Source: Alkaliphilus metalliredigens QYMF
GTDB lineage: Bacteria > Bacillota > Clostridia > Peptostreptococcales > Natronincolaceae
Assembly: GCF_000016985.1 (NCBI RefSeq)
Contig: NC_009633.1
Span: 2,709,539 to 2,773,538 of the forward strand
Reading direction: 5' to 3'
Length of the DNA stretch: 64,000 nucleotides
Shown here: positions 1 to 64,000 of the stretch, piece by piece
Numbering within the stretch: position 1 is the stretch's first letter
Layout of the letters: every line of letters begins with the position of its first letter
The notes under the pieces: generated by a model
What the model saw: only the letters and a program-made list of their open reading frames with translations
Told to the model about the DNA's origin: nothing
Database searches by the model: none
Made by a program: the position numbers and the translations under genes

Positions 1-1349
1 ATATCCCCACCAGCAATCAAACCTTTACGGCCGGTTAGTTTCACCTTGTTTTTAGTTGAGACATTACTGTGAAGGATACAGTCGGCTTCCACATCCCCTG
101 CAGCTTTAATTGTTGTATTTTCAATGTATTTGGCAATAAGGCTACCACCGGCTTCAAGATATGCTTGGTTATTTCCCTGGACTCCACGATGCAAAATAAT
201 ATGACCTTTTGCTATAAGTGTTGCACCTTCCACTACCCCTAAAACCTCTATATCAGATTCAGCCTCTACTGTAAAACCAGATTTCACATTACCTTTCACA
301 AAGACTTTTCCATTAAACTTTATGTTTCCAGTTGTTGTGTCTACATCACCTGGAACCTCATACACCGTACTGACAGATAGTTTATTGTCAATAATAGAGA
401 CCTGTCCATCCATATCAGCAAAGAGGCTAAGTCCGTCCTGGCTTTCCATTGTATTTTTACCTTTAATTAATTTTGCTTCTTTACCTTTTTTCGCATCAAT
501 TTCTCTTCCTAGAACGTCTACTCCTTTTTCACCCTCTGTAGGTCGTGTAATTTCAGCTAATAGTTGTCCTTTTTTTACATTCTTCACTTGATCTAGTTCT
601 TTGAAGTCTACGGTCCCATCATCCATTATCTTGGGTAAGAATTCTTTGCTTGATGAAAATTTCAAGGTAAATGTGCCATCAATCCCATGAACGGGTTTTT
701 TCCCATTGGAAATAATAAACTCATCATCAAACTTCTTTTTTGCAATCACATCAACAATCACTTTTTCATCCACAAAGTTGATAATACCTTTCTTTCTCAA
801 TGCCTCTTTGATAGCTTCCATACTTGGGGTTTTCCCACCATATGGCTTTGTAATCATCAGTTTTCCTGTAAGTCGATCATCCGAAACCTTAACCTTGATT
901 TCACTATCAATCATTTTTTCAGATTGTTCTGATGCAATTTTAACTGCATTGCCAGGTTTATCATTAACAATTCCCTCAATAAGATTGAAATCAACCTTTT
1001 GTATTTTTTTCTTTTCGATGTATTCAAATATCTTCTTGACCTGCTCCGCCTTTGTTTGTGCAATGGATTCACTCATAGTAAGATATACACCATCTGGACG
1101 AAAATCGATTGCAAAGGATACTTCGTTTAATCGCATCTGCTTTAAATCAACTACCGTTTTCCCCTTAGATTCATCTTGAACATCTTTAAAATTTACTTTG
1201 ATTTTAACATGTGATTTCCGAAATAGGCTAGATTTTTTTTCTCCAATTATCTTAATTAGCATCTCTTTTTCTTCAACTTTTAGTTTTGAGATTGCCTTAT
1301 CTACAGCTTCTTGATATGTAGTCCCCTCAAATATCATCTTATCATCCAT
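1..1349 (-). CDS. FapA (DUF342) family polymer-forming protein, 3' end outside window
   Basis: The reading frame starts at the ATG at 1349, preceded by a GGGGGG-type ribosome site 8 to 9 bases upstream, and stays open to the left edge, so about 449 residues are visible and the C-terminus is missing. The first about 55 residues resemble the Jag-N-like domain (FEGTTYQEAVDKAISKL). A FapA N-terminal region follows, and from about residue 290 there is a glycine/valine-rich repetitive stretch typical of the FapA right-handed beta-helix. Family members (flagellar assembly protein A) are often encoded at the distal end of Firmicute fla/che operons, as here just after fliA. Their molecular role is poorly defined; a link to flagellar assembly or its regulation is inferred from context. 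Confidence 0.8.
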   Translation of the reverse strand, partial: MDDKMIFEGTTYQEAVDKAISKLKVEEKEMLIKIIGEKKSSLFRKSHVKIKVNFKDVQDESKGKTVVDLKQMRLNEVSFAIDFRPDGVYLTMSESIAQTKAEQVKKIFEYIEKKKIQKVDFNLIEGIVNDKPGNAVKIASEQSEKMIDSEIKVKVSDDRLTGKLMITKPYGGKTPSMEAIKEALRKKGIINFVDEKVIVDVIAKKKFDDEFIISNGKKPVHGIDGTFTLKFSSSKEFLPKIMDDGTVDFKELDQVKNVKKGQLLAEITRPTEGEKGVDVLGREIDAKKGKEAKLIKGKNTMESQDGLSLFADMDGQVSIIDNKLSVSTVYEVPGDVDTTTGNIKFNGKVFVKGNVKSGFTVEAESDIEVLGVVEGATLIAKGHIILHRGVQGNNQAYLEAGGSLIAKYIENTTIKAAGDVEADCILHSNVSTKNKVKLTGRKGLIAGGD

Positions 1350-1415
1350 GATATTCCCCCCTAGTATGATTATCCTCGATGTTTCGCTAAGATTCTCTCT
1401 TAATTAAATCTCATT

Positions 1416-2147
1416 TTATCCAAGTTTCAATACCCCTTTTAGTCTTACAATTGCCTTAGAATGAAGTTGGGATACTCTTGATTCGGAAACATCCAACACC
1501 TGTCCAATCTCTTTATAGGTAAATCCTTCATAATAATATAAAGTGACCACTGTTTTTTCTCTTTCTGACAAAGACTCAATACTACTTCTTAATAACAAAC
1601 GTTCTTCTTTATTACAAATTATTTGCTCGGGCAGATCATTTTCATCGCCTATAGGTATTTGATTATGATGTGTATCTGATAGTCTTTCTTCTAACGAAAC
1701 AATATTGAAACTGTTTATTTGCTGAAGTGTACGGTGAAAATCACCAATTGACATTTCAAGTTCTTGGGCAACTTCAAAGTCTAATACACTTCTACCTAAG
1801 CGATTTTCTGCCTTAGCATATGCGTCCTCAATTTTTTTTGATTTTTGACGAATAGACCTAGGGACCCAATCTAAGTTTCTTAACTGATCAATAATTGCTC
1901 CTCTGATCCTAATTTGAGCATAGGTTTCAAACTTAACATTCTTGTTAATATCAAATTTCTCAATTGCATCAATGAGCCCAAATATCCCGTAACTAACTAA
2001 GTCATCATAGTCTACATTGCTGCCATAAGAAGTATACAGCCTTCCAGCAATAATTTTCACTAGGGCAATATACTTTTCAATTAATTCATTTTTAGTTTGT
2101 AAATCATGATTTTGCTTATAATGCTGCCATAGGCTTTGATGTTCCAT
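1416..2147 (-). CDS. fliA: RNA polymerase sigma-28 factor for flagellar genes (FliA/SigD/WhiG family)
   Basis: This 243-residue protein has the sigma-70 architecture. Region 2 holds 'DYDDLVSYGIFGLIDAIEKF' and the downstream 'FETYAQIRIRGAIIDQL'; region 3 lies at mid-length; region 4 has a C-terminal helix-turn-helix, 'FTYKEIGQVLDVSESRVSQL'. The length fits FliA/SigD, which directs late flagellar and chemotaxis promoters. The frame is open further upstream to 2252, but that would overlap cheD. The ATG at 2147 has an AGGAGG site right before it, so I place the start there. It is the penultimate gene of the fla/che operon visible here, as sigD is near the end of the Bacillus operon. Confidence 0.95.
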   Translation of the reverse strand: MEHQSLWQHYKQNHDLQTKNELIEKYIALVKIIAGRLYTSYGSNVDYDDLVSYGIFGLIDAIEKFDINKNVKFETYAQIRIRGAIIDQLRNLDWVPRSIRQKSKKIEDAYAKAENRLGRSVLDFEVAQELEMSIGDFHRTLQQINSFNIVSLEERLSDTHHNQIPIGDENDLPEQIICNKEERLLLRSSIESLSEREKTVVTLYYYEGFTYKEIGQVLDVSESRVSQLHSKAIVRLKGVLKLG

Positions 2148-2163
2148 TACTAAACCTCCTGGT

Positions 2164-2652
2164 TTAGATTTCGTGAACTCCGTGTCCGATTGTCTTAATG
2201 CGCAATCTCCCGTCCTCTGAATAAAATTCAATTGTTCGTCCATAATTACCACCTGTATTCTGGGCTATTATCGGAATTTTGAGACGCTCAAGCATATCCT
2301 TTGTGGCGATTATATTTCTTTCACCAATCTTCATCATATCGTTATTGTTCCCGAAGGAAAACATCTGGGACCCACCAGCTATTTTAGCAATGAGTTTACT
2401 TCTACCCGCTCCCCTTGAAATCATTTCCTGTATCAGAAGTTCAATAGCGGTATCTGCAAACTTTGCTTTATTGCTATTATTCCGAATTTGTTCACTACTA
2501 GGCAACATAATATGTGCTAACCCTGCTACCTTCTTTTGCTTATCATAGAGGCAAATTCCCACACAAGATCCTAAGCCAAGTGTCGTTAACATTCCTGGAT
2601 TCTCCACTACCTTTAAGTCGGCCATTCCAACTTTGATTATTATTTTATCCAT
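2164..2652 (-). CDS. cheD: Chemoreceptor glutamine deamidase CheD
   Basis: CheD deamidates glutamines in chemoreceptors and, with CheC, forms an adaptation system. The protein has 162 residues, the usual size. The catalytic signature is clear: 'TLGLGSCVGICLYD' with Cys30, followed by 'LAHIMLP' with His47. The gene directly abuts cheC (one ends at 2653, the other begins at 2652), matching the CheC-CheD partnership seen in Bacillus and Thermotoga. Confidence 0.95.
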   Translation of the reverse strand: MDKIIIKVGMADLKVVENPGMLTTLGLGSCVGICLYDKQKKVAGLAHIMLPSSEQIRNNSNKAKFADTAIELLIQEMISRGAGRSKLIAKIAGGSQMFSFGNNNDMMKIGERNIIATKDMLERLKIPIIAQNTGGNYGRTIEFYSEDGRLRIKTIGHGVHEI

Positions 2653-3270
2653 TTACTCATAGACTCCTAAACTTTTTAGTAATATTGGAAATGATTCCTC
2701 ATCGGGTATTAGGAAAAAATGCCCTTTGACTAGATCGCTTCCCTCTTTTAATTGTGTTTCTATCATGAGTACCTTATCTCCAATATGACCGAATTGAATG
2801 GCAGGAACACTTAGAATGGCACCCGCCATATCAATTGATAATGAGGGGATTGATATTTTTAAATCTAACCTAGTCAGTGAAGAAAGTGCTGATATATAAG
2901 CACCCGATAAAATATTTCCTATTTCCTGTAAAGCAGAACGGTCCATTTCATCTAGTCCATTGTCTCTATTATCTTTTTGAATTAATAAATTTATTAGTAT
3001 TTTACAAGAGTCTAAATCCAGTAAAAACATAATATTCCCAGAAAGATCTCCTTCAACTCGAAAATATACTCCTGCCACAGTTGTCTCTTCGCCTCCAAGA
3101 ATTTGAGTTACATCGTCAAAGGCCAATATTTTCACAACAGGCAAGTTCATGTCAATTCGCTTGTCCAGAATACCCGCTAATGCAGTCGCAGCATTTCCCG
3201 CTCCAATGTTACCAATTTCCCTTAATACATCTAGGTGTAGTTGGTTTAAACTTTCAATATTTAAAGACAT
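2653..3270 (-). CDS. cheC: CheY-P phosphatase CheC
   Basis: CheC dephosphorylates CheY-P and is stimulated by CheD. At 205 residues it is of normal length. Both pseudo-symmetric active-site helices are present: 'LREIGNIGAGNAATALAG' near residues 16 to 33 and 'LQEIGNILSGAYISALSSL' near residues 115 to 133. Each carries the E-x-x-N pair that defines the CheC/FliY/CheX phosphatases, so the enzyme should be active at two sites. It lies between cheW and cheD in the operon. Confidence 0.95.
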   Translation of the reverse strand: MSLNIESLNQLHLDVLREIGNIGAGNAATALAGILDKRIDMNLPVVKILAFDDVTQILGGEETTVAGVYFRVEGDLSGNIMFLLDLDSCKILINLLIQKDNRDNGLDEMDRSALQEIGNILSGAYISALSSLTRLDLKISIPSLSIDMAGAILSVPAIQFGHIGDKVLMIETQLKEGSDLVKGHFFLIPDEESFPILLKSLGVYE

Positions 3271-3290
3271 AACATGTCACGCTCCACTTC

Positions 3291-3746
3291 TTATGCTTCT
3301 ATGGCGATGCCAAGAATTTTAGGAATGTCAAGTACGATGATCATTCTCTCACCAACTTTACCAATTCCGTTTACATAGTCATCCTCAAAGGTGTTGACGA
3401 GATGCGTTGCATTGTCAATTGCTTCTCTTTCAATCTTTAAGACCTCAGAAGAACTACCAACTAGTATACCTACAGTCATTTCATCTATGGTCAAAACTAT
3501 AATTCTAGATTCATTTGTTGGATTACTTTGGTTTAGATGAAACCTTTGATAAAGATCAACAACCGGTATCACTTCCCCTCTTAGGTTGATTACACCCTTG
3601 ATAAAAACAGGAGTATTTGGAATTCTTGTCATTTCAGGTACCCGTTCGATTGTTTCAACATACTGAATTGGAATCCCATAGGACTCCTTATTTAGTGTGA
3701 AGATGACATACTGATTATTTGCTGATATATCATTCACTTCGCTCAC
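3291..3746 (-). CDS. cheW: Chemotaxis coupling protein CheW
   Basis: A single CheW domain of 151 residues couples chemoreceptors to the kinase CheA. The typical features are 'QYVIFTLNKESYGIPI' near the N-terminus, 'IPNTPVFIKGVINLRGEVIPVVDL' (residues about 41 to 64) and a C-terminal 'MIIVLDIPKIL'. It follows cheA with a 3-base gap and precedes cheC, so it is probably translationally coupled to cheA. Confidence 0.95.
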   Translation of the reverse strand: MSEVNDISANNQYVIFTLNKESYGIPIQYVETIERVPEMTRIPNTPVFIKGVINLRGEVIPVVDLYQRFHLNQSNPTNESRIIVLTIDEMTVGILVGSSSEVLKIEREAIDNATHLVNTFEDDYVNGIGKVGERMIIVLDIPKILGIAIEA

Positions 3747-3749
3747 TCC

Positions 3750-5807
3750 TTAAAAGTATGAATTGGTATCAATAATTAATGCCACTGTACCATTCCCTAA
3801 AATTGTTGCGCCTGCAACACCTTGTACATTTCCTAAAAACTTTCCAAGTGATTTGATAACAATTTCTTGTTGTCCAATCAACTCATTGACAACCAAGCCT
3901 ACTGTTTTATCGCCCTTTTTAACAATTACAACAGTTGCTTCATCCTCTTCTATATCAGCATTGCTCGCACCTAACAAATTAGATAGCCGTAGAATTGGTA
4001 GTGTCTCATTTCTGTACAATATAATTTCATTATTTTGCACCTTCCTAATATGACTCTGGCTAATGGTTGTAATTTCTTTGATACTACTTAGTGGAATGGC
4101 ATATTTTTCGTTTCCTACAATGACAAGCAATGCTTGAATAATCGCTAAGGTTAAAGGTAGTCTAATAATAAATTTGCTACCTTTCCCTTTTTGAGAATCA
4201 ACCTCAATAGCGCCTCCAAGGGATTCAATCTTTGTTTTAACCACGTCTAATCCCACGCCACGTCCAGAAACATCCGATACTTTATCTGCTGTACTAAATC
4301 CAGCAGTAAATAGTAATTCGACTGCCTCTTTGTCGTCCATTAAGTCAGCCTGTTCGGCATTAACCAATCCTCTTTCAACGGCTTTTTCTTTGACTTTGAG
4401 AATATTAACCCCCTGTCCATCATCAGTAATTTCAATAACCACGCTGTTCCCATCGGGATATGCAATTAGTTTTACTGTACCACTTTTACTTTTCCCAATA
4501 TCCATACGATACTCAGGATCCTCTATTCCATGATCAATTGAGTTTCGAATTAAATGAATAAGTGGGTCTCCTATCTCATCAATAACAGTTCGGTCTACCT
4601 CTGTTTCTTCCCCTGACAGCACTAGAGAGATTTCTTTTCCTAAATCCTTCGATAAATCTCTTACCATTCTAGGAAATCGATTAAAGACCCTCTCTATAGG
4701 AACCATTCTTACTTTCATAACAGCATCGTGGAGGCTAGTGGTAATTCGCTCTAAGTGTTCAGTTGCTTCATTCATGTTTTGACGTTTTCCATCATCACCT
4801 ATGTCTTCTAGTCTTGTTTTAATGATGATCAGCTCACTGACTAGATTCATTAAATTATCAAGTCTGTCAATATCCACTCTCACGGTTTTGCCAGTTTTGC
4901 TTCTTTTTTCTTTTACTTCATTTTTTTCAGTTCCAGCTTCAGTAACCGTAACAGCCTGTTGTGCTTTCATTTCCTCAATTGTTTCCTTATTTTTGCCATC
5001 TTCATAATTTACGATTTGATCCTCATGTAAATTATCTTCGAGTTGATTCTTCAAATCAATGACAGAAAAAAACTCAATGTCTGAGATTTCATTTAATTCT
5101 CTCTCAATTTCCTCAACAGGGACTTTGGAAAGTACAACTAGTTCAAAGGACAAATCAAACTTTTCATCTTCAATATCCTCAATAGATGGTTCCGATTGAA
5201 TGATTTCAGAAACACCGTCTAAAGCATTAATAATAATATAAGCCCTAGCTGACTTGAGCATACAGTTCTCATCTAGTATTACTTTAATAGAATATGGCGT
5301 TATTCCTTCTTTCATCGCAAGATGCACTGCTTTACGTGTATGATCTTTCAATTTAATGGTTCCATTTAAAGTATCCGAACCCATAGGCTCCTCTGATTGT
5401 TGCACTTGAATCGTAACTTCTGGACCCCCAACTGTTAATAGATGAAATTTATCAATTAATATCTTAGGAGAGTCCGTTCCTTCGGAACCTGATAACTCTA
5501 CTTCATTAATATATTTTTCCAATCGATCAAAGCACTCAAATAATAGATCAACCACTTTAGCAGTCATACTCATCTCATTGCTTCTTATAGAGTGTAGTAC
5601 ATTTTCCATTTCATGTGTTAATTGGGCAATGTGTTTATATCCCATTGTAGCAGACATACCTTTAAGTGTATGTGCAATTCTAAATATTTCATTCAATAGA
5701 TTCATATCCTCTAAGGAATTTTCCAAGGAAAGTAGATTTGTATTCATGTTTTGCAAGTTTTCCTTAGACTCTTCTATAAATATTTCTAAATATTGGTTCA
5801 TATCCAT
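3750..5807 (-). CDS. cheA: Chemotaxis histidine kinase CheA
   Basis: This is a 685-residue CheA with the full domain set. P1 (HPt) has the phospho-acceptor His46 in 'IFRIAHTLKG'. P2 covers roughly residues 150 to 250. The P3 dimerisation helices start near 'VRVDIDRLDNLMNLVSELII'. The P4 ATPase has 'HLIRNSIDHGIE' (N box), 'DDGQGV' (G1) and 'GRGVGLDVV' (G2). The C-terminal P5 is a CheW-like domain. The ATG at 5807 has GGAGGTG upstream. CheA passes phosphate to CheY (motor bias) and CheB (adaptation), both encoded in the same operon. Confidence 0.97.
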   Translation of the reverse strand: MDMNQYLEIFIEESKENLQNMNTNLLSLENSLEDMNLLNEIFRIAHTLKGMSATMGYKHIAQLTHEMENVLHSIRSNEMSMTAKVVDLLFECFDRLEKYINEVELSGSEGTDSPKILIDKFHLLTVGGPEVTIQVQQSEEPMGSDTLNGTIKLKDHTRKAVHLAMKEGITPYSIKVILDENCMLKSARAYIIINALDGVSEIIQSEPSIEDIEDEKFDLSFELVVLSKVPVEEIERELNEISDIEFFSVIDLKNQLEDNLHEDQIVNYEDGKNKETIEEMKAQQAVTVTEAGTEKNEVKEKRSKTGKTVRVDIDRLDNLMNLVSELIIIKTRLEDIGDDGKRQNMNEATEHLERITTSLHDAVMKVRMVPIERVFNRFPRMVRDLSKDLGKEISLVLSGEETEVDRTVIDEIGDPLIHLIRNSIDHGIEDPEYRMDIGKSKSGTVKLIAYPDGNSVVIEITDDGQGVNILKVKEKAVERGLVNAEQADLMDDKEAVELLFTAGFSTADKVSDVSGRGVGLDVVKTKIESLGGAIEVDSQKGKGSKFIIRLPLTLAIIQALLVIVGNEKYAIPLSSIKEITTISQSHIRKVQNNEIILYRNETLPILRLSNLLGASNADIEEDEATVVIVKKGDKTVGLVVNELIGQQEIVIKSLGKFLGNVQGVAGATILGNGTVALIIDTNSYF

Positions 5808-5810
5808 CTT

Positions 5811-6884
5811 CTACACCTCCACTCGAGTAATAATTTCATTCGCTATTTTGTGTAATGGTACAATTGTATCTACCTTACCGGTTTTAACAGCACTTTTAGG
5901 CATGCCGTATACAATACTTGTTTCTTCATCTTGGGCAATGATATAACTATTGACTTGGTTTTTTATTTCTCCCACCCCTTCAGTCCCATCAGAGCCCATA
6001 CCAGTCATGATGACACCTATTAAATTCTTATTGTTTAAATTCGATACAGATTTAAAAAGTACATCAACCGAAGGTCTATGTCCCGAAACAGGTTCATCCT
6101 GGTTTAAATGGATTTGCAACTGTTTATTCGATCCTTCTACAACTGCCATGTGATATCCTCCAGGAGCAATATACGCATGACCTGGTAACACCGCTTCTAA
6201 GTGGGTGGCTTCTTTTACATTGATGTGTGAGAGGGTATTTAATCGATTTGCCAGAGACTTAGTAAATCCAGCCGGCATATGCTGAACAACGAGAAAACTC
6301 GCTTGGATATTAGCTGGTAGATATGGAATCACACTCTGTAGTGCTTTAGGGCCCCCCGTTGACACACCAATGGCAACCAGTGTAGTTTTTTGCCGATTAA
6401 TTTTATGCGTATTTGGCTGAGAAAATAAAAACGATGTTTTTTCAGCCCTGACTTCCTTTAAATTGGATTGCGTAATTTTTGCCTTTACCGCTTCCTTGAC
6501 TTTACTAATCATTTCATCTTTTAGTGTATCTCCGTTAATTTTGAACAGACTTGTGGGTTTTTGAATAAAGTCTATAGCTCCTAACTCCAAAGCGGAAATT
6601 GTTGCTTCCCCACCTTCACTTGTTAAGCTACTAAGCATAATGACGGGTAAAGGACACTTTTCCATGATAAGCCTCAAAGCTTCAATTCCATCGCAAATCG
6701 GCATTTCTATATCCAATGTCACAACATCAGGTTTAAGCTCCAGAATTTTTTTAACCACTTCACTTCCGTTTCGTGCAGATCCAACTACAGTTATTTTGGG
6801 ATCTGCATTTAGAATGTCAGTGATCATCTTTCTCATGAATGCAGAATCATCAACAACCAATACATTAATTTTTTTATCTATCAT
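5811..6884 (-). CDS. cheB: Protein-glutamate methylesterase/deamidase CheB
   Basis: CheB removes methyl groups from chemoreceptors after phosphorylation by CheA. The 357-residue protein has an N-terminal receiver domain with Asp58 in 'DVVTLDIEMP'. A linker follows, then the methylesterase domain with the Ser175-His202-Asp triad: 'GVSTGGPKAL', 'QHMPAGFT' and 'MTGMGSDGTEG'. No cheR (the opposing methyltransferase) lies in this window, so it must be encoded elsewhere if adaptation by methylation operates. Confidence 0.96.
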   Translation of the reverse strand: MIDKKINVLVVDDSAFMRKMITDILNADPKITVVGSARNGSEVVKKILELKPDVVTLDIEMPICDGIEALRLIMEKCPLPVIMLSSLTSEGGEATISALELGAIDFIQKPTSLFKINGDTLKDEMISKVKEAVKAKITQSNLKEVRAEKTSFLFSQPNTHKINRQKTTLVAIGVSTGGPKALQSVIPYLPANIQASFLVVQHMPAGFTKSLANRLNTLSHINVKEATHLEAVLPGHAYIAPGGYHMAVVEGSNKQLQIHLNQDEPVSGHRPSVDVLFKSVSNLNNKNLIGVIMTGMGSDGTEGVGEIKNQVNSYIIAQDEETSIVYGMPKSAVKTGKVDTIVPLHKIANEIITRVEV

Positions 6885-7541
6885 TTATATCAATCCTCTT
6901 TTTCGCAATAGTCTCTGCTGTTCAAATATAAATGCGATAATTTCTTTCCTCACCACAGCATCAATCTCTGTAAATTCGATCCCAATTTTATATTCTTTAA
7001 GAATGGGATCAAATTCTTTTCTAATTACTTTTCCTATTGCTTCTAAATTTTGATGTTCCTCTATAAACACCGTGCATTTTACAGCCTCATTCATCTCAAC
7101 TTTATTTCTGGTTATGATTTTAACTCCACCACCACTGAGGTCCTTTGTAACGCCTGAAATCACTTGTCCATCTTTATCTAATGATTCAATCTTAAATTTT
7201 TTGATAACAGGAAATCGATAATGGTCTCGACGCTGAATCTTTGAGATAGAGCTTATGGGTTTAATCTCATATAGTTGTAGTTCACTTCCTTGAACTTGGT
7301 TCTTCTCTACTATTTCTCCAAGGAAGCTATATATTCCTTTTCCTTCTCTATAAAAAATAAACTTCAACTTTTCATTATCATGCAGTCTATAGGCATGTCC
7401 ATCACTTAATGGTGAATTAATATATATTTTACCTTGTTTTAGTTCAGCAACTTGACTTAATAGTGGTGATTTTTTTTCCTGTGTATCAGTTAGTTCAATT
7501 TCAATCTTATCTCCTACTTGAAGCTCATTATAAATATCCAT
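6885..7541 (-). CDS. PilZ domain protein, probable c-di-GMP responsive flagellar brake (YcgR/YpfA type)
   Basis: The protein has 218 residues. An N-terminal YcgR-like (PilZN) beta domain spans roughly residues 1 to 95. A PilZ domain follows with the c-di-GMP-binding motif 'RRDHYR' and the distal 'DLSGGGVKI' (D/N-x-S-x-x-G). Proteins of this layout slow or stop flagellar rotation when c-di-GMP rises. Its place between flhG and cheB in the fla/che operon supports a motility role. The ligand is inferred from the motif. Confidence 0.9.
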   Translation of the reverse strand: MDIYNELQVGDKIEIELTDTQEKKSPLLSQVAELKQGKIYINSPLSDGHAYRLHDNEKLKFIFYREGKGIYSFLGEIVEKNQVQGSELQLYEIKPISSISKIQRRDHYRFPVIKKFKIESLDKDGQVISGVTKDLSGGGVKIITRNKVEMNEAVKCTVFIEEHQNLEAIGKVIRKEFDPILKEYKIGIEFTEIDAVVRKEIIAFIFEQQRLLRKRGLI

Positions 7542-7557
7542 CTCCCTTCCTTCCTCC

Positions 7558-8490
7558 CTATCTAAATAACTTAATTAATCTATCCATAAATTTTTCTTTT
7601 GTAGCTTCTAAAGAAGGTGTTGGTCTTTGATTAATTAATCCCTTCGCAATTCGTTCAATATTTTTACTAGCTATTGTATTGGGAAATTGAAGTATAAAAG
7701 GTTTTTGCAACTTTACCGCTCTAGAAACAGAGCTATCATCAAACAGGTAACCTGCCTTTTCAACCTTCATATTCAAAAATTTTTCACTAGCCTTTTGGAG
7801 TTTTGAAAAGGTTATATCACCTTCAAGTGTACTCTCCACGCGATTGACAACAATTTTCATTTTTTTGTTTTTATCTCTTTTGGCAATCGCTTTAATCATT
7901 GCATAGGCATCGGTTAAAGCTGTGGGTTCTGGTGTTGTAATAATGATTGCTTCATCAACAGCTAATACAAATGATAAAACGGAATTTGACAAGCCGGCGC
8001 CAGTATCAATTAGAATATAATCGGCATATCCATAAATATCGTTAAATTTTTCAATTAGTTCAGTTAATTGGTCATGGGGCATATCAACTAATTCTATTAT
8101 CCCAGATCCACCAGAAATAAATTTGATACCATTGGGCCCTTCAGTCATGACTTCTTTAATATTTTTGTTTTGATGAATCACATCAAATAATGTATATTTT
8201 GGAATCACACCAAGTATAATATCAATGTTTGCTAATCCAAGATCTGCATCAATGATCACTACTTTTTTATTTTCATTACTTAAACTGATAGCTAAATTAA
8301 TCGTAAAGTTTGTTTTACCAACGCCACCTTTTCCACTTGTAATACCAATTACTTTAGTATCTATTGTTTGGTTTGTGTGGCTAGATATGTCTAAGTCTGG
8401 TGTTACATAGGACATGGTATTTTTTTTTATTATTTTACTATTGGTTCTTTGATGAATCATCTCTCTCAACTTAGTGGCTTGATCTTGCAT
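7558..8490 (-). CDS. flhG: Flagellar number regulator, MinD-like ATPase FlhG (YlxH)
   Basis: FlhG is a MinD/ParA-type ATPase that works with FlhF to set flagellar number and position. The 310-residue protein has the deviant Walker A motif 'KGGVGKT' at residues 54 to 60. It also has 'VVIIDADLGLANIDIILG' and 'YILIDTGAGLSN', and a lysine-rich C-terminal end that may bind membrane. The ATG overlaps the flhF stop codon (TAATG) with an AAAGGAGG site upstream, indicating translational coupling. The coding strand contains an in-frame A9 run near codon 22. Confidence 0.95.
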   Translation of the reverse strand: MQDQATKLREMIHQRTNSKIIKKNTMSYVTPDLDISSHTNQTIDTKVIGITSGKGGVGKTNFTINLAISLSNENKKVVIIDADLGLANIDIILGVIPKYTLFDVIHQNKNIKEVMTEGPNGIKFISGGSGIIELVDMPHDQLTELIEKFNDIYGYADYILIDTGAGLSNSVLSFVLAVDEAIIITTPEPTALTDAYAMIKAIAKRDKNKKMKIVVNRVESTLEGDITFSKLQKASEKFLNMKVEKAGYLFDDSSVSRAVKLQKPFILQFPNTIASKNIERIAKGLINQRPTPSLEATKEKFMDRLIKLFR

Positions 8491-9665
8491 TAAGAAACCT
8501 CCTTTACAATGAGGTCTACAATTTTATCTAGGTCCAAAATTTCAATGTCATCAGGAACACTTTGCCCTGTGGTAATATAAGAAAGTGGTTTTTGTATGAA
8601 CATAGCTGTATTAATAATCGTCCCAAAGGTTGATGCTTCATCTAGTTTTGTAAAAATCAACTTATAATCCTTTAAAAAATCATATGCTTTAATCATTTCC
8701 TTTATATCGACGGTTCTTGTTGTACAACTAATCACAAAGTATACTTCCTTACACTCTATTTGTTGCAATAATGTTTCCAATTCTAAAATTTGTTCTTTAT
8801 TTTTATGACTCCGACCTGCTGTATCTATAAATATCAGATCTTTGTGCTTGAGATTATCAATAGCTTTATTTATTTCCGAGGACTTGTAGACAACCTCTAG
8901 AGGAATATTCAAAATGTCGCTATATGTTCGAAGCTGCTCTACAGCAGCAATTCTATATGTATCTGCACTGATTAATCCAACACTCTGGCCCTCATTCAGA
9001 GCATGATGTGCCGCTAGCTTTGCAATTGTAGTTGTTTTCCCAACCCCTGTTGGTCCAACAAAAAATATAATTTGTGGTGATTCTTTGTTGATCGTACTCA
9101 CTTTAAAAATGTATTGTTCTAACACCTCAACCAATTTTTCTTTCAAGGTTGCTTCTTTATTGAGGACAGTTTTATTGGTTATGTCTATTTCTTCATAGGT
9201 CTCTAATAGTTTATCGATTAACAGAGGATCGACTTCATGCTTATTGAATGTCTGATAGAGCTGATTTAGTTCTTCATCATCGGCGTACCTGTCTTGTTCT
9301 CCACTATGCTCTTGCTTCATATTCTTCATGAAAACATGAAGCATTCCTTTAATTTCATCAATTTCCCTTGATAGTGTCGCCGATTTTTCATCCTTTGTTT
9401 CGATTTGACTAACTCTTTCTTTTAAAATATCCTCTGGTCTCTTGGCTAACGACTTATGCTCTATTACATTGTTTGCTTTGTTCAAACCTGTATTACCTTC
9501 ATCAATAGCTGCTACCACTTCAATCACTGATTTTTTAAATATACTAAATATTCCAGTGGGCTTAACCTTCTTTTGATGTAGAATAACAGCATTATTGCCT
9601 AACTCACTTTTGACCTTACTCATTACTTCATGGTTATTGCTTCCAGTAAACTTCTTTACTTTCAT
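8490..9665 (-). CDS. flhF: Flagellar SRP-type GTPase FlhF
   Basis: FlhF is the third member of the SRP GTPase family (with Ffh and FtsY) and recruits early flagellar parts to the membrane. The 391-residue protein has a poorly conserved basic N-terminal domain, a helical N domain, then the G domain. P-loop 'GPTGVGKTTT' starts at about residue 204; 'DTYRIAAVEQLRTY' and 'DTAGRSHKN' follow. It sits between flhA and flhG, the standard arrangement. Confidence 0.96.
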   Translation of the reverse strand: MKVKKFTGSNNHEVMSKVKSELGNNAVILHQKKVKPTGIFSIFKKSVIEVVAAIDEGNTGLNKANNVIEHKSLAKRPEDILKERVSQIETKDEKSATLSREIDEIKGMLHVFMKNMKQEHSGEQDRYADDEELNQLYQTFNKHEVDPLLIDKLLETYEEIDITNKTVLNKEATLKEKLVEVLEQYIFKVSTINKESPQIIFFVGPTGVGKTTTIAKLAAHHALNEGQSVGLISADTYRIAAVEQLRTYSDILNIPLEVVYKSSEINKAIDNLKHKDLIFIDTAGRSHKNKEQILELETLLQQIECKEVYFVISCTTRTVDIKEMIKAYDFLKDYKLIFTKLDEASTFGTIINTAMFIQKPLSYITTGQSVPDDIEILDLDKIVDLIVKEVS

Positions 9666-9666
9666 T

Positions 9667-11694
9667 TTAGATACTCACCGTCCCTACTGATTCCATTTCT
9701 ACTGAAGGGTCCACTTCATTATAAGATAAAACAACTAAATCAGATGTAAGTTGTTCAGATAATCTTTTGAAATATAATCGAACGATTGGTGCCGTAATCA
9801 CAATAGGTTGTTCGCCTAGGGACATCATATTTTGAACTTGCTTTGAAAGATTTCTTAATATCACTTGAACAATTTCTGGATCAATTGATATAAATGTACC
9901 TCTTTCCGTTTGTTGCAATGAATCCATTATTTTTTGTTCTAAACTTTGTTCCAATGTAATCACCTTTGCAGGTTGGGTTGTGATGAATTGTTTTGTAATG
10001 GCACGTCCTAATCCTTGTCTCACATATTCTGTCAACATATCTACATCACGGGTCATAGATGCATGATCTGCTAAGGTTTCGAGTATCGTCACCATGTTTC
10101 TTATTGAGACACCTTCCTTTAGCAAATTAGCCAACACTTTCTGTACTTCACCAAGACTCAATTGACTTGGGATTAATTCTTCAACTAAAACAGAGTTTGT
10201 TTCTTTTACATTATCAACCAATTTCTTCACTTCTTGTCTACCTAGTAACTCATGAGAGTGCTTTTTAATAACTTCAGTTAAATGGGTCGCAATAATTGAA
10301 GGTGGATCTACAACGGTATAGCCATACATCTCTGCATTTTCTCGTTCTTCCTCATTGATCCATTTAGCTGGAAGGCCAAATGCTGGCTCCACAGTGTCGA
10401 TACCTTCTAATTCTCCCTCAGCCAATCCAGGATTCATTGCTAGATAGTGATCAAATACAATTTCCCCAGATGTGATCTCAACACCCTTTATCTTAATCAC
10501 ATATTGATTGGGTTCTAGTTGAATGTTATCACGAAGTCTAATCATTGGGACAATCACCCCAAGTTCCATGGCACACTGTCTACGAATCATCACCAATCGG
10601 TCAAACAGGTCTCCCCCTTGGTTGCTATCAGCCAAAGGAATAATGCCGTAGCCAAATTCTAGTTCGATTGGATCTACATTCAATAATGGCATAACATTTT
10701 CTGGCTTTCTTTTTTCATCTGCTGCCTCTTGAATTTCATCTGGCTGTGTTTCAATTTCTGATTCCCGGAATTTTTTCCTTAAATTCATTCCTATATAAAG
10801 AAATAAAGTGCCTAAGGCAAAGAAAGGAAAAACAGGCATCGGTGTTGCAAATGCAAAAGTCATGAGAAATCCAGAAATAATAAACATGATTTTAGGCTGT
10901 TTAAAGAGCTGACTAATTACATCGCTACCTAGATTGTCTTCTGAAGCTGCTCTTGTCACCACAATACCAGTTGCGGTTGATATTAATAGGGCAGGTATTT
11001 GACTCACAAGTCCATCACCCACAGTCAACAGCGTATATGTTCTCATGGCTTCGCCCATGCTTAAGCCACCCATAGATCCAATTGCAAAGCCTGCCACGAT
11101 GTTAATCATGGTAATGATTATTCCTGCGATGGCGTCTCCCTTTACAAACTTACTGGCTCCATCCATGGCACCGTAAAAATCAGCTTCTCTTTGTATCTTT
11201 TTTCTTCGATCACGGGCTTGATGATCATCTATCAGGCCCGCATTTAAATCTGCATCAATGGCCATTTGTTTACCTGGCATGGCATCTAATGTAAACCTTG
11301 CTGCTACTTCAGCTACCCTTTCAGATCCTTTTGTAATGACTAGAAACTGGACAATCACAATAATTAAAAAGACAATAAATCCAACGATTGCATCTCCACC
11401 AATTACAAAGTTACCAAATGTGTCAATCAAAGTCCCAGCATTACCAGTTGATAAAATATATCTTGTTGTTGTGATATTCAACGACAGCCGTAGCAAGGTT
11501 GTTAAAAGAAGTATCGATGGAAAAATAGAAAATTCTAAAGCTTCCTTTGTATACATTGCAATTAACAAAATCAGGAGCGCCAATGATATATTAAAGCTTA
11601 ATAGCACATCTACTGCTGCTAATGGAATAGGAATAATAATTATGATTACAATGGCAATAACGGCTATTGCTACGATAATATCACCAAACTTCAT
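9667..11694 (-). CDS. flhA: Flagellar type III export gate protein FlhA
   Basis: FlhA is the major export gate component of the flagellar type III secretion system. The 675-residue length is usual. About eight hydrophobic segments fill residues 5 to 310, including the conserved loop 'AARFTLDAMPGKQMAIDADL' (FHIPEP region). A soluble cytoplasmic domain from about residue 330 docks export chaperones. The start ATG at 11694 follows GGAGG. The gene follows flhB after an 11-base gap. Confidence 0.97.
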   Translation of the reverse strand: MKFGDIIVAIAVIAIVIIIIIPIPLAAVDVLLSFNISLALLILLIAMYTKEALEFSIFPSILLLTTLLRLSLNITTTRYILSTGNAGTLIDTFGNFVIGGDAIVGFIVFLIIVIVQFLVITKGSERVAEVAARFTLDAMPGKQMAIDADLNAGLIDDHQARDRRKKIQREADFYGAMDGASKFVKGDAIAGIIITMINIVAGFAIGSMGGLSMGEAMRTYTLLTVGDGLVSQIPALLISTATGIVVTRAASEDNLGSDVISQLFKQPKIMFIISGFLMTFAFATPMPVFPFFALGTLFLYIGMNLRKKFRESEIETQPDEIQEAADEKRKPENVMPLLNVDPIELEFGYGIIPLADSNQGGDLFDRLVMIRRQCAMELGVIVPMIRLRDNIQLEPNQYVIKIKGVEITSGEIVFDHYLAMNPGLAEGELEGIDTVEPAFGLPAKWINEEERENAEMYGYTVVDPPSIIATHLTEVIKKHSHELLGRQEVKKLVDNVKETNSVLVEELIPSQLSLGEVQKVLANLLKEGVSIRNMVTILETLADHASMTRDVDMLTEYVRQGLGRAITKQFITTQPAKVITLEQSLEQKIMDSLQQTERGTFISIDPEIVQVILRNLSKQVQNMMSLGEQPIVITAPIVRLYFKRLSEQLTSDLVVLSYNEVDPSVEMESVGTVSI

Positions 11695-11705
11695 TTTGTG
11701 CCTCC

Positions 11706-12791
11706 TTAAACCTTGTTATTAATTCTATATACATATGCTAAGATTTCAGCAACAGCTTGATATAACTCTGTTGGTATAAAAGCTCCTATTTCTACTGTGT
11801 CATATAAGCTCCTTGCTAATGGTTTATTTTCAACAATAGGCACATCATTTTCTAAACCAACTTTTTTTATACTTTGTGCCAAGATATCCTGTCCCTTTGC
11901 AATGACTCTTGGTGCTTGAAAATCATCAGGATTATATTGAATCGCAATGGCAAAGTGAGTAGGATTTGTGATAATCACATCTGCCTTCGGTACCTCTTGC
12001 ATCATCCGTTTCGTGGACATTTGTCTTTGTTTTTCTTTAATCTTGGATTTAATTTGAGGATTTCCTTCACTTTGCTTATATTCCTCTTTGGTTTCTTGTT
12101 TTGTCATCTTAAGGTTTTTATCATATTCATATTTTTGGTACAAGTAATCAAATCCCGCTAAAACAAGTAAGACAACTCCTGCCCTTATTCCTATGTTCAC
12201 TAAGATATATATTAAAACTTGAATAATACCATCCATATCCATTGCCATAGTGTTGAAGATTGTTTCTAATTGTCCCTGGGCATACTGAAACACGATATAA
12301 CCTACTAACCCTATTTTAATAAAAGACTTAGCTAGCTCAACAATGGCCTTTAACGAAAAGATCTTTTTAAATCCTTCAATTGGATTAAGCTTACTCAGCT
12401 TAAAGGCTAGTGTTTTCGTAGTAAATAAATATCCTACTTGTAAATAACTCACAGCGAGACCAATGAGTAGTGAAGCAATAGAAATAGGTGCAATAATCTT
12501 CAAAAGATTATACAAACTATATACCAACAAACGATATAAATTTTGTATAGAAAACAAGTAATCTGTATTCAAGTATTCAACATAAATAGATCTTGTGAAT
12601 GATTTCATTGTCATGCCTATATAGCTTGAAAAAAGACCTAGTATGACAAAAGCCCCTATTAGTAGAAAAGCAGAATTCAATTCTTTGCTTTGTAGTACCT
12701 GTCCCTTTTCTCGGGAATCTTTTCTTTTTTTAGGGGTAGGTCTTTCTGTTTTTTCTTCTGTGAAAAGTTGTAAATTAATTTTGAATTGCAT
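11706..12791 (-). CDS. flhB: Flagellar export switch protein FlhB
   Basis: FlhB controls the switch from rod/hook to filament export. The protein has about 361 residues with four membrane segments in the first 215. The autocleavage motif 'NPTH' sits in 'VIITNPTHFAIAIQY' in the C-terminal domain. The frame is open to an ATG at 12806, which lies inside fliR. I prefer the ATG at 12791 because a GAGGG site lies 8 to 9 bases upstream and the product then begins MQFKINLQLF. Confidence 0.95.
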   Translation of the reverse strand: MQFKINLQLFTEEKTERPTPKKRKDSREKGQVLQSKELNSAFLLIGAFVILGLFSSYIGMTMKSFTRSIYVEYLNTDYLFSIQNLYRLLVYSLYNLLKIIAPISIASLLIGLAVSYLQVGYLFTTKTLAFKLSKLNPIEGFKKIFSLKAIVELAKSFIKIGLVGYIVFQYAQGQLETIFNTMAMDMDGIIQVLIYILVNIGIRAGVVLLVLAGFDYLYQKYEYDKNLKMTKQETKEEYKQSEGNPQIKSKIKEKQRQMSTKRMMQEVPKADVIITNPTHFAIAIQYNPDDFQAPRVIAKGQDILAQSIKKVGLENDVPIVENKPLARSLYDTVEIGAFIPTELYQAVAEILAYVYRINNKV

Positions 12792-12795
12792 TTTA

Positions 12796-13587
12796 TCATC
12801 CCTCAAACAGGAGTTCTATTATGTGATCTATACTGGTAAACATTTTTTCAAATAGTGCGTTACCGAAGGGTACTAAGAACGGTAATGCAATCATAATCGT
12901 TACTAATCCCACTATGATTTTCAAAGGCATTCCTACAATAAACACATTCATCTGTGGCATTGTTCTCGCTAATATTCCCAATAACACATTTGCAAGAAAA
13001 ATTGTTGCCAGTATGGGTGCGCTAAGCTTAAAAGCCATCATAAATATTTCCATGAAAATGATTGTCAGATGCATAATTAATGCTTCACTCACTTGGAATT
13101 GGAATCCGATAGGTAACACATCATAACTATCAAACATTGCCTTTATCAGTAAGTGATGGCCATTTACAGCCAGAAATACTAATGAAATTAATAGATTGTA
13201 CACATTCCCCATAATCGGAAGCTGGGTGTTCATTTGAGGATCAAATACATTTACCATCCCAAAGCCAATCTGTGTGTCAACGATCATCCCTGCTAAGTAG
13301 AAGGTTGAAAAATAGATAGATCCAATAAATCCGATTGTTATCCCTAATGCAAACTCTTGAATTGCATACACCATTAAAGCAAAAAATGTATTCGCTGCAA
13401 AATCCTCAGAAATAGTAACCAATGGAAGTATAATCAATGCTAAAAAGACTGAAAAAATAATTTTTGACATCATTGGTATATTGTTTCTACTAAATATAGG
13501 TGCAATGATGAATATTCCTGATATCCTCACAATCAAAAGAATAAAGATATCAATATTTGATAATATTTGTGTAATTGTATCATCCAT
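12796..13587 (-). CDS. fliR: Flagellar export apparatus protein FliR
   Basis: FliR is an integral membrane component of the export gate core that assembles with FliP and FliQ. The 263-residue protein has about six hydrophobic segments and the family pattern 'FGMVNVFDPQMNTQLPIMG' near the middle. It ends just before the flhB start, and follows fliQ after 12 bases, in the canonical fliO-P-Q-R-flhB-flhA order. Confidence 0.95.
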   Translation of the reverse strand: MDDTITQILSNIDIFILLIVRISGIFIIAPIFSRNNIPMMSKIIFSVFLALIILPLVTISEDFAANTFFALMVYAIQEFALGITIGFIGSIYFSTFYLAGMIVDTQIGFGMVNVFDPQMNTQLPIMGNVYNLLISLVFLAVNGHHLLIKAMFDSYDVLPIGFQFQVSEALIMHLTIIFMEIFMMAFKLSAPILATIFLANVLLGILARTMPQMNVFIVGMPLKIIVGLVTIMIALPFLVPFGNALFEKMFTSIDHIIELLFEG

Positions 13588-13599
13588 TTTTATTCACAC

Positions 13600-13869
13600 C
13601 TACTGTATAAAACTATTCATGTTAGTAAATAATCGTAAAGTAAAATTTATGATAATCGATAATAACCATGGACCAAATATAACAACAGAACCTAAAACTG
13701 CAATGATCTTAGGTATAAATGCTAATGTCGCTTCTTGAATTTGTGTGGTTGCCTGAAAAATACTAACCGCTAACCCAACAAGTAAGCCAAATCCTAGCAT
13801 AGGAGCTGACATCGTTAATATTGTGAACATGGTTTGTTGCCCTAATTCAATTACCATTGCCTCTGACAT
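13600..13869 (-). CDS. fliQ: Flagellar export apparatus protein FliQ
   Basis: This 89-residue protein with two hydrophobic helices is typical of FliQ, which packs around the FliP/FliR core of the export gate. The characteristic 'GLLVGLAVSIFQATTQIQEATLAFIPK' region (residues about 27 to 53) is intact. The start has GAGGTGAGGG upstream. Confidence 0.95.
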   Translation of the reverse strand: MSEAMVIELGQQTMFTILTMSAPMLGFGLLVGLAVSIFQATTQIQEATLAFIPKIIAVLGSVVIFGPWLLSIIINFTLRLFTNMNSFIQ

Positions 13870-13883
13870 TCCCTCACCTCAAA

Positions 13884-14687
13884 TCAATTGAAACTCATTA
13901 TTAAAGCACGAACTAAAATATTCCAACCATCTACCATAATAAATAATAGTAGTTTAAATGGTAGTGAAATCATAGCTGGTGGTAGCATCATCATTCCCAT
14001 GGCCATCAGTGTACTGGCAACGACCATATCGATAACGATAAAAGGAATGAAAAGAATAAAACCCATTTGAAAAGCAGTTTTTAGTTCACTAATAATAAAA
14101 GCAGGGATTAGTGTTGATGTTGCAATGTCTGCAACTTCAGTTGGCATCTCGCTATTTGAGACTTCAATAAATAAAGCAAGATCCTTTTCCCTGGTTTGTC
14201 TAAACATGAATTCTCTAATTGGCTCCATAGCCCTTTCCAGTGCTTCTTCCTGACCGAGCTCTTCAGCGAGGTATGGTTGTAACGCATTGGTATTAATATC
14301 CGTCGCAATAGGAGCCATTGTGAAAAAAGTTAAAAACAAAGCCAGTCCAATGATTATTTGCGTTGGTGGGGTTTGCTGTGTTGCAATTGCATTCCTCAAA
14401 AACGATAATACGATGACAATTCTAGTAAAGCTTGTCATCATAATCAGTATTGCTGGTGCAATAGAAAGAATGGTTAATAAAAATAAAATTTGCAAGGATG
14501 CAGCTACTTCTTGGGGATTGTCAGCTTCTTCAACATTTATTCCTATAGATGGTATGGGAAAGGTATTTGGCTGAGCCTGTGTAGAAGACGTCATCATAAC
14601 AATTATAAATAGACTAATCATTAGTACCATAGTCCAACGAAAACGATTCATTTGATTTACTAGGATCTTATTTTTCATCTTCATCAT
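13884..14687 (-). CDS. fliP: Flagellar export apparatus protein FliP
   Basis: FliP forms the pore of the flagellar export gate. The family signature 'MMTSFTRIVIVLSFLRNA' and the downstream 'PPTQIIIGLALFLTFF' are present. An N-terminal hydrophobic signal-like segment and three more membrane segments are visible. Several clustered ATG codons (14693, 14687, 14684, 14651) could serve as start. I chose 14687 because AAAGGA lies about 6 bases upstream, giving about 267 residues; the gene then overlaps the end of fliO. Confidence 0.94.
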   Translation of the reverse strand: MMKMKNKILVNQMNRFRWTMVLMISLFIIVMMTSSTQAQPNTFPIPSIGINVEEADNPQEVAASLQILFLLTILSIAPAILIMMTSFTRIVIVLSFLRNAIATQQTPPTQIIIGLALFLTFFTMAPIATDINTNALQPYLAEELGQEEALERAMEPIREFMFRQTREKDLALFIEVSNSEMPTEVADIATSTLIPAFIISELKTAFQMGFILFIPFIVIDMVVASTLMAMGMMMLPPAMISLPFKLLLFIMVDGWNILVRALIMSFN

Positions 14688-15075
14688 TGCCATCCTTTTT
14701 ATGCAGGTTGCTTGTGGGTATAATCTTTTTTAGGTGCTTTGTTAGTAGATGATTGAACCTCATTAAAGGTACTTGGTTTTGTTCTTCTATCCCTTGACCT
14801 GGTTGTACTTGCTGGTAGGCATCCCAATCTTCTTCTTTAATCACATCAATGGTTTCCACACGTTTATTCTGAAATAACAGTATATATATTTTTCCCCTAA
14901 CCTGAATAATTGTAATATTAGACTGAAAGCCAATCGGTGCACGTTCTAGCACTTTAACTTCTTTATTGACAAAAAATTGATTTGATTTCTTGCCAATTAA
15001 AGTAGTCATATAATGGGCAATGACTACAGTAATGATTGTAAAAACAAGTACTATTAATACAGTTTTAAATTCCAC
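14668..15075 (-). CDS. fliO: Flagellar biosynthetic protein FliO/FliZ family
   Basis: This 135-residue protein has one N-terminal membrane helix (residues 4 to 24). A cytoplasmic domain follows with 'VLERAPIGFQSNITIIQVRGKIYILLF', as in FliO, which helps assemble FliP. The start is probably the GTG at 15075, with AAAGGAG about 10 bases upstream. The gene overlaps fliP by about 20 bases. FliO is poorly conserved, so the call also rests on position directly before fliP. Confidence 0.88.
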   Translation of the reverse strand: MEFKTVLIVLVFTIITVVIAHYMTTLIGKKSNQFFVNKEVKVLERAPIGFQSNITIIQVRGKIYILLFQNKRVETIDVIKEEDWDAYQQVQPGQGIEEQNQVPLMRFNHLLTKHLKKIIPTSNLHKKDGNDEDEK

Positions 15076-15092
15076 AGTTTATGAACTCCTTT

Positions 15093-15455
15093 TTACCCGA
15101 TTGCTTTTTTAACCGCTTGAATCACACGATCTGCTTGAAAAGGTTTCACAATAAAGTCCTTTGCCCCTGCTTGAATTGCTTCAATAACCATTGATTGCTG
15201 TCCCATAGCCGAACACATTATCACCTTCGCATTAGGATCTATTTTCTTTATTTCTTTAACCGCTTGTATCCCATCCATTTCAGGCATCGTAATATCCATT
15301 ATGGTAAGGGTGGGGTCTAATTCTTTAAACTTCTCCACTGCCTTCAAGCCGTTTTCCGCTTCACCCACTACTTCATACCCATTTTTCGTTAATACATCCT
15401 TAACCATCATTCTCATAAATGCTGCATCATCAACAATTAAAACTCTATTCGACAT
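15093..15455 (-). CDS. cheY: Chemotaxis response regulator CheY
   Basis: A single-domain receiver of 120 residues. The acidic pocket is Asp9/Asp10, the phospho-acceptor is Asp54 ('TIMDITMPEMDG'), the switch position is Ser82 and the conserved lysine is Lys104 ('FIVKPF'). CheY-P binds the switch proteins FliM and FliY encoded just upstream. It lies between fliY and fliO, the usual place in Firmicute operons. The 134-base gap before it has an extended -10 element, so it may also be expressed independently. Confidence 0.96.
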   Translation of the reverse strand: MSNRVLIVDDAAFMRMMVKDVLTKNGYEVVGEAENGLKAVEKFKELDPTLTIMDITMPEMDGIQAVKEIKKIDPNAKVIMCSAMGQQSMVIEAIQAGAKDFIVKPFQADRVIQAVKKAIG

Positions 15456-15551
15456 TTCTTTTCCTCCTTATGATTGCAATCACAAATTATTTATAGATAA
15501 GATACTGTGCTTTTCAGATTATTTACAAGTATCAATAATTCATTTTAGTAT

Positions 15552-15560
15552 ATTATATCA
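15552..15560 (-). promoter_or_regulatory. Possible internal promoter for cheY (extended -10)
   Basis: In the minus-strand gap between fliY and cheY there is TGATATAAT, an exact extended -10 element for the housekeeping sigma factor. No good -35 hexamer lies 17 bases upstream. Its position about 95 bases before the cheY start would allow extra cheY transcription from within the long operon. This is inferred from the sequence pattern alone. Confidence 0.4.
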
Positions 15561-15589
15561 TTTTTTGTCGTTAATGGAGTAGTTGTTTA

Positions 15590-16771
15590 TTAAATTTTCG
15601 ATAATCGCTTAGCTGGTGCTACGATGTCTGTAATTCGAATGCCATAATTTTCATCGATGACAACAACTTCTCCCTTAGCTACATACTGACCATTCACTAA
15701 GATGTCTAAGGGCTCTCCAACCACTTTTTCCAACTCAATAATGGTACCTGGACCAAACTCAAGTACTTCACTTATTTTTTTTACCGTTCTACCTAATTCT
15801 ACAGTCACACTCAGTGGGACATCTTGAATCAGTGCAATATTCTCAGGCAACCCTCTGTTAGATTGTTGGTCAAAGGACTGAAATTGAACAGGTTGTACGT
15901 TTATTTTACTGTTTTCTAAAGATGGTTGTTGTCGTTGTTGAACCGGTGCATCATGATCACTAAGATGAGGTTGTTGATTACTCTTTTCTTGTGTGATACG
16001 GTTTTCTTCACTATTTGCATGAGCTATCGGTTCGGTATGCATTCTTTCGTTAGGTATTTCTTCAGAAGGCATTTCTTCAGTGTATTGTGCTCCTCTTAGT
16101 AATGTGCTAGTGATCTCCTTTGCAAAGTCTAATGGGATTAATTGCATAATCTCACTATCAATTAATTCGCCTATAACCATTCTAAAGGCAATTCTGACAA
16201 AATTTTTGTCTGGACTTTGAAAATGTTCTATAAATTCTGGGGCATTCACATCGCTAGTGAGATCAAGAGTAAAGGCATGGGGCGGACTTATATCAATCTT
16301 TTTACCAAACATTTCAGATAAAGAAGTGGAGGAAGAACCTACCATTTGATTCATGGCTTCACCTATGGCACTTAAATGAAGTTCTGACAAAGGTTCCTCT
16401 GAAGCCACACCTTCTCCACCCATCATTAAATCAGTGATAATTTTCACATCTTTTTCTCTAAGAATGAGTAAATTAACACCCTCTAACCCTTCTTTATATT
16501 TCACATCTACCGCCACAAAAGGCAACGGATATTCTTGTGCAATTTCTTCGAAGGTCAACACACTTACTCGAGGCGTTGTAATTTTTACTTTTTGTCCAAG
16601 TAATGTGGATAATGTTGTGGCAGCAGTTCCCATACTAATATTGCCCACTTCACCAATAACATCCTTTTCATCATCAGTAAATCCTTCATCTATCCCATCA
16701 TTATCTGAGGGTGTATTAGCGTTGCCACTAAGCAACGCATCAATTTCTTCTTGTGAAAGCATATCACTCAT
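15590..16771 (-). CDS. fliY: Flagellar motor switch phosphatase FliY
   Basis: FliY replaces FliN in many Firmicutes: it is a rotor component and a CheY-P phosphatase. The protein has about 393 residues. The N-terminal CheY-P docking motif is 'LSQEEIDALLSG'. CheC-like phosphatase helices follow, e.g. 'IGEVGNISMGTAATTLS' and 'IGEAMNQMVGSS'. A charged, Q-rich linker of about 90 residues precedes a C-terminal SpoA (FliN) domain, 'LSVTVELGRTVKKISEVLEF'. The ATG at 16771 with AAGGGAG upstream is preferred over upstream starts; it overlaps fliM by 8 bases. Confidence 0.95.
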   Translation of the reverse strand: MSDMLSQEEIDALLSGNANTPSDNDGIDEGFTDDEKDVIGEVGNISMGTAATTLSTLLGQKVKITTPRVSVLTFEEIAQEYPLPFVAVDVKYKEGLEGVNLLILREKDVKIITDLMMGGEGVASEEPLSELHLSAIGEAMNQMVGSSSTSLSEMFGKKIDISPPHAFTLDLTSDVNAPEFIEHFQSPDKNFVRIAFRMVIGELIDSEIMQLIPLDFAKEITSTLLRGAQYTEEMPSEEIPNERMHTEPIAHANSEENRITQEKSNQQPHLSDHDAPVQQRQQPSLENSKINVQPVQFQSFDQQSNRGLPENIALIQDVPLSVTVELGRTVKKISEVLEFGPGTIIELEKVVGEPLDILVNGQYVAKGEVVVIDENYGIRITDIVAPAKRLSKI

Positions 16772-17759
16772 ATATCTCATCTCCCTTCTCGTCAATTCCT
16801 GTCACCTTTACAGCCAATTTGTTTTTTGAGGTTCCAGGAAGGCCCCTGTATCTGATTTTGTCTCCCACTAATATCTGTAGCTCTTTGTTAACTGGGTTAT
16901 CTAACATGATGACGTCGCCAATCTGTAATTCTAAAAAATCTTTGACAGTTACGCATGTACCACCTAACTGAGCAGTAATGTTCACCGTGCTTTTTTCCAC
17001 TCTTTTTTGTAATGCTTTTTTATCACTTTCCGTTACTGGTTTACTAATATTTGAAAACCAAAGTTTCGTACTTAATTTATCTAAAATGGGTTCAATCACA
17101 ATATGTGGAATACAGATATTCATCATTCCCTCCACATCCCCAATCTTTAGATTAAGTGTTACTAAAGCAACAGTGTCATTAGGAGACACAATTTGAGCAA
17201 ACTGGGAGTTTGTTTCAATTTTATCTAGTTTAGGCTGTAGTTCAATGACATTTTCCCATGGATCAACCATCAAGTTGATTACTTGCCTCATTAACTTTTT
17301 AATTAAAGTTGTTTCTATTTCTGTAAAAGGACGTACTTCTTCTGTCCCTTTTCCCACTCCCCCAAGAATTCTTTCTATTAAAGTAAAGGAAATACTAGGA
17401 GAGATATCAACTATAATTTGTCCCTCTAAAGGTGTAAAGTTTATAATGGATAACACTGCTGGATTCACAACAGAGTTACTAAATTCATAATAGGAAAGCT
17501 CCTCCACTGTTAATACATCTGCTTGAACGTAGGTTCTTAAATAACCTGCCAGAAACGTATTTAGCATTCTGGAAAAATTATCATGAATGATTTGTAATGT
17601 TCTTAATTGGTCTTTAGCAAGTTTTTTGGGACTTTTAAAATCATAGCTCTTAATTTTTTTCTCTATCTTTTCATCCTTCATTTCTTCAATTTCAACTTCA
17701 CCTGAATTCAGGGCTTGTAATAAATCATCAATTTCATTTTGCGATAATACATCAGACAA
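16764..17759 (-). CDS. fliM: Flagellar motor switch protein FliM
   Basis: FliM is the CheY-P-binding rotor protein of the C-ring. The N-terminal 'LSQNEIDDLLQAL' is the CheY-binding peptide. The middle CheC-like domain lacks the phosphatase residues, and a SpoA domain occupies the last about 75 residues. A GTG at 17768 lies inside the AGGAGG ribosome site. The TTG at 17759, 8 bases after AGGAGG, fits better and gives a protein starting MSDVLSQNEID, about 331 residues. Confidence 0.94.
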   Translation of the reverse strand: MSDVLSQNEIDDLLQALNSGEVEIEEMKDEKIEKKIKSYDFKSPKKLAKDQLRTLQIIHDNFSRMLNTFLAGYLRTYVQADVLTVEELSYYEFSNSVVNPAVLSIINFTPLEGQIIVDISPSISFTLIERILGGVGKGTEEVRPFTEIETTLIKKLMRQVINLMVDPWENVIELQPKLDKIETNSQFAQIVSPNDTVALVTLNLKIGDVEGMMNICIPHIVIEPILDKLSTKLWFSNISKPVTESDKKALQKRVEKSTVNITAQLGGTCVTVKDFLELQIGDVIMLDNPVNKELQILVGDKIRYRGLPGTSKNKLAVKVTGIDEKGDEIYE

Positions 17760-17771
17760 CAACTTCACCTC

Positions 17772-18188
17772 CTACTGGATTATGTAATCTACAAAGTATA
17801 AGTTTGTTATCTCATCAGACTTTGTTACATTTGAAATCACACGAATTAATTCTTCTCTCAACTGTTGTTGTCCTTCTGGATCTAAAATATCCACAGATTC
17901 TTTTCCAATAAAGACTTTGATGATTTGATCTCGTAACTCAGCGTTCTTTTCTACAAAAACGCCTAGTAATGCTTTTTCAGTTGTTTCAATCACAATTTCA
18001 CCCTTAAAATAACTTCTAACAGTACTTAAATTTGTGGTAAATCCCCCTAGATTATATTCATATACTTTTATCTCTTCTGGGGTTTCACTGGGGGTTCTAA
18101 ACATTGTAAAGTATAAAACGCCTCCAAAAACAACAGCTGATATGACCAATGCAATTAGTGCATAAATGATTACCTTCTTTGTATCCAT
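17772..18188 (-). CDS. fliL: Flagellar basal body-associated protein FliL
   Basis: FliL is a single-pass membrane protein next to the stator that supports motor torque. The 138-residue product has one membrane helix (residues 6 to 28). The extracytoplasmic domain includes 'YNLGGFTTNLS' and a C-terminal 'VTKSDEITNLYFVDYIIQ', both characteristic. It sits between motB and fliM. Confidence 0.92.
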   Translation of the reverse strand: MDTKKVIIYALIALVISAVVFGGVLYFTMFRTPSETPEEIKVYEYNLGGFTTNLSTVRSYFKGEIVIETTEKALLGVFVEKNAELRDQIIKVFIGKESVDILDPEGQQQLREELIRVISNVTKSDEITNLYFVDYIIQ

Positions 18189-18211
18189 GCCTTTCCCTCA
18201 TTTCCTTCTGT

Positions 18212-18943
18212 TTAGGGTCTAAAGTCCAAAAGCTCTGAACGCAGAATCACAACATCGACTCTTCTGTTTATAGCCTTATTTTCTATGGTATCATTGGCTG
18301 CCAATGGTCGATATTCACCATATCCAGCCGCAGAAAATCTCTCTGGGGTGACACCTGCGTCCTCTATTAAAAACCGGACAACATTAGAAGCTCTTGCAAC
18401 AGAAAGTTCCCAATTGGTTTCATACTTAGATGTAACACGCAAGGGATCCGTGTCTGTATGCCCCTCCACACGAATGTGTTTATTTTGAAATTCCTCTCCG
18501 TCTAAAAAACCAGCCAAATCTTTCAAAATCTCCATAGGACGACTCTTAAGTTCAGCTCTACCAGAATCAAAAAGAATGTTATCGTGGAAGCGTAAAATGA
18601 GTCCTCTACTCTCCAACAAAACTAAAATATCTGAAGCCAATCCATTTTCATCAAGATAGTTTTCTACGATCTCTTGAAGTTTTCTAAAGTCTTCCCACTC
18701 CACTTGTTCATTAGTGGTCAATTCCTCAAGCATTGCTTCAGTGATATAGTCGCTATCTTCTATTGTTTTGCCAGAGTCCAGTACTCCTAACGAGCCTTGA
18801 AATGATTGCATAACGGCTTGAAATTTTTTGGCATCAATTTCAGAAAAAGTAAACAATAGGATGAAAAAACAGAGTAATAAGGTAACCATATCTGCATAAG
18901 TAGCCATCCAGGCAGGTGATCCAGTAGATCCTTCTTTCCTCAT
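18212..18943 (-). CDS. motB: Flagellar stator protein MotB (N-terminus uncertain, A9 run at start)
   Basis: MotB anchors the ion-driven stator to peptidoglycan. From the ATG at 18943 the product has 243 residues. One membrane helix follows the ion-binding Asp18 ('TYADMVTLLLCFFILLF'), and a C-terminal OmpA domain has 'VEGHTDTDPL'. This ATG has no ribosome site. A well-placed ATG at 18959 (TAATG overlap with the motA stop, GAGGAAG upstream) would give MARKK, the usual MotB beginning, but is out of frame by one base because of nine A residues (plus-strand T9, 18943-18951). An A8 transcript would join the two. This may be slippage, mutation or sequencing error. Confidence 0.9.
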   Translation of the reverse strand: MRKEGSTGSPAWMATYADMVTLLLCFFILLFTFSEIDAKKFQAVMQSFQGSLGVLDSGKTIEDSDYITEAMLEELTTNEQVEWEDFRKLQEIVENYLDENGLASDILVLLESRGLILRFHDNILFDSGRAELKSRPMEILKDLAGFLDGEEFQNKHIRVEGHTDTDPLRVTSKYETNWELSVARASNVVRFLIEDAGVTPERFSAAGYGEYRPLAANDTIENKAINRRVDVVILRSELLDFRP

Positions 18944-18958
18944 TTTTTTTTCGAGCCA

Positions 18959-19747
18959 TTATGCTTCCTCACTTTCCCGACTTTCTTCTTCTTCACTTTG
19001 TCTTAGCTTAGGCGGTAAGAATGCTTTTAGTTTTTCTTCAATAATTCTAGGGTTTTCCCCAGCTTGTATTGAAAGTAAACCTTCTACCATAATTTCTTTT
19101 CTTAAAATTTCTTCTCTACTTCTTAGCTTCAGCTTATTTGCTAAGGGAATAAAAATCAAGTTTGCCATCAATGCCCCATAAAAGGTTGTCAACAGTGCGA
19201 CAGACATGTTGGGTCCTATGGAAGCAGGGTCATCTAAATCTCTTAACAAATTAATAAGTCCAATTAATGTACCCACCATACCAAAGGCGGGAGCCAGCGC
19301 TCCCATCATTTCTAATAGTCCTTGTCCTCCCTGATGTCTTTCTTCAATAAAAGCCAACTCTGTTTCCAATAGATTTCTAACAAGCTCTGGATCTGTTCCA
19401 TCTACAATAAGCATCACGCCTTTTTGCAGAAAATCTTCATTTATTCCTTCTGCAGCTTCCTCCAAGGCCAAAAGTCCCTCCTTACGAGCAACATTTGCTA
19501 ATTCAATAATGCTTTTAATGATGGAGCCAGGATCTACTTTATTATTAGAAAAGGCCTTTGAAACGATTTTAATAGTATCTAATACCTGTTGTAGGGGGTA
19601 TGCTACTAAAGTAGCGGAAAACGTTCCTCCAAAGACAATTAACATAGATGATAATTGTAAGAATCCCGCAATATCTCCATCAGCAGTAATTCCCATAACC
19701 ACAAATCCTAACCCCACAATAATCCCTATAATTGTTGCTATATCCAA
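18959..19747 (-). CDS. motA: Flagellar stator protein MotA
   Basis: MotA is the torque-generating stator subunit that forms the ion channel with MotB. The 262-residue length fits. Four hydrophobic segments are visible: at 4-22, 29-50, and two in 'MMGALAPAFGMVGTLIGLINLL...LTTFYGALMANLIFIPLANKL', which carry the conserved channel prolines. The start is a TTG at 19747 with GAGGTG upstream. Whether H+ or Na+ is used cannot be read safely from the sequence. Confidence 0.95.
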   Translation of the reverse strand: MDIATIIGIIVGLGFVVMGITADGDIAGFLQLSSMLIVFGGTFSATLVAYPLQQVLDTIKIVSKAFSNNKVDPGSIIKSIIELANVARKEGLLALEEAAEGINEDFLQKGVMLIVDGTDPELVRNLLETELAFIEERHQGGQGLLEMMGALAPAFGMVGTLIGLINLLRDLDDPASIGPNMSVALLTTFYGALMANLIFIPLANKLKLRSREEILRKEIMVEGLLSIQAGENPRIIEEKLKAFLPPKLRQSEEEESRESEEA

Positions 19748-19774
19748 ATCTACACCTCATTCCATGAAAGGTTA

Positions 19775-19972
19775 TTACTTTTCAAAACTTCCGCTATGTA
19801 TTCTATGTTTATAGTGCATCACTTTTCCAACCACTTCATCTACACTTTCAGATACCATCATCTTGTGGCCATTTACCAATGTAATGAGTGTGTCTGGGGT
19901 TTCCTCAATCAGTTCAATCAACTCTGCATTTAGCACAAATTCTTTCTGATTTAGACGACTTACTCTAATCAT
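19775..19972 (-). CDS. flbD: FlbD family flagellar protein
   Basis: This small 65-residue protein matches the FlbD/SwrD family: 'MIRVSRLNQKEFVLNAELIE' at the N-terminus, then 'LITLVNGHKMMVSESVDEVV'. In Bacillus subtilis the homologue SwrD raises flagellar torque, probably by increasing stator amount. Its position directly before motA and motB agrees with a stator-linked role. Confidence 0.88.
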   Translation of the reverse strand: MIRVSRLNQKEFVLNAELIELIEETPDTLITLVNGHKMMVSESVDEVVGKVMHYKHRIHSGSFEK

Positions 19973-19992
19973 ATAATCCTTCCTTTTTTATC

Positions 19993-20020
19993 TCCTGAAC
20001 TCCATTACTGGAGTTCAGGA
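19993..20020 (-). other. 12-bp hairpin between flgE and flbD without a U-tract
   Basis: TCCTGAACTCCA (19993-20004) pairs perfectly with TGGAGTTCAGGA (20009-20020) around a 4-base loop. On the operon's transcribed strand it is followed by GATAAAAAAGG, so there is no run of U and it is unlikely to terminate efficiently. It lies just after the flgE stop codon. A likely role is to stabilise the 3' end of flgE mRNA or mark a processing site. Confidence 0.6.
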
Positions 20021-20032
20021 AAATTTAATTTT

Positions 20033-21358
20033 TTATCGCTTCATATTCACCACTTCCTGAAGCATTTCATCACTTGTAGTAATAATCCTAGAGTTAGCCT
20101 GGAATCCTCTTTGGGTTGTAATCATATTGGTAAATTCTCTTGAAAGATCAACATTTGACATTTCAAGAGTTCCTGGATTAAGCGTTCCTCTTCCCCCACT
20201 TCCTGGTGTTCCTACCAAGGGTTCCCCAGAGTTTGGTGAATTTCGATACATGTTCTCGCCAATTTTCTCTAAGCCCGCAGGATTTCGGAAATTTGCAATG
20301 GCCACTTGTCCTATGGGTCTTTTGTATCCATTGTTGAAAACTCCAGTGATGACACCGCTAGAATCAATGGTAAAATCCTCTAAATTTCCTTGCTTGTATC
20401 CAACCCTCACATCAGCAGATACATCAGATTCATTAGAAACTTGGGTAACAGCTCCAAAGTCTACTGTGAATGTAAAGTCGCTTGCTCCATTTCCTAAACC
20501 TGTAAGTTCAAGGACTAAGTCAGTTCCATCAGATAACTTGCCCTGTTCGAATTCCAATTCATGGTCAATCCTATCTGTTATCACTCCATTTTCAACTACA
20601 TATACACCATATTTATTTTCCTCTGTCTTAACAAAGGCTAGTCTAATGTCATGGGTTCCTCCTAGCTCGTCGTAGACTGTAAAGGTAGTGTCTCTAGCCA
20701 CAGAGCTTTTGCCCTCTGCATCCACTAAATCTTCAAGAAATTCATCCAATACAGGTAATGTTGCATTGGGTTGCACATCAGAATTTAAATTACCACCAAA
20801 GAAAACACTCTTCGGTATTGTTGCATCCTGCGGATCAGTAAGTGGCACTCCCGTTGACATAGGCGGAGAAGTCATGGATTTTGAAATTTGTAATCCTTGT
20901 AATCCAGTACCCATTCTTCCAGACTCCACATCATACATATTCCCCATTACCCGTTGACCGCCGGGTGTAATTAGATTTCCTGCTTCATCTAATTCAAAAT
21001 TTCCTGCTCTTGTATATGTATGATTTTGATCGTTAGCATCAGATGACACAATGAAAAAGCCGTCTCCGTTAATCATTAAATCAGTATTATATCCTGTGCT
21101 TTCTGCAGAACCTCTAACGTGAAATGTGCTCATGGAGGCTACGTTTACACCTAGTCCTACTTGTTGCGGGTTAGTCCCCCCTCTGCCGCCTTGTGGAGCC
21201 CCTGCACCTCTTATTGTTTGGCTAAATACCTCTTGGAAGGTCACTCTTGTTCCCTTATATCCTACCGTATTGACATTGGCGATATTATTACCAATGGCAT
21301 CCATTCGTAATTGGTGAGCTTGGAGCCCTGATACCGCTGAAAACATAGATCTCATCAT
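20033..21358 (-). CDS. flgE: Flagellar hook protein FlgE
   Basis: FlgE polymerises into the hook. The 441-residue product starts 'MFSAVSGLQAHQLRMDAIGN' after a few residues (flagellar rod/hook N-terminal motif with 'NNIANVNTVGYK'). It ends with 'EFTNMITTQRGFQANSRIIT', the conserved C-terminal coiled-coil region. The central part is variable hook domain. AAGGAGG precedes the ATG. Hairpins lie on both sides of the gene, which suggests separate control of this abundant product. Confidence 0.95.
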   Translation of the reverse strand: MMRSMFSAVSGLQAHQLRMDAIGNNIANVNTVGYKGTRVTFQEVFSQTIRGAGAPQGGRGGTNPQQVGLGVNVASMSTFHVRGSAESTGYNTDLMINGDGFFIVSSDANDQNHTYTRAGNFELDEAGNLITPGGQRVMGNMYDVESGRMGTGLQGLQISKSMTSPPMSTGVPLTDPQDATIPKSVFFGGNLNSDVQPNATLPVLDEFLEDLVDAEGKSSVARDTTFTVYDELGGTHDIRLAFVKTEENKYGVYVVENGVITDRIDHELEFEQGKLSDGTDLVLELTGLGNGASDFTFTVDFGAVTQVSNESDVSADVRVGYKQGNLEDFTIDSSGVITGVFNNGYKRPIGQVAIANFRNPAGLEKIGENMYRNSPNSGEPLVGTPGSGGRGTLNPGTLEMSNVDLSREFTNMITTQRGFQANSRIITTSDEMLQEVVNMKR

Positions 21359-21388
21359 CGTCTATTTCCTCCTTTTGTATTTAGTGCG

Positions 21389-21414
21389 TCTCCCCGTCAA
21401 TCGTTTAGGAGAGA
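21389..21414 (-). other. Hairpin in the flgE leader
   Basis: TCTCCCC (21389-21395) and GGAGAGA (21408-21414) can form a 7-bp stem with one G-U pair and a 12-base loop. A second small stem, TAGGCT/AGCCTA (21415-21440), overlaps the end of the preceding gene. Both lie 30 to 80 bases before the flgE start. No U-tract follows, so I read them as mRNA processing or stability structures. Confidence 0.4.
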
Positions 21415-21437
21415 TAGGCTTCCAGTTAAGGTCCAGC

Positions 21438-21833
21438 CTAGATAATCACCGCACCATCTATATTTGTAAAGACATTTCCCTTTAATTGATCTCCATCAGC
21501 CGCCGTAATAATGGTTTTGTTTTGTACACTGGCAATAAATGCGCGATTATCCATTAAAATCAGTGTCTCTTTTAATCCTTTATTAGCTGCAGAGTTGATG
21601 GCCTTATCTATTTTATCTATTTCCTGTAAAGTTAGCTTGATGTTTCTCTGTTCCAATCGATCAAGGGCATGTTTTGAGAATTTTACTTTTTGTTGTTCAC
21701 CAATCTTATTCTGCAATATTTGTTGAAATGCAAATTTATCTTGAACTGACTTGATCGTAGTTGCTTTTTCCTTAGTATCATAGAGTTTTTGGATCATATG
21801 ATGATTTGTTTTGATAGAATTGATCATAGCCAC
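21438..21833 (-). CDS. TIGR02530 family flagellar operon protein
   Basis: This 131-residue protein fits the family of small flagellar operon proteins found between flgD and flgE in Firmicutes (TIGR02530, 'flg_new'). Recognisable parts are 'VKFSKHALDRLEQRNIKLT' (residues about 50 to 68) and the C-terminal 'MDNRAFIASVQNKTIITAAD'. Function is not established; hook assembly is likely from conserved position. It has no membrane segment. Confidence 0.85.
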   Translation of the reverse strand: MAMINSIKTNHHMIQKLYDTKEKATTIKSVQDKFAFQQILQNKIGEQQKVKFSKHALDRLEQRNIKLTLQEIDKIDKAINSAANKGLKETLILMDNRAFIASVQNKTIITAADGDQLKGNVFTNIDGAVII

Positions 21834-21889
21834 CTCCTATTTTATGCATGACCATCTAGTTATTTTTTATTACATCTGTCTTCTTTTTC

Positions 21890-22294
21890 TTATTCTGTCG
21901 TTGTGCCTCCTGCTTCATTGTCCTCATTCTCTGGAGCTTCTGGGCTGATATGGTTCAACACCTTATTAATTTGTATATTCATTAAATCTAGCTGATCTGC
22001 AATTGTGGTTTGACTCTTAACTAAGTTATTGTTCATTTGTGTGATATGATCGGCTAATAATTCTTTTGTATCCTTCAAACCATCATTAAGGTTTTGCATT
22101 TGCTCTAAAGAGCTAAATTGAGCCATTTGAGAAATGAATTCACGATCTTCCATTGGGTTCAAAGGATCTTGGTTGCTCATCTGCGTTACTAAAAGTTTTA
22201 GAAAAGCATCCTTATCTAAGTCACTTGTATTTTTTTTCTTTTCATTGGGTTCATGATATCTATATTGATTTTGTATTTCTGAGATATTCGACAT
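21890..22294 (-). CDS. flgD: Flagellar hook cap protein FlgD (short form)
   Basis: FlgD caps the growing hook. The 134-residue protein contains the conserved N-terminal region '[20 protein letters not shown]' followed by '[18 protein letters not shown]'. It lacks the C-terminal tudor/Ig-like domains of enterobacterial FlgD, as in other short Gram-positive FlgD proteins. It lies between fliK and the TIGR02530 gene. Confidence 0.92.
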
Positions 22295-22306
22295 ATAATC
22301 ATCTCC

Positions 22307-23704
22307 TTAGGCTAAGTGATCAAATTGTGAAGCAGTTAAATAAGGATTCCTGGGTAGCACCTTTGCGAGATCAATGTTGCCACCATAGTTCACATTTTGC
22401 CCTTTATTTTTCTTCGTGGCTTTTCCTAGACCCCATTGTTCAAACTGTTGGAAAGCTTCTCTGGAATCTTGTCCCACGGAAACATCCAGTTGCCCTATGG
22501 CTAAGCCTTGTTCCGTCAATGCATCCCGAAGTTGATTTAGATTTGCTTCAATAATTTCTTTAACTTGTATCGACTGCGCATAGACCTTTGCTATGACCTC
22601 ACCACTATCAAATGACACCTTCACTGACACTTTTCCCAGATTCTCTGGTTGAAGTTGAAACTGCATTTCGCTTCTGTCTAGATTGACATTAAACTTTATT
22701 TTATCAACTAACTTTTCAATCAATTCCTGTGGATCTATTAAGCTCTTTGCAGTTGTTTCTTGAATTCTTTCTGGATCAAAGCTTTCCATTCTTCCTTGGG
22801 TGATGTGCTCTAATACAATATTCTGTACGTCATTCTCTAAATCAGTTTCGGTAAAAATATCATTTTGAAGAGATTCAGACTGTCCCTGTAACTGCACTTT
22901 TTGATAGGTAGAAACCTCAGGTGATTCCTTTACATCTACTTCTTCCTCTACTTTAATATGTTCCTTTAAATTCATTTGAGGATTTACTTTAGTTGATTCA
23001 TCCATTTTTTGATGAGCATCCATGTCAGCCACTTCTTGTGCAGTTTCAAGTTTTTTTGACTGATCCATCAATGTCTTGTCAGGGGTTGCCACTACTTGAT
23101 TATCAAAGTAGACATTAAGGGCTTTCATCTCAAGGCTATTCAATTCACTAATTAATGCTTCTAATTGCCCCTTCAGTTGATCCATTCCCTCCACTTGGCT
23201 CAGCAACTCTATTTCTGAAATGGCAGTGTATAAGATTTCAACTACTGCCTTAACATCCAGTCCCTCCTTGGCCAACTCTAATTCTTTTAAGCTTAGCAAT
23301 GTTTGAAACTCCTCTAAATCCTTCTCAGCTAGTTCTTCAATTATTTCGAAGTTGATAAACTGATTGACTAGAGCTGCCAAAGTTACATCGTCTTCGTGTT
23401 TCAATTCCTCGTGGGGATCACTCTTTTGTTTATCATCTCTTTGATCCTCATTAGATACGCGCTCATCATTAGACTTTTGTAACTTTTGATCTGTACTTGA
23501 TTCTTGATTAATATTTTTTTCCCTTGTACTGGTATCCGTTCGACCCATTGCCTTGTCGTCACGCTTTGAATCCTGCGTATTCATTTTATTATCCAAATGA
23601 TCTCTAAACCCCTTGTTCTGTTCGCTTTTATCCAAGGAATTAGCATGATTCTTTTGAAATACTGTTATTCTACTATTTGCTGCAATCATATTCATTATAT
23701 TCAT
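22307..23704 (-). CDS. fliK: Flagellar hook-length control protein FliK
   Basis: FliK measures hook length and triggers the FlhB export switch. The first about 340 residues are low-complexity, acidic and polar, as usual. The C-terminal domain (about residues 345 to 435) has the conserved 'MQFQLQPENLGKVSVKVS' and 'LRDALTEQGLAIGQLDVSVG'. A GTG at 23716 is part of the ribosome site, so the ATG at 23704, 10 bases after GGAGG, is the preferred start (about 465 residues). Confidence 0.92.
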   Translation of the reverse strand: MNIMNMIAANSRITVFQKNHANSLDKSEQNKGFRDHLDNKMNTQDSKRDDKAMGRTDTSTREKNINQESSTDQKLQKSNDERVSNEDQRDDKQKSDPHEELKHEDDVTLAALVNQFINFEIIEELAEKDLEEFQTLLSLKELELAKEGLDVKAVVEILYTAISEIELLSQVEGMDQLKGQLEALISELNSLEMKALNVYFDNQVVATPDKTLMDQSKKLETAQEVADMDAHQKMDESTKVNPQMNLKEHIKVEEEVDVKESPEVSTYQKVQLQGQSESLQNDIFTETDLENDVQNIVLEHITQGRMESFDPERIQETTAKSLIDPQELIEKLVDKIKFNVNLDRSEMQFQLQPENLGKVSVKVSFDSGEVIAKVYAQSIQVKEIIEANLNQLRDALTEQGLAIGQLDVSVGQDSREAFQQFEQWGLGKATKKNKGQNVNYGGNIDLAKVLPRNPYLTASQFDHLA

Positions 23705-23726
23705 CTGTTTTTTCACCTCCTTTCAG

Positions 23727-24962
23727 TTATGAAATTAATGCCTGGGAGATTTCCGTCACCCGTTGTGGTTCCATGAGTTCCATTAATTCTGCCACGACAT
23801 TGGTCCTTAGTTTGTTTAAAACATCAACGACTAACATTCTTTCGTTGAATACAATCGTATCTGTTGTTGTTAATTCGATCTGATTGAACACTTGGTTTCT
23901 TGTCCACATTCTCTCCATCAAATCAGCTAACTCAGATCGATTCATTCTTTGATATATATCAGTCAACTCGGTGGTTTTTATATCGTAATCTTTGTAGGCT
24001 TGTGTTCCTTTAGCTAGGAGTTCAGCGGTATTAGGCGTGTACCCCATAAGTTTTTCTAACTGATTTATGCTTTCATATAGACTTAATTTAAACTCACGAT
24101 CTTCAATTGTTGATAGCAGTTGAGCCCCTTTTTCTAAAGACATCACCCGATAGATAGCAGCTAAGTCTTCCATACTGAACTGTTGATCGTCTCCGATATC
24201 ACCTAGGGCATCTTCATTTAATTGGTTCTCGTAATATGTGGATAGTTCAATAAGATATAACTGATGCTGACGAATTTCATTAATTCTGTCGTTGACATTT
24301 CTTCGAAGATTAATAGGCAATTGATACATCACTTGCTCCTTAATACTCTCATCTAAGTAGGCTAAGATTATTGCTGCATCTTCAATATTCATGACTGCAA
24401 AAGCCTTGCTTAACTCATCTATCAATAGTTGTCCATCACGATGATTTCTTTCAATAGTTCGAATGGCTTGAATCGGATCTAAAGCCGTAAACTGTCCTGC
24501 AATATTTGCAATTTCTTGGTTTTCTTCATGCTGCATTTCATCAAACAGCCCTACTAGTAGGTCGTCTCTAATATCATTTCTTCTAATGATTTCCTGTACA
24601 GTGGTCATTTTTCTACTATTGAGTCTATTTAAGTGTATCACCAAATCATTATATAGTTGTTGGTCCTCATTACGAATTAACAGCAACTTATCAGCAATTC
24701 TTTCTTGCTCCATTGCTATATAACTCTTGGCAATTTCCCTTTTTAGCTCCTCTTCCTCTTCCGCTGTAGGCATCGCTTGAAAGTATTCCCCAGCAGAACC
24801 AGGAAGTCCTTCTAAGACACCATGAGTCGTACTTTTAAAGGCTTGATTGCTGTAATAAAGAATCAGTAACATTAGTAATGGTACCATAAGAATAACAGTC
24901 AAAATAGTAATGATTGCCTTAAATGATATTGTTTTTTTTTCTTTCCGAAGGCTAACTGACAT
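23727..24962 (-). CDS. MotE/YlxF-like flagellar protein with MgtE-N-type repeats
   Basis: The 411-residue protein begins with a short cytoplasmic stretch and one membrane helix (residues about 14 to 35). A long extracytoplasmic helical region follows with two MgtE intracellular-domain-like segments, e.g. 'FAVMNIEDAAIILAYLDES' near residues 190 to 208, and the end 'MLVVDVLNKLRTNVVAELME'. YlxF/MotE proteins at this place between fliK and fliJ are usually near 200 residues, so this one is about twice as long. Function is thought to be motor or stator related, but is inferred from position and family only. Confidence 0.75.
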   Translation of the reverse strand: MSVSLRKEKKTISFKAIITILTVILMVPLLMLLILYYSNQAFKSTTHGVLEGLPGSAGEYFQAMPTAEEEEELKREIAKSYIAMEQERIADKLLLIRNEDQQLYNDLVIHLNRLNSRKMTTVQEIIRRNDIRDDLLVGLFDEMQHEENQEIANIAGQFTALDPIQAIRTIERNHRDGQLLIDELSKAFAVMNIEDAAIILAYLDESIKEQVMYQLPINLRRNVNDRINEIRQHQLYLIELSTYYENQLNEDALGDIGDDQQFSMEDLAAIYRVMSLEKGAQLLSTIEDREFKLSLYESINQLEKLMGYTPNTAELLAKGTQAYKDYDIKTTELTDIYQRMNRSELADLMERMWTRNQVFNQIELTTTDTIVFNERMLVVDVLNKLRTNVVAELMELMEPQRVTEISQALIS

Positions 24963-24973
24963 TGTGACCTCCC

Positions 24974-25417
24974 CTATCGAGTTGCTGCTTTGTATGAGAC
25001 GAGTTGATCAACTAAGCTCTCCTCATCCTTTGCCTGCTCATATTTAAAAACCTCATAATCTTTTTCTTTCAAAATTTCAAAGGTTTTTTTAGCCTTTGAG
25101 GCCTGGATTAATTCTTTTCTAGTATGGTTAACAGCTTCTTCTTTTTCTCGAAGTACCTTTCTTTGTTGAACAATTAAATCATCAATCATTTTAATTTGGG
25201 AATTAAGCTCTTTCATTTCTTTAATCTTAAATACTTTCTTAGCTTTCACTTCTTTTTTCTTAATGATTTCGTTTCTTTTTGTAAGAAGGTGGATCAATTT
25301 AGTTTCTTCACTTTGTTGTTTTTGAATTGCAAAACCAAATTCACTTTTTCTATTATCTTCCATGGTTTTTTTAGCTTTTAAAACTGTATTAAATCGAAAA
25401 GAGAAATGATTAATCAC
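24974..25417 (-). CDS. fliJ: Flagellar export chaperone FliJ
   Basis: This 147-residue, highly charged, almost entirely helical (coiled-coil) protein begins 'FSFRFNTVLKAKKTMEDNRK', as FliJ does. FliJ couples the ATPase FliI to the export gate. The start is a GTG at 25417 behind AAGGGG. It directly follows fliI, the conserved order. Confidence 0.9.
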   Translation of the reverse strand: MINHFSFRFNTVLKAKKTMEDNRKSEFGFAIQKQQSEETKLIHLLTKRNEIIKKKEVKAKKVFKIKEMKELNSQIKMIDDLIVQQRKVLREKEEAVNHTRKELIQASKAKKTFEILKEKDYEVFKYEQAKDEESLVDQLVSYKAATR

Positions 25418-25436
25418 TAGGTATCCCCTTCCTTTT

Positions 25437-26747
25437 CTATAGAATTTTTTTCATTATGTCAACTGATTCTTGAAAGGTTATCTTTTCATCTGTTGTCTGG
25501 ATTAAAAATTCATTAACAGCGTCAATCTTTTCTATTGCGCGATCAATTTTAGGGTTAGAGCCTTTCACATAAGCCCCTATATTAATTAAATCTTCCGCAT
25601 CGTTATATGTAGATAGTATTTCCTTTAATTCATTTGCCAATTTTATATGCTCTTTTCCTACAATGCTATCCATGACTCTGCTGACACTTGCCAGTACGTC
25701 GATTGCAGGGTAATGATTGCGATTAGCGATCTTTCTAGAGAGAACGATATGTCCATCTAATATTCCTCTTACTGCGTCTGCAATGGGTTCATTCATGTCA
25801 TCACCATCTACTAAGACTGTATAAAGACCTGTAATAGCACCTTTATCAGAGGTTCCAGAGCGTTCTAGCAGTTTAGGTAAAATCGCAAATACAGAGGGTG
25901 TATATCCTTTGGTTACGGGTGGTTCCCCAATAGCAAGTCCAACTTCCCTTTGGGCCATAGAAAATCTTGTCAGGGAATCCATTAATAACATTACATTTTT
26001 GTTATGGTCTCTAAAATATTCAGCAACAGAGGTGGCCAACAAGGCTCCCTTCATTCTAATCAACGCTGGTTGGTCAGATGTTGCTACGATTACTACCGAC
26101 CTCTTCAAGCCTTCTTCCTTCAAGTCCTTTTCAATGAATTCCTTAACTTCTCGACCTCTTTCTCCAATCAATGCAATCACATTAATGTCTGCTCTTGTAT
26201 TTCGTGCAATCATACCTAATAATGTGCTCTTTCCAACTCCACTTCCTGCAAAGATACCAATCCGTTGTCCATTTCCACAGCTTAGGAGTCCATCAATTGC
26301 CTTAACCCCTAGGGATAATGGTTCTTTTATTGTCTTTCTCAATAATGGGTTTACGGGACTTCCCATGGCAGGGTAAGCCGTGTGTGCTTCTATGGGACCC
26401 TTTCCATCAATGGGATTTCCTAAACCGTCTAAGATGCGGCCTAGAAGCGCTTCACCTACATTGATTGAGAGTGTGCTGCCTGTGGCTTCCACTTTACTTC
26501 CTGGTCCAATACCTTCCATTTCCCCTAAGGGCATGAGCAATACCTTTTTTTCTCTAAAACCTACTGCCTCAGCCAGTATGGGGTTAGCTCCTTTTAGTGG
26601 GAATATTTTACACACTTCGCCAATTTTCACTGCTGGTCCAATGGCTTCTATAGTTAGTCCAATCACTTGTGACACTCGGCCAGTATACTTCACTAAATCT
26701 AGTTCATTTAAGGCTACTTGATATTTTTTCAATAGGTTACCTGTCAT
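25437..26747 (-). CDS. fliI: Flagellar export ATPase FliI
   Basis: FliI is the F1-beta-like ATPase of the type III export system. The product has about 436 residues, Walker A 'GIFAGSGVGKSTLLG', Walker B 'NVMLLMDSLTRFSMAQREVG' and the 'AGEPP'-like 'AIGEPPVTKGYTPSVF'. A GTG at 26759 lies inside fliH. The ATG at 26747 with GGGGAAA upstream is preferred and still overlaps fliH by 11 bases. Confidence 0.96.
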   Translation of the reverse strand: MTGNLLKKYQVALNELDLVKYTGRVSQVIGLTIEAIGPAVKIGEVCKIFPLKGANPILAEAVGFREKKVLLMPLGEMEGIGPGSKVEATGSTLSINVGEALLGRILDGLGNPIDGKGPIEAHTAYPAMGSPVNPLLRKTIKEPLSLGVKAIDGLLSCGNGQRIGIFAGSGVGKSTLLGMIARNTRADINVIALIGERGREVKEFIEKDLKEEGLKRSVVIVATSDQPALIRMKGALLATSVAEYFRDHNKNVMLLMDSLTRFSMAQREVGLAIGEPPVTKGYTPSVFAILPKLLERSGTSDKGAITGLYTVLVDGDDMNEPIADAVRGILDGHIVLSRKIANRNHYPAIDVLASVSRVMDSIVGKEHIKLANELKEILSTYNDAEDLINIGAYVKGSNPKIDRAIEKIDAVNEFLIQTTDEKITFQESVDIMKKIL

Positions 26748-27531
26748 TGATTTCCCCACTTTGTATAAGCTCTATAAACTTATTCTCAATTTGCCTTATT
26801 TGTGTTTCAACACTAGAATCGATTGTACCTGATGAAGTTTCAATAATAATACTGCCAGCCTTAAGGGCAGGGTCATTTTTCACTTCAATTTCATCTACGC
26901 CTTCAGTCATCATATAAATTCTATTTTTAGCGCTTTGAAGCAGGGCAAAGTCTGCAGGATTTGTTCGAATAATTAACCTCTCGGTGTAAGCACATTTATC
27001 TAATCCTTTTTTCACAATGTTTATAATCAATCCATCGTCTTCTTCCATTTGTATATCAATTATCTTTTTTACAGCATCAATCACAAGATGGATTACTTCA
27101 CTTTCTATGTCTTTAACCATTTTCGTTTTCTCTTGTTGTACTTCTTGTTTGATCAACTTTGCCTCTTCAATAATTATTTTGGTTTCTTCATATCCCGATT
27201 CTTTCCCTAGTTGGAGTCCCCTCTGGAACCCTTCTGATTCAGCTGCCTCAAAGATAGACTTTTTCTCTTCTTCAGCTTCAGTCATTAAACGCTTTACTTC
27301 TATGTTTGTTTCATCGATCATCTGTTTATGTTTTTCCTCGGTTTCTTTAATGATCTGTACCTGCTCCATTTTTAAGTTATTAATCTCATTTTCCAAGTTT
27401 TGAGAAGCTTGATGGTCGGAATTTTGTTGTTCGGAAGATTTCTTTTTTGCATTGTTTTGTTTATCTTTCACAAAATCTACCGATCGTCTTTCTCCTATCA
27501 TTACATCAGTGGCCTTATAAATCTTAAACAA
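26737..27531 (-). CDS. fliH: Flagellar assembly protein FliH
   Basis: FliH regulates and localises FliI. The 264-residue protein has a long charged coiled coil (residues about 20 to 130). The conserved C-terminal domain contains 'KAGSIIIETSSGTIDSSVETQI'. Its start is probably a TTG at 27531 with GGAGATGA upstream, overlapping the end of fliG by 8 bases. Confidence 0.92.
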   Translation of the reverse strand: MFKIYKATDVMIGERRSVDFVKDKQNNAKKKSSEQQNSDHQASQNLENEINNLKMEQVQIIKETEEKHKQMIDETNIEVKRLMTEAEEEKKSIFEAAESEGFQRGLQLGKESGYEETKIIIEEAKLIKQEVQQEKTKMVKDIESEVIHLVIDAVKKIIDIQMEEDDGLIINIVKKGLDKCAYTERLIIRTNPADFALLQSAKNRIYMMTEGVDEIEVKNDPALKAGSIIIETSSGTIDSSVETQIRQIENKFIELIQSGEINDR

Positions 27532-28543
27532 TTATTTCATCTCCTCCACCTCTAGCAATAATAATTTCACCAGCTTCTTCTAGTTTTCTAATGATATTTA
27601 CAATCTTCTGCTGTGCTTCTTCTACATCACGCAATCGTACAGGTCCCATGAATTCCATATCTTCTTTGATCATTTCTGCCATGCGTTTAGACATGTTTCC
27701 ATAGATTACATCGGACACTTCTTCGGTAGCTCCCTTTAGTGCAATGGCCAGTTCTTTATTATCAATTTCTCTAATAAACCTTTGAATTGATGTGCTATCT
27801 AAGCTAATAATATCTTCAAATACAAACATACGTTTCCTAATTTCTTCAGCCAATTCAGCATCTTGCATTTCCAATGTATCCATTATATTTTTCTCTGTTC
27901 CTCTGTCTACTGAATTTAGTATGTCGACAATGGCTTGAATGCCTCCAGTAGATGTATAGTCTTGATTAACTAGTGAAGATAGTTTTCTTTCAAGAACCAT
28001 TTCTACTTCTTTTATAATATCCGGCGACGTACGATCCATGGTTGCAATCCGTCTTGCTACTTCAGATTGCTTTGCCTGGGGTAGTGCCGATAGTATTTGT
28101 GCTGATTGTGTTGAGGATAGATATGCTAATATCAATGCAATTGTTTGTGGATGCTCATTTTGTATAAAGCTTAACAACTGATTTGGATCGGCTTTTCTAG
28201 CAAAGTCAAAGGGTTTTACTTGTAATGAAGCTGTTAGCTTATTAATAATATCCATTGCTTTCTGAGAGCCTAAGGCCTTTTCCAATACATCCTTGGCGTA
28301 ATTGATACCTCCCTCAGATATGTATTCCTGGGCAATACAAACTTCGTGAAATTCTGCCAGTACTTTTTCTTTTTCTAGGGGAGAAACCCTACGCATATTG
28401 GCGATTTCTAATGTTAATTCTTCAATCTCCTCATCAGTCAAATGTTTGAATATTTGTGCGGAATATTCTGGTCCTAGACTAATCAATAAAATCGCAGCTT
28501 TTTCCCGACCTGTTAATTCTCCTTTACCTGCTCTCTTAGACAT
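27524..28543 (-). CDS. fliG: Flagellar motor switch protein FliG
   Basis: FliG joins the MS ring to the C ring and interacts with the stator. The protein of about 339 residues has FliG-N ('LTGREKAAILLISLGPEYSA'), the middle domain with the 'EHPQTIALILAYL' motif, and the C-terminal torque domain with 'FEDIISLDSTSIQRFI' and 'RDVEEAQQKIVNIIRKL'. The ATG at 28543 follows GAGGTGAGGAG and is preferred over the ATG at 28564. Confidence 0.97.
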   Translation of the reverse strand: MSKRAGKGELTGREKAAILLISLGPEYSAQIFKHLTDEEIEELTLEIANMRRVSPLEKEKVLAEFHEVCIAQEYISEGGINYAKDVLEKALGSQKAMDIINKLTASLQVKPFDFARKADPNQLLSFIQNEHPQTIALILAYLSSTQSAQILSALPQAKQSEVARRIATMDRTSPDIIKEVEMVLERKLSSLVNQDYTSTGGIQAIVDILNSVDRGTEKNIMDTLEMQDAELAEEIRKRMFVFEDIISLDSTSIQRFIREIDNKELAIALKGATEEVSDVIYGNMSKRMAEMIKEDMEFMGPVRLRDVEEAQQKIVNIIRKLEEAGEIIIARGGGDEIIV

Positions 28544-28553
28544 CTCCTCACCT

Positions 28554-30107
28554 CTATTCTTCATTGATCCAATTTTTCAACATCTGGGCAACTGCATCTG
28601 GTTTCTTATTGACTAACTTTTCGATTTGCTGTTTTACTTGAGAGCCTGATAAGTCTAAGTTGATTTCCTCTAGTTCATCTGGAATCATCACATCTTGAAC
28701 TAGAATCTCTTCTTCTTGGCTTCGGTTTTTTCTAACTTTGTTAATGACAATGTATGCTGCTCCTAATATCAATGTTGCTAGCAAACCAATTAACCACCAT
28801 GGCTGGCCGCCTTCACCTGCTGCCAAATTTCCATCCATAGCCAGCTGCCATTGATCCGCCAGAGAATCATTGAATTCTTGAACACCGACTTGGACAACTC
28901 TTGTATCCAAGCCTGCAGCTGCCGATACAATATTAATCAGTTCTCTTCTTTCTTGATCTGATAAGTCCCCATCAGCCAATGTGCTCTTATTTACATATAC
29001 TGCTACGGAAATGTCATGTACCTGTCCATGTGCTCTTACGATTTTTTGGCGCAGTTCATTGATTTCATAATTAATTGTTTGACTGGCTTCGTCATATCTA
29101 GAAAGATATTCATCATCTTCAACATTTTGAGGGATGTCTCCCACATTTGGATCTACTCCGGGAATTCCACCTCCTGGACCATCAATGGCAGTATGGGTTA
29201 ATTCATGCATACTTCGAATGATTCCAGTTTCTTGACCTTCAATAGGTGGTGCAAACTCCACTAGTTCTGTCACATTGCTATCAAAGCCCAGTCTCACCCC
29301 TGCCATGACAACAACATTACCATGTCCATAAACGCTTGATAGGAAGTCAGTAATACTTTTTTCTAGATCTTTTTGCACTGCTTGTTGTAAGTTCATTTGA
29401 TCGCTTGCCCCTAGCAAGCTACTATCGCTTCCTGCTTCTTGGTTTAACACCCGACCATCAGGTCCGTGAATCGTTACATTCTCTGGCTCAAGCCCTTGGA
29501 CTGCATTGGACACAAGGATGGCAATCCCTTTAATACTACCGCTTTCCAGGTTCGCATTACTTGATATATCAAGCCAAACTGAAGCCTTGGCATTTGCGTT
29601 ATTGTCAGCCATCATAAACCCTGTTCTTTCTGGTATTGTCAGGTTTACCACAGCCTTACTGACCCCTGGGATTTCTTCCATAGTACTGGCTAAATAATTT
29701 TGCTGGGCAATTAGAATTCGTTGTGCTCGTTCCTCACTTGTCATCATCCACGAATTTCCCGAAAAAGCATCTTCATAGGAGAAACGTGCCGTAGGCAACC
29801 CCTGTGTAGCAACAACGACTTGAGCTCTTTTTTCATCTTGTTTTCTAACAAGAATTGTTCCACTTGTATCGCCAAAGTCTGCGCGAATATTGCTACCCTG
29901 TAGTGTTTCCATCACTGACCCAGATTCTTCTGGGTTCAAATTATTATATAACACCACATAATCTGGTCTTGAAAAAAAATATATAATTCCTGTAAGTGAG
30001 ATTAAAATGAAAAGGGCCGAAAGGCCAATCTTAATCTTTTTGTTCTTATCTAAACCTTGAACATATTCATTCAGCTGATTACGTATTTGTTCCACCGCTT
30101 CCGACAT
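28554..30107 (-). CDS. fliF: Flagellar MS-ring protein FliF
   Basis: FliF forms the membrane MS ring on which the motor is built. The 517-residue product has a first membrane helix (about 25 to 44) and a YscJ-like ring domain ('SRPDYVVLYNNLNPEESG'). The C-terminal FliF domain is followed by a second membrane helix near residues 440 to 460 and a cytoplasmic FliG-binding tail. The start is the ATG at 30107 with AGGTGG upstream. Confidence 0.96.
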   Translation of the reverse strand: MSEAVEQIRNQLNEYVQGLDKNKKIKIGLSALFILISLTGIIYFFSRPDYVVLYNNLNPEESGSVMETLQGSNIRADFGDTSGTILVRKQDEKRAQVVVATQGLPTARFSYEDAFSGNSWMMTSEERAQRILIAQQNYLASTMEEIPGVSKAVVNLTIPERTGFMMADNNANAKASVWLDISSNANLESGSIKGIAILVSNAVQGLEPENVTIHGPDGRVLNQEAGSDSSLLGASDQMNLQQAVQKDLEKSITDFLSSVYGHGNVVVMAGVRLGFDSNVTELVEFAPPIEGQETGIIRSMHELTHTAIDGPGGGIPGVDPNVGDIPQNVEDDEYLSRYDEASQTINYEINELRQKIVRAHGQVHDISVAVYVNKSTLADGDLSDQERRELINIVSAAAGLDTRVVQVGVQEFNDSLADQWQLAMDGNLAAGEGGQPWWLIGLLATLILGAAYIVINKVRKNRSQEEEILVQDVMIPDELEEINLDLSGSQVKQQIEKLVNKKPDAVAQMLKNWINEE

Positions 30108-30131
30108 CAATCCACCTCATTTCTAGCAATA

Positions 30132-30437
30132 TTAAATCTGCATCCTCATGATTTCTCTGTAGGCATCTAATACTTTGTTTCTTACCTGCATGATGAATTG
30201 CAATGAAACATCAGCTTTTTGAGCGGTAATCATAGCCTCATGAATATTATCTAATTCTCCAGTAGCAAGCTTTACAGAATCATTCTGTGCCATTTGATCT
30301 AGTATATTAGCTTCATTGATTGCATTTTTGAATAAATCATTAAATGTTGTCTGACTATTATTGCTTTCTTTTTGAAATAAACCTAAATTTTCTATGGAAT
30401 TTTGATTTTGTATTTTTAATAAACTGTTAACCTGCAT
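30132..30437 (-). CDS. fliE: Flagellar MS ring-rod junction protein FliE
   Basis: FliE links the MS ring to the rod. The 101-residue protein ends with the family's conserved pattern 'MITAQKADVSLQFIMQVRNK' and 'AYREIMRMQI'. It sits between flgC and fliF, the conserved order. Confidence 0.94.
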   Translation of the reverse strand: MQVNSLLKIQNQNSIENLGLFQKESNNSQTTFNDLFKNAINEANILDQMAQNDSVKLATGELDNIHEAMITAQKADVSLQFIMQVRNKVLDAYREIMRMQI

Positions 30438-30451
30438 TTACATTTCCCCCA

Positions 30452-30895
30452 CTATCTTCCAATTTCCAGTGCTTTCATTGCCATGGATTTTGTCGCATTA
30501 AGTGCTGTTGTATTCGCTTCATATGCTCTTGTGGCTGAAATCATATTAGCCATTTCTACGACAATATCCACATTTGGCATCAGAACATAGCCTTCTTCAT
30601 TGGCATCAGGATGACCTGGGTCATATACTTGTCGATAGGGTGAAGAATCATTTTTTACGCCTACCACTTCAACACCGCCTGGCTTTTCATTATTATTCAT
30701 AATGCGCTCAAGCTGACTAGAAAAGCCCTTTGCATCCTCTTTGCTTTGAAAAAGCACAACTTGTCGCTTGTAGGGAGAACCATTAGGCGTGCGCGTTGTG
30801 TTTGCATTGGCGATATTCTTTGAGATGGTATCCATTCTAAATCTCTCTGCTGTCAAGCCACTTGCGCTTGTGTTAATGGCGTTAAAATAAGACAT
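30452..30895 (-). CDS. flgC: Flagellar basal-body rod protein FlgC
   Basis: FlgC is a proximal rod subunit. The 147-residue protein has the N-terminal rod motif 'NTSASGLTAERFRMDTISKN' with 'NIANANTTRTPNG' and the C-terminal 'MANMISATRAYEANTTALNA'. It starts 2 bases after flgB ends. Confidence 0.96.
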   Translation of the reverse strand: MSYFNAINTSASGLTAERFRMDTISKNIANANTTRTPNGSPYKRQVVLFQSKEDAKGFSSQLERIMNNNEKPGGVEVVGVKNDSSPYRQVYDPGHPDANEEGYVLMPNVDIVVEMANMISATRAYEANTTALNATKSMAMKALEIGR

Positions 30896-30897
30896 AT

Positions 30898-31308
30898 CTA
30901 CCCTCTCCCTTCATTAATTGCTGTTTTTATTCGTCTAAATTCATTATTAATTTGAGTTGATAAAGTATTGAAAATCACTTGATTTTTTGCCAATTCAGCC
31001 ATTTCCACATCAATATCCACATTATTTCCATCTCTACGTGTCCGGTAGCCTTCGTGACTCCTCACTTTATACTTTACTTCTTCTACCCTTTCAGCACCTA
31101 TTGCAATATGCTTTACATGGGTTCTTTCACCAGAAACGCTATTCCCTTGAAGTGCATTCTTTAAATGTGTTTCAAATTCCACAGTAGATTTTTTGAAATT
31201 TGGTGTATTTGCATTTGCAATATTATTTGAAATGGCCTCATTCCGTACCCACGAAGCACTCATTGCACTATTTAATAAGTTTATATTACTATATAACCCA
31301 TTTGTCAT
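30898..31308 (-). CDS. flgB: Flagellar basal-body rod protein FlgB, first gene of the fla/che operon
   Basis: FlgB is a proximal rod subunit. The 136-residue product has 'EAISNNIANANTPNFKKSTV' and the C-terminal 'LSTQINNEFRRIKTAI'. It is the first gene of the large operon; the start has GGAGGG upstream. About 530 bases without genes lie before it, including the 110-bp tandem repeats described separately. Confidence 0.95.
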   Translation of the reverse strand: MTNGLYSNINLLNSAMSASWVRNEAISNNIANANTPNFKKSTVEFETHLKNALQGNSVSGERTHVKHIAIGAERVEEVKYKVRSHEGYRTRRDGNNVDIDVEMAELAKNQVIFNTLSTQINNEFRRIKTAINEGRG

Positions 31309-31440
31309 TGTATCCCTCCTTAATCAACGAGCTTATTGTGTAGTTATGTACTTATTGCCCTAATTAATCTCTTGTATCAGTATTGTTTGTAGGTCTTACC
31401 CATAGAAGTGAGATTAGATTCCATTTTTCAAAGCATTATA

Positions 31441-31770
31441 CTATATTTGTCATATCCTTGTTTATCCCTGCTTTTTTTTGTATTATTATGTAGAATCAGG
31501 TCTTCAGTACTAGAACCATTTACTATTCTGGTATTTTTTAGCACAAACTATATTATTTGTTATATTTTCAGATATCTCTGCTTTTTTGTGTAGCTTTAAA
31601 GATTTAGGACCCTTACACTAGAATTATATGGATATTTTTCAGATTGTTAATACAACATATATATATTCGCCATGTTTTAGCTTATCCCTGCTTTTTTTCG
31701 GTTTTTTTGTCGAAATAGGACTATATCCCCAGAATTCGTAATCCTGTTATGTCAAACAATCTTTTCCTTC
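31441..31770. repeat. Three imperfect tandem copies of a 110-bp unit upstream of flgB
   Basis: Reading the plus strand in 110-base frames gives copies at 31441-31550, 31551-31660 and 31661-31770. The clearest part is TTATCCCTGCTTTTTT (or ATATCTCTGCTTTTTT), beginning at 31462, 31572 and 31682, exactly 110 bases apart each time. It is preceded by an AT-rich TATATT-type block and followed by a looser AGAAT/TAGGAC region. On the strand of flgB this reads AAAAAAGCAGGGATAA followed 20 to 30 bases later by TATAAT-like runs. A perfect Spo0A-box-like TGTCGAA lies in the third copy (31708-31714). The role is unknown; regulatory or promoter repeats are plausible. The bases 31309-31440 show nothing else. 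Confidence 0.7.
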
Positions 31771-31775
31771 AAATA

Positions 31776-31806
31776 TAAAAACAATCCAACAGCCACCATA
31801 GGTAGC
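31776..31806 (-). terminator. Weak candidate terminator after the histidine kinase gene
   Basis: On the minus strand GGCTACC/GGTGGCT can form a 7-bp stem with two G-U pairs and a 3-base loop. A T5 run follows about 10 bases later. The stem is short and the T run distant, so the call is tentative. It would separate the sensory genes from the flgB operon. Confidence 0.35.
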
Positions 31807-31842
31807 CTTGCTTCTTTTTATCTTCTTATTTTCTTATTTTCT

Positions 31843-33045
31843 TTAGATCAAGGATTCCGATGATTGAGTTAAAGGTAATTTTATAGTAAATTTAGCACCT
31901 TGCCATTGGCTATCCTCTGCTATTATTTCTCCATTGTATTTATTAGTAATAATATCATAAGCTACGGCTAGTCCAAGTCCCGTTCCTACTCCTATTTCTT
32001 TTGTGGTAAAAAAAGGCTCAAATACCTTGCATTTTGCCTCATCACAAAGTCCTCTTCCATTATCTTCTATTTCACAAATTAAGTAGCCCTCGTCTTGATA
32101 CGTTGCTATTTGCAAACTATTATAAACAGCTTTTTTCTGTTCAGAAAAAAGTGCTGTCTTTTTATTGATTTCATAAATGGCATTTTTAAGTATGTTCATA
32201 ATAACTTGACTAATTTCTATCCTATTACATAAGATAGAAGGCAGGTCTTTTGAAAAATTCAATTCCACCTTATCGAAAATTTTCATATCACAATTCAAAG
32301 TATTAAATACATATTCTATGGTTTCATTAATGTCTATTTTATTTACTCCTATAGCTTGTGAAAAAGGGTTACTTTGACTGTATTGTCTCATTTCTTCTTG
32401 TTGAATACTTCGTAATTCAAACGAATCTAAGTTCTTCTCTCTACTACTAAGCTCTTTATTCATATATTGAAGTTGTTTTTCTTGTTTCAGTTTCTCAAAA
32501 ATTTCTGAAAAAATTTCTGAAATTAATTTTAATAAAAACTGAGATTCAATACTCCATTTTTTATTTTGAAAAGTATTGTCAATACCAATATAGCCTATTA
32601 AATGGTCTTTGTGAAAAATAGGTAATGTAATAAGAGATTTTATTCCTTGCTCTAAGAGGATTTCTTTTTCTACTTCTGCTTCTTCTGGCATTTCTTCCAC
32701 ATCTTCAATCACAATCATTTCATTGGCCTTTAATTTTTCCATCCACCAAAGACATAGCTCCGTTCTTAAATTTTGAAGGTTGTGTTTTTCAGCACTAACA
32801 CCTTTCTCGCACCATTCATAAGCGTTATCCATATATTCTAAATCATTTCTAAACAAGAAAACATACACTCGAGAAGCATCAGTCCTCCTTCCGATTTCTC
32901 CTAGACATTCTTCTATAAGATATTCCTTCTCTACAGTAATACCATTTAGTTTTGTTGTAAATTTTGAAAGCACTTCAAAAAACGCCTTTGAACCTTCACT
33001 ACACTCTTTCTTAATTCGCTTTTGAAGCTGGATATTTTTTTTCAT
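31843..33045 (-). CDS. GAF-domain histidine kinase-like protein lacking the H-box histidine
   Basis: The protein has about 400 residues. A GAF-like domain fills residues about 30 to 185. A coiled coil follows, then a dimerisation-like segment and a HATPase domain with 'NILKNAIYEIN' (N box), 'DNGRGL' (G1) and 'GVGTGLGLAVAYDII' (G2). In relatives the segment before the ATPase reads '...HEINNPL'; here it is 'QEEMRQYSQSNPFSQAIG', with Tyr (about residue 222) where His is expected. It may thus be a pseudokinase or use another residue. The start at 33045 follows AAGGAGG. It lies downstream of the split chemoreceptor gene and probably belonged to the same transcript. Confidence 0.85.
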   Translation of the reverse strand: MKKNIQLQKRIKKECSEGSKAFFEVLSKFTTKLNGITVEKEYLIEECLGEIGRRTDASRVYVFLFRNDLEYMDNAYEWCEKGVSAEKHNLQNLRTELCLWWMEKLKANEMIVIEDVEEMPEEAEVEKEILLEQGIKSLITLPIFHKDHLIGYIGIDNTFQNKKWSIESQFLLKLISEIFSEIFEKLKQEKQLQYMNKELSSREKNLDSFELRSIQQEEMRQYSQSNPFSQAIGVNKIDINETIEYVFNTLNCDMKIFDKVELNFSKDLPSILCNRIEISQVIMNILKNAIYEINKKTALFSEQKKAVYNSLQIATYQDEGYLICEIEDNGRGLCDEAKCKVFEPFFTTKEIGVGTGLGLAVAYDIITNKYNGEIIAEDSQWQGAKFTIKLPLTQSSESLI

Positions 33046-33118
33046 AGTTATGTCCTCCTTCATAATATGTAATTTTGAGTTACTTATAATTAGAATTTTT
33101 TTACATAAAGCATCTTTC

Positions 33119-34438
33119 TTATATTTTAAATCGGGAAATAAATTGCTGTAGTTTTTCCGCTATTTTTGCCAGCTCTTCACTCCCATTGGCGATTTCATCT
33201 ATTGATACTGTTTGTTCTTCCATAGAAGCAGAAGTTTCCTCTGTTCCTGCTGCATTTTCCTCTGCTACTGCTGATAAGTTTCCCATTAAATCCAATAATT
33301 TATCTTTGGTTATATTGATTTTATCTGCCGATGAATTCAGTTGTGCTATGCTATTTTTTGTGCTTCCAATGGAGAATGCAATCACTTCAAATTTTTGTTC
33401 TGTATCTTTTACGCTTTTAGTTTGAGCAGCTATAATTCCTCTTACTTCATTCATTCCACTTACTGCACCTTGAGATTTAGATTTCAACTCTTCAATCACC
33501 TGTTTTATTTCCTTTGTAAAATCATGGGATTGTTCTGCGAGCCTTCTAATTTCCTCTGCTACAACCGCAAAACCCCTTCCAGCCTCTCCTGCTCTCGCTG
33601 CTTCTATTGCTGCATTTAATGCCAATAAATTTGTTTGATCGGATATGCTTTGAATCATGGTACTTGCCTGATCTATTTTTTCTGCATTTTTATCATTACT
33701 TAATATAATGTCATATATTGTTTTAGAAGATATATTGCTTTGGTTTGTTTTTTCTACTAATTCCTTTAATAAGATAAATCCTTCGTCTTTTTGATTGTCT
33801 ATTTCTTCTAGAGATGAATTTAGTTCTTTTATATGCTTTTTATTTTCCTCGATTACTCTCCCCATATCCTCCGTATGTCCAGCAGCGGCTTCCGTATCAC
33901 CAGCTTGCTCTGCGATTCCTTTAGCAATTTCTTCTATTGTTTTAGCTACTTCTTCAGAAGCTGTTGCTGTATATTGGGAGGTAGCAGTAAATTCTTCTGA
34001 TAAGGCAGCTACTTGATTTGTGCTTTCTGCTGTCTTTCCTATAAAACTTCTAACATTATCTGCCATAATATTTAAGGCATTTGCAATCCTACCGATTTCA
34101 TCTTTTCTATCCCTATATTTTAATATAGCAGTACCTTGTTGGACACTAAAATCTAGATTAGCTTGTTTATCTATAGCGGATGTTAAGGCTATAATGGGTT
34201 TTACGATACTGCCACTGATAAAATAAGTTATCATCATACCGATTACAATTGCAGCTAACGAAAGGATAATTAGAAGGTTTCTTAAATTATGTGCTTTCTT
34301 TAAAACTTCCTTTGCTTCCATCCCTAATACCCCAACCCAAGGACTCCCTTCAATAGGTGCAAAGGCTACGATCATTTCCATTCCTTCATAGGTGTAGCTC
34401 CCACTACCTATTTCTCCTTTCAGCATTTGATTTTCTAT
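33119..34438 (-). pseudogene. Methyl-accepting chemotaxis protein, C-terminal part, cut off by IS insertion
   Basis: This part encodes the end of a dCACHE sensor domain ('[21 protein letters not shown]'), membrane helix 2, a HAMP domain and the whole signalling domain. The signalling domain has the hairpin tip '[28 protein letters not shown]'-type sequence. An open frame runs on into the IS to 34549, but those residues are IS-derived and no proper start is seen. The N-terminal part lies at 36125-36831. Removing the IS and one target copy joins the two in frame into a 670-residue receptor. In the present state a transmembrane receptor cannot be made, so the gene is probably inactive. Confidence 0.9.
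34425..34438. repeat. Left 14-bp target site duplication of the IS
   Basis: ATTTGATTTTCTAT here is repeated exactly at 36125-36138, directly flanking the mobile element. Both copies encode I-E-N-Q of the interrupted receptor. Perfect identity suggests a recent insertion. Confidence 0.9.
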
Positions 34439-34460
34439 AGGCGTTTGCCAAACGCCGCAA

Positions 34461-34484
34461 CCCGCACTATTGCGGGACTTTTTT
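34461..34484 (+). terminator. Rho-independent terminator at the left IS end
   Basis: CCCGC (34461-34465) and GCGGG (34472-34476) form a GC stem with a 6-base loop, followed by ACTTTTTT on the plus strand. It lies upstream of the transposase and would stop outside transcription from entering the gene, a common protective feature of insertion sequences. Confidence 0.75.
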
Positions 34485-34496
34485 AAGCATAAAAAA

Positions 34497-34570
34497 ATAT
34501 AACTCCTCACCAGATTGTGGTAAAATTGAATTGACAGAAACAAATTCACCCAACCTGAAAGGAGTTATAT
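34497..34570 (+). promoter_or_regulatory. Inverted repeat sequestering the transposase ribosome-binding site
   Basis: ATATAACTCCT (34497-34507) is the exact reverse complement of AGGAGTTATAT (34560-34570). The latter contains the AGGAG ribosome site and ends right at the ATG (34571). The 52-base loop includes a smaller ACCA/TGGT stem. A transcript starting upstream would hide the ribosome site, whereas one starting inside the loop would not. This is a likely brake on transposition; the function is inferred from the pairing. Confidence 0.65.
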
Positions 34571-36031
34571 ATGGCTATTTTACCACACAAACAGCTTTCT
34601 TTGGCTGAAATTTATTCCGATTGTGCCAATTATTTTGAAAATGATAAGCATCACTTTCTTTCTCTTTTAAAAGAAAACCTTAATCTTGATGAGTTAATCC
34701 CTCTTTCTTTTCATCGTAATTACTATGCATCTACTGGCAGACCTAGAAAACATCATCTTACATCAATGGTTTGGGCTTTGCTTCTGCAGCGGATTTTCTC
34801 CATTCCAAACGATACATTGTTGCTGACTTTTCTTCAGTTTTCTAAGGAACTTAGAAATTTTTGTGGTTTCACCAATGTTCCTGATGCTTCTAGATTTACT
34901 AGATTCAAACAAGATTTTCTGCCAGACTTACAATCATTTTTTGAATATCTTGTGGATGTCACTGAACCTATTTGCCAGGCTATTGATCCTCATAAGGCTT
35001 CTATGACTATCTTTGATACTTCTGGCATTGAAGCTTTTGTTACTGAAAACAATCCTAAATACGCTAATAAAATTATTAAACAACTTAAAGCTTTTAAAAA
35101 GACTCATAACCTTGATGATTCCTATGATCCATATAAAGCAGCCTATGGTTCCATGCCTTCTCATGCAGCTGCTAATCCAGAGATCAAGCAACTTTACATC
35201 AATGGTCATTTTTGTTATGTCTATAAATTTGGGATGATCACCAATGGTCTTGGTATTATTCGTGATATTACTTTTTATGACCAAGATTTTATGAATGCTC
35301 ATCCTAACATCGTTGTTGACAAAAAGTCGGATTCTCCTGATGAGGATAAGTCCCTTGGTGATGCAAAAGCTCTTTTACCAGTGTTATCTGACTTTTTTAA
35401 TAAACATCCACTCATTCAACCTAATATCTTTATCGGAGATGCTGCTTTTGATACCATTTCTATCTACAAAGGAATTTTTTCGGATTTAAAGTTCAATAAA
35501 GCTTATATTCCCTTAAATCCTCGTTCTTCCCTTAGCAGCTCTGAATACACTCTTACTGAAGATGGGATTCCCTGTTGTCCTCATGATCCAAAACTACCTA
35601 TGAAGCCTGAAGGCAATACTTCTCATCTTCGCTGTGGTATTCCTACTTTCAAGTTTGTCTGTCCGAAAATGTCTTGGACTAAATGTGAAGACGGCAAGTA
35701 CCGACGCCGGCATAATTGCGATAATCCCTGTACTTCATCACCTTGTGGTAGAATGATTTATGTGTATCCTGAAAAAGACTTACGGGCATATCCAGGCGCC
35801 ATTCGTGGTACCGATGATTGGGATAAAACCTATAAAGCCCGAGGTGTCGTTGAGCAAACCATTAACCATTTCAAAGATAGCTTTTGTATTGCTAACCGAA
35901 GAACACAGAATGCTAAAACATTGCATGCCGACCTGATTATTGCTGGTATAACGCAGCTTGTTACAGTTATCCTTGCTGACAAAATACATCAACACAAATA
36001 TATCAGAAGTTTAAAACCACTTATTGCATAG
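34571..36031 (+). CDS. DDE transposase of the IS1182-like element
   Basis: The intact 486-residue transposase has an N-terminal DUF772-like part ('YYASTGRPRKHHLTSMVWAL', later 'DASRFTRFKQDF'). The catalytic core follows, with candidate acidic residues in 'IFDTSGIEA', 'FIGDAAFDTISIY' and 'RGVVEQTINHFKDSF'. A cysteine-rich insertion ('CCPHDPKLPM', 'CGIPTFKFVCPKMSWTKC') lies between the last two. The frame has no disruption, so the element may still be active. The start is fixed by the AGGAG site at 34560-34564. Confidence 0.9.
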   Translation: MAILPHKQLSLAEIYSDCANYFENDKHHFLSLLKENLNLDELIPLSFHRNYYASTGRPRKHHLTSMVWALLLQRIFSIPNDTLLLTFLQFSKELRNFCGFTNVPDASRFTRFKQDFLPDLQSFFEYLVDVTEPICQAIDPHKASMTIFDTSGIEAFVTENNPKYANKIIKQLKAFKKTHNLDDSYDPYKAAYGSMPSHAAANPEIKQLYINGHFCYVYKFGMITNGLGIIRDITFYDQDFMNAHPNIVVDKKSDSPDEDKSLGDAKALLPVLSDFFNKHPLIQPNIFIGDAAFDTISIYKGIFSDLKFNKAYIPLNPRSSLSSSEYTLTEDGIPCCPHDPKLPMKPEGNTSHLRCGIPTFKFVCPKMSWTKCEDGKYRRRHNCDNPCTSSPCGRMIYVYPEKDLRAYPGAIRGTDDWDKTYKARGVVEQTINHFKDSFCIANRRTQNAKTLHADLIIAGITQLVTVILADKIHQHKYIRSLKPLIA

Positions 36032-36124
36032 TTAACCGGTACGCCTTGTCTCTTTAGAAAATTTAATCAGCACTCAATTTTCTGCCCTTCTAATTACTTT
36101 TCAAATTTAGTTTCGCAATTACCT

Positions 36125-36138
36125 ATTTGATTTTCTAT
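36125..36138. repeat. Right 14-bp target site duplication of the IS
   Basis: Exact second copy of ATTTGATTTTCTAT (see 34425-34438), adjoining the right IS end AATTACCT. Confidence 0.9.
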
Positions 36139-36831
36139 TAAACTGGCTAGTTCTTTGAAACTTTCATCTTCTTTTGCGTTTTCTAGCATATTGTCCTGCT
36201 TTAAAACAAGTTCTAAATCTTTATCTGCTACGATTGTTCCCTCGTTGTTAATGACATAAGCATAGCCAGTTTCTCCATAGTTTATATCATTGACAATATC
36301 ACTTAAGAAAGTACCTTCCCTTCTACCGTAAAACACCCCTATTATCTCACCCTGCACGATAACCGGTGCTGCATAAATTATTACCATTTCTCCTGTAGCT
36401 CTACTGATCAGTATATCGGATGCAGCAGGTTGTCCATTAAACGCAGCTGTAAAATAAGCTCTATCTCCAATATTGGTAGTTTCTTTTGCACTATTAAAAA
36501 CACTGCTATTTCCTCTTTTATCTGCAAATGCAAAGGCAGCATAGCCTGTTCTTTTGGCTTCTTTTTCAAAAAAAGCTATTTTTTCCTGAAAGGAGATTTC
36601 TTCCTCTGTTATCATTGGATGTTGTGCTAAAGCATCTATATAATTTAACTCTTGATCTCTTCTTGAAGCAATGTATCGACTTTCTACTTCTATTAAGTTT
36701 TTTAAATTTTCATGTGCATCCTCTATTGAGTTATTACTAACCAAATTGATAGATACCCACGATAGTCCATTGACTAAAATGAAAATTAATAGGGTAAACA
36801 CAATGATCAATCTACTTTTCAATGATTTCAA
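36125..36831 (-). pseudogene. Methyl-accepting chemotaxis protein, N-terminal part, cut off by IS insertion
   Basis: This part encodes the receptor start: membrane helix 1 (residues about 7 to 28) and most of an extracytoplasmic dCACHE-type ligand domain, including 'DRAYFTAAFNGQPAASDILI' and 'YGETGYAYVINNEGTIVADK'. The frame continues 10 codons into the IS and stops at 36094. The fragment lacks membrane helix 2 and all signalling parts. Its ATG at 36831 overlaps the end of cheV by 4 bases (ATGA), so receptor and CheV were translationally coupled. Confidence 0.9.
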
Positions 36832-37781
36832 ATAATTTCGCCTCCTGATTTTGTATTTGTCTCTACTTTGCTCAAAATCATACTATCTATCACCTCAACT
36901 AATTTTTTTATTTCCGGTTTACTTATTTGCGCATTTGCACCTAGTTTTTTACCTTTTTCCATTATTTGCTCACTGATCAACGAAGAAAATATCACTACAG
37001 GCAAGTCTTTGAGTATGGCATCTTCTTTTATGCATTTTATTAAATGATGTCCATCCATTTGTGGCATCTCAATATCCGTAATAACACAAGAAAATATTTC
37101 ATAAGGCTTTTTATCTTGCCTATTTTCTACCTCCTGTAATATATCCCAAGCTTCTTTGCCATTAGAAGTTATGGTTAAATCATCATACCCTGCTTCTTTA
37201 AGACATTCTTCTAGTATTTTTGCCAGCATTTGAGAATCTTCTGCTATTAAGATAGGTTTATTTCGACGTTCTCTAGGTTCTATTGTTTTTATATCTAAAA
37301 CTTGAATTCCAGTTCTGGGACTAATATCAAATATTATTTTTTCAAAATCTAAAATCGCAATTACATTCTCGCTGTTTTTGATAATGCCACTAATATTACT
37401 TTCTAGTTCTCCACAAAGATTTGCATCAGGCTTCTCTACATCTTTCCAAGATAGCCTATTGATTCCTATAACGGAACTGACTTGAAAGGCAATGGTAATC
37501 TGATTAAAATAAGTGATAATAAAAAAGCTATTTTCTTCTAAATGATCAATTGACAAGTTTAAATATTTGGGCAAGTTGACTACTGTTATTATCTTATTCC
37601 TATGTTTTATTACCCCACTTACACAGGGGTGGGTATTGGGGATTTCTGTAATGTCTGTTTTTCTCACGACTTCCTTTATTTTTGCGACATTAATTCCAAA
37701 ATAATTTTTACCAATATTGAACTCTACTATTTCCAATTCATTGGTTCCACTTTTCAAAAGTATTTTGCTTATTTCCTTCAT
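36828..37781 (-). CDS. cheV: Chemotaxis protein CheV (CheW-receiver fusion)
   Basis: The 317-residue protein has an N-terminal CheW domain (residues about 15 to 155; 'IPNTHPCVSGVIKHRNKIIT') and a C-terminal receiver domain (about 175 to 305). The phospho-acceptor is Asp236 in 'CVITDIEMPQMDG', and the acidic residues are in 'LIAEDSQML'. CheV couples receptors to CheA and tunes them by phosphorylation. It sits directly before the chemoreceptor gene with a 4-base overlap, which suggests it served that receptor. Confidence 0.93.
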   Translation of the reverse strand: MKEISKILLKSGTNELEIVEFNIGKNYFGINVAKIKEVVRKTDITEIPNTHPCVSGVIKHRNKIITVVNLPKYLNLSIDHLEENSFFIITYFNQITIAFQVSSVIGINRLSWKDVEKPDANLCGELESNISGIIKNSENVIAILDFEKIIFDISPRTGIQVLDIKTIEPRERRNKPILIAEDSQMLAKILEECLKEAGYDDLTITSNGKEAWDILQEVENRQDKKPYEIFSCVITDIEMPQMDGHHLIKCIKEDAILKDLPVVIFSSLISEQIMEKGKKLGANAQISKPEIKKLVEVIDSMILSKVETNTKSGGEII

Positions 37782-37832
37782 ATATGCACCTCATTTTCTA
37801 ATTAATTTACATGGTTTAGTTATTAAACAAAA

Positions 37833-37875
37833 AAAACCATAATAAGAGATGATCTACATCTCTTATTATGGTTTT
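37833..37875 (-). terminator. Strong rho-independent terminator, about 19-bp stem
   Basis: AAAACCATAATAAGAGATG (37833-37851) pairs perfectly with 37857-37875 around a 5-base loop. On the minus strand the stem is followed by a T8 run, so it should terminate transcripts from the receiver-MpsC gene before cheV. On the plus strand it is followed by TTC only. It may also act as an attenuator for cheV. Confidence 0.85.
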
Positions 37876-37952
37876 TCAAATTGCAAATTTTTCATTTGAT
37901 TTGAATAATTATTCCATAATAGAACCATTTTAAATTTTTAAAAAATCCAAGA

Positions 37953-38052
37953 ATAAATTTAGCTTATGCCAGAAGGATATCTAAATTTATCATAATTACT
38001 TTCAATCTCACTATACCCCACCTTTATTCGTTAGAGTAGGTGGAATCCTTCT
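37953..38052. other. Structured intergenic element with nested/interlocking inverted repeats
   Basis: Three perfect pairings occur in 100 bases: ATAAATTTA (37953-37961) with TAAATTTAT (37982-37990); CCACCT (38018-38023) with AGGTGG (38038-38043); and AGAAGGAT (37971-37978) with ATCCTTCT (38045-38052). The third pairs the loop of the first with a distant segment and encloses the second, so it would make a pseudoknot. It lies between the receiver-MpsC gene and the strong terminator. I do not recognise a known RNA family. An end of an IS200/IS605-type element or a small RNA are possibilities. Confidence 0.45.
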
Positions 38053-38089
38053 TGAATTATATAATAAAAAAAAACACATGTCAATTTTT

Positions 38090-38863
38090 TTATTTAATTT
38101 GTAATATAACTCGTTCAAATTTTTCCTTAGGATATATCTCTATTTTTTTAATCTCTATCTTTCTATCTATTAAACAGCTTATTTCACTTGCAAATTCATG
38201 TAGGGTATTTTCATAAATACTTTTTCTAATAATTTCAATCAGTTTATAATGTTGTCCTGTAGCCAATAAGTTTTCTTCTAAAGTAGTGAGGGTTTGCTTT
38301 AAAAGAATTTCAACTTCTCTTCCATTGATAAACACACTGATTAGTTTTGCGCCTTTGCCTATCACTTTTTTTAAATATTTTGAATATAGATTTCTAATTT
38401 CTAATTCCAGTTCGTTTTTTTTATCTCCCACTAATATAAAATCCTTGTTTACTATCAATAAATCTTCTGTTTTTTCTAAAAGCTCTATTGCTATTTGTGT
38501 TAAATTTTCAATTAAAATACCTACATCTATAGGTTTTATTAAGTACTTTTCTATTTTCAACTCTACTGTTTCTAAAATGGTTTGTGAATCAGATATAGCT
38601 GATGTGATAATGAAGGGACATCGAATGCCTTCAGCCCTTAATTTTTCCATCATTTCAATACCACTTATATCCCCCATAATTAAATCAGTTATAATTATAT
38701 CTGGTTGATATTCAAAAAATTTTTCTATACCCTCTTTTCCATTTTCTGCCGTAATCAGCTTGCCAACACTTTTTTTTAAAATTTTGCTGACTTGGTTACG
38801 TGTAATTGGCTCGTCCTCAACATAAAGAACTTTGATATTTCTTAGCAGATTTTCCGTCCCCAT
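38090..38863 (-). CDS. Receiver domain fused to an MpsC/DUF2294-like domain
   Basis: The 257-residue protein has a receiver domain (residues 9 to about 130; 'VLYVEDEP', Asp60 in 'IIITDLIMG', Lys in 'YLIKPID'). The C-terminal domain (about 150 to 257) includes 'VIGKGAKLISVFINGREVEI', 'LTTLEENLLATGQ' and 'RKIEIKKIEIYPKEKFERV'. The latter resembles the small DUF2294 family, now called MpsC, which is mostly found as a stand-alone protein. No DNA-binding domain is present. The start follows GGAGGT. It is the first gene of the cheV/chemoreceptor/kinase module. Function is unknown. Confidence 0.8.
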   Translation of the reverse strand: MGTENLLRNIKVLYVEDEPITRNQVSKILKKSVGKLITAENGKEGIEKFFEYQPDIIITDLIMGDISGIEMMEKLRAEGIRCPFIITSAISDSQTILETVELKIEKYLIKPIDVGILIENLTQIAIELLEKTEDLLIVNKDFILVGDKKNELELEIRNLYSKYLKKVIGKGAKLISVFINGREVEILLKQTLTTLEENLLATGQHYKLIEIIRKSIYENTLHEFASEISCLIDRKIEIKKIEIYPKEKFERVILQIK

Positions 38864-38901
38864 ACAATTACCTCCTATTTATTTAAAGGAAATCTTACTG
38901 T

Positions 38902-39526
38902 TAGAGCCTGTTCAAAATCCAAAATTTTGAAAGAAAATAAAAATCCACCTGAGCAAAATGGTGAAACGGAAGTGACTAAACCACCAAAAATACCATAAGC
39001 CAGGTGCATTTTCATGGATTTACAACTTGAGCTATTACCCTACTACTATAACACACTCGGCTTTGCTGCGGAACTAATAGATTATATCGATCATGTAGAC
39101 GATACGATGGTTCTTGAGAAAGTGTCTGTACTCTACAAAATGGTGACCGACCTCCCATCGACCCAAGGGTTTGTTTCTGGATGCATTACTATACTATACT
39201 CGTCCAGAGATCTCCTCTTTTCGAGAACTAGGAAGGCAATCAAAAGAACCGAAAAATCAAGCATGCTGTAATTTTACAAGAGTCCCCCAACATTGATGAA
39301 GTGCCGGTTCACAGTAGTCTGAGTCATTTTAAAATCAAAGTTACTACAGCAATATTTCATAAGATTTTATTTGACCTCATCGCACAAGGCTAAAACCAAA
39401 GGACTTTCTGATGCCTATGCTAATCACATCGATTCTAAGCCGATTTGGGCTAACGTAAACGATTATAAGCATAAACGCGCTGCCAATGCCCAGATCAAAG
39501 TAAGTGTGCCTGTGAGACAGGCTCTA
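38902..39526 (+). pseudogene. Decayed insertion sequence with transposase fragments
   Basis: TAGAGCCTGT (38902-38911) and its reverse complement ACAGGCTCTA (39517-39526) bound about 625 bases. Inside are out-of-frame transposase-like pieces on the plus strand: a piece from 39014 ('LELLPYYYNTLGFAAELIDY'); one around 39183-39293 ('YYTRPEISSFRELGRQSKEP'); and one from 39371 ('IDSKPIWANVNDYKHKRAA'), resembling the 'KANANKYK' region of IS1182-type transposases. Frameshifts and stops are several, so it is long inactive. The 39527-39687 stretch that follows holds no gene I can see. Confidence 0.5.
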
Positions 39527-39687
39527 TTAGTATATTTCATTCTGTTCACTAGGTGTATAGTAATACTTACAGTCGAAAAAATCCAAGCTATCGAGAGGCT
39601 AATTTTAGTATATACAAGTTCATAAAGGAGGCTGAATATTTATAATTCGATTTCCAATTCGATATACAACTTTATGAAAGGTAAAAA

Positions 39688-39719
39688 AGTCTAAATGGCT
39701 ATATTAAGCAATTTAGACT
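39688..39719 (-). terminator. Rho-independent terminator of codY
   Basis: AGTCTAAAT (39688-39696) and ATTTAGACT (39711-39719) form a 9-bp stem. On the minus strand TTTTTT follows the stem. It lies 20 bases after the codY stop. Confidence 0.75.
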
Positions 39720-39739
39720 TCTATATATTATCTTTTTAA

Positions 39740-40519
39740 CTATCTTTTTAATCGTCTTAATTCTTCTAGCAAATGATCGTTTAGAATTCGGATATGCGTT
39801 CCCTTCATTCCCAAGGATCTTGATTCAATAACACCAGCACTTTCAAACTTCCTTAATGCATTGACTATGACAGAGCGTGTAATTCCTACCCGATCAGCAA
39901 TTTTACTGGCAACAAGCAATCCTTCCATACCATCAAGTTCATTAAAGATGTGCTCTACTGCTTCTAATTCCGAGTAAGATAAAGTTCCAACAGCCATCTG
40001 TACAACAGCTTTTTTTCTTGCTTCTTCTTCTATTAGTTCAGTTTTAGCTCTCAAAATTTCTAAACCAACTACGGTTGAACTGTACTCTACCATTACTAAA
40101 TCTTCATCAGTAAATTCCTTTTCAAACCTCGCTAAAACAATTGTCCCTAATCGATTACCACTCCCGCTTATCGGTACGATTGTTACCAATTTATCATAAC
40201 TTTCTATATCGTATTTAAAAAATTTCAGAAGTTCATCCTGGGTAATATTAAACTCAGTCTCGGTAACCTTTAACAATTGTTCATTATATTCCTCTGGAAA
40301 TCTCTTTTCACCAGTACGCTCATCTACTACAATGGGACAGTCAGTAGCATCAGTCAAACTGACTCCTAACACCTTTCCCCTAGCACTTGCTACATATACA
40401 TTAGCATCTAATACTTCACTTAAAATTCTACATAATTCATTGAATGAAACAGCATGATCCCCCGACTGTTGTAAAATTCGATTAATCCTTCTGGTTTTTT
40501 CCAGTAATTCACTTGCCAT
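39740..40519 (-). CDS. codY: GTP- and branched-chain amino acid-sensing global repressor CodY
   Basis: CodY is a Firmicute pleiotropic repressor of nutrient-limitation genes. The 259-residue protein has the N-terminal GAF domain beginning '[17 protein letters not shown]', a linker helix, and the C-terminal winged helix-turn-helix '[20 protein letters not shown]'. Length and both domains are standard. In Bacillus subtilis codY lies immediately upstream of flgB; here a sensory island separates them. CodY represses the fla/che operon in Bacillus, so the linkage may be meaningful. Confidence 0.97.
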
Positions 40520-40787
40520 TTTGTTTCCTCCTTTATTCTTTTGTAATATCTAGGATCCCATAATTTATTCATTGGTAAAAAACATTTTTGTAATTATGTT
40601 CATAGCTTTTTCAAAATGTTCTGTAGGTATGCGTTGCTTGTATTTATATGTTAGCTTTTCATTACAAATCTGTCCCCATTACATCTTTATGATTAGAGAA
40701 TCCTTAGGATCTTAGTAAATGTAGGGCACTATAATGAAAGTAACCCTTGCATCTATATTCCATTGTTTACTAATAAACACAAAATCA

Positions 40788-40816
40788 ATCTTACCACATA
40801 TAAATTTACCATTCAA
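40788..40816 (-). promoter_or_regulatory. Predicted codY promoter
   Basis: On the minus strand TTGAAT and TAAGAT are separated by exactly 17 bases, and TGG precedes the -10 (extended -10). It lies about 270 bases before the codY start, giving a leader of about 260 bases with no gene in it. The rest of the 324-base gap shows no clear terminator for topA. Confidence 0.55.
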
Positions 40817-40843
40817 TCTATTTTTAGTTAAAAAATTAATTTA

Positions 40844-42928
40844 TTACTTTTCATTTTCATCCTCTATGAGTCTTTCGTATTTACATTCGCTGTTGGTACA
40901 CGTAATTTTTTCACTTTTTTTTGTTTTTTTATGAGCCAATATTTCATTACATTGTGGGCATTTTTCATTAATTGGTTTAGCCCAAGATACAAATCGACAG
41001 CTTGGAAAACCACTACATCCATAAAAAAGTCTTCCTTTTTTAGATTTTCTTTCTACAATCTCTCCATCTTCACACTTTGGACATTTCACATCTATTTTAT
41101 GAACAATTGGTTTTGTGAAAGTACAGTCTGGATAACTAGAACAGGCTAGGAACTTACCATAGCGGCCATGCTTGATTACCATCGGGGCGTCACATTGGTC
41201 ACATATTTCATCACTTTCCTCAACTAAGTGAATTTCTTCAATATGTTCTTCTGCAACCTTTAACATCTCTTCAAATGATGGATAAAAATCTTCAATTAAT
41301 GATTTCCAACCTTTTTTTCCCTCTTCTATTTCATCAAGCTGATTCTCAAGTTCTGCACTGAAATGTACATCTATAATTTGTGAAAAGAAGTCCTCTAAAA
41401 TCCCCGTCACCAAAATGCCTAGCTCAGTAGGTAGTAAGTTCCTTCCCTCTCGTTCTACATATCCCCTTGATAAGATTGTGGCAATTGTAGGAGAATATGT
41501 ACTAGGCCTACCAATTCCCTGTTCTTCCATTGCTCTTACTAGAGATGCTTCCGTATATCTCGGTGGTGGCTGGGTAAAGTGCTGTTTAGGATCGATTTCA
41601 ACGATTGAAGTCAGCTCATCCTTGTTTAATACAGGCAAATCAGTATCCTCAGAACGACTGGCAAGAGAATAAACCTTCAGAAACCCTTCAAATCTTAATC
41701 TTGACCCATTTGCTTTAAAGGTGACTCCTTCTACATCTAATGTAATTGATAATGTATCAAAGAGCGCCGGTTCCATTCGACTGGCAACGAATCGTTCCCA
41801 TATTAACTTATAGAGCTTATATTGGTCTTTCTTAAGATAAGGTTTCATCACATCAGGAGATCGAGTTACATCAGTAGGTCTAATGGCCTCATGTGCATCC
41901 TGAACTGACTTCTTTCCTTTCTTAACGATTGTACTTTTTTGAAGATAGTGCTCACCAATTTTTTCTGTTATGTATTGAGCTACATGCTGAGATGCTTCTT
42001 CAGAAATCCGAGTGGAATCAGTACGAATGTAAGTCACTAAACCAACTGAGCCCTCTTTCCCTAGCTCAATTCCTTCATATAATTGTTGTGCCAGTGACAT
42101 GGTCTTTTTAGTAGAATATCCTAATTTATTCGATGCCTCTTGCTGTAATGTACTTGTTGTGAAAGGGAGACTGGGATTTCTTTTCTTTTCTCCTTGCTTC
42201 ACTTCTGTAATCATTAATTGCTTGTCTTTAATTTTATTAATTATTATGTTTATTTCATCTTCTGACTTAATGTCCTTATTCCCTAAATGATCACTTTGAA
42301 ACTTTACTTCAAACTTTTCTTTTTGCATGTTTTGGACCTGTAAAATTAAAGACCAATATTCTTCAGGTTGAAATGCATTAATCTCTACTTCTCTGTCTTT
42401 AATCATTTTAGTCGCTACGGATTGAACACGTCCTGCACTGAGTCCTCTTCTAATTTTTTGCCAAAGAAGAGGACTGATTTTGTACCCTACCAAACGATCT
42501 AATACCCTTCGAGCCTGTTGTGCATCTACTAAATCATGATTGATCTTTCTTGGCGTTTTAATTGCACTTTTAATGGCATTTTTTGTAATTTCATTAAATT
42601 CGATTCTACATGCTTCATTTTTGTCTATATTCAATGCATTGGCCAAGTGCCAAGAAATCGCCTCACCTTCTCTGTCAGGGTCAGTCGCGAGATAAATTCT
42701 TTTTGCTTTTTTTGCTTCCGTTCTAATTTCTTTTAATACAGGTCCCTTACCTCTTATGGTAATATATTGAGGTTCATAGTCTTTATCTATGTCAACACCT
42801 AGCTTACTTTTAGGCAAATCAATTACATGACCAACTGATGCCTTCACAATATAATTTCTTTTCCCTAAAAATTTTTCAATGGTTTTTGCTTTAGCTGGTG
42901 ACTCAACAATTACTAAGGATTTTGCCAT
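40844..42928 (-). CDS. topA: DNA topoisomerase I
   Basis: Type IA topoisomerase that relaxes negative supercoils. The 694-residue protein starts 'MAKSLVIVESPAKAKTIEKF' (Toprim). It has 'YLATDPDREGEAISWHLA', the catalytic tyrosine in 'LVTYIRTDSTR', and three C-terminal zinc-binding segments with CxxC pairs (e.g. 'CDQCDAPM', 'CPKCEDGE', 'CPQCNEIL'). The ATG at 42928 has GGAGGTG upstream; a GTG at 42943 lies in that region and is less likely. Confidence 0.97.
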   Translation of the reverse strand: MAKSLVIVESPAKAKTIEKFLGKRNYIVKASVGHVIDLPKSKLGVDIDKDYEPQYITIRGKGPVLKEIRTEAKKAKRIYLATDPDREGEAISWHLANALNIDKNEACRIEFNEITKNAIKSAIKTPRKINHDLVDAQQARRVLDRLVGYKISPLLWQKIRRGLSAGRVQSVATKMIKDREVEINAFQPEEYWSLILQVQNMQKEKFEVKFQSDHLGNKDIKSEDEINIIINKIKDKQLMITEVKQGEKKRNPSLPFTTSTLQQEASNKLGYSTKKTMSLAQQLYEGIELGKEGSVGLVTYIRTDSTRISEEASQHVAQYITEKIGEHYLQKSTIVKKGKKSVQDAHEAIRPTDVTRSPDVMKPYLKKDQYKLYKLIWERFVASRMEPALFDTLSITLDVEGVTFKANGSRLRFEGFLKVYSLASRSEDTDLPVLNKDELTSIVEIDPKQHFTQPPPRYTEASLVRAMEEQGIGRPSTYSPTIATILSRGYVEREGRNLLPTELGILVTGILEDFFSQIIDVHFSAELENQLDEIEEGKKGWKSLIEDFYPSFEEMLKVAEEHIEEIHLVEESDEICDQCDAPMVIKHGRYGKFLACSSYPDCTFTKPIVHKIDVKCPKCEDGEIVERKSKKGRLFYGCSGFPSCRFVSWAKPINEKCPQCNEILAHKKTKKSEKITCTNSECKYERLIEDENEK

Positions 42929-43000
42929 TTCGATCACCTCCACTGTCCTACAACACTAACTCAGTTTGCTAGACAAAATCAATTCTTAAAGTATATCAAT

Positions 43001-44098
43001 TTATTTGCTAACTGTAAATGTATTTCCAGATAATTGAGTAATGAATCCCTTTATTTCTAGAATTGTTAGTAACGCACTTAGTTCTGATATATGTATACCC
43101 GTACGATTGATCACTGCATCAATAGATACTGGATTTTCCTCAATCACCTTATATACAAGTATCTCCTTCTCACTAAGATCACGTTCAAGCTGCTCTGCGG
43201 TTTGAGGACTTTCCAACCGATATATCTTTTCTAAATCTTCAATAATATTAGATATCTCTAATAATGGTTTAGCTCCTTGCTGTATCAGGTTATTTGGCCC
43301 GTAGCTTTGCCCACTATTAATATTTCCAGGTACAGCGTAAATCTCTTTACCTTGGTCTATGCCGCACTCTACAGTAATCATAGCGCCACTTCTTTTCCCT
43401 GCTTCTATAATCACAACTCCGTCGGACAAAGCACTTATAATTCTATTTCTCATAGGGAAATGATGCTTCAGTGGTGGCGTGCCTGGTGCATATTCAGAAA
43501 GGATGCATCCATCACTTTCAATAATTTTATTGAAAAGCATTTGATTTGAGGCGGGATAGCATTGTTCTAATCCACATCCTAAAACTGCTATGGTGTACCC
43601 TTCCTTTTGCAAAGCACCTTGATGACTTGCTGTATCAACCCCTAAAGCCAGTCCACTGATGACACCAATATGATAAGCGGCTAACTCTTGAGCAAACTTT
43701 TGGGCTACCCACTTGCCATAGGGTGTTGCCTTTCGTGCGCCTACGATTGCAATACCTGGCTTTGCCATATTAAGTTTTCCTCTTTGATACAATACGAACG
43801 GTGGTCGATAAATATGTCTTAGCTTTTCAGGATAATTTGTATCTAGTTCAGTGATGACATGAATATGACTTCTTTCAATTTCCCGAATGGCTTTTTCATA
43901 GAACTCTATATTCCTATTTTTCATCATTCGCGAAGCAATTATGCTATGATTATGTAGACAATGAAAGATATGCTTAGATTCTGCAGTCCAGATTTCTTCA
44001 ATTGATCCAAAATAATTTTTCATGAAAGACAAAACTTGATGGTCTACTCCGCCGATGTGACTTAACCAAATCAATATATCTTTTTTAGAAAGATTCAT
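43001..44098 (-). CDS. dprA: DNA-processing protein DprA (Smf)
   Basis: DprA loads RecA on incoming single-stranded DNA during transformation. The 365-residue protein has the Rossmann-fold core with 'IVGARKATPYGKWVAQKFA', 'VISGLALGVDTASHQGAL' and 'LSEYAPGTPP', and a C-terminal winged-helix (DML1-like) domain. It follows comM after 4 bases. Many non-transformable Firmicutes keep the gene. Confidence 0.95.
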   Translation of the reverse strand: MNLSKKDILIWLSHIGGVDHQVLSFMKNYFGSIEEIWTAESKHIFHCLHNHSIIASRMMKNRNIEFYEKAIREIERSHIHVITELDTNYPEKLRHIYRPPFVLYQRGKLNMAKPGIAIVGARKATPYGKWVAQKFAQELAAYHIGVISGLALGVDTASHQGALQKEGYTIAVLGCGLEQCYPASNQMLFNKIIESDGCILSEYAPGTPPLKHHFPMRNRIISALSDGVVIIEAGKRSGAMITVECGIDQGKEIYAVPGNINSGQSYGPNNLIQQGAKPLLEISNIIEDLEKIYRLESPQTAEQLERDLSEKEILVYKVIEENPVSIDAVINRTGIHISELSALLTILEIKGFITQLSGNTFTVSK

Positions 44099-44102
44099 AT
44101 TC

Positions 44103-45638
44103 TTACCTCCGGGAAAAGTGGTTTAAGTTTCGATATTGTAGGGCTTCAGCCAAATGATTTTTAGAAATAATTTCACTTTTGTCTAAGTCAGCAATGGTAC
44201 GAGAAACTTTAATCACTCTGTTATGACTCCTAACACTAAGTTTCATTTTATCAAAAGCCATCTTCAATAATTCTTCGGCTTCCTTTTCTAGTACACAATA
44301 CTTGTTTATCCCTATTGTATTCAATTGTGCATTAAATAAAACCTTTTCTTGTTTATATCGGTGCTGCTGTAGTTCCCTTGCTATTTGAACTCTTTTGCCA
44401 ACGCACTTTGAGCTTTCCTCACTCTTATCATTATCTTTTAAATCCCCATAGGACACTGCTCTCACTTCAATCATTAAATCTATACGATCAAGTAAAGGAC
44501 CTGAAATTTTATTTAGATACCGATTAATCTGATGAGCTCCACAAGTACAACTCTGCTGTCCTTCAGAACCATAATATCCACACGGGCATGGGTTCATGGC
44601 AACAACTAGCATGAAATCAGCCGGATAAGTGCAACTACTATGGGCTCTAGAAATCGAGATTACACGATCCTCTAAGGGTTGACGTAGCACCTCTAAAGCT
44701 CCTTTACTAAATTCGGGTAATTCGTCCAAAAACAGTACGCCATAATGACATAGAGAGACCTCCCCAGGTTTAGGTATTCGTCCTCCACCGGTCAGCGCAG
44801 TTACTGAGATCGTATGATGAGGACTTCTAAAAGGTCTACGGTTAACCAAACCTTTTTCAGAATCAAGGATCCCTGCGACACTATGTATTTTTGTGACTTC
44901 AAGCGCCTCTTCAAATGTCATTTGGGGCATAATTGAAGATAAACTTCTGGCAGCCATTGTTTTTCCAGCACCCGGTGGTCCCACCATCAGTAAATTATGC
45001 CCCCCTGCTGCGGCTATTTCTAAGGCACGTTTTAAATTATCCTGTCCCTTTAAGTATCTTATATCATGGTCGTATTGAGTGAATTTTTCATTTTCAAAGT
45101 GATGGCCAGTGACCGGTACGACTGTTTCTTCATTATTCAACCACTGAATCACTTCTTGTAAATGTGACACACCATATATCTCCATTTCTTCTACTAGTCG
45201 CGCTTCTTTGACATTTTCCTTTGGAAGGATTATCTTTCTATATCCCTTGTTAAACATCCCCAATAGCATGGGTAACACACCATTAACTTTATTCACTTTA
45301 CCATCAAGGGAAAGCTCTCCAAGTACACAAAAATCAAAGATCATATCCATTTTTATTTGTTCTGAGGCCGCTAGTATACCTAAGGCGATCGGTAGATCAA
45401 AATGAGTTCCTTCCTTTTTAGTATCTGCAGGAGCAAGATTAATCGTTATTCGCTTCATTGGAAATGATGCGCCACTGTTTTTAATGGCAGCTCTCACCCT
45501 TTCCTTAGACTCTCGAATAGCCATATCTCCTAATCCCACGATGTTGATTGCCGGCAATCCATTGCTAATATCCACCTCTGCCTCAATTTCAGAGACATGT
45601 AACCCATAAACACCGCATGTTTTTATCTTTGCTAACAT
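44103..45638 (-). CDS. comM: YifB/ComM family Mg chelatase-like AAA ATPase
   Basis: This 511-residue AAA+ protein has an N-terminal LonC-like domain ('VDISNGLPAINIVGLGDMAI'), Walker A 'MVGPPGAGKTMAARSL', Walker B 'GVLFLDELPEF' and a C-terminal magnesium-chelatase domain. ComM is a branch-migration helicase in natural transformation. I prefer the ATG at 45638 (MLAKIKTCGVYG, the usual start) over 45653. It is the first gene of comM-dprA-topA-codY. Confidence 0.93.
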   Translation of the reverse strand: MLAKIKTCGVYGLHVSEIEAEVDISNGLPAINIVGLGDMAIRESKERVRAAIKNSGASFPMKRITINLAPADTKKEGTHFDLPIALGILAASEQIKMDMIFDFCVLGELSLDGKVNKVNGVLPMLLGMFNKGYRKIILPKENVKEARLVEEMEIYGVSHLQEVIQWLNNEETVVPVTGHHFENEKFTQYDHDIRYLKGQDNLKRALEIAAAGGHNLLMVGPPGAGKTMAARSLSSIMPQMTFEEALEVTKIHSVAGILDSEKGLVNRRPFRSPHHTISVTALTGGGRIPKPGEVSLCHYGVLFLDELPEFSKGALEVLRQPLEDRVISISRAHSSCTYPADFMLVVAMNPCPCGYYGSEGQQSCTCGAHQINRYLNKISGPLLDRIDLMIEVRAVSYGDLKDNDKSEESSKCVGKRVQIARELQQHRYKQEKVLFNAQLNTIGINKYCVLEKEAEELLKMAFDKMKLSVRSHNRVIKVSRTIADLDKSEIISKNHLAEALQYRNLNHFSRR

Positions 45639-45781
45639 GTGTTCACTTCCCATCTATCACCATTAAGAATTCAAATACTCTATTCGATACAGAACATATT
45701 TTCCCTTTATTTTTTTGTAATTTTTTGTTTATTTAGAATTTTTAACGACTTAATAAATGAACCCTCTAGTAACTTATTTCT

Positions 45782-45809
45782 ATTATATTTAGTGCCGTGA
45801 ACAGCTCAA
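45782..45809 (-). promoter_or_regulatory. Predicted promoter of comM
   Basis: On the minus strand TTGAGC and a perfect TATAAT are 16 bases apart, about 140 bases before the comM start. A housekeeping promoter for comM-dprA-topA is likely. Confidence 0.5.
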
Positions 45810-45862
45810 TGAAGCTCAGATTTTGAAAAAATTATTTTTATCTATTCATAATTAAGGCTTGT

Positions 45863-45891
45863 TTGACATAAATATGAAATTATGATAAAAT
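45863..45891 (+). promoter_or_regulatory. Predicted promoter of the aminomutase gene
   Basis: On the plus strand a perfect TTGACA is followed after exactly 17 bases by TAAAAT. This is a strong housekeeping promoter pattern, back to back with the comM promoter. It leaves a leader of about 330 bases before the GTG start of the aminomutase gene. Confidence 0.7.
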
Positions 45892-45897
45892 CTTATA

Positions 45898-46227
45898 TTA
45901 ATAACCGTAAAACCTCCCAGAATTTCAATACTTTCCTTTCTACCCACATCTTTTTATACCTATTATAATATATCTGTGATTGTTTATCTTTTTATATCAT
46001 ACGTTTGGGAAAAGTTTTTATAATTTAGGAGATCTCGCCTAAGTGTGCTTTGCCGATACAAAAAATCTAGTAAAATTTTCTGTATTAATTTAATGTGACT
46101 TTGCAATTTTTTTTGTAAATACTAGTACTACTAACTAAGTTTATAAACAGGACAATCACTTCCTCGATTATCCAAACTTTTTTTTATAGTATTATTGCTT
46201 TTAACTAAATAACAAGGAGGAGATCAT
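45898..46227 (+). promoter_or_regulatory. Long 5' leader of the aminomutase gene, possible structured RNA
   Basis: The leader is very AT-rich except for a 32-base GC-rich segment at 46028-46059 (17 of 32 are G or C). It includes TTAGG/CCTAA flanking GAGATCTCG, able to form a hairpin, followed by TAAGTGTGCTTTGCCGATAC. A T8 run lies at about 46112, and a partial CodY-box-like AATTTTCTGTATTAA at 46074. I cannot assign a known riboswitch class. A second TATAGTATTAT-type -10 exists near 46187, so a shorter leader is possible. Confidence 0.4.
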
Positions 46228-47496
46228 GTGAATCATACCGATACAACAAACAGTCGTCAAATTTCAATCGATCGAGCTAAGCATCTAAAATTAACCATAC
46301 AGGATTACTTAGAGATAAAAGACCTCATTCCCAAAGGATTATCTCGTCAAGTGGAAATCGAAGCGAAAAAGCAAAAAATCCTATCCCATTTTGGTGCTAC
46401 TGAAGATAATTGGAATGATTGGCAATGGCAATTAAGCAATCGAATATCTGATGTTGATACCTTAACAAAAATAATTAAGTTAGATGATAAAGAAATTGAA
46501 GATATAAAAAAAGTAGGACAAGAATTTAGATGGTCAGTATCACCTTATTACACCACTCTAATTGATGACAATAATAAGTATTGTCCAATTAAACTTATGG
46601 CTATACCCCATGGCTACGAAATTGCCAATACCAAAGGAGATACAGATCCAATGGCAGAAGAGTTCACGAATCCTGCTGGATCAATTACACGCCGCTATCC
46701 CGATCGATTAATTATTAATGTAACCAATGAATGTGCAATGTACTGTAGACATTGTCAACGAAGAAGAAACATAGGAACTAATGATCTCCATACATCCCGA
46801 GAGGTTTTACAAGAATCGATTGATTATATTCGTGATAATCCTGAAATCCGGGATGTATTAATTACTGGTGGCGACGCATTGACCCTTTCTAATAGTATGC
46901 TTGATTGGTTATTGGGAGAATTACATGCAATTCCATCCGTAGACTATATTAGATTGGGCTCTCGTACATTGGTCACTATGCCCCAAAGAATCACAGATAA
47001 GTTGATCAATATTCTTAAAAAGTACCCACCTATTTTTATTAATACCCACTTTAATCACCCCATGGAGATTACAGAAGAGTCCAAGGCAGCATGTGATAGA
47101 TTATCCAATGCGGGCATTCCATTAGGTAACCAAGCAGTTCTCCTTAATGGCATTAATAATAATAAGTTTGTCATGAGATTACTTAATCACGAACTATTAA
47201 AATGTCGTGTTCGTCCTTACTATATATTCCATGCGAAACATGTTATTGGCACTAGTCATTTTAACACGTCTGTTGATGATGGCATCGAAATCATGGAGTA
47301 CTTAAGAGGCTACACATCTGGTATGGCAATTCCAACCTATATCATTAATGCCCCTGGCGGAAAAGGAAAAACTCCTATACTTCCACAATATCTAATTTCT
47401 AGAGGCTCTCATTCTATTAAAATTAGAACTTGGGATGGTGAAGTGATTGATTATCCAAATCACCCTACAATTCCAATTGAAGAAACACTAAAGTAA
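46228..47496 (+). CDS. eam: Glutamate 2,3-aminomutase (radical SAM, PLP)
   Basis: The 422-residue protein belongs to the lysine 2,3-aminomutase family. The radical SAM motif is Cys169, Cys173, Cys176 ('CAMYCRHC'); the PLP lysine is Lys381 in 'GGKGKTP'. In lysine aminomutases two aspartates bind the substrate side chain. Here these positions are Lys337 ('IFHAKHV') and Asn374 ('YIINAPGG'), matching the Lys/Asn pair of glutamate 2,3-aminomutase. The enzyme would make beta-glutamate, a compatible solute. The start is a GTG with AAGGAGGAG upstream. It is a single-gene unit between two terminator/promoter regions, opposite in strand to its neighbours. Confidence 0.88.
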   Translation: MNHTDTTNSRQISIDRAKHLKLTIQDYLEIKDLIPKGLSRQVEIEAKKQKILSHFGATEDNWNDWQWQLSNRISDVDTLTKIIKLDDKEIEDIKKVGQEFRWSVSPYYTTLIDDNNKYCPIKLMAIPHGYEIANTKGDTDPMAEEFTNPAGSITRRYPDRLIINVTNECAMYCRHCQRRRNIGTNDLHTSREVLQESIDYIRDNPEIRDVLITGGDALTLSNSMLDWLLGELHAIPSVDYIRLGSRTLVTMPQRITDKLINILKKYPPIFINTHFNHPMEITEESKAACDRLSNAGIPLGNQAVLLNGINNNKFVMRLLNHELLKCRVRPYYIFHAKHVIGTSHFNTSVDDGIEIMEYLRGYTSGMAIPTYIINAPGGKGKTPILPQYLISRGSHSIKIRTWDGEVIDYPNHPTIPIEETLK

Positions 47497-47621
47497 AATG
47501 TAACTTAGTTCAGAGGGTTCTTAACCACTGAATCATAACTGAGTCTATCTGGAGAATGTCGTGTACAGACTCTCCTTTAATAAATAGTGTGGATTTTCAT
47601 GACAACTAAAATAAACCTCAC

Positions 47622-47650
47622 AAAAAAACTAGGCTTAGCCTAGTTTTTTT
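47622..47650. terminator. Bidirectional terminator between the aminomutase gene and yraN
   Basis: ACTAGGC and GCCTAGT form a 7-bp stem around TTA, with A7 before and T7 after, so it can terminate on both strands. A second weaker hairpin (GGAGA...TCTCC, 47551-47575) lies closer to the aminomutase stop. The rest of the 288-base gap appears empty. Confidence 0.85.
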
Positions 47651-47784
47651 GCTCTTTAAATTAAAATTTATTAGTGAAAACCTTCAACTTATCTATCTCA
47701 TCATTTAACTTAGAAAATGACATACTTGTATTATATTGCTTTATTTATTTTACTCTGATCAAAACAATTATGCAATTTCCTTAG

Positions 47785-48129
47785 TTAAAAGGCATTATTG
47801 ATATAATGTATTTTCTTTTCTTTTCCTATGATCACTTCCGCTACATCAAATCTAAAGTCATAATTTATAAGACCCTTTCTTGCAATATAATGAGAGGCGA
47901 CGCGATGTAATCGCTGCTGTTTTTGCCAATTAACCGCTTCACATGGCATCCCATAGGATTGGGACCTACGTGTTTTAACCTCCACAAAGGCAATGATAGT
48001 ACCTTTATATGCTATGATATCGATCTCACCGAGCTTTGTTCGATAATTTGTCTCTATGAGACGATATCCTTTTTTTTCTAAATATTGCCCAATAATACGT
48101 TCACCCAGTTCCCCTAAAGATTTACTCAT
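47785..48129 (-). CDS. YraN/UPF0102 family nuclease-like protein
   Basis: The 114-residue protein has the endonuclease-fold core 'GEIDIIAYKGTIIAFVEVKT' (D-x-n-ExK type) with 'YRTKLGEIDII'. It starts 'LGELGERIIGQYLEKKGY'. Members are widespread and probably act on nucleic acids, possibly related to Holliday junction resolvases; exact function is not known. It follows rnhB, a very common pairing. Confidence 0.9.
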   Translation of the reverse strand: MSKSLGELGERIIGQYLEKKGYRLIETNYRTKLGEIDIIAYKGTIIAFVEVKTRRSQSYGMPCEAVNWQKQQRLHRVASHYIARKGLINYDFRFDVAEVIIGKEKKIHYINNAF

Positions 48130-48170
48130 TTTACCTCTACCCCTTTATCTCTCATTCCATAAATAGTCGC

Positions 48171-48785
48171 TTACTTTAGAATCTTCTTTAAGAAGCTCCT
48201 ACGGTGTAGTTCACTAGGTCCATATTTCAACAGTGCTTCCCTATGTAGTTTTGTTCCATAGCCTTTATGCTGCGCGATTCCATAATTCGGGTATTCTTCA
48301 TCCCATCTTATACATAATCGATCTCTAATTACCTTAGCTACAATAGATGCTGCAGCGATCCCTTGACTTCGATCATCACCCTTTATGATAGCGCTCTGGG
48401 GAATAGCAATATCAATATTCTCTGCATCAACTAAAATATAATCAGGAATCTTACTTTCACCATCAATGGTTGTAAGAGATAGTACAGATTTTTTCATGGC
48501 CAGTCTTGAAGCTTGCCTAATATTAATTTGATCAATCACTTCTGCTGATATGATTCCAACACCCATGGCAATGGCATTTTTTTTAATTACTTCGTAGAGC
48601 TCTTCTCGTCTTTTGGGAGACAGCTTTTTAGAATCCTTAACCCCTTCTATCAACAACCCCTTAGGTAGAATAACAGTTGCTGCCAGTACCGATCCAAACA
48701 GACACCCTCTTCCCACTTCATCACAACCCGCAATACTCTCATATCCTTCTTCCCATAATTGATTTTCAATTTCTAATCTATTCAT
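48171..48785 (-). CDS. rnhB: Ribonuclease HII
   Basis: RNase HII removes ribonucleotides and RNA primers from DNA. The 204-residue protein has the active-site segments 'GCDEVGRGCLFG' (first Asp-Glu), 'ILVDAENID' and 'IAAASIVAKVIRD', and a substrate-recognition Gly-Arg-Gly motif. It lies between rbgA and yraN, as in many Firmicutes. Confidence 0.96.
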   Translation of the reverse strand: MNRLEIENQLWEEGYESIAGCDEVGRGCLFGSVLAATVILPKGLLIEGVKDSKKLSPKRREELYEVIKKNAIAMGVGIISAEVIDQINIRQASRLAMKKSVLSLTTIDGESKIPDYILVDAENIDIAIPQSAIIKGDDRSQGIAAASIVAKVIRDRLCIRWDEEYPNYGIAQHKGYGTKLHREALLKYGPSELHRRSFLKKILK

Positions 48786-48832
48786 TTGAAGCCTCCTCGT
48801 CGAACTAATCCTATTTCATCTTCTTCATTTTC

Positions 48833-49690
48833 TCACTGTTTTGGAGGGACTTCCATTGAAATTCGGCCTATTATTCCTGCCCTAAATTCATCTAATATGA
48901 TATTTGAAACCCTCAGATAGTCTATTTCTCTTCCAGGTAGAATTGCACCCCTTTTAATACCAATGGCATCCATCATCTCCAAGGCGCCCGCTGGTTCACT
49001 ATCTAGTTTATACCGATTCATTAAATTTGTCATGTTTTCTAGCATTAGTTTTTCCACAAGTCTAAATGCTAAATCCTCTACGTCCATAATTTCATCTTTA
49101 ATGGCCCCTGTAAAGGCTAACTTCAAAGCAACATTTTGATCTTCAAACTTAGGCCATAGTATACCAGGAGTATCTAAAAGCTCCATATTTCCCTTTAACC
49201 GAATCCATTGCTTTGCCTTTGTTACGCCTGGTTTATCACCAGTTCTAGCACTTTTTCTTCCTGCCAATTGATTAATAATTGATGACTTGCCTACATTAGG
49301 AATTCCAACCATCATAATACGAATTGGTCTTTCTTTTCTTCCTTTTTTTATCATCAAATCTTTCTTTTCTTGAAACATTTTTTGTCCTTCTTCAATTGCT
49401 TCCTTCAAACCTTTTGAATTTAAGCAGTTCACAGGAATCGCTTCGATCCCTTGAGCTTTAAAGTATTTAACCCAACGATTTGTTACTTCTTGATCAGCTA
49501 AGTCAAATTTATTCAAAATAATGACCCTGGGCTTATTTCCAATAATCTCATTAATACTGGGATTCCTACTGCTTATAGGGATTCGTGCATCCAATAATTC
49601 ATACACAACATCCACAAGCTTCAGTTGGTCCTTAAGTAGTTCCTTAGTCTTTTTCATATGTCCAGGATACCAATTGATTTTTAAATCCAT
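48833..49690 (-). CDS. rbgA: Ribosome biogenesis GTPase RbgA (YlqF)
   Basis: RbgA is a circularly permuted GTPase needed for late assembly of the 50S subunit. In the 285-residue protein the G4 motif 'ILNKFDLAD' precedes the G1 motif 'VGIPNVGKSSIINQLAG' and the G3 'LLDTPGIL', which is diagnostic. It starts 'INWYPGHMKKTKELL'. It follows the rplS terminator, with rnhB downstream. Confidence 0.95.
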   Translation of the reverse strand: MDLKINWYPGHMKKTKELLKDQLKLVDVVYELLDARIPISSRNPSINEIIGNKPRVIILNKFDLADQEVTNRWVKYFKAQGIEAIPVNCLNSKGLKEAIEEGQKMFQEKKDLMIKKGRKERPIRIMMVGIPNVGKSSIINQLAGRKSARTGDKPGVTKAKQWIRLKGNMELLDTPGILWPKFEDQNVALKLAFTGAIKDEIMDVEDLAFRLVEKLMLENMTNLMNRYKLDSEPAGALEMMDAIGIKRGAILPGREIDYLRVSNIILDEFRAGIIGRISMEVPPKQ

Positions 49691-49827
49691 TTACACCACT
49701 CCTTGTGTATTAAATGCCTATCTATATGGTTAACTTTATTATTTAGAAATATTTAATCAGTTTGACACGAAAGCCCACTTTAATTTTTAACAAGGGTCAT
49801 TAAAAATTTAAACTGCTTAAATAATAA

Positions 49828-49853
49828 TAAAGGGGCTGAATTCAGCCCCTTTT
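49828..49853 (-). terminator. Terminator after rplS
   Basis: AAGGGGCTGAATTCAGCCCCTT (49830-49851) is a perfect palindrome forming a stable stem. On the minus strand it is followed by TTTATTATTATTT. It ends the ylxM-to-rplS operon; rbgA starts about 140 bases on. Confidence 0.7.
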
Positions 49854-49861
49854 GTTTGTCT

Positions 49862-50215
49862 CTACTTGAAGTTTTTTCTTTCCTTAATTTTGAATGCTGC
49901 TTTACCAATTCGATCTCGTAAGTAGAATATTCTAGCTCTTCTCACTTTACCATGTTTAACGATTTCGATTTTTTCAATTTTCGGAGAATGTACTGGGAAT
50001 GTTCTCTCAACCCCAACCCCATAAGAAATTCTTCTTACAGTAAATGTTTCAGCAATTCCGCCACCCTGTCTTTTAATAACGATTCCTTCAAAGACTTGGA
50101 TTCTCTCTCTTGTACCCTCTTTAATTCTAACATGTACTTTAATTGTATCACCAGTATTAAAGTCAATTATATCTTTCTTTAATTGTGCTGCATCAATTCC
50201 TTTAATGATATCCAT
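49862..50215 (-). CDS. rplS: 50S ribosomal protein L19
   Basis: L19 sits at the interface of the ribosomal subunits. The 117-residue protein has '[20 protein letters not shown]', '[14 protein letters not shown]' and the C-terminal 'RVRRAR'-type '[18 protein letters not shown]'. It is the last gene of the operon, behind trmD after about 105 bases. Confidence 0.98.
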
Positions 50216-50320
50216 TGTTGTCCCTCCTTCCTTCCTAGACGTTCTTATACTCCTGTATAGAGGACCGCCCGTAATACCTTTGTAATTATATCATAGTCTG
50301 TACCTTGCCGCAATATGTAT

Positions 50321-51064
50321 TTATTCTTTTTTCTTACTTAATTCCGCTACCCATTGTGCTTCATTTTTTTTCAGTTGTAATCCTTTTAATAAATCTGGTC
50401 TTCTTTCAAATGTCAGTTCAATGGATTGCTTCCTTCTCCACATATCAATATCTTTATGATTTCCTGATAAAAGTACAGAAGGGACCTCTAAACCATTAAA
50501 CGCTCTTGGCCTTGTATAGTGTGGATATTCAAGTAGCCCACAATGAAATGATTCATCCTCATAGGATGCTTCAGTAGAAAGCACACCGGGTATCAAACGC
50601 GTAATGGCATCAACGATAACCATAGCGGGTAGTTCCCCTCCCGTCAACACATAATCTCCTATAGAGATTTCATCAGTAACAAGTTCATCAATAATCCTTT
50701 GGTCAATACCCTCATAATGGCCACAAAGAAAAATCAATTGTTCTTCCTTGGCCAACTCCATGGCTTTCTCTTGTGTGAACGTAGATCCCTTAGGTGATAA
50801 ATAAATCGTTTTACATGGTTCATTTAGATTTAACATCTGTGTTACATGATGATGACAATCAAAAATGGGTTGAGGCGTCATCACCATTCCCGCGCCACCG
50901 CCAAAGGGATAATCATCTACTTTTTTATGCTTATTGAGAGCAAAGTCCCTAATATTAAAGCACTGTATATCAATCAGCTCTTTTTCCTGAGCTTTTTTTA
51001 AAATACTTGTTCCAAAAGGACCATTAAACATCTCCGGGAACAGAGTCAAAATTCTGACTTTCAT
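50321..51064 (-). CDS. trmD: tRNA (guanine-N1)-methyltransferase TrmD
   Basis: TrmD makes m1G37 in tRNA and prevents frameshifting. The 247-residue protein starts 'RILTLFPEMF' and has 'DDYPFGGGAGMVM', the knotted SAM-binding region 'LICGHYEG'-type 'LCGHYEGIDQRII' and 'SIGDYVLTGGELPAM'. Its ATG overlaps the rimM stop by 4 bases. Confidence 0.98.
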   Translation of the reverse strand: MKVRILTLFPEMFNGPFGTSILKKAQEKELIDIQCFNIRDFALNKHKKVDDYPFGGGAGMVMTPQPIFDCHHHVTQMLNLNEPCKTIYLSPKGSTFTQEKAMELAKEEQLIFLCGHYEGIDQRIIDELVTDEISIGDYVLTGGELPAMVIVDAITRLIPGVLSTEASYEDESFHCGLLEYPHYTRPRAFNGLEVPSVLLSGNHKDIDMWRRKQSIELTFERRPDLLKGLQLKKNEAQWVAELSKKKE

Positions 51065-51567
51065 TCAATCATTCCTTCAATAGGATCCACAGTAATTCGT
51101 TTCTTTTCTAGGGAAATTTCTGGAATAAACTCCTTAACTGCTGGAATTAGGATATCCTTATTTGTTTCTTTGTCTCTAAAGACATATACCTCATTAGAAC
51201 CTGCTTGAATTATATCCACAAGTTTACCCAAATATACTTCTTCTACTGTATACCCATCCAATCCAATCAGATCGGCTTTATAAAATGTATCTTCAGGCAA
51301 CTCCCTACGTTGGCTTTCATCAATGAGTACGTATTTCCCTTTGAATTGTTCAACTATATTAATATTATCATAACCTTCAAAGGATAATATTACTGTTGTA
51401 GGCCTGTATTTGATATTCCCAATATAGTACTTTTCATCGTAACCCTGAATATATACCCATTCCAGTTCTTCAAAACGTTCTAAATAATCGCTCAAAGAAG
51501 TAACCTTAAGCTCTCCCTTGATTCCATGTGTATTGACAATTTGTCCTACTTTCAGCATTTTCTTCAT
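51061..51567 (-). CDS. rimM: 16S rRNA processing protein RimM
   Basis: RimM helps 30S maturation and binds S19. The 168-residue protein has the N-terminal 'VGQIVNTHGIKGELKV' and a C-terminal PRC-barrel-like domain ending 'DILIPAVKEFIPEI' and 'RITVDPIEGMI'. An alternative ATG three codons in (51558) is possible; neither has a strong ribosome site. Confidence 0.95.
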   Translation of the reverse strand: MKKMLKVGQIVNTHGIKGELKVTSLSDYLERFEELEWVYIQGYDEKYYIGNIKYRPTTVILSFEGYDNINIVEQFKGKYVLIDESQRRELPEDTFYKADLIGLDGYTVEEVYLGKLVDIIQAGSNEVYVFRDKETNKDILIPAVKEFIPEISLEKKRITVDPIEGMIE

Positions 51568-51689
51568 TCACACCACACCTACTTTATTAATTGTTGATGA
51601 ATATAGCTTTTTTAAAGCACAGTCCAGTTCATTGCCCTCACTTTGTTCAAATACTTAGTTTGTTAGGTAATTAGTTTTAGGTAAGCTGA

Positions 51690-51713
51690 AAGGATTAGGT
51701 TTCCCTAATCCTT
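51690..51713 (-). other. Hairpin with GAAA tetraloop at the end of khpA
   Basis: AAGGATTAGG and CCTAATCCTT (51690-51699, 51704-51713) form a perfect 10-bp stem. On the minus strand the loop is GAAA and the stem begins at the khpA stop codon. Only TTT follows, so termination would be partial at best. It may set the ratio of rpsP/khpA to rimM-trmD-rplS. Confidence 0.5.
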
Positions 51714-51942
51714 ATTGAATAATTTCCACAACAACTCTCTTATTTTCCTTAATTGCTGCAGCTTTTACTACTGTTCGAATTGCCTTAGCAATTCTACCTT
51801 GCTTACCAATCACTTTTCCCATATCGTCTGGGGCAACTTTTAATTCAACAATAATGGATTGATTACCTTCGATTTCATTAACACTTACCTGTTCTGGATA
51901 ATCAACTAACGCCTTAGCTATAATCTGCACTAAATGACCCAT
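51712..51942 (-). CDS. khpA: KH-domain RNA-binding protein KhpA (YlqC)
   Basis: This 76-residue protein is a single KH domain with the GxxG loop in 'MGKVIGKQGRIAKAIRTV'. KhpA pairs with KhpB/Jag in many Firmicutes and binds small RNAs. It lies between rpsP and rimM, its conserved place. Confidence 0.94.
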   Translation of the reverse strand: MGHLVQIIAKALVDYPEQVSVNEIEGNQSIIVELKVAPDDMGKVIGKQGRIAKAIRTVVKAAAIKENKRVVVEIIQ

Positions 51943-51968
51943 TGGTATACCCCCTAATAGAAAGAGTT

Positions 51969-52214
51969 CTATTTAATAATACCATTCTTTTTGAATAAAT
52001 ATTTAACAGTGTCAGTTGGTTGTGCACCATTACCTAACCATTTTTCTGCTTTTTCACCATCTATTTTAATCTCTTTAGGTTCAGAAACAGGGTTATAATA
52101 TCCAATTTCTTCAATAAATCTACCATCTCTTGGTGCTCTTGCATCCGCAACTACTATTCTGTAGAAAGGTCTCTTTTTCGCACCCATTCTTTTTAATCTG
52201 ATTTTTACAGCCAT
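51969..52214 (-). CDS. rpsP: 30S ribosomal protein S16
   Basis: The 81-residue protein reads '[20 protein letters not shown]', with '[20 protein letters not shown]', standard S16. The ATG at 52214 follows AAAGGAGGTG. An upstream ATG at 52235 lies before that ribosome site and is unlikely. Confidence 0.98.
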
Positions 52215-52271
52215 TCTTTTCACCTCCTTTAACATATCCTAAAACACAATTAATTTAATTTCATAGTGATA

Positions 52272-53615
52272 TTATTTTAAAAATGGCATTTTGAACTTGC
52301 CACCTTTTTTCATTGTTTTTTCCATATCAGTAAATTGCTTCATCATTTTTTTAGTTTGGTCAAATTGCTTAATGAGTCTATTCACTTGTGCAACTGATGT
52401 ACCACTGCCTTTTGCAATTCGCTTTCTTCTGCTTCCATTTATAATAGTCGGTGTTTTTCTTTCTCCAGTTGTCATGGATTGAATGATGGCTTGGATATGA
52501 ACAAGTTCTTTTTCATCAACTTCTAAGTTTTTCATTTGTTTGCCACCAGCACCAGGAATCATTTCTAGTAATTGACTAATCGGTCCCATGCTCTGTACCT
52601 GCTGCAGTTGTTCTAAAAAGTCTTCAAAAGTAAATTGCTGTGTTTTAATCTTATTTTCTAACTCTTTAGCTTTCTTTTCATCAAATGAAACCTGGGCTTT
52701 TTCAATTAAACTGAGTACATCCCCCATGCCCAGAATCCTTGATGCCATTCGGTCTGGATGAAAAGGTTCTAGATCATTTAGTTTTTCTCCTAAACCTACA
52801 AATTTAATTGGCTTACGAGTAACTGCTCTTACGGATAGTGCTGCTCCACCTCTGGTATCACCATCAAGCTTAGTTAAAATAATACCATCTACCCCTAATT
52901 TAGTGTCAAAATGTTCTGCAACATTGACAGCATCTTGTCCAGTCATAGAATCAACTACAAGTAGAATTTCCTGTGGTTTGACCGTGGTTTTAATGTCCTT
53001 CAACTCATCCATTAAAGTATCATCTATGTGAAGTCTTCCGGCAGTATCGATTAATACAACATCATTTCCATGTTTTATACCATGTTCTACGCCGGCCTTA
53101 GCAATGTCTACAGGGCTAATTTGATCTCCTAAAGTGAAAACTGGCACATCCACCTGACTTCCTACCACCTCAAGCTGTTTAATGGCTGCTGGTCGATAAA
53201 TATCTCCTGCCACAAGTAGGGGCCTCTTTCCTTGCTTCTTTAAGTAACCAGCAAGTTTTCCAGATGTGGTTGTCTTACCTGCCCCCTGTAATCCCACCAG
53301 CATAATAACTGTGGGTGGTTTAGAGGAGAATGTAATTTTACTTTGGGTCGTTCCCATTAGTTCAGTTAACTCTTCATTAACGATTTTGATCACTTGTTGT
53401 CCAGGCGTCAAGCTTTCGAACACTTCAGATCCTGTGGCTCGTTCTTTCACTATTTTTACAAAGTCTTTTACAACTTTAAAGTTAACATCAGCTTCCAAAA
53501 GAGCTAATTTAACCTCTCTCATTGCTTCAGCCACATCATTTTCAGTTAATTTCCCTTTACCCTTTAACTTCTGCAAAGTGTTTTGTAGCTTGTCGGCTAA
53601 GCCTTCGAAAATCAT
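52272..53615 (-). CDS. ffh: Signal recognition particle protein Ffh
   Basis: Ffh binds signal sequences and targets ribosomes to the membrane with FtsY. The 447-residue protein has the N domain, the G domain with 'GLQGAGKTTTSGKLAGYL' and 'DTAGRLHIDD', and a methionine-rich M domain ending 'MKQFTDMEKTMKKGGKFKMP'. It follows ylxM after about 20 bases. Confidence 0.98.
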   Translation of the reverse strand: MIFEGLADKLQNTLQKLKGKGKLTENDVAEAMREVKLALLEADVNFKVVKDFVKIVKERATGSEVFESLTPGQQVIKIVNEELTELMGTTQSKITFSSKPPTVIMLVGLQGAGKTTTSGKLAGYLKKQGKRPLLVAGDIYRPAAIKQLEVVGSQVDVPVFTLGDQISPVDIAKAGVEHGIKHGNDVVLIDTAGRLHIDDTLMDELKDIKTTVKPQEILLVVDSMTGQDAVNVAEHFDTKLGVDGIILTKLDGDTRGGAALSVRAVTRKPIKFVGLGEKLNDLEPFHPDRMASRILGMGDVLSLIEKAQVSFDEKKAKELENKIKTQQFTFEDFLEQLQQVQSMGPISQLLEMIPGAGGKQMKNLEVDEKELVHIQAIIQSMTTGERKTPTIINGSRRKRIAKGSGTSVAQVNRLIKQFDQTKKMMKQFTDMEKTMKKGGKFKMPFLK

Positions 53616-53634
53616 TTTATCCCTCCTCGGGAGT

Positions 53635-54003
53635 CTAATTGCTTAAAAGCTTGTTCAATAGGTCTTTAATATTTTCAATTTGAGCTCTCTGGTTTTCTAG
53701 TGGTTGATTTTTTCCCATTAAACCCTCTAGTATAACGATATGTTTATATATTTTTTCAATTCCATGTGTTTTATTTGTAAACAAATCTAATAGCTTCAAT
53801 TTTTCTTCATAGTCATATAAAATCTTTTCAGTTCTTTTAATTGTATCATATACAGCTTGTCTAGAAATCTCAAACTCTTCAGCAATTTCACTAAGAGATA
53901 AGTCTTGATTATGGTAAAGGTCGACCATCTCCCGTTGTTTCTGAGTCAATAGTTGATTGTAAAAGTCATACAGCATTGATATTTGAATTGTTTTTTCAAT
54001 CAT
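53635..54003 (-). CDS. ylxM: YlxM/p13-like helix-turn-helix protein
   Basis: The 122-residue protein has a sigma-region-4-like helix-turn-helix: '[20 protein letters not shown]' followed by '[20 protein letters not shown]'. YlxM is encoded directly before ffh in most Firmicutes and affects SRP function. It is the first gene of this operon, behind a strong promoter. Confidence 0.93.
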
Positions 54004-54052
54004 CTAGACACTTCCTATCTCTACTGTAAAGTATAACTCCTTTACAATAGAC

Positions 54053-54081
54053 ATTTTATAATATATTTCAGTAGGTGTCAA
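54053..54081 (-). promoter_or_regulatory. Promoter of the ylxM-ffh-rpsP operon
   Basis: On the minus strand a perfect TTGACA is followed after 17 bases by TAAAAT, about 50 bases before ylxM. The short leader can form a GTAAAG/CTTTAC hairpin. The strength fits an operon of ribosomal and SRP genes. Confidence 0.75.
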
Positions 54082-54136
54082 GTATTTTTTATTGACTATT
54101 TAAACAAAACATTTTCACTCTTTTTTCAAAACGCTG

Positions 54137-55408
54137 CTACGCTTCTTCACCAAACAATGCTTTCACAAAATCCGTGGCGTTGAACTGCTGTAAATCCTCC
54201 ATTTTTTCTCCTACTCCGATTAGCTTTACGGGTATGGTTAATTCCTGACTTATTCCGATGACAACGCCGCCTTTAGCAGTTCCATCTAGCTTGGTTAAGA
54301 TCAATCCCGTAATATTTGCTACTTCCTTAAATGTTTTTGCTTGTTGAATGGCGTTTTGTCCCGTTGTTGCATCTAAAACCAACAAGACTTCCTTAGTGGC
54401 CTCACCGTATTCTCTATCCACCACTTTAAATACTTTGCCTAATTCATTCATCAAATTCTTTTTATTGTGTAGCCTTCCAGCTGTATCACAAATTAATACA
54501 TCAACCTTTCTTGCCTTAGCTGCTTGAATTGCATCAAATATCACAGCTGCAGGATCAGATCCCTCTTGATGCTTAACTACCTCTACCCCAACTCGTTGGG
54601 CCCAAATTTCTAATTGCTCACTTGCGGCTGCACGAAAAGTATCTCCAGCAGCTAATAATACTTTTTTACCATCCTGCTTAAATCGATGAGCCATCTTTCC
54701 TATGGATGTGGTTTTCCCAACGCCATTAACGCCAACCACTAATACAATTGCGGGACCAGGCTCTATATTTACTTGGGCATCAGGTAATCGTTGTAAAATT
54801 TCAATTAAAGCTTCCTTCAGCAATTCCTTTACTTGTTCAGGCTCCGACACCTTTTTTTCTTTAATTTTATCCCGTAATCCATCAATAATCTCCATTGTTG
54901 TTTTAACACCAATGTCTGATGTGATCAGTATTTCCTCTAATTCTTCAAAAAGCGCTTCATCTATTTTCTTATAGGACTTTAACAACTCATCTACCTTACC
55001 TGTAATTCCTTGTTTCGTCTTAGATAGACCTTCCTTTAGTCTTTTAAATAAACTGAGAGGGCCTTCACCTTCTTTATTTTGCACTTGAATTGCTTCTTCC
55101 ATTTCTGCTTCGGCAGTTTCATCAAGATGCTCTGGGTTTTCTAACAAAGTTAAAGAAACATCCTCCATTTGTTTATTAGATTCATCTAGTTGTTTTTTAA
55201 TTTGGTCTTCTGCTTCATTTTTAACGTCTATACATTCTGATTCCTTATCTACTTTTAATTCCTCTTCTATTTCTACTTCCTCTGTTTCTATTATGTCTTC
55301 TACTTCTTCTTGATCTCTTTCTAAATCCTCTGACTCTACATCTTTATCTACAGCACTATCCTCGGTCTTTTCTTGCTTTATCAGCCTATTGAAAAACTTT
55401 TTAAACAT
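54137..55408 (-). CDS. ftsY: Signal recognition particle receptor FtsY
   Basis: The 423-residue protein has a long acidic N-terminal A domain (residues about 10 to 120, glutamate/aspartate-rich). The NG domain follows, with 'VNGVGKTTSIGKMAHRF', 'GDTFRAAASEQLEIWAQRVG' and 'CDTAGRLHNKKN'. The ATG at 55408 has AGGAGG 6 bases upstream and is preferred over 55429. It follows smc, as in Bacillus. Confidence 0.97.
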   Translation of the reverse strand: MFKKFFNRLIKQEKTEDSAVDKDVESEDLERDQEEVEDIIETEEVEIEEELKVDKESECIDVKNEAEDQIKKQLDESNKQMEDVSLTLLENPEHLDETAEAEMEEAIQVQNKEGEGPLSLFKRLKEGLSKTKQGITGKVDELLKSYKKIDEALFEELEEILITSDIGVKTTMEIIDGLRDKIKEKKVSEPEQVKELLKEALIEILQRLPDAQVNIEPGPAIVLVVGVNGVGKTTSIGKMAHRFKQDGKKVLLAAGDTFRAAASEQLEIWAQRVGVEVVKHQEGSDPAAVIFDAIQAAKARKVDVLICDTAGRLHNKKNLMNELGKVFKVVDREYGEATKEVLLVLDATTGQNAIQQAKTFKEVANITGLILTKLDGTAKGGVVIGISQELTIPVKLIGVGEKMEDLQQFNATDFVKALFGEEA

Positions 55409-55418
55409 GTACATCCTC

Positions 55419-58400
55419 CTAGCTTGCAATTGTATTATTCTTATCTTCAGTTAGTTTAACAGATACTAATTGTGATACGCCTTCACTCTCCATTGTAACA
55501 CCGTATAACTCATCAGCATTTTCCATTGTTCCCTTTCTGTGTGTCACAACAATGAACTGTGTATCAACAGAAAGATCCTTTAAAAAATGCGCAAAACGAT
55601 GTACATTTGCATCGTCTAAGGCTGCTTCAATCTCATCAAGTATACAAAAGGGACTTGGTTTCACTAGTAAAATAGCAAACAGTAGTGATATGGCAGTCAA
55701 TGCTCTTTCTCCTCCAGATAGTAATGATAAGTTTTGGAGCTTCTTGCCTGGTGGCTGTGCCACTATTTCGATTCCACATGATAATGGATTATCAGGATCC
55801 TCTAATATTAAGTCAGCCCTACCTCCACCAAACAGTCTTATAAAAACCTCATTAAAGTTCTTCTTTATGTGTTTGAATTGAGTCACAAACAACTGCTTCA
55901 TTGTTTGCTCCATATCACTAATGATTTTCATCAGGGATTGCTGTGCCTGATCTAAGTCCATTTGTTGTTGGTTAAGAAAATCATGTCTTTCCTTCACCTT
56001 AATGTACTCTTCAGTAGCATCGGCATTGATGGTTCCTAAAGCTTTAATTTTCTCTTTTAAATCTTTAATTTCCTTAACTGAACCTGTTAAATCACCTGTT
56101 TCTTCTTTAATTTCAATGGCTTTATTATAAGTTAACTCATAATCATCCCATAATTTATTATAGACACTCTGTTGTTGCATCTCGAGTCTAGTTCGTTTAA
56201 CGTCCAGCTTGTGAATACTATCTAAAAGCTCAGAAATGACCCTTTCAATGTTTTCCAGGGCCTCTTGTTGTTGTGATGCATGCTGCAGTAAATCGATTTT
56301 TTCTTTTCTTGTGATCGAAAGTCGATTTTCAGTCTCTTTTAATTCTTTATTGAGCTCCTGTAGTGACAATTTACCCTGCTTTAATTCTTTTTCGAAGTCA
56401 GCAAACTTTTCCCTGGAGCCTTTAACTTCTTTGTCCTTTTCAACTAACCCTTCTTCACTGACACGAATCACATCTTGTACTGTTTCTATTTCCTGTAAGA
56501 CCGATTTCTTTTGTTCCTCGATGGAAGCATATTTTACTTTTCTCTCTGTGATTTCACTGCTAATCGCTTCAACTTTTTGCTTTTCCCCATGCATCAATTC
56601 CTGCATTTGATTTAGCTTTTCTTGTATATTTTCGATCTTCATCTCTAGACATTGAATTTCGGATTGTATCATATTTGATTTAACATCCGTCTCATTAGCT
56701 GTTTCAATTAACTGCTTTAATTCTCTAGAAACCTGACTAATTAAATTTTTGATCTGCTGTTCTTCCTTTATACTTTGGTCTAATTGGTTACTTAAAGTGG
56801 CTTCTTCTATTTTATATTGTTGTTGTTCTTCCTTCACATTACTAATCTCTTCCTGAATAGCTTGAATGTGTCCTTCTAATGAATTTAATTGACTTTCCTT
56901 TTGTTTGTATACTTCAGTCTCTTTTTTAATCAATTCATTTAAATCGTCTAACTCCCGTTTTCGACTTAAAATACTAGTTCCTTTATTACTATTACTTCCT
57001 CCAGTCAATGACCCTCCGATGTTCAAAACGTCTCCCTCTATTGTGACAACCCTAAGACGATGATTTAAATTTTGTGCAACCTTGATCCCTTTATCCATAT
57101 TTTCTACAATTAAAACCCGAGACAAAAGGTTTGAAAAAATTGTTTTGAATTCATTTGCACAGTCAACTAAATCATAGGCTACTTTAACATCCTCATGTTG
57201 TTGGATGATTCGATTTTCCTCTAGTGTGATGTTTCGTTGCTTTATGGCTGTTAACGGGAGTATGGTAACCCTTCCCAGGTTATACTTTTTCATGTATTCA
57301 ATTAATTTCTTAGCATCATACTCGTTTCTACTAACAATGTTTTGAATGGCAGATCCTAAGGCTACTTCTATGGCAATTTCATACCCCTTAGGGACTTGAA
57401 GTAAATCTGCCACAACGCCATATATGCCCTGATCCAGTTCACTATGTTTTTTGCAAATTCCAAGGGCATTCTTGACACTTTTGTGAAAACCCTCATGCTC
57501 TCGTTCCATTTCCATCAATATATTTTTTCGAGACGTTTTATAGTTAATCGAATTCTTAGCGGCTTCAACTTCAATGGATAGCTGTTTGCTTTTCCTTAGT
57601 GTGTTTTCTAGTAATTCATGTTTTTCAATTATATTTTTGTTGATAAACCTGATTTTTTCACTAACGCTAGTTTTCTTTTCTTTTAATGTCACAATCATGT
57701 TTTGATTTTCTATTGCATTTTCCTGATGCGCTTGACCCGTTTGCTGAACTTGCACTTTTCGATCATCAATAGTCTTCTTTAAAGTCTTCAAGCTATTTAA
57801 TTCACTTTTTTTCTCTGAAATCTGATTTAGCATATCAATAATCATTGACTTAGAATCTTCAATATTTTTCTCTTCTAACTCACTTTGATTCATTAATCCT
57901 TTTAATAAATCAGATTTTTTTTCTAAATCATTCTTGACTTCATCTATTTGGATACAAATCTCATCAAACTTTTTTAATCTCTCTTCTAGCTGAATGGACA
58001 ACTGTATCTTATCTTCGTTAATTTTAGCCATCTCAAAGTCTAAACGTTTTATATTTTCATTATTATTGAGTATTTTTTCATGTATAAGATTTACATGTCC
58101 ACCTTTTTTTTCTATCTGATTTTCTATGTGATGGTGCTGGTTTTGACATACTTGGATTTCCTGTTCTTGTTCTTCTATATGATTTTTCATATTTTGAAGT
58201 TGCCTTTGAAACTGCTCCTTCTCCTTCTTTTGCTCTATATGAGAATGATTCAATACCTCAATTTGTTCCTGAATATGTTTTAGCTCACCATCAATCTTAT
58301 CAATCTCTCTAATGAATAAGTTTACTTCTAATCGTAGAAGGACTTCTTTAAATCGTTTGTAGGATTCAGCTCTTTCACTTTGTTTTTTCAATGGATTCAA

Positions 58401-59003
58401 TTGCTTTTCTAATTCCGATAAGATATCTTTTACCCTATCTAAGTTTTCCGTGGTATTCTGGAGTTTTTTCTCAGACTCTTCTTTTCGTGTTTTGTATTTT
58501 ACAATTCCAACTGCTTCTTCAAAGACCTGTCTTTTATCTTCAGATTTGCTACTTAAAATTTCATCAATTCTTCCCTGTCCAATAATAGAGTATCCATCTT
58601 TACCAATCCCTGTATCCATTAACATTTCCCTAATATCTTTCAATCGACAAGAAGATTTATTGAGAAAGTATTCACTTTCTCCCGAACGATAAACCCTACG
58701 TGTAATTGTGATCTCATTATAATCTAATGGAAACATTTTTGTACTATTATCTAGGGTCAAGGAGACCTCTGCCATTCCTAAAGCCTTTCTTTTCGCCGTA
58801 CCGGCAAAAATAATATCTTCCATCTTGCTACCTCTTAGACTTTTAGCGCTTTGTTCTCCCAGTACCCATCTAATAGAATCAGAAATATTACTTTTCCCAC
58901 TTCCATTAGGGCCAACAACCGCTGTAAACCCTTGTTCAAAATTCATTTCAATTTTATTGGCGAAGGATTTAAATCCTTGTATCTCTAATCTCTTTAAATA
59001 CAA
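55419..59003 (-). CDS. smc: Chromosome segregation protein SMC
   Basis: SMC is the ATPase of bacterial condensin. The 1194-residue protein has Walker A 'VGPNGSGKSNISDSIRWVLG' near the N-terminus, long coiled coils, and a hinge at about residues 500 to 660 ('GVVADLLQVPKGYEIAIEVA'). The C-terminal signature is 'LSLLSGGERALTAISLLF' and Walker B 'FCILDEIEAALDD'. The likely start is the TTG at 59003 behind GAGGTGATC, giving MYLKRLEIQGFKSF; a GTG at 59012 overlaps that site. Confidence 0.97.
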   Translation of the reverse strand: MYLKRLEIQGFKSFANKIEMNFEQGFTAVVGPNGSGKSNISDSIRWVLGEQSAKSLRGSKMEDIIFAGTAKRKALGMAEVSLTLDNSTKMFPLDYNEITITRRVYRSGESEYFLNKSSCRLKDIREMLMDTGIGKDGYSIIGQGRIDEILSSKSEDKRQVFEEAVGIVKYKTRKEESEKKLQNTTENLDRVKDILSELEKQLNPLKKQSERAESYKRFKEVLLRLEVNLFIREIDKIDGELKHIQEQIEVLNHSHIEQKKEKEQFQRQLQNMKNHIEEQEQEIQVCQNQHHHIENQIEKKGGHVNLIHEKILNNNENIKRLDFEMAKINEDKIQLSIQLEERLKKFDEICIQIDEVKNDLEKKSDLLKGLMNQSELEEKNIEDSKSMIIDMLNQISEKKSELNSLKTLKKTIDDRKVQVQQTGQAHQENAIENQNMIVTLKEKKTSVSEKIRFINKNIIEKHELLENTLRKSKQLSIEVEAAKNSINYKTSRKNILMEMEREHEGFHKSVKNALGICKKHSELDQGIYGVVADLLQVPKGYEIAIEVALGSAIQNIVSRNEYDAKKLIEYMKKYNLGRVTILPLTAIKQRNITLEENRIIQQHEDVKVAYDLVDCANEFKTIFSNLLSRVLIVENMDKGIKVAQNLNHRLRVVTIEGDVLNIGGSLTGGSNSNKGTSILSRKRELDDLNELIKKETEVYKQKESQLNSLEGHIQAIQEEISNVKEEQQQYKIEEATLSNQLDQSIKEEQQIKNLISQVSRELKQLIETANETDVKSNMIQSEIQCLEMKIENIQEKLNQMQELMHGEKQKVEAISSEITERKVKYASIEEQKKSVLQEIETVQDVIRVSEEGLVEKDKEVKGSREKFADFEKELKQGKLSLQELNKELKETENRLSITRKEKIDLLQHASQQQEALENIERVISELLDSIHKLDVKRTRLEMQQQSVYNKLWDDYELTYNKAIEIKEETGDLTGSVKEIKDLKEKIKALGTINADATEEYIKVKERHDFLNQQQMDLDQAQQSLMKIISDMEQTMKQLFVTQFKHIKKNFNEVFIRLFGGGRADLILEDPDNPLSCGIEIVAQPPGKKLQNLSLLSGGERALTAISLLFAILLVKPSPFCILDEIEAALDDANVHRFAHFLKDLSVDTQFIVVTHRKGTMENADELYGVTMESEGVSQLVSVKLTEDKNNTIAS

Positions 59004-59077
59004 ATTGATCACCTCAATTTTACGCTCATTTGCTACTGAATTATTTTATCATAAAGCAGGCGTAATCTCTATTAAAA

Positions 59078-60121
59078 CTATTTAAGTACTTTTGTGATTT
59101 GAATCTCAACTTCTTTTTCATCTATATTTTCCTGGGTTTTAACAATAAACTTTGCCAATTGATATTTTTCTAAGAAGTAACTCTTATTACATTTCTTATG
59201 TCCTGCGACTTTTGATGCACTTCTTGGATGACAATACACAGTCAGTATACATCCCTTGATCTCGTCGGATTCTTTAGTATGTAACAATGCTTCAATTCGA
59301 GAGGAAAACATCTTTGATTCCACCAATTCTCTTAGGGCAGGATGATAAGGACCTGCGATGATACTTTTGCCATAGGCAATCTCCTCTGTGCTCTGTAATC
59401 CTAGTCGAATCACCTTAATGTGATTGCCTTCAAAGGCAACTAGTAAGGATTCACAGATATCTACACACTCTTCTAAGCCCAAGGGTTCAAATATTCCCTC
59501 ATAATAATAACGCTCTAGTGCAGTATCACGAATGACTAAAGTTGGATATATCCTAACAAAATCAGGCCTCAATGAAATTAAGTCCTTGGCAGTTTGTTCA
59601 ATTCGCTGCTCAGTATCGCCAAATAAACCAATCATCATTTGTAGTCCTAGCTGAAATTCATATTTTCTAATGCTTTTCACTGCTTTGAATACATCATCTT
59701 TGCTATGCCCTCGTTTGTTCATCTTAAGTACTTCTTCGTTTGTGGATTGGACTCCTAGCTCAATGATTGTCACACCATAAAATTTTAGTTGTTGTAAAAT
59801 TTCTTCGTTAATATAGTCTGGTCTCGTTGATAACCGAATGCCATCAATAAGTCCTTTTTTCTTATAATTAAATGCCACTGTTAAGTATTGTTTTTGTACT
59901 TCCATTGGTAAGCCTGTAAAACTACCACCATAAAAAGCAATTTCTCGTTGTTTTTGCTGATTCGTATACAGCTTTAGATAGGATTGGATTATCGTTTCTA
60001 TTTTTTCAACGTTCACCTGACTAGAAGTACCGGCTATTGTCTTTTGGTTACAAAAACTACAATCATTTGGGCATCCCTCATGGGGAATAAAAATCGGAAT
60101 GATGTATCGATTTTTAGACAT
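59078..60121 (-). CDS. Elp3-like radical SAM protein without acetyltransferase domain
   Basis: The 347-residue protein has the radical SAM motif Cys17, Cys21, Cys24 ('GCPNDCSFC'). 'IAFYGGSFTGLP', 'RLSTRPDYI', 'IELGVQSTNEEVL' and 'MMIGLFGDTEQRI' are as in the Elp3/HemN-like branch. It lacks the GNAT domain of true Elp3. Such genes occur between rnc and smc in many Clostridia; substrate unknown, possibly tRNA related. The start overlaps rnc by 8 bases. Confidence 0.88.
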   Translation of the reverse strand: MSKNRYIIPIFIPHEGCPNDCSFCNQKTIAGTSSQVNVEKIETIIQSYLKLYTNQQKQREIAFYGGSFTGLPMEVQKQYLTVAFNYKKKGLIDGIRLSTRPDYINEEILQQLKFYGVTIIELGVQSTNEEVLKMNKRGHSKDDVFKAVKSIRKYEFQLGLQMMIGLFGDTEQRIEQTAKDLISLRPDFVRIYPTLVIRDTALERYYYEGIFEPLGLEECVDICESLLVAFEGNHIKVIRLGLQSTEEIAYGKSIIAGPYHPALRELVESKMFSSRIEALLHTKESDEIKGCILTVYCHPRSASKVAGHKKCNKSYFLEKYQLAKFIVKTQENIDEKEVEIQITKVLK

Positions 60122-60833
60122 ACTGATCCTTTATCTTTTCCACAGCTTCCTTGGCTGCCCTCTGTTCTGCTTCTTTTTTACTTTTCCCCATTCCATGACC
60201 TAAGAGTTGCTCTCCTAAAAGGACTTCTACATCAAATATTTTACTATGATCTGGACCAGACTCTTTTATAACTTGATATGTGATACGTTCCGAATGTTTA
60301 CTCTGTAACAATTCCTGAAGATATGTCTTGTAATCTCTGAATAAGCTTCCCTTTGTTGCCTGTTCAACACTGTCTATCAAATGATTCAATACAAATGTCT
60401 GAGCGATAACCATGCCTCCATCAAGATATAAAGCGCCAATCAAAGCTTCGAAAGCGTCAGCCAAAATCGACTCACGCTGCCTTCCTCCTGAAACCTCTTC
60501 CCCACGTCCAAGTCTTAAAAAGCCTCCTAGGTTAATCTTTGTGGCACAACTACCCAAAGCAGGTTCACAAACAACATTAGCCCTGACTTTGGTTAGATCC
60601 CCTTCGGGTAAATGGGTATATTTTTTGAAAATGTAATCACTAATAATGATACCGAGTACAGAGTCTCCAAGAAACTCTAAGCGTTCATTGTGTTTGATTT
60701 TTTTTACCTTTGACTCGTTAGCATAAGAGCTATGGGTTAAGGCTTCCTTTAATAATTGCTTGTCCTTAAATTGATACTGTATCATTTCCTCAAAGTCTAC
60801 ACTTGGTAGGCCTTTATTTCCTAGGTATTTCAT
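60114..60833 (-). CDS. rnc: Ribonuclease III
   Basis: RNase III cleaves double-stranded RNA in rRNA and mRNA processing. The 239-residue protein has the catalytic signature 'NERLEFLGDSVLGIIIS', 'ADAFEALIGALYLDGG', and a C-terminal double-strand RNA-binding domain ending 'GMGKSKKEAEQRAAKEA'. It is the first gene of rnc-radical SAM-smc. Confidence 0.97.
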   Translation of the reverse strand: MKYLGNKGLPSVDFEEMIQYQFKDKQLLKEALTHSSYANESKVKKIKHNERLEFLGDSVLGIIISDYIFKKYTHLPEGDLTKVRANVVCEPALGSCATKINLGGFLRLGRGEEVSGGRQRESILADAFEALIGALYLDGGMVIAQTFVLNHLIDSVEQATKGSLFRDYKTYLQELLQSKHSERITYQVIKESGPDHSKIFDVEVLLGEQLLGHGMGKSKKEAEQRAAKEAVEKIKDQYV

Positions 60834-61012
60834 CGCCTTACCTCCAACCTATTTATTCTTTTACTTTCTGCCTATATTTATCAGGTTATGGTCTCCAGGG
60901 TATAAGACACCCCCCTAAAGATTGGCCGAGTAAAACCCTATAATTACGTTATATAGACTCCTATCGAACTTCCCAATTTTCAACTTCGGGAAAAATTACG
61001 CCATCTGAATTT
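60834..61012 (-). other. Hairpin-rich rnc leader
   Basis: The predicted rnc transcript leader of about 180 bases can form TTCCC/GGGAA and CTATA/TATAG stems and has a GGGGGGTGTC segment. RNase III autoregulates by cleaving its own leader in some bacteria; whether this occurs here is not shown by the sequence. Confidence 0.3.
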
Positions 61013-61019
61013 CACTTTT

Positions 61020-61048
61020 ATTGTACTACGTTCCTTTTGTAAATGCAA
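61020..61048 (-). promoter_or_regulatory. Predicted promoter of the rnc-smc operon
   Basis: On the minus strand TTGCAT and TACAAT are 17 bases apart, about 190 bases before rnc. It begins inside the trailing edge of the fabF terminator, so the two signals abut. Confidence 0.45.
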
Positions 61049-61092
61049 AAATAATTATAGGCAGGCATCAATACCTTCCTATAATTATTTTT
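61047..61092 (-). terminator. Terminator of the fab operon
   Basis: AAAAATAATTATAGG (61047-61061) pairs perfectly with CCTATAATTATTTTT (61078-61092); the 16-base loop can add AGG/CCT pairs. On the minus strand the stem ends in ATTATTTTTGC. It lies 21 bases after fabF. Confidence 0.7.
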
Positions 61093-61112
61093 ACTTTACG
61101 ATGTTCAACCTT

Positions 61113-62357
61113 TTATTGTCCACGGTATTTCTTGAAGAGCACAGTTGCATTATGTCCCCCAAATCCTAATGAATTCGATAAAGCATAGTTCACTTCTCTA
61201 TTTCTTGCTATATTAGGAACATAATCCAAGTCACATTCAGGATCAGGTGTTGTATAATTAATTGTCGGTGGAATCACACCTTCTTGTATTGCTAAAACGC
61301 AGGCCATTGCTTCAATTCCTCCTGCTGCACCTAATAGATGTCCCGTCATAGACTTTGTAGAGCTAATACACAATTTACTTGCATGTTCTTTAAAGACAGT
61401 TTTAATAGCCATGGTTTCAAATTGGTCATTATATGGAGTGCTTGTCCCATGAGCATTAATATAATCAATCTCTTCTGGATTTGCCTTTGCATCATTTAAT
61501 GCATTTTGCATAGCTCGGGCAGCACCCTCTCCACCTGGAGCTGGTGAAGTAATATGATATGCGTCAGCGCTCATACCGTAACCAACCACTTCTCCATAGA
61601 TTTTAGCCCCTCTTTTTAGAGCATGGTCAAGGTCTTCTAACAACAACATCCCACTACCTTCACCCATAACAAATCCATCTCGGTCTTTATCAAAGGGACG
61701 ACTGGCCTTCTCAGGCTCTTCATTCCGCGTTGACATTGCCTTCATAGAGCAGAATCCTGCCATAGCTAAGGGCGTAATAGAAGCTTCAGCTCCGCCAGTC
61801 ATCATCATGTCAGCGTCTCCACGCTGGATGATTTTGAATGCCTCCCCTATTGCATTTGTTGCAGAAGCACAGGCCGTTACAACAGTTGTATTGGGTCCTT
61901 TAGCACCAAGAATCATAGAAATATAACCTGAGCCCATATTAGAAATCATCATTGGAATAAAGAATGGGCTCACTCTCTTAGCACCCTTTTCCAACATTTT
62001 TTCTTTTTGGGCTTCAAGTGTTTCAATACCACCTATACCAGAACCTAGTACAACACCAAATCGTTCTTGAACGATTTCTTCTAGATTACATCCACTATCC
62101 TCAATGGCTAGTTGCGAGGCGGCCACAGCAAATTGGGTAAATCGATCCATTTTTCTCAGTTCTTTTTTGTCAATATAATCCTCGCCATCAAAGTCTTTCA
62201 CAACAGCAGCAATTTTCGTTGGTAATTCTGAGGCATCAAATCGTGTGATTTCACTTACTCCAGATACCCCATTAATTAAAGAGCTCCAAAACTGCTCTTT
62301 TCCTACTCCCACAGGAGTAATGCATCCTAATCCAGTTACCACAACTCTTCTATTCAT
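61113..62357 (-). CDS. fabF: Beta-ketoacyl-ACP synthase II
   Basis: FabF elongates acyl chains in type II fatty-acid synthesis. The 414-residue protein has the Cys-His-His triad: '[15 protein letters not shown]', '[12 protein letters not shown]' and '[15 protein letters not shown]'. The N-terminus '[15 protein letters not shown]' is typical. It ends the visible fab operon. Confidence 0.97.
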
Positions 62358-62380
62358 GACTTCCCTCCTTTATTTACAAA

Positions 62381-62400
62381 GTCCCGATAATCATCGGGAC
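62381..62400 (-). other. Hairpin between acpP and fabF
   Basis: GTCCCGAT and ATCGGGAC form a perfect 8-bp stem with an AATC-type loop. On the operon strand it is followed by TTTGTAAAT, so it is at most a leaky terminator. It could protect acpP mRNA, giving more ACP than FabF. On the plus strand CTTTTTATTT follows. Confidence 0.55.
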
Positions 62401-62408
62401 CTTTTTAT

Positions 62409-62639
62409 TTATTGATTGGCTTCTACGTATTTTACGATGTCTCCGATATTTTTAAATTTTTCAGCTTCTTCGTCTGGTACTTCAATGCCAAATGCATCTT
62501 CAATTTCCATGATAATTTCAACAGCATCTAAAGAATCAGCCTCTAAGTCACCCATTAATGATGTTTCTCCCTTAACCTCACTTACGTCGCTAAGTCCTAA
62601 TTGCTCTCCAATAATTTTTACAACTTTTTCAAATATCAT
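62409..62639 (-). CDS. acpP: Acyl carrier protein
   Basis: The 76-residue acidic protein carries the phosphopantetheine serine, Ser36, in 'EADSLDAVEIIMEIEDAFG'. It lies between fabG and fabF, the usual place. Confidence 0.98.
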   Translation of the reverse strand: MIFEKVVKIIGEQLGLSDVSEVKGETSLMGDLEADSLDAVEIIMEIEDAFGIEVPDEEAEKFKNIGDIVKYVEANQ

Positions 62640-62734
62640 TTTATATTCCTCCTCAGATTTTTAATGATTTTAATTTCTAGTTTACTTGTATATTAATTAA
62701 TGCTGTTAAACCTCATCATTGATACAGTTCCAAC

Positions 62735-63478
62735 TTATATGTTCATGCCACCATCAACATGAATGACTTGACCCGTTATATAGTGTGCCTCTTCACTACT
62801 TAAAAAGGCAACTAGATTGGCAATATCCTCGGGCCGACCATATCTTTTCAAAGGAATTCCTTCTATTAATCCTTCTTTCACACTTTCTCCTAAGACTGCA
62901 GTCATATCAGTTTCAATGAACCCAGGGGCAACTGCATTGACGTTAATCCCTTTGCTTGCTAGTTCCTTAGCCATGGATTTTGTAAATCCAATCACTCCAG
63001 CCTTTGAGGCACTGTAGTTGCTTTGCCCAGCATTACCTGATACACCTACTACTGATGAAATATTGATTATTTTTCCTTTTTTTTGTTTTATCATCTTTCT
63101 AGCAAAAGCTTTAGTACATAAAAATACACCCTTTAAATTCACTTCCATGACAGAATCCCAGTCACTTTCTTTCATTCGAATAAGCAAATTATCCCTTGTA
63201 ATTCCAGCATTATTCACCAGAATATCAATGCTTTCGAACTGTTGTTCAAAACTTTCTAGCATAAATTTAACATCCTCTGCACTAGCAACATTACCCTTCA
63301 ATGCCAAGGCTCTTACCCCTAATGCCTCAATTTCTTTGACTACAGCTTGAGCAGCCTCTTCATTGCTGGTAAAGTTAATTACGACATTTGACCCGCAACG
63401 AGCTAATTTCAATGCAATGGCCTTTCCAATTCCTCTGGACCCACCTGTTACAAAAGCTACTTTCCCTTGTAATTTCAA
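62735..63478 (-). CDS. fabG: 3-oxoacyl-ACP reductase
   Basis: FabG is an NADPH-dependent short-chain reductase. The cofactor motif 'GGSRGIGKAIALKLA', 'NNAGITRDNLLIRM', the Ser in 'NISSVVGVSG' and 'YSASKAG' (Tyr-x-x-x-Lys) are present. Two TTG codons occur at 63481 and 63478; the second, 7 bases after AGGAGG, gives the usual start MKLQGKVAF (247 residues). Confidence 0.97.
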   Translation of the reverse strand: MKLQGKVAFVTGGSRGIGKAIALKLARCGSNVVINFTSNEEAAQAVVKEIEALGVRALALKGNVASAEDVKFMLESFEQQFESIDILVNNAGITRDNLLIRMKESDWDSVMEVNLKGVFLCTKAFARKMIKQKKGKIINISSVVGVSGNAGQSNYSASKAGVIGFTKSMAKELASKGINVNAVAPGFIETDMTAVLGESVKEGLIEGIPLKRYGRPEDIANLVAFLSSEEAHYITGQVIHVDGGMNI

Positions 63479-63489
63479 CAAAATCCCTC

Positions 63490-64000
63490 CTATTGATATT
63501 GACTTCTCACCTTATTAAAACCTTCTACATCTTCAATTTGATGAGTCGTCACGTTTTTTCCTAATTGCTTAGCAATTCTCTTTATGAACCCAGTTAAAGC
63601 TTTTCCTGGTCCAATTTCAACAAAAGTCTCAACACCTTCATTAAGCATTAATACAATTGAATCCTCCCATAAAACTGATTGACTCACTTGTTGTACCAAT
63701 GAGGAGACAACTTCTTCTTTATTCTTAAGTATTTTGGCTTTTACATTGGTCACAACAGGTATCTCTGGATCTGAAAAATGATATCCTTCAAGATCCATCC
63801 TTAACTTTTCACCTGCAGGTATAAGTAGACTTGAGTGAAATGGCGCACTGACAGGCAATATAACTGCCTTTTTCGCACCAAAGTTCATGGCTTCTTTCAC
63901 AGCTCTTTCAACTGCTTTCACTTCACCTGAAATCACAATTTGCCCAGGACTATTATAATTTGCGGTTTCTACAATTCCATACTCTTGACAATTTACCAAG
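63490..64000 (-). CDS. fabD: Malonyl CoA-acyl carrier protein transacylase, N-terminal part outside window
   Basis: The visible about 170 residues are the C-terminal half of FabD: 'NYNSPGQIVISGEVKAVERA', the catalytic histidine in 'PVSAPFHSSLLIPAGEKL', and 'ETFVEIGPGKALTGFIKRI'. The nucleophile motif GHSxG lies beyond the right edge. It precedes fabG by about 10 bases. Confidence 0.95.
   Translation of the reverse strand, partial: LVNCQEYGIVETANYNSPGQIVISGEVKAVERAVKEAMNFGAKKAVILPVSAPFHSSLLIPAGEKLRMDLEGYHFSDPEIPVVTNVKAKILKNKEEVVSSLVQQVSQSVLWEDSIVLMLNEGVETFVEIGPGKALTGFIKRIAKQLGKNVTTHQIEDVEGFNKVRSQYQ

Follow-up and report, generated by a model that had tools for sequence, protein, structure and literature searches.

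Sigma-H is known as a transition-phase and sporulation sigma factor, spo0A is one of its known targets, and the promoters of the spoIIA type are sigma-H promoters that are activated by Spo0A and carry 0A boxes upstream. As far as the accessible parts of PMC3865298 and PMC7438776 go, the promoter in front of flgB is used by SigA in Clostridioides difficile and in Bacillus subtilis, in the latter also weakly by SigD. In C. difficile SigH is reported to modulate motility negatively (accessible text of PMC3865298), and the two observations in this organism argue against sigma-H control of flagella as a general rule. A literature search, most subscription papers being outside its reach, recognised no sigma-H promoter at flgB; the available text of PMC3720852 concerns only flagellin promoters of Roseburia and Eubacterium, and that of PMC5171806 mentions no flagellar genes.

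The stretch of Alkaliphilus metalliredigens DNA analysed here (the window, 64,000 nucleotides) contains a large flagellar operon on the minus strand. Its first gene, flgB (30898..31308, minus strand), was recognised by NCBIfam TIGR01396 FlgB with 106.7 bits (cut-off 59.05), and the last ORF of the co-directional run, a FliA/WhiG-family sigma factor (sigma-28; 1416..2252, minus strand), by TIGR02479 with 264.9 bits (cut-off 189.6). The initial annotation spoke of a 36-gene operon, which comes close to the count in a greedy ORF list: 34 co-directional ORFs, each 60 amino acids or longer, from flgB to fliA. Family search put names to FlgB, FlgC, FliF, FliJ and the sigma factor only; the other gene names are assumed from position. 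Upstream of flgB, a gap of 534 nt, in which the modules described below are located, extends to a histidine-kinase-like gene (31843-33063, minus strand) with HATPase and GAF domains. Beyond this gene an IS1182-type transposase ORF (34571-36031, plus strand; 58.4 bits, where the family cut-off is 270) separates the signalling part of an MCP (33119-34549, minus strand) from a Cache-domain ORF (36094-36831, minus strand), an arrangement (33119-36831) that gives the impression of a chemoreceptor gene interrupted by an insertion.

Three blocks repeated with an exact period of 110 bp had been noticed in this gap, and a repeat search confirmed the positions of the blocks: a 46-nt core is found at 31442-31487, 31552-31597 and 31662-31707, with spacings of 110 and 110, and the other two copies are 70% and 76% identical to the first. 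The three-copy statistic of this core was best at offset 110, with 96 of 138 pairwise matches. None of 1000 dinucleotide-preserving shuffles of the flgB intergenic region (533 nt) reached this value (mean 66.7, sd 2.9, maximum 81), so that the refuting outcome named in the initial annotation, likeness no higher than in shuffled AT-rich sequence, did not occur, and the runner-up place in the 64-kb window, scanned in 533-nt stretches with a step of 100 nt, reached 87. The exact period holds for the 46-nt core and fails for the whole unit: Tandem Repeats Finder, with a minimum score of 30, reported no 110-bp array in the flgB upstream region, and ungapped identity between the copies falls as low as 0.20-0.33 beginning 16 nt upstream of the GCAGGG core, identity being restricted to blocks. 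Gapped alignment revealed a second block of likeness, TTCTAG...RGWCCT, approximately 30 nt upstream of the core, so that the module measures about 80 nt and the figure of exactly 110 is true for the core alone. What recurs three times, read on the flgB strand, is a module of about 80 nt rather than a complete unit of 110 bp.

The sigma-H consensus, as given in the accessible text of PMC8510167, consists of a -35 element RNAGGAWWW and a -10 element RNNGAATWW, and the repeat core fits a promoter of this type, RnAGGAwWW-N11-RnnGAATww. The module distal to flgB, c3 (31655..31734, minus strand, as are all elements of this paragraph), comprises an RGWCCY box, a 0A-like box, an A-tract and sigma-H-like -35 and -10 elements. 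Its -35-like GCAGGGATA (31683..31691) agrees with seven of the eight specified positions of the consensus and its -10-like GGCGAATAT (31663..31671), after a spacer of 11, with all seven. The box AGTCCT (31717..31722) is located 31 nt before the -35, and next to it stands TTCGACA (31708..31714), a putative Spo0A box that reads TGTCGAA, exactly the consensus, on the opposite strand. The core of the middle module, c2 (31544..31623), is decayed: in its -35-like GCAGAGATA (31573..31581; 6/8) the AGGA is broken, the -10-like AACAAATAA (31553..31561) scores 6/7 at a spacer of 11, and the box GGTCCT (31606..31611) precedes the -35 by 30 nt. The proximal module, c1 (31434..31515), which lies about 163 nt ahead of the start codon, has again GCAGGGATA as -35-like element (31463..31471; seven of eight specified positions), followed after 11 nt by the -10-like GACAAATAT (31443..31451; 6/7), with the box AGACCT (31498..31503) 32 nt before the -35. 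An upstream-ORF reading was rejected; ATG-like triplets that resemble the start of flgB are seen in c1 and c3 and, by eye, are not kept in c2 and the fourth copy described next.

The A. metalliredigens genome (4.93 Mb, one contig) contains a second, reduced flagellar operon at approximately 644-651 kb. Intact open reading frames for FliF, FliG, FliL, FliM, FliN, a CheY-like protein and FlhA are present there (L047:8146-15408, approximately 644.1-651.4 kb), mainly rotor and switch parts. DNA identity to the window is 99.6% in fliF-fliG, 89.9% in fliL-fliM, 81.3% in fliN-cheY and 98.0% in flhA, a mosaic from which it would seem that fliFG and flhA have undergone gene conversion recently. The second operon also holds a scrap similar to window positions 18947-19129 (89%), and the counterpart of the 401-aa ORF that follows fliM in the window (15590-16795) is a 151-aa ORF with a FliMN_C domain alone (L047:12348-12803), apparently the product of an internal deletion that fused two homologous stretches. 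Upstream of the second operon the sequence aligns to the upstream region in the window (71% over 128 nt, E 6e-11) and includes one copy of the module, dA, with a -35 that matches RNAGGAWWW in 8/8 and a -10 that matches RNNGAATWW in 6/7 positions. The spacer is 11 in all four copies (c1, c2, c3 and dA), and the conserved G of the -10 is replaced by A or T in c1, c2 and dA.

A sequence-only profile (R1) was made from these four copies. Searching the whole genome with R1 returned the four at E <= 2.1e-16 (71.1 bits for c3, 69.5 for c1 and 65.0 for c2, training sequences all); since they are the training set, only the absence of further copies is informative, and there was nothing else with E < 0.01 in the whole genome, the next match having E 0.0148. 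A match at flgB itself (31287-31350, 8.5 bits, E 0.43) falls in the Shine-Dalgarno region and was taken as chance. A DNA search with the whole intergenic region gave four matches below 0.001, namely itself, the second operon (L046) and the outside loci L044 and L045. The initial annotation had proposed to search the genome for the unit and for its core; the unit, as a profile, proved confined to the four copies, and the core decamer alone was discarded as a regulon marker, because GCAGGGATA-type sites with one mismatch lie mostly in coding sequence in the rest of the genome.

Sigma-H-type sites were scored with a SigH matrix that is independent of flgB. It was built on Table 3 of PMC7438776, which lists 40 C. 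difficile SigH promoters; 38 of them were used, two low-score starred rows being left out, and the boxes were placed by best fit to the published consensus. The training sites score 6.6-22.7, and among these 38 sites the spacer is 11 in 16 and 12 in 20. Ranked over both strands of the 64-kb window, c3 (17.7) comes 4th, c1 (11.1) 60th and c2 (3.4) 1199th; dA scores 13.4. As sigma-H-type promoters, the copies are best read as a good distal c3, a weak proximal c1 and a decayed middle c2. The genome has a sigH gene (TIGR02859, 377 bits, cut-off 294.8) and a spo0A gene, and in front of the latter GAAGGAAAA-N11-GTCGAATCA (SigH-matrix score 18.6) shows the same layout as at flgB.

The unequal quality of the copies could also mean that an old tandem duplication, produced by slippage or recombination, is now neutral, with only the copy nearest flgB, or none, at work. 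The broken -35 of c2, the weak -10 of c1 and the modest likeness of the copies (70-76%) would agree with such a history. However, the promoter and box blocks are alike while most other sequence has diverged to background, it is the distal copy that matches a promoter best, and two relatives have two good sites each before flgB (21.1 and 17.0 in L020, 18.0 and 17.8 in L037), so that tandem promoters at flgB are not peculiar to A. metalliredigens; we regard a merely neutral array as quite improbable. As to origin, the -35 GCAGGGATA is common to the organism's own tandem copies and differs from GAAGGA of the relatives and GGAGGA of dA, which makes tandem duplication within the A. metalliredigens lineage the simplest explanation.

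Comparison with 28 flgB loci of relatives supports the view that the module belongs to flgB. With R1, aligned upstream matches on the same strand were obtained in seven: L027 (34.6 bits, E 3e-9), L019 (25.0 bits, E 3e-6), L025 (15.9 bits, E 0.002), L016 (13.9 bits, E 0.009), L014 (12.7 bits, E 0.02), L031 (12.4 bits, E 0.03) and L028 (11.1 bits, E 0.07). At the other 21 of the 28 loci R1 found nothing comparable, apart from a few weak partial matches (e.g. L020, 8.2 bits). The core read from the relatives' upstream sequences, AAGGAWTTT-N11-GTCGAATAA, equals the sigma-H consensus. In L014 the best-scoring site (10.8) differs from the module site (8.6), which was chosen by eye. Among the relatives of the order that have sigH over the cut-off, all four f4 and both f6 genomes are without a flgB site; in the f4 genomes (L017, L018, L029 and L030) AGTCCY/GGTCCC-like boxes seem, by eye, to be kept upstream of flgB in the absence of a sigma-H site.

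The SigH matrix was applied to the 430-nt upstreams of 28 flgB genes (27 relatives and A. metalliredigens, out of 30 loci; L035, which lacks an upstream, and L032 were left out). The mean score was 14.2 on the sense and 7.0 on the antisense strand, sense was the higher in 26/28, and shuffle p was <= 0.05 in 17/28. The mean difference between sense and antisense was 9.8 with the true matrix against 4.0 with scrambled matrices, hence this contrast, taken alone, is partly a matter of composition. Intergenic gaps were scored in addition: 14 of 17 flgB gaps of the family reached a score of 14 (mean 16.2), compared with 19 of 163 control gaps (mean 6.6; Fisher 1.5e-9, Mann-Whitney 7e-9, values that are too small, the genomes being related). 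The controls were taken from 20 stretches of 20 kb (16 from family relatives, four from the own genome) with the last 30 nt excluded, and when only those with at least 200 nt are counted, 11/88 reach 14. L032 (13.4) and L036 (10.1, with 186 nt upstream only), which were first left out of the flgB set, bring its fraction to 14/19. None of 300 column-scrambled matrices, whose maximum was 12.0, attained the mean of 16.2 given by the true matrix. When any spacer from 4 to 23 was allowed, a score of 12.5 was reached by 12 of the 17 genomes at 11, by five at 12 and by 0-2 elsewhere, and the mean best score was 13.4 at spacer 11, 9.8 at 12 and 5.9-8.2 at the others. The spo0A upstreams of the same relatives, used as positive control, scored at least 14 in 20/22 cases, typically with GAAGGAATA-N11-GTCGAATAA. 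Upstreams of rpsB gave 10/29 at this level (mean 12.6), and five of these ten sites fall between -33 and -35, where the Shine-Dalgarno region is; as the rpsB upstreams included Shine-Dalgarno and coding sequence, they are a poor control and were supplemented by the intergenic gaps.

Two kinds of boxes accompany the sigma-H-type sites. A sequence [AG]G[AT]CC[CT] within 60 nt before the -35 was found in 10 of 16 family relatives, in eight of them at 30-32 nt (L015 at 41, L025 at 37), and each of the four own copies has it 30-32 nt away; it was seen in none of 20 spo0A sigma-H sites and in 1.7% of shuffled 60-mers. RGWCCY is a candidate activator site at a fixed distance. TGTAGAA occurs at 21-22 nt in 6/16 family relatives and in both f7 genomes (raw counts), and GTTGAAA at 20 nt in two more genomes; the own copies have TTCTACA (c1), TTCGACA (c3) and ATCTACA (dA) at 23-24 nt, and c2 has none. 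This element of the module is possibly a Spo0A-like box. The conserved G of the -10 is replaced by A, T or C in 9/16 family relatives, as it is in three of the own copies, and is kept in 20/20 spo0A sites. For this tally the site position was set by hand in L014, L034 and L037, and the spo0A upstreams L175 and L176, which have no sigma-H site, were dropped. A coupling of the RGWCCY box to a non-canonical -10, hinted at when genomes are counted (p 0.035) and absent when genera are (p 0.24), is not claimed.

Boxes at fixed positions could also be expected if the core were the binding site of a flagellar regulator, a response regulator or some other, and the real promoter a sigma-A-type one nearby, either TTAACA-N16-TATAAT, which lies between c3 and c2 (31623..31650, minus strand; 11/12, perhaps by chance), or TAAACA-N18-TATAAT. 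Both of these sites have a perfect TATAAT, the RGWCCY box seems to outlast the sigma-H site in the f4 genomes, and flgB depends on SigA in C. difficile, according to the literature as far as it was available. Against this, sigma-70-like sites are as frequent in shuffles: single sigma-A-like sites of 10-11/12 exist in the region, yet for TTGACA-N17-TATAAT six were found compared with 4.6 (sd 2.2) in shuffles, and no excess over chance was seen. Moreover, AGGA...GAAT with a spacer of 11-12 nt is the signature of sigma-H and occurs in the spo0A promoters of the same genomes as well. We therefore consider a regulator site beside a sigma-A promoter unlikely. The TATAAT that had been pointed out by the copy nearest flgB does exist, but outside the repeat. 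As the core, GCAGGGATA-N11-GGCGAATAT, is sigma-H-like and TATAAT is neither part of the repeat nor enriched, the promoter type implied by the initial annotation is probably wrong; its broader suggestion of repeated promoters or flagellar regulator sites finds computational support in the upstream, same-strand occurrence in related genera and in the promoter geometry.

The GGA-like core within GCAGGGAUA, reminiscent of the CsrA consensus, raised the thought of a repeated RNA element in the flgB 5'-leader, such as CsrA/GGA sites or a structured RNA. However, no Rfam family was found at gathering score, and none of three sub-threshold matches falls on the repeats on the flgB strand. The leader folds like its shuffles (z -0.05), and single copies range from z -1.40 to 1.28 on the flgB strand. 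The leader-RNA reading was rejected on these grounds and appears highly improbable.

The survey was extended to at least 80 named flgB loci, of which 78 had enough upstream sequence and two were dropped as short. Among the listed loci, shuffle p was <= 0.05 in 25/78 (50 shuffles each; about four expected), and 18 scored at least 16: Lutispora, a Pelotomaculum MAG, Carboxydocella, a Thermoanaerobacter MAG, four Paenibacillus, Gordonibacillus, Alicyclobacillus, three Selenomonas/Selenomonadaceae, Anaerovibrio, a Massilibacillus MAG and three unclassified Clostridiales/Clostridiaceae/Bacillota MAGs. None of the 13 listed loci titled as non-Firmicute reached 14 (highest 10.0), and many listed Firmicutes had no flgB site, including most of those titled Lachnospiraceae or Butyrivibrio, where L085 (15.7) and L102 (14.3) attained their scores solely at spacers 13 and 10. 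In 40 genomes hand-picked from the listed 80, sigH exceeded the TIGR02859 cut-off in 17 of 19 genomes with a flgB site compared with 9 of 21 without (p 0.003); the two genomes that have a flgB site but gave no sigH match at E <= 1e-40 are a Paenibacillus and the Massilibacillus MAG. Seven of nine Lachnospiraceae-type genomes have a divergent SigH (196-229 bits, cut-off 294.8) and two have none. Genomes with a divergent SigH (L093, L079, L082, L094, L107, L127 and L128) are without a flgB sigma-H site. We propose, tentatively and with somewhat more doubt than conviction, that sigma-H may act directly on the flagellar master operon over a wide range of Firmicutes (the own family and relatives of Paenibacillus, Alicyclobacillus, Thermoanaerobacter, Lutispora, Carboxydocella and Selenomonas), that the SigA control reported for B. 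subtilis and C. difficile may be a derived state, and that here the module, dedicated activator boxes included, was triplicated and also copied to the second, rotor/switch operon.

For the locus itself we think it likely, judging from the sequence comparisons, that each repeat is a copy of the family's flgB (fla/che) promoter module, of sigma-H type and probably activator-assisted, which was triplicated in A. metalliredigens. From the same comparisons we infer use by sigma-H, the identity of the activator and the function of each copy, as follows. The promoter would consist of an AGGA-type -35, an 11-nt spacer and a GNCGAAT-type -10, aided by the A-tract just upstream of the -35 as a probable UP element; the RGWCCY box and the TGTAGAA/0A-like box, approximately 20-32 nt upstream of the -35, would probably bind an activator, perhaps Spo0A at the 0A-like boxes. 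When sigma-H activity rises in stationary phase or at entry into sporulation, sigma-H polymerase would start the flagellar operon at c3 and more weakly at c1, and sigma-28, encoded at the end of the operon, would then drive the late genes. Tandem duplication of the module would have left c3 near consensus, c1, which lies at the usual distance, with a weaker -10, and c2, having lost its -35, as an extra activator site or dead. Such a layout suggests that the building of flagella in A. metalliredigens is tied to sporulation and the stationary-phase programme. If this is true, one sigma factor would link the decision on flagella to that on sporulation in numerous lineages of clostridia and other Firmicutes, in contrast to the SigA-driven model systems; organisms lacking known flagellar master control would gain a testable promoter, and one genome would offer three graded copies of the same promoter for comparison.

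Among described systems, the modules are closest to the sigma-H (Spo0H/SigH) promoters of Bacillus and Clostridioides, such as those of spo0A and spoIIA, which they resemble in the -35, the spacer of 11-12 and the A/T context and, fully in c3 and in 6/7 positions in the other copies, in the -10. They differ from these in preceding a flagellar operon, in being triplicated, in having RGWCCY and TGTAGAA boxes upstream, and in that many members have an A or T where the -10 has its conserved G. With the spoIIA-type promoters they would share TGTAGAA/TTCGACA about 21-24 nt before the -35 and paired boxes approximately 10 bp apart, but an exact 0A box is present in c3 only and most copies deviate from it (TGTAGAA), and Spo0A binding here is putative. 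With the fla/che (flgB) promoters of B. subtilis and C. difficile they have in common the position before the first gene of a large flagellar operon, whereas those promoters, in the accessible parts of the reports, are assigned to SigA, unlike the sigma-H type of the module.
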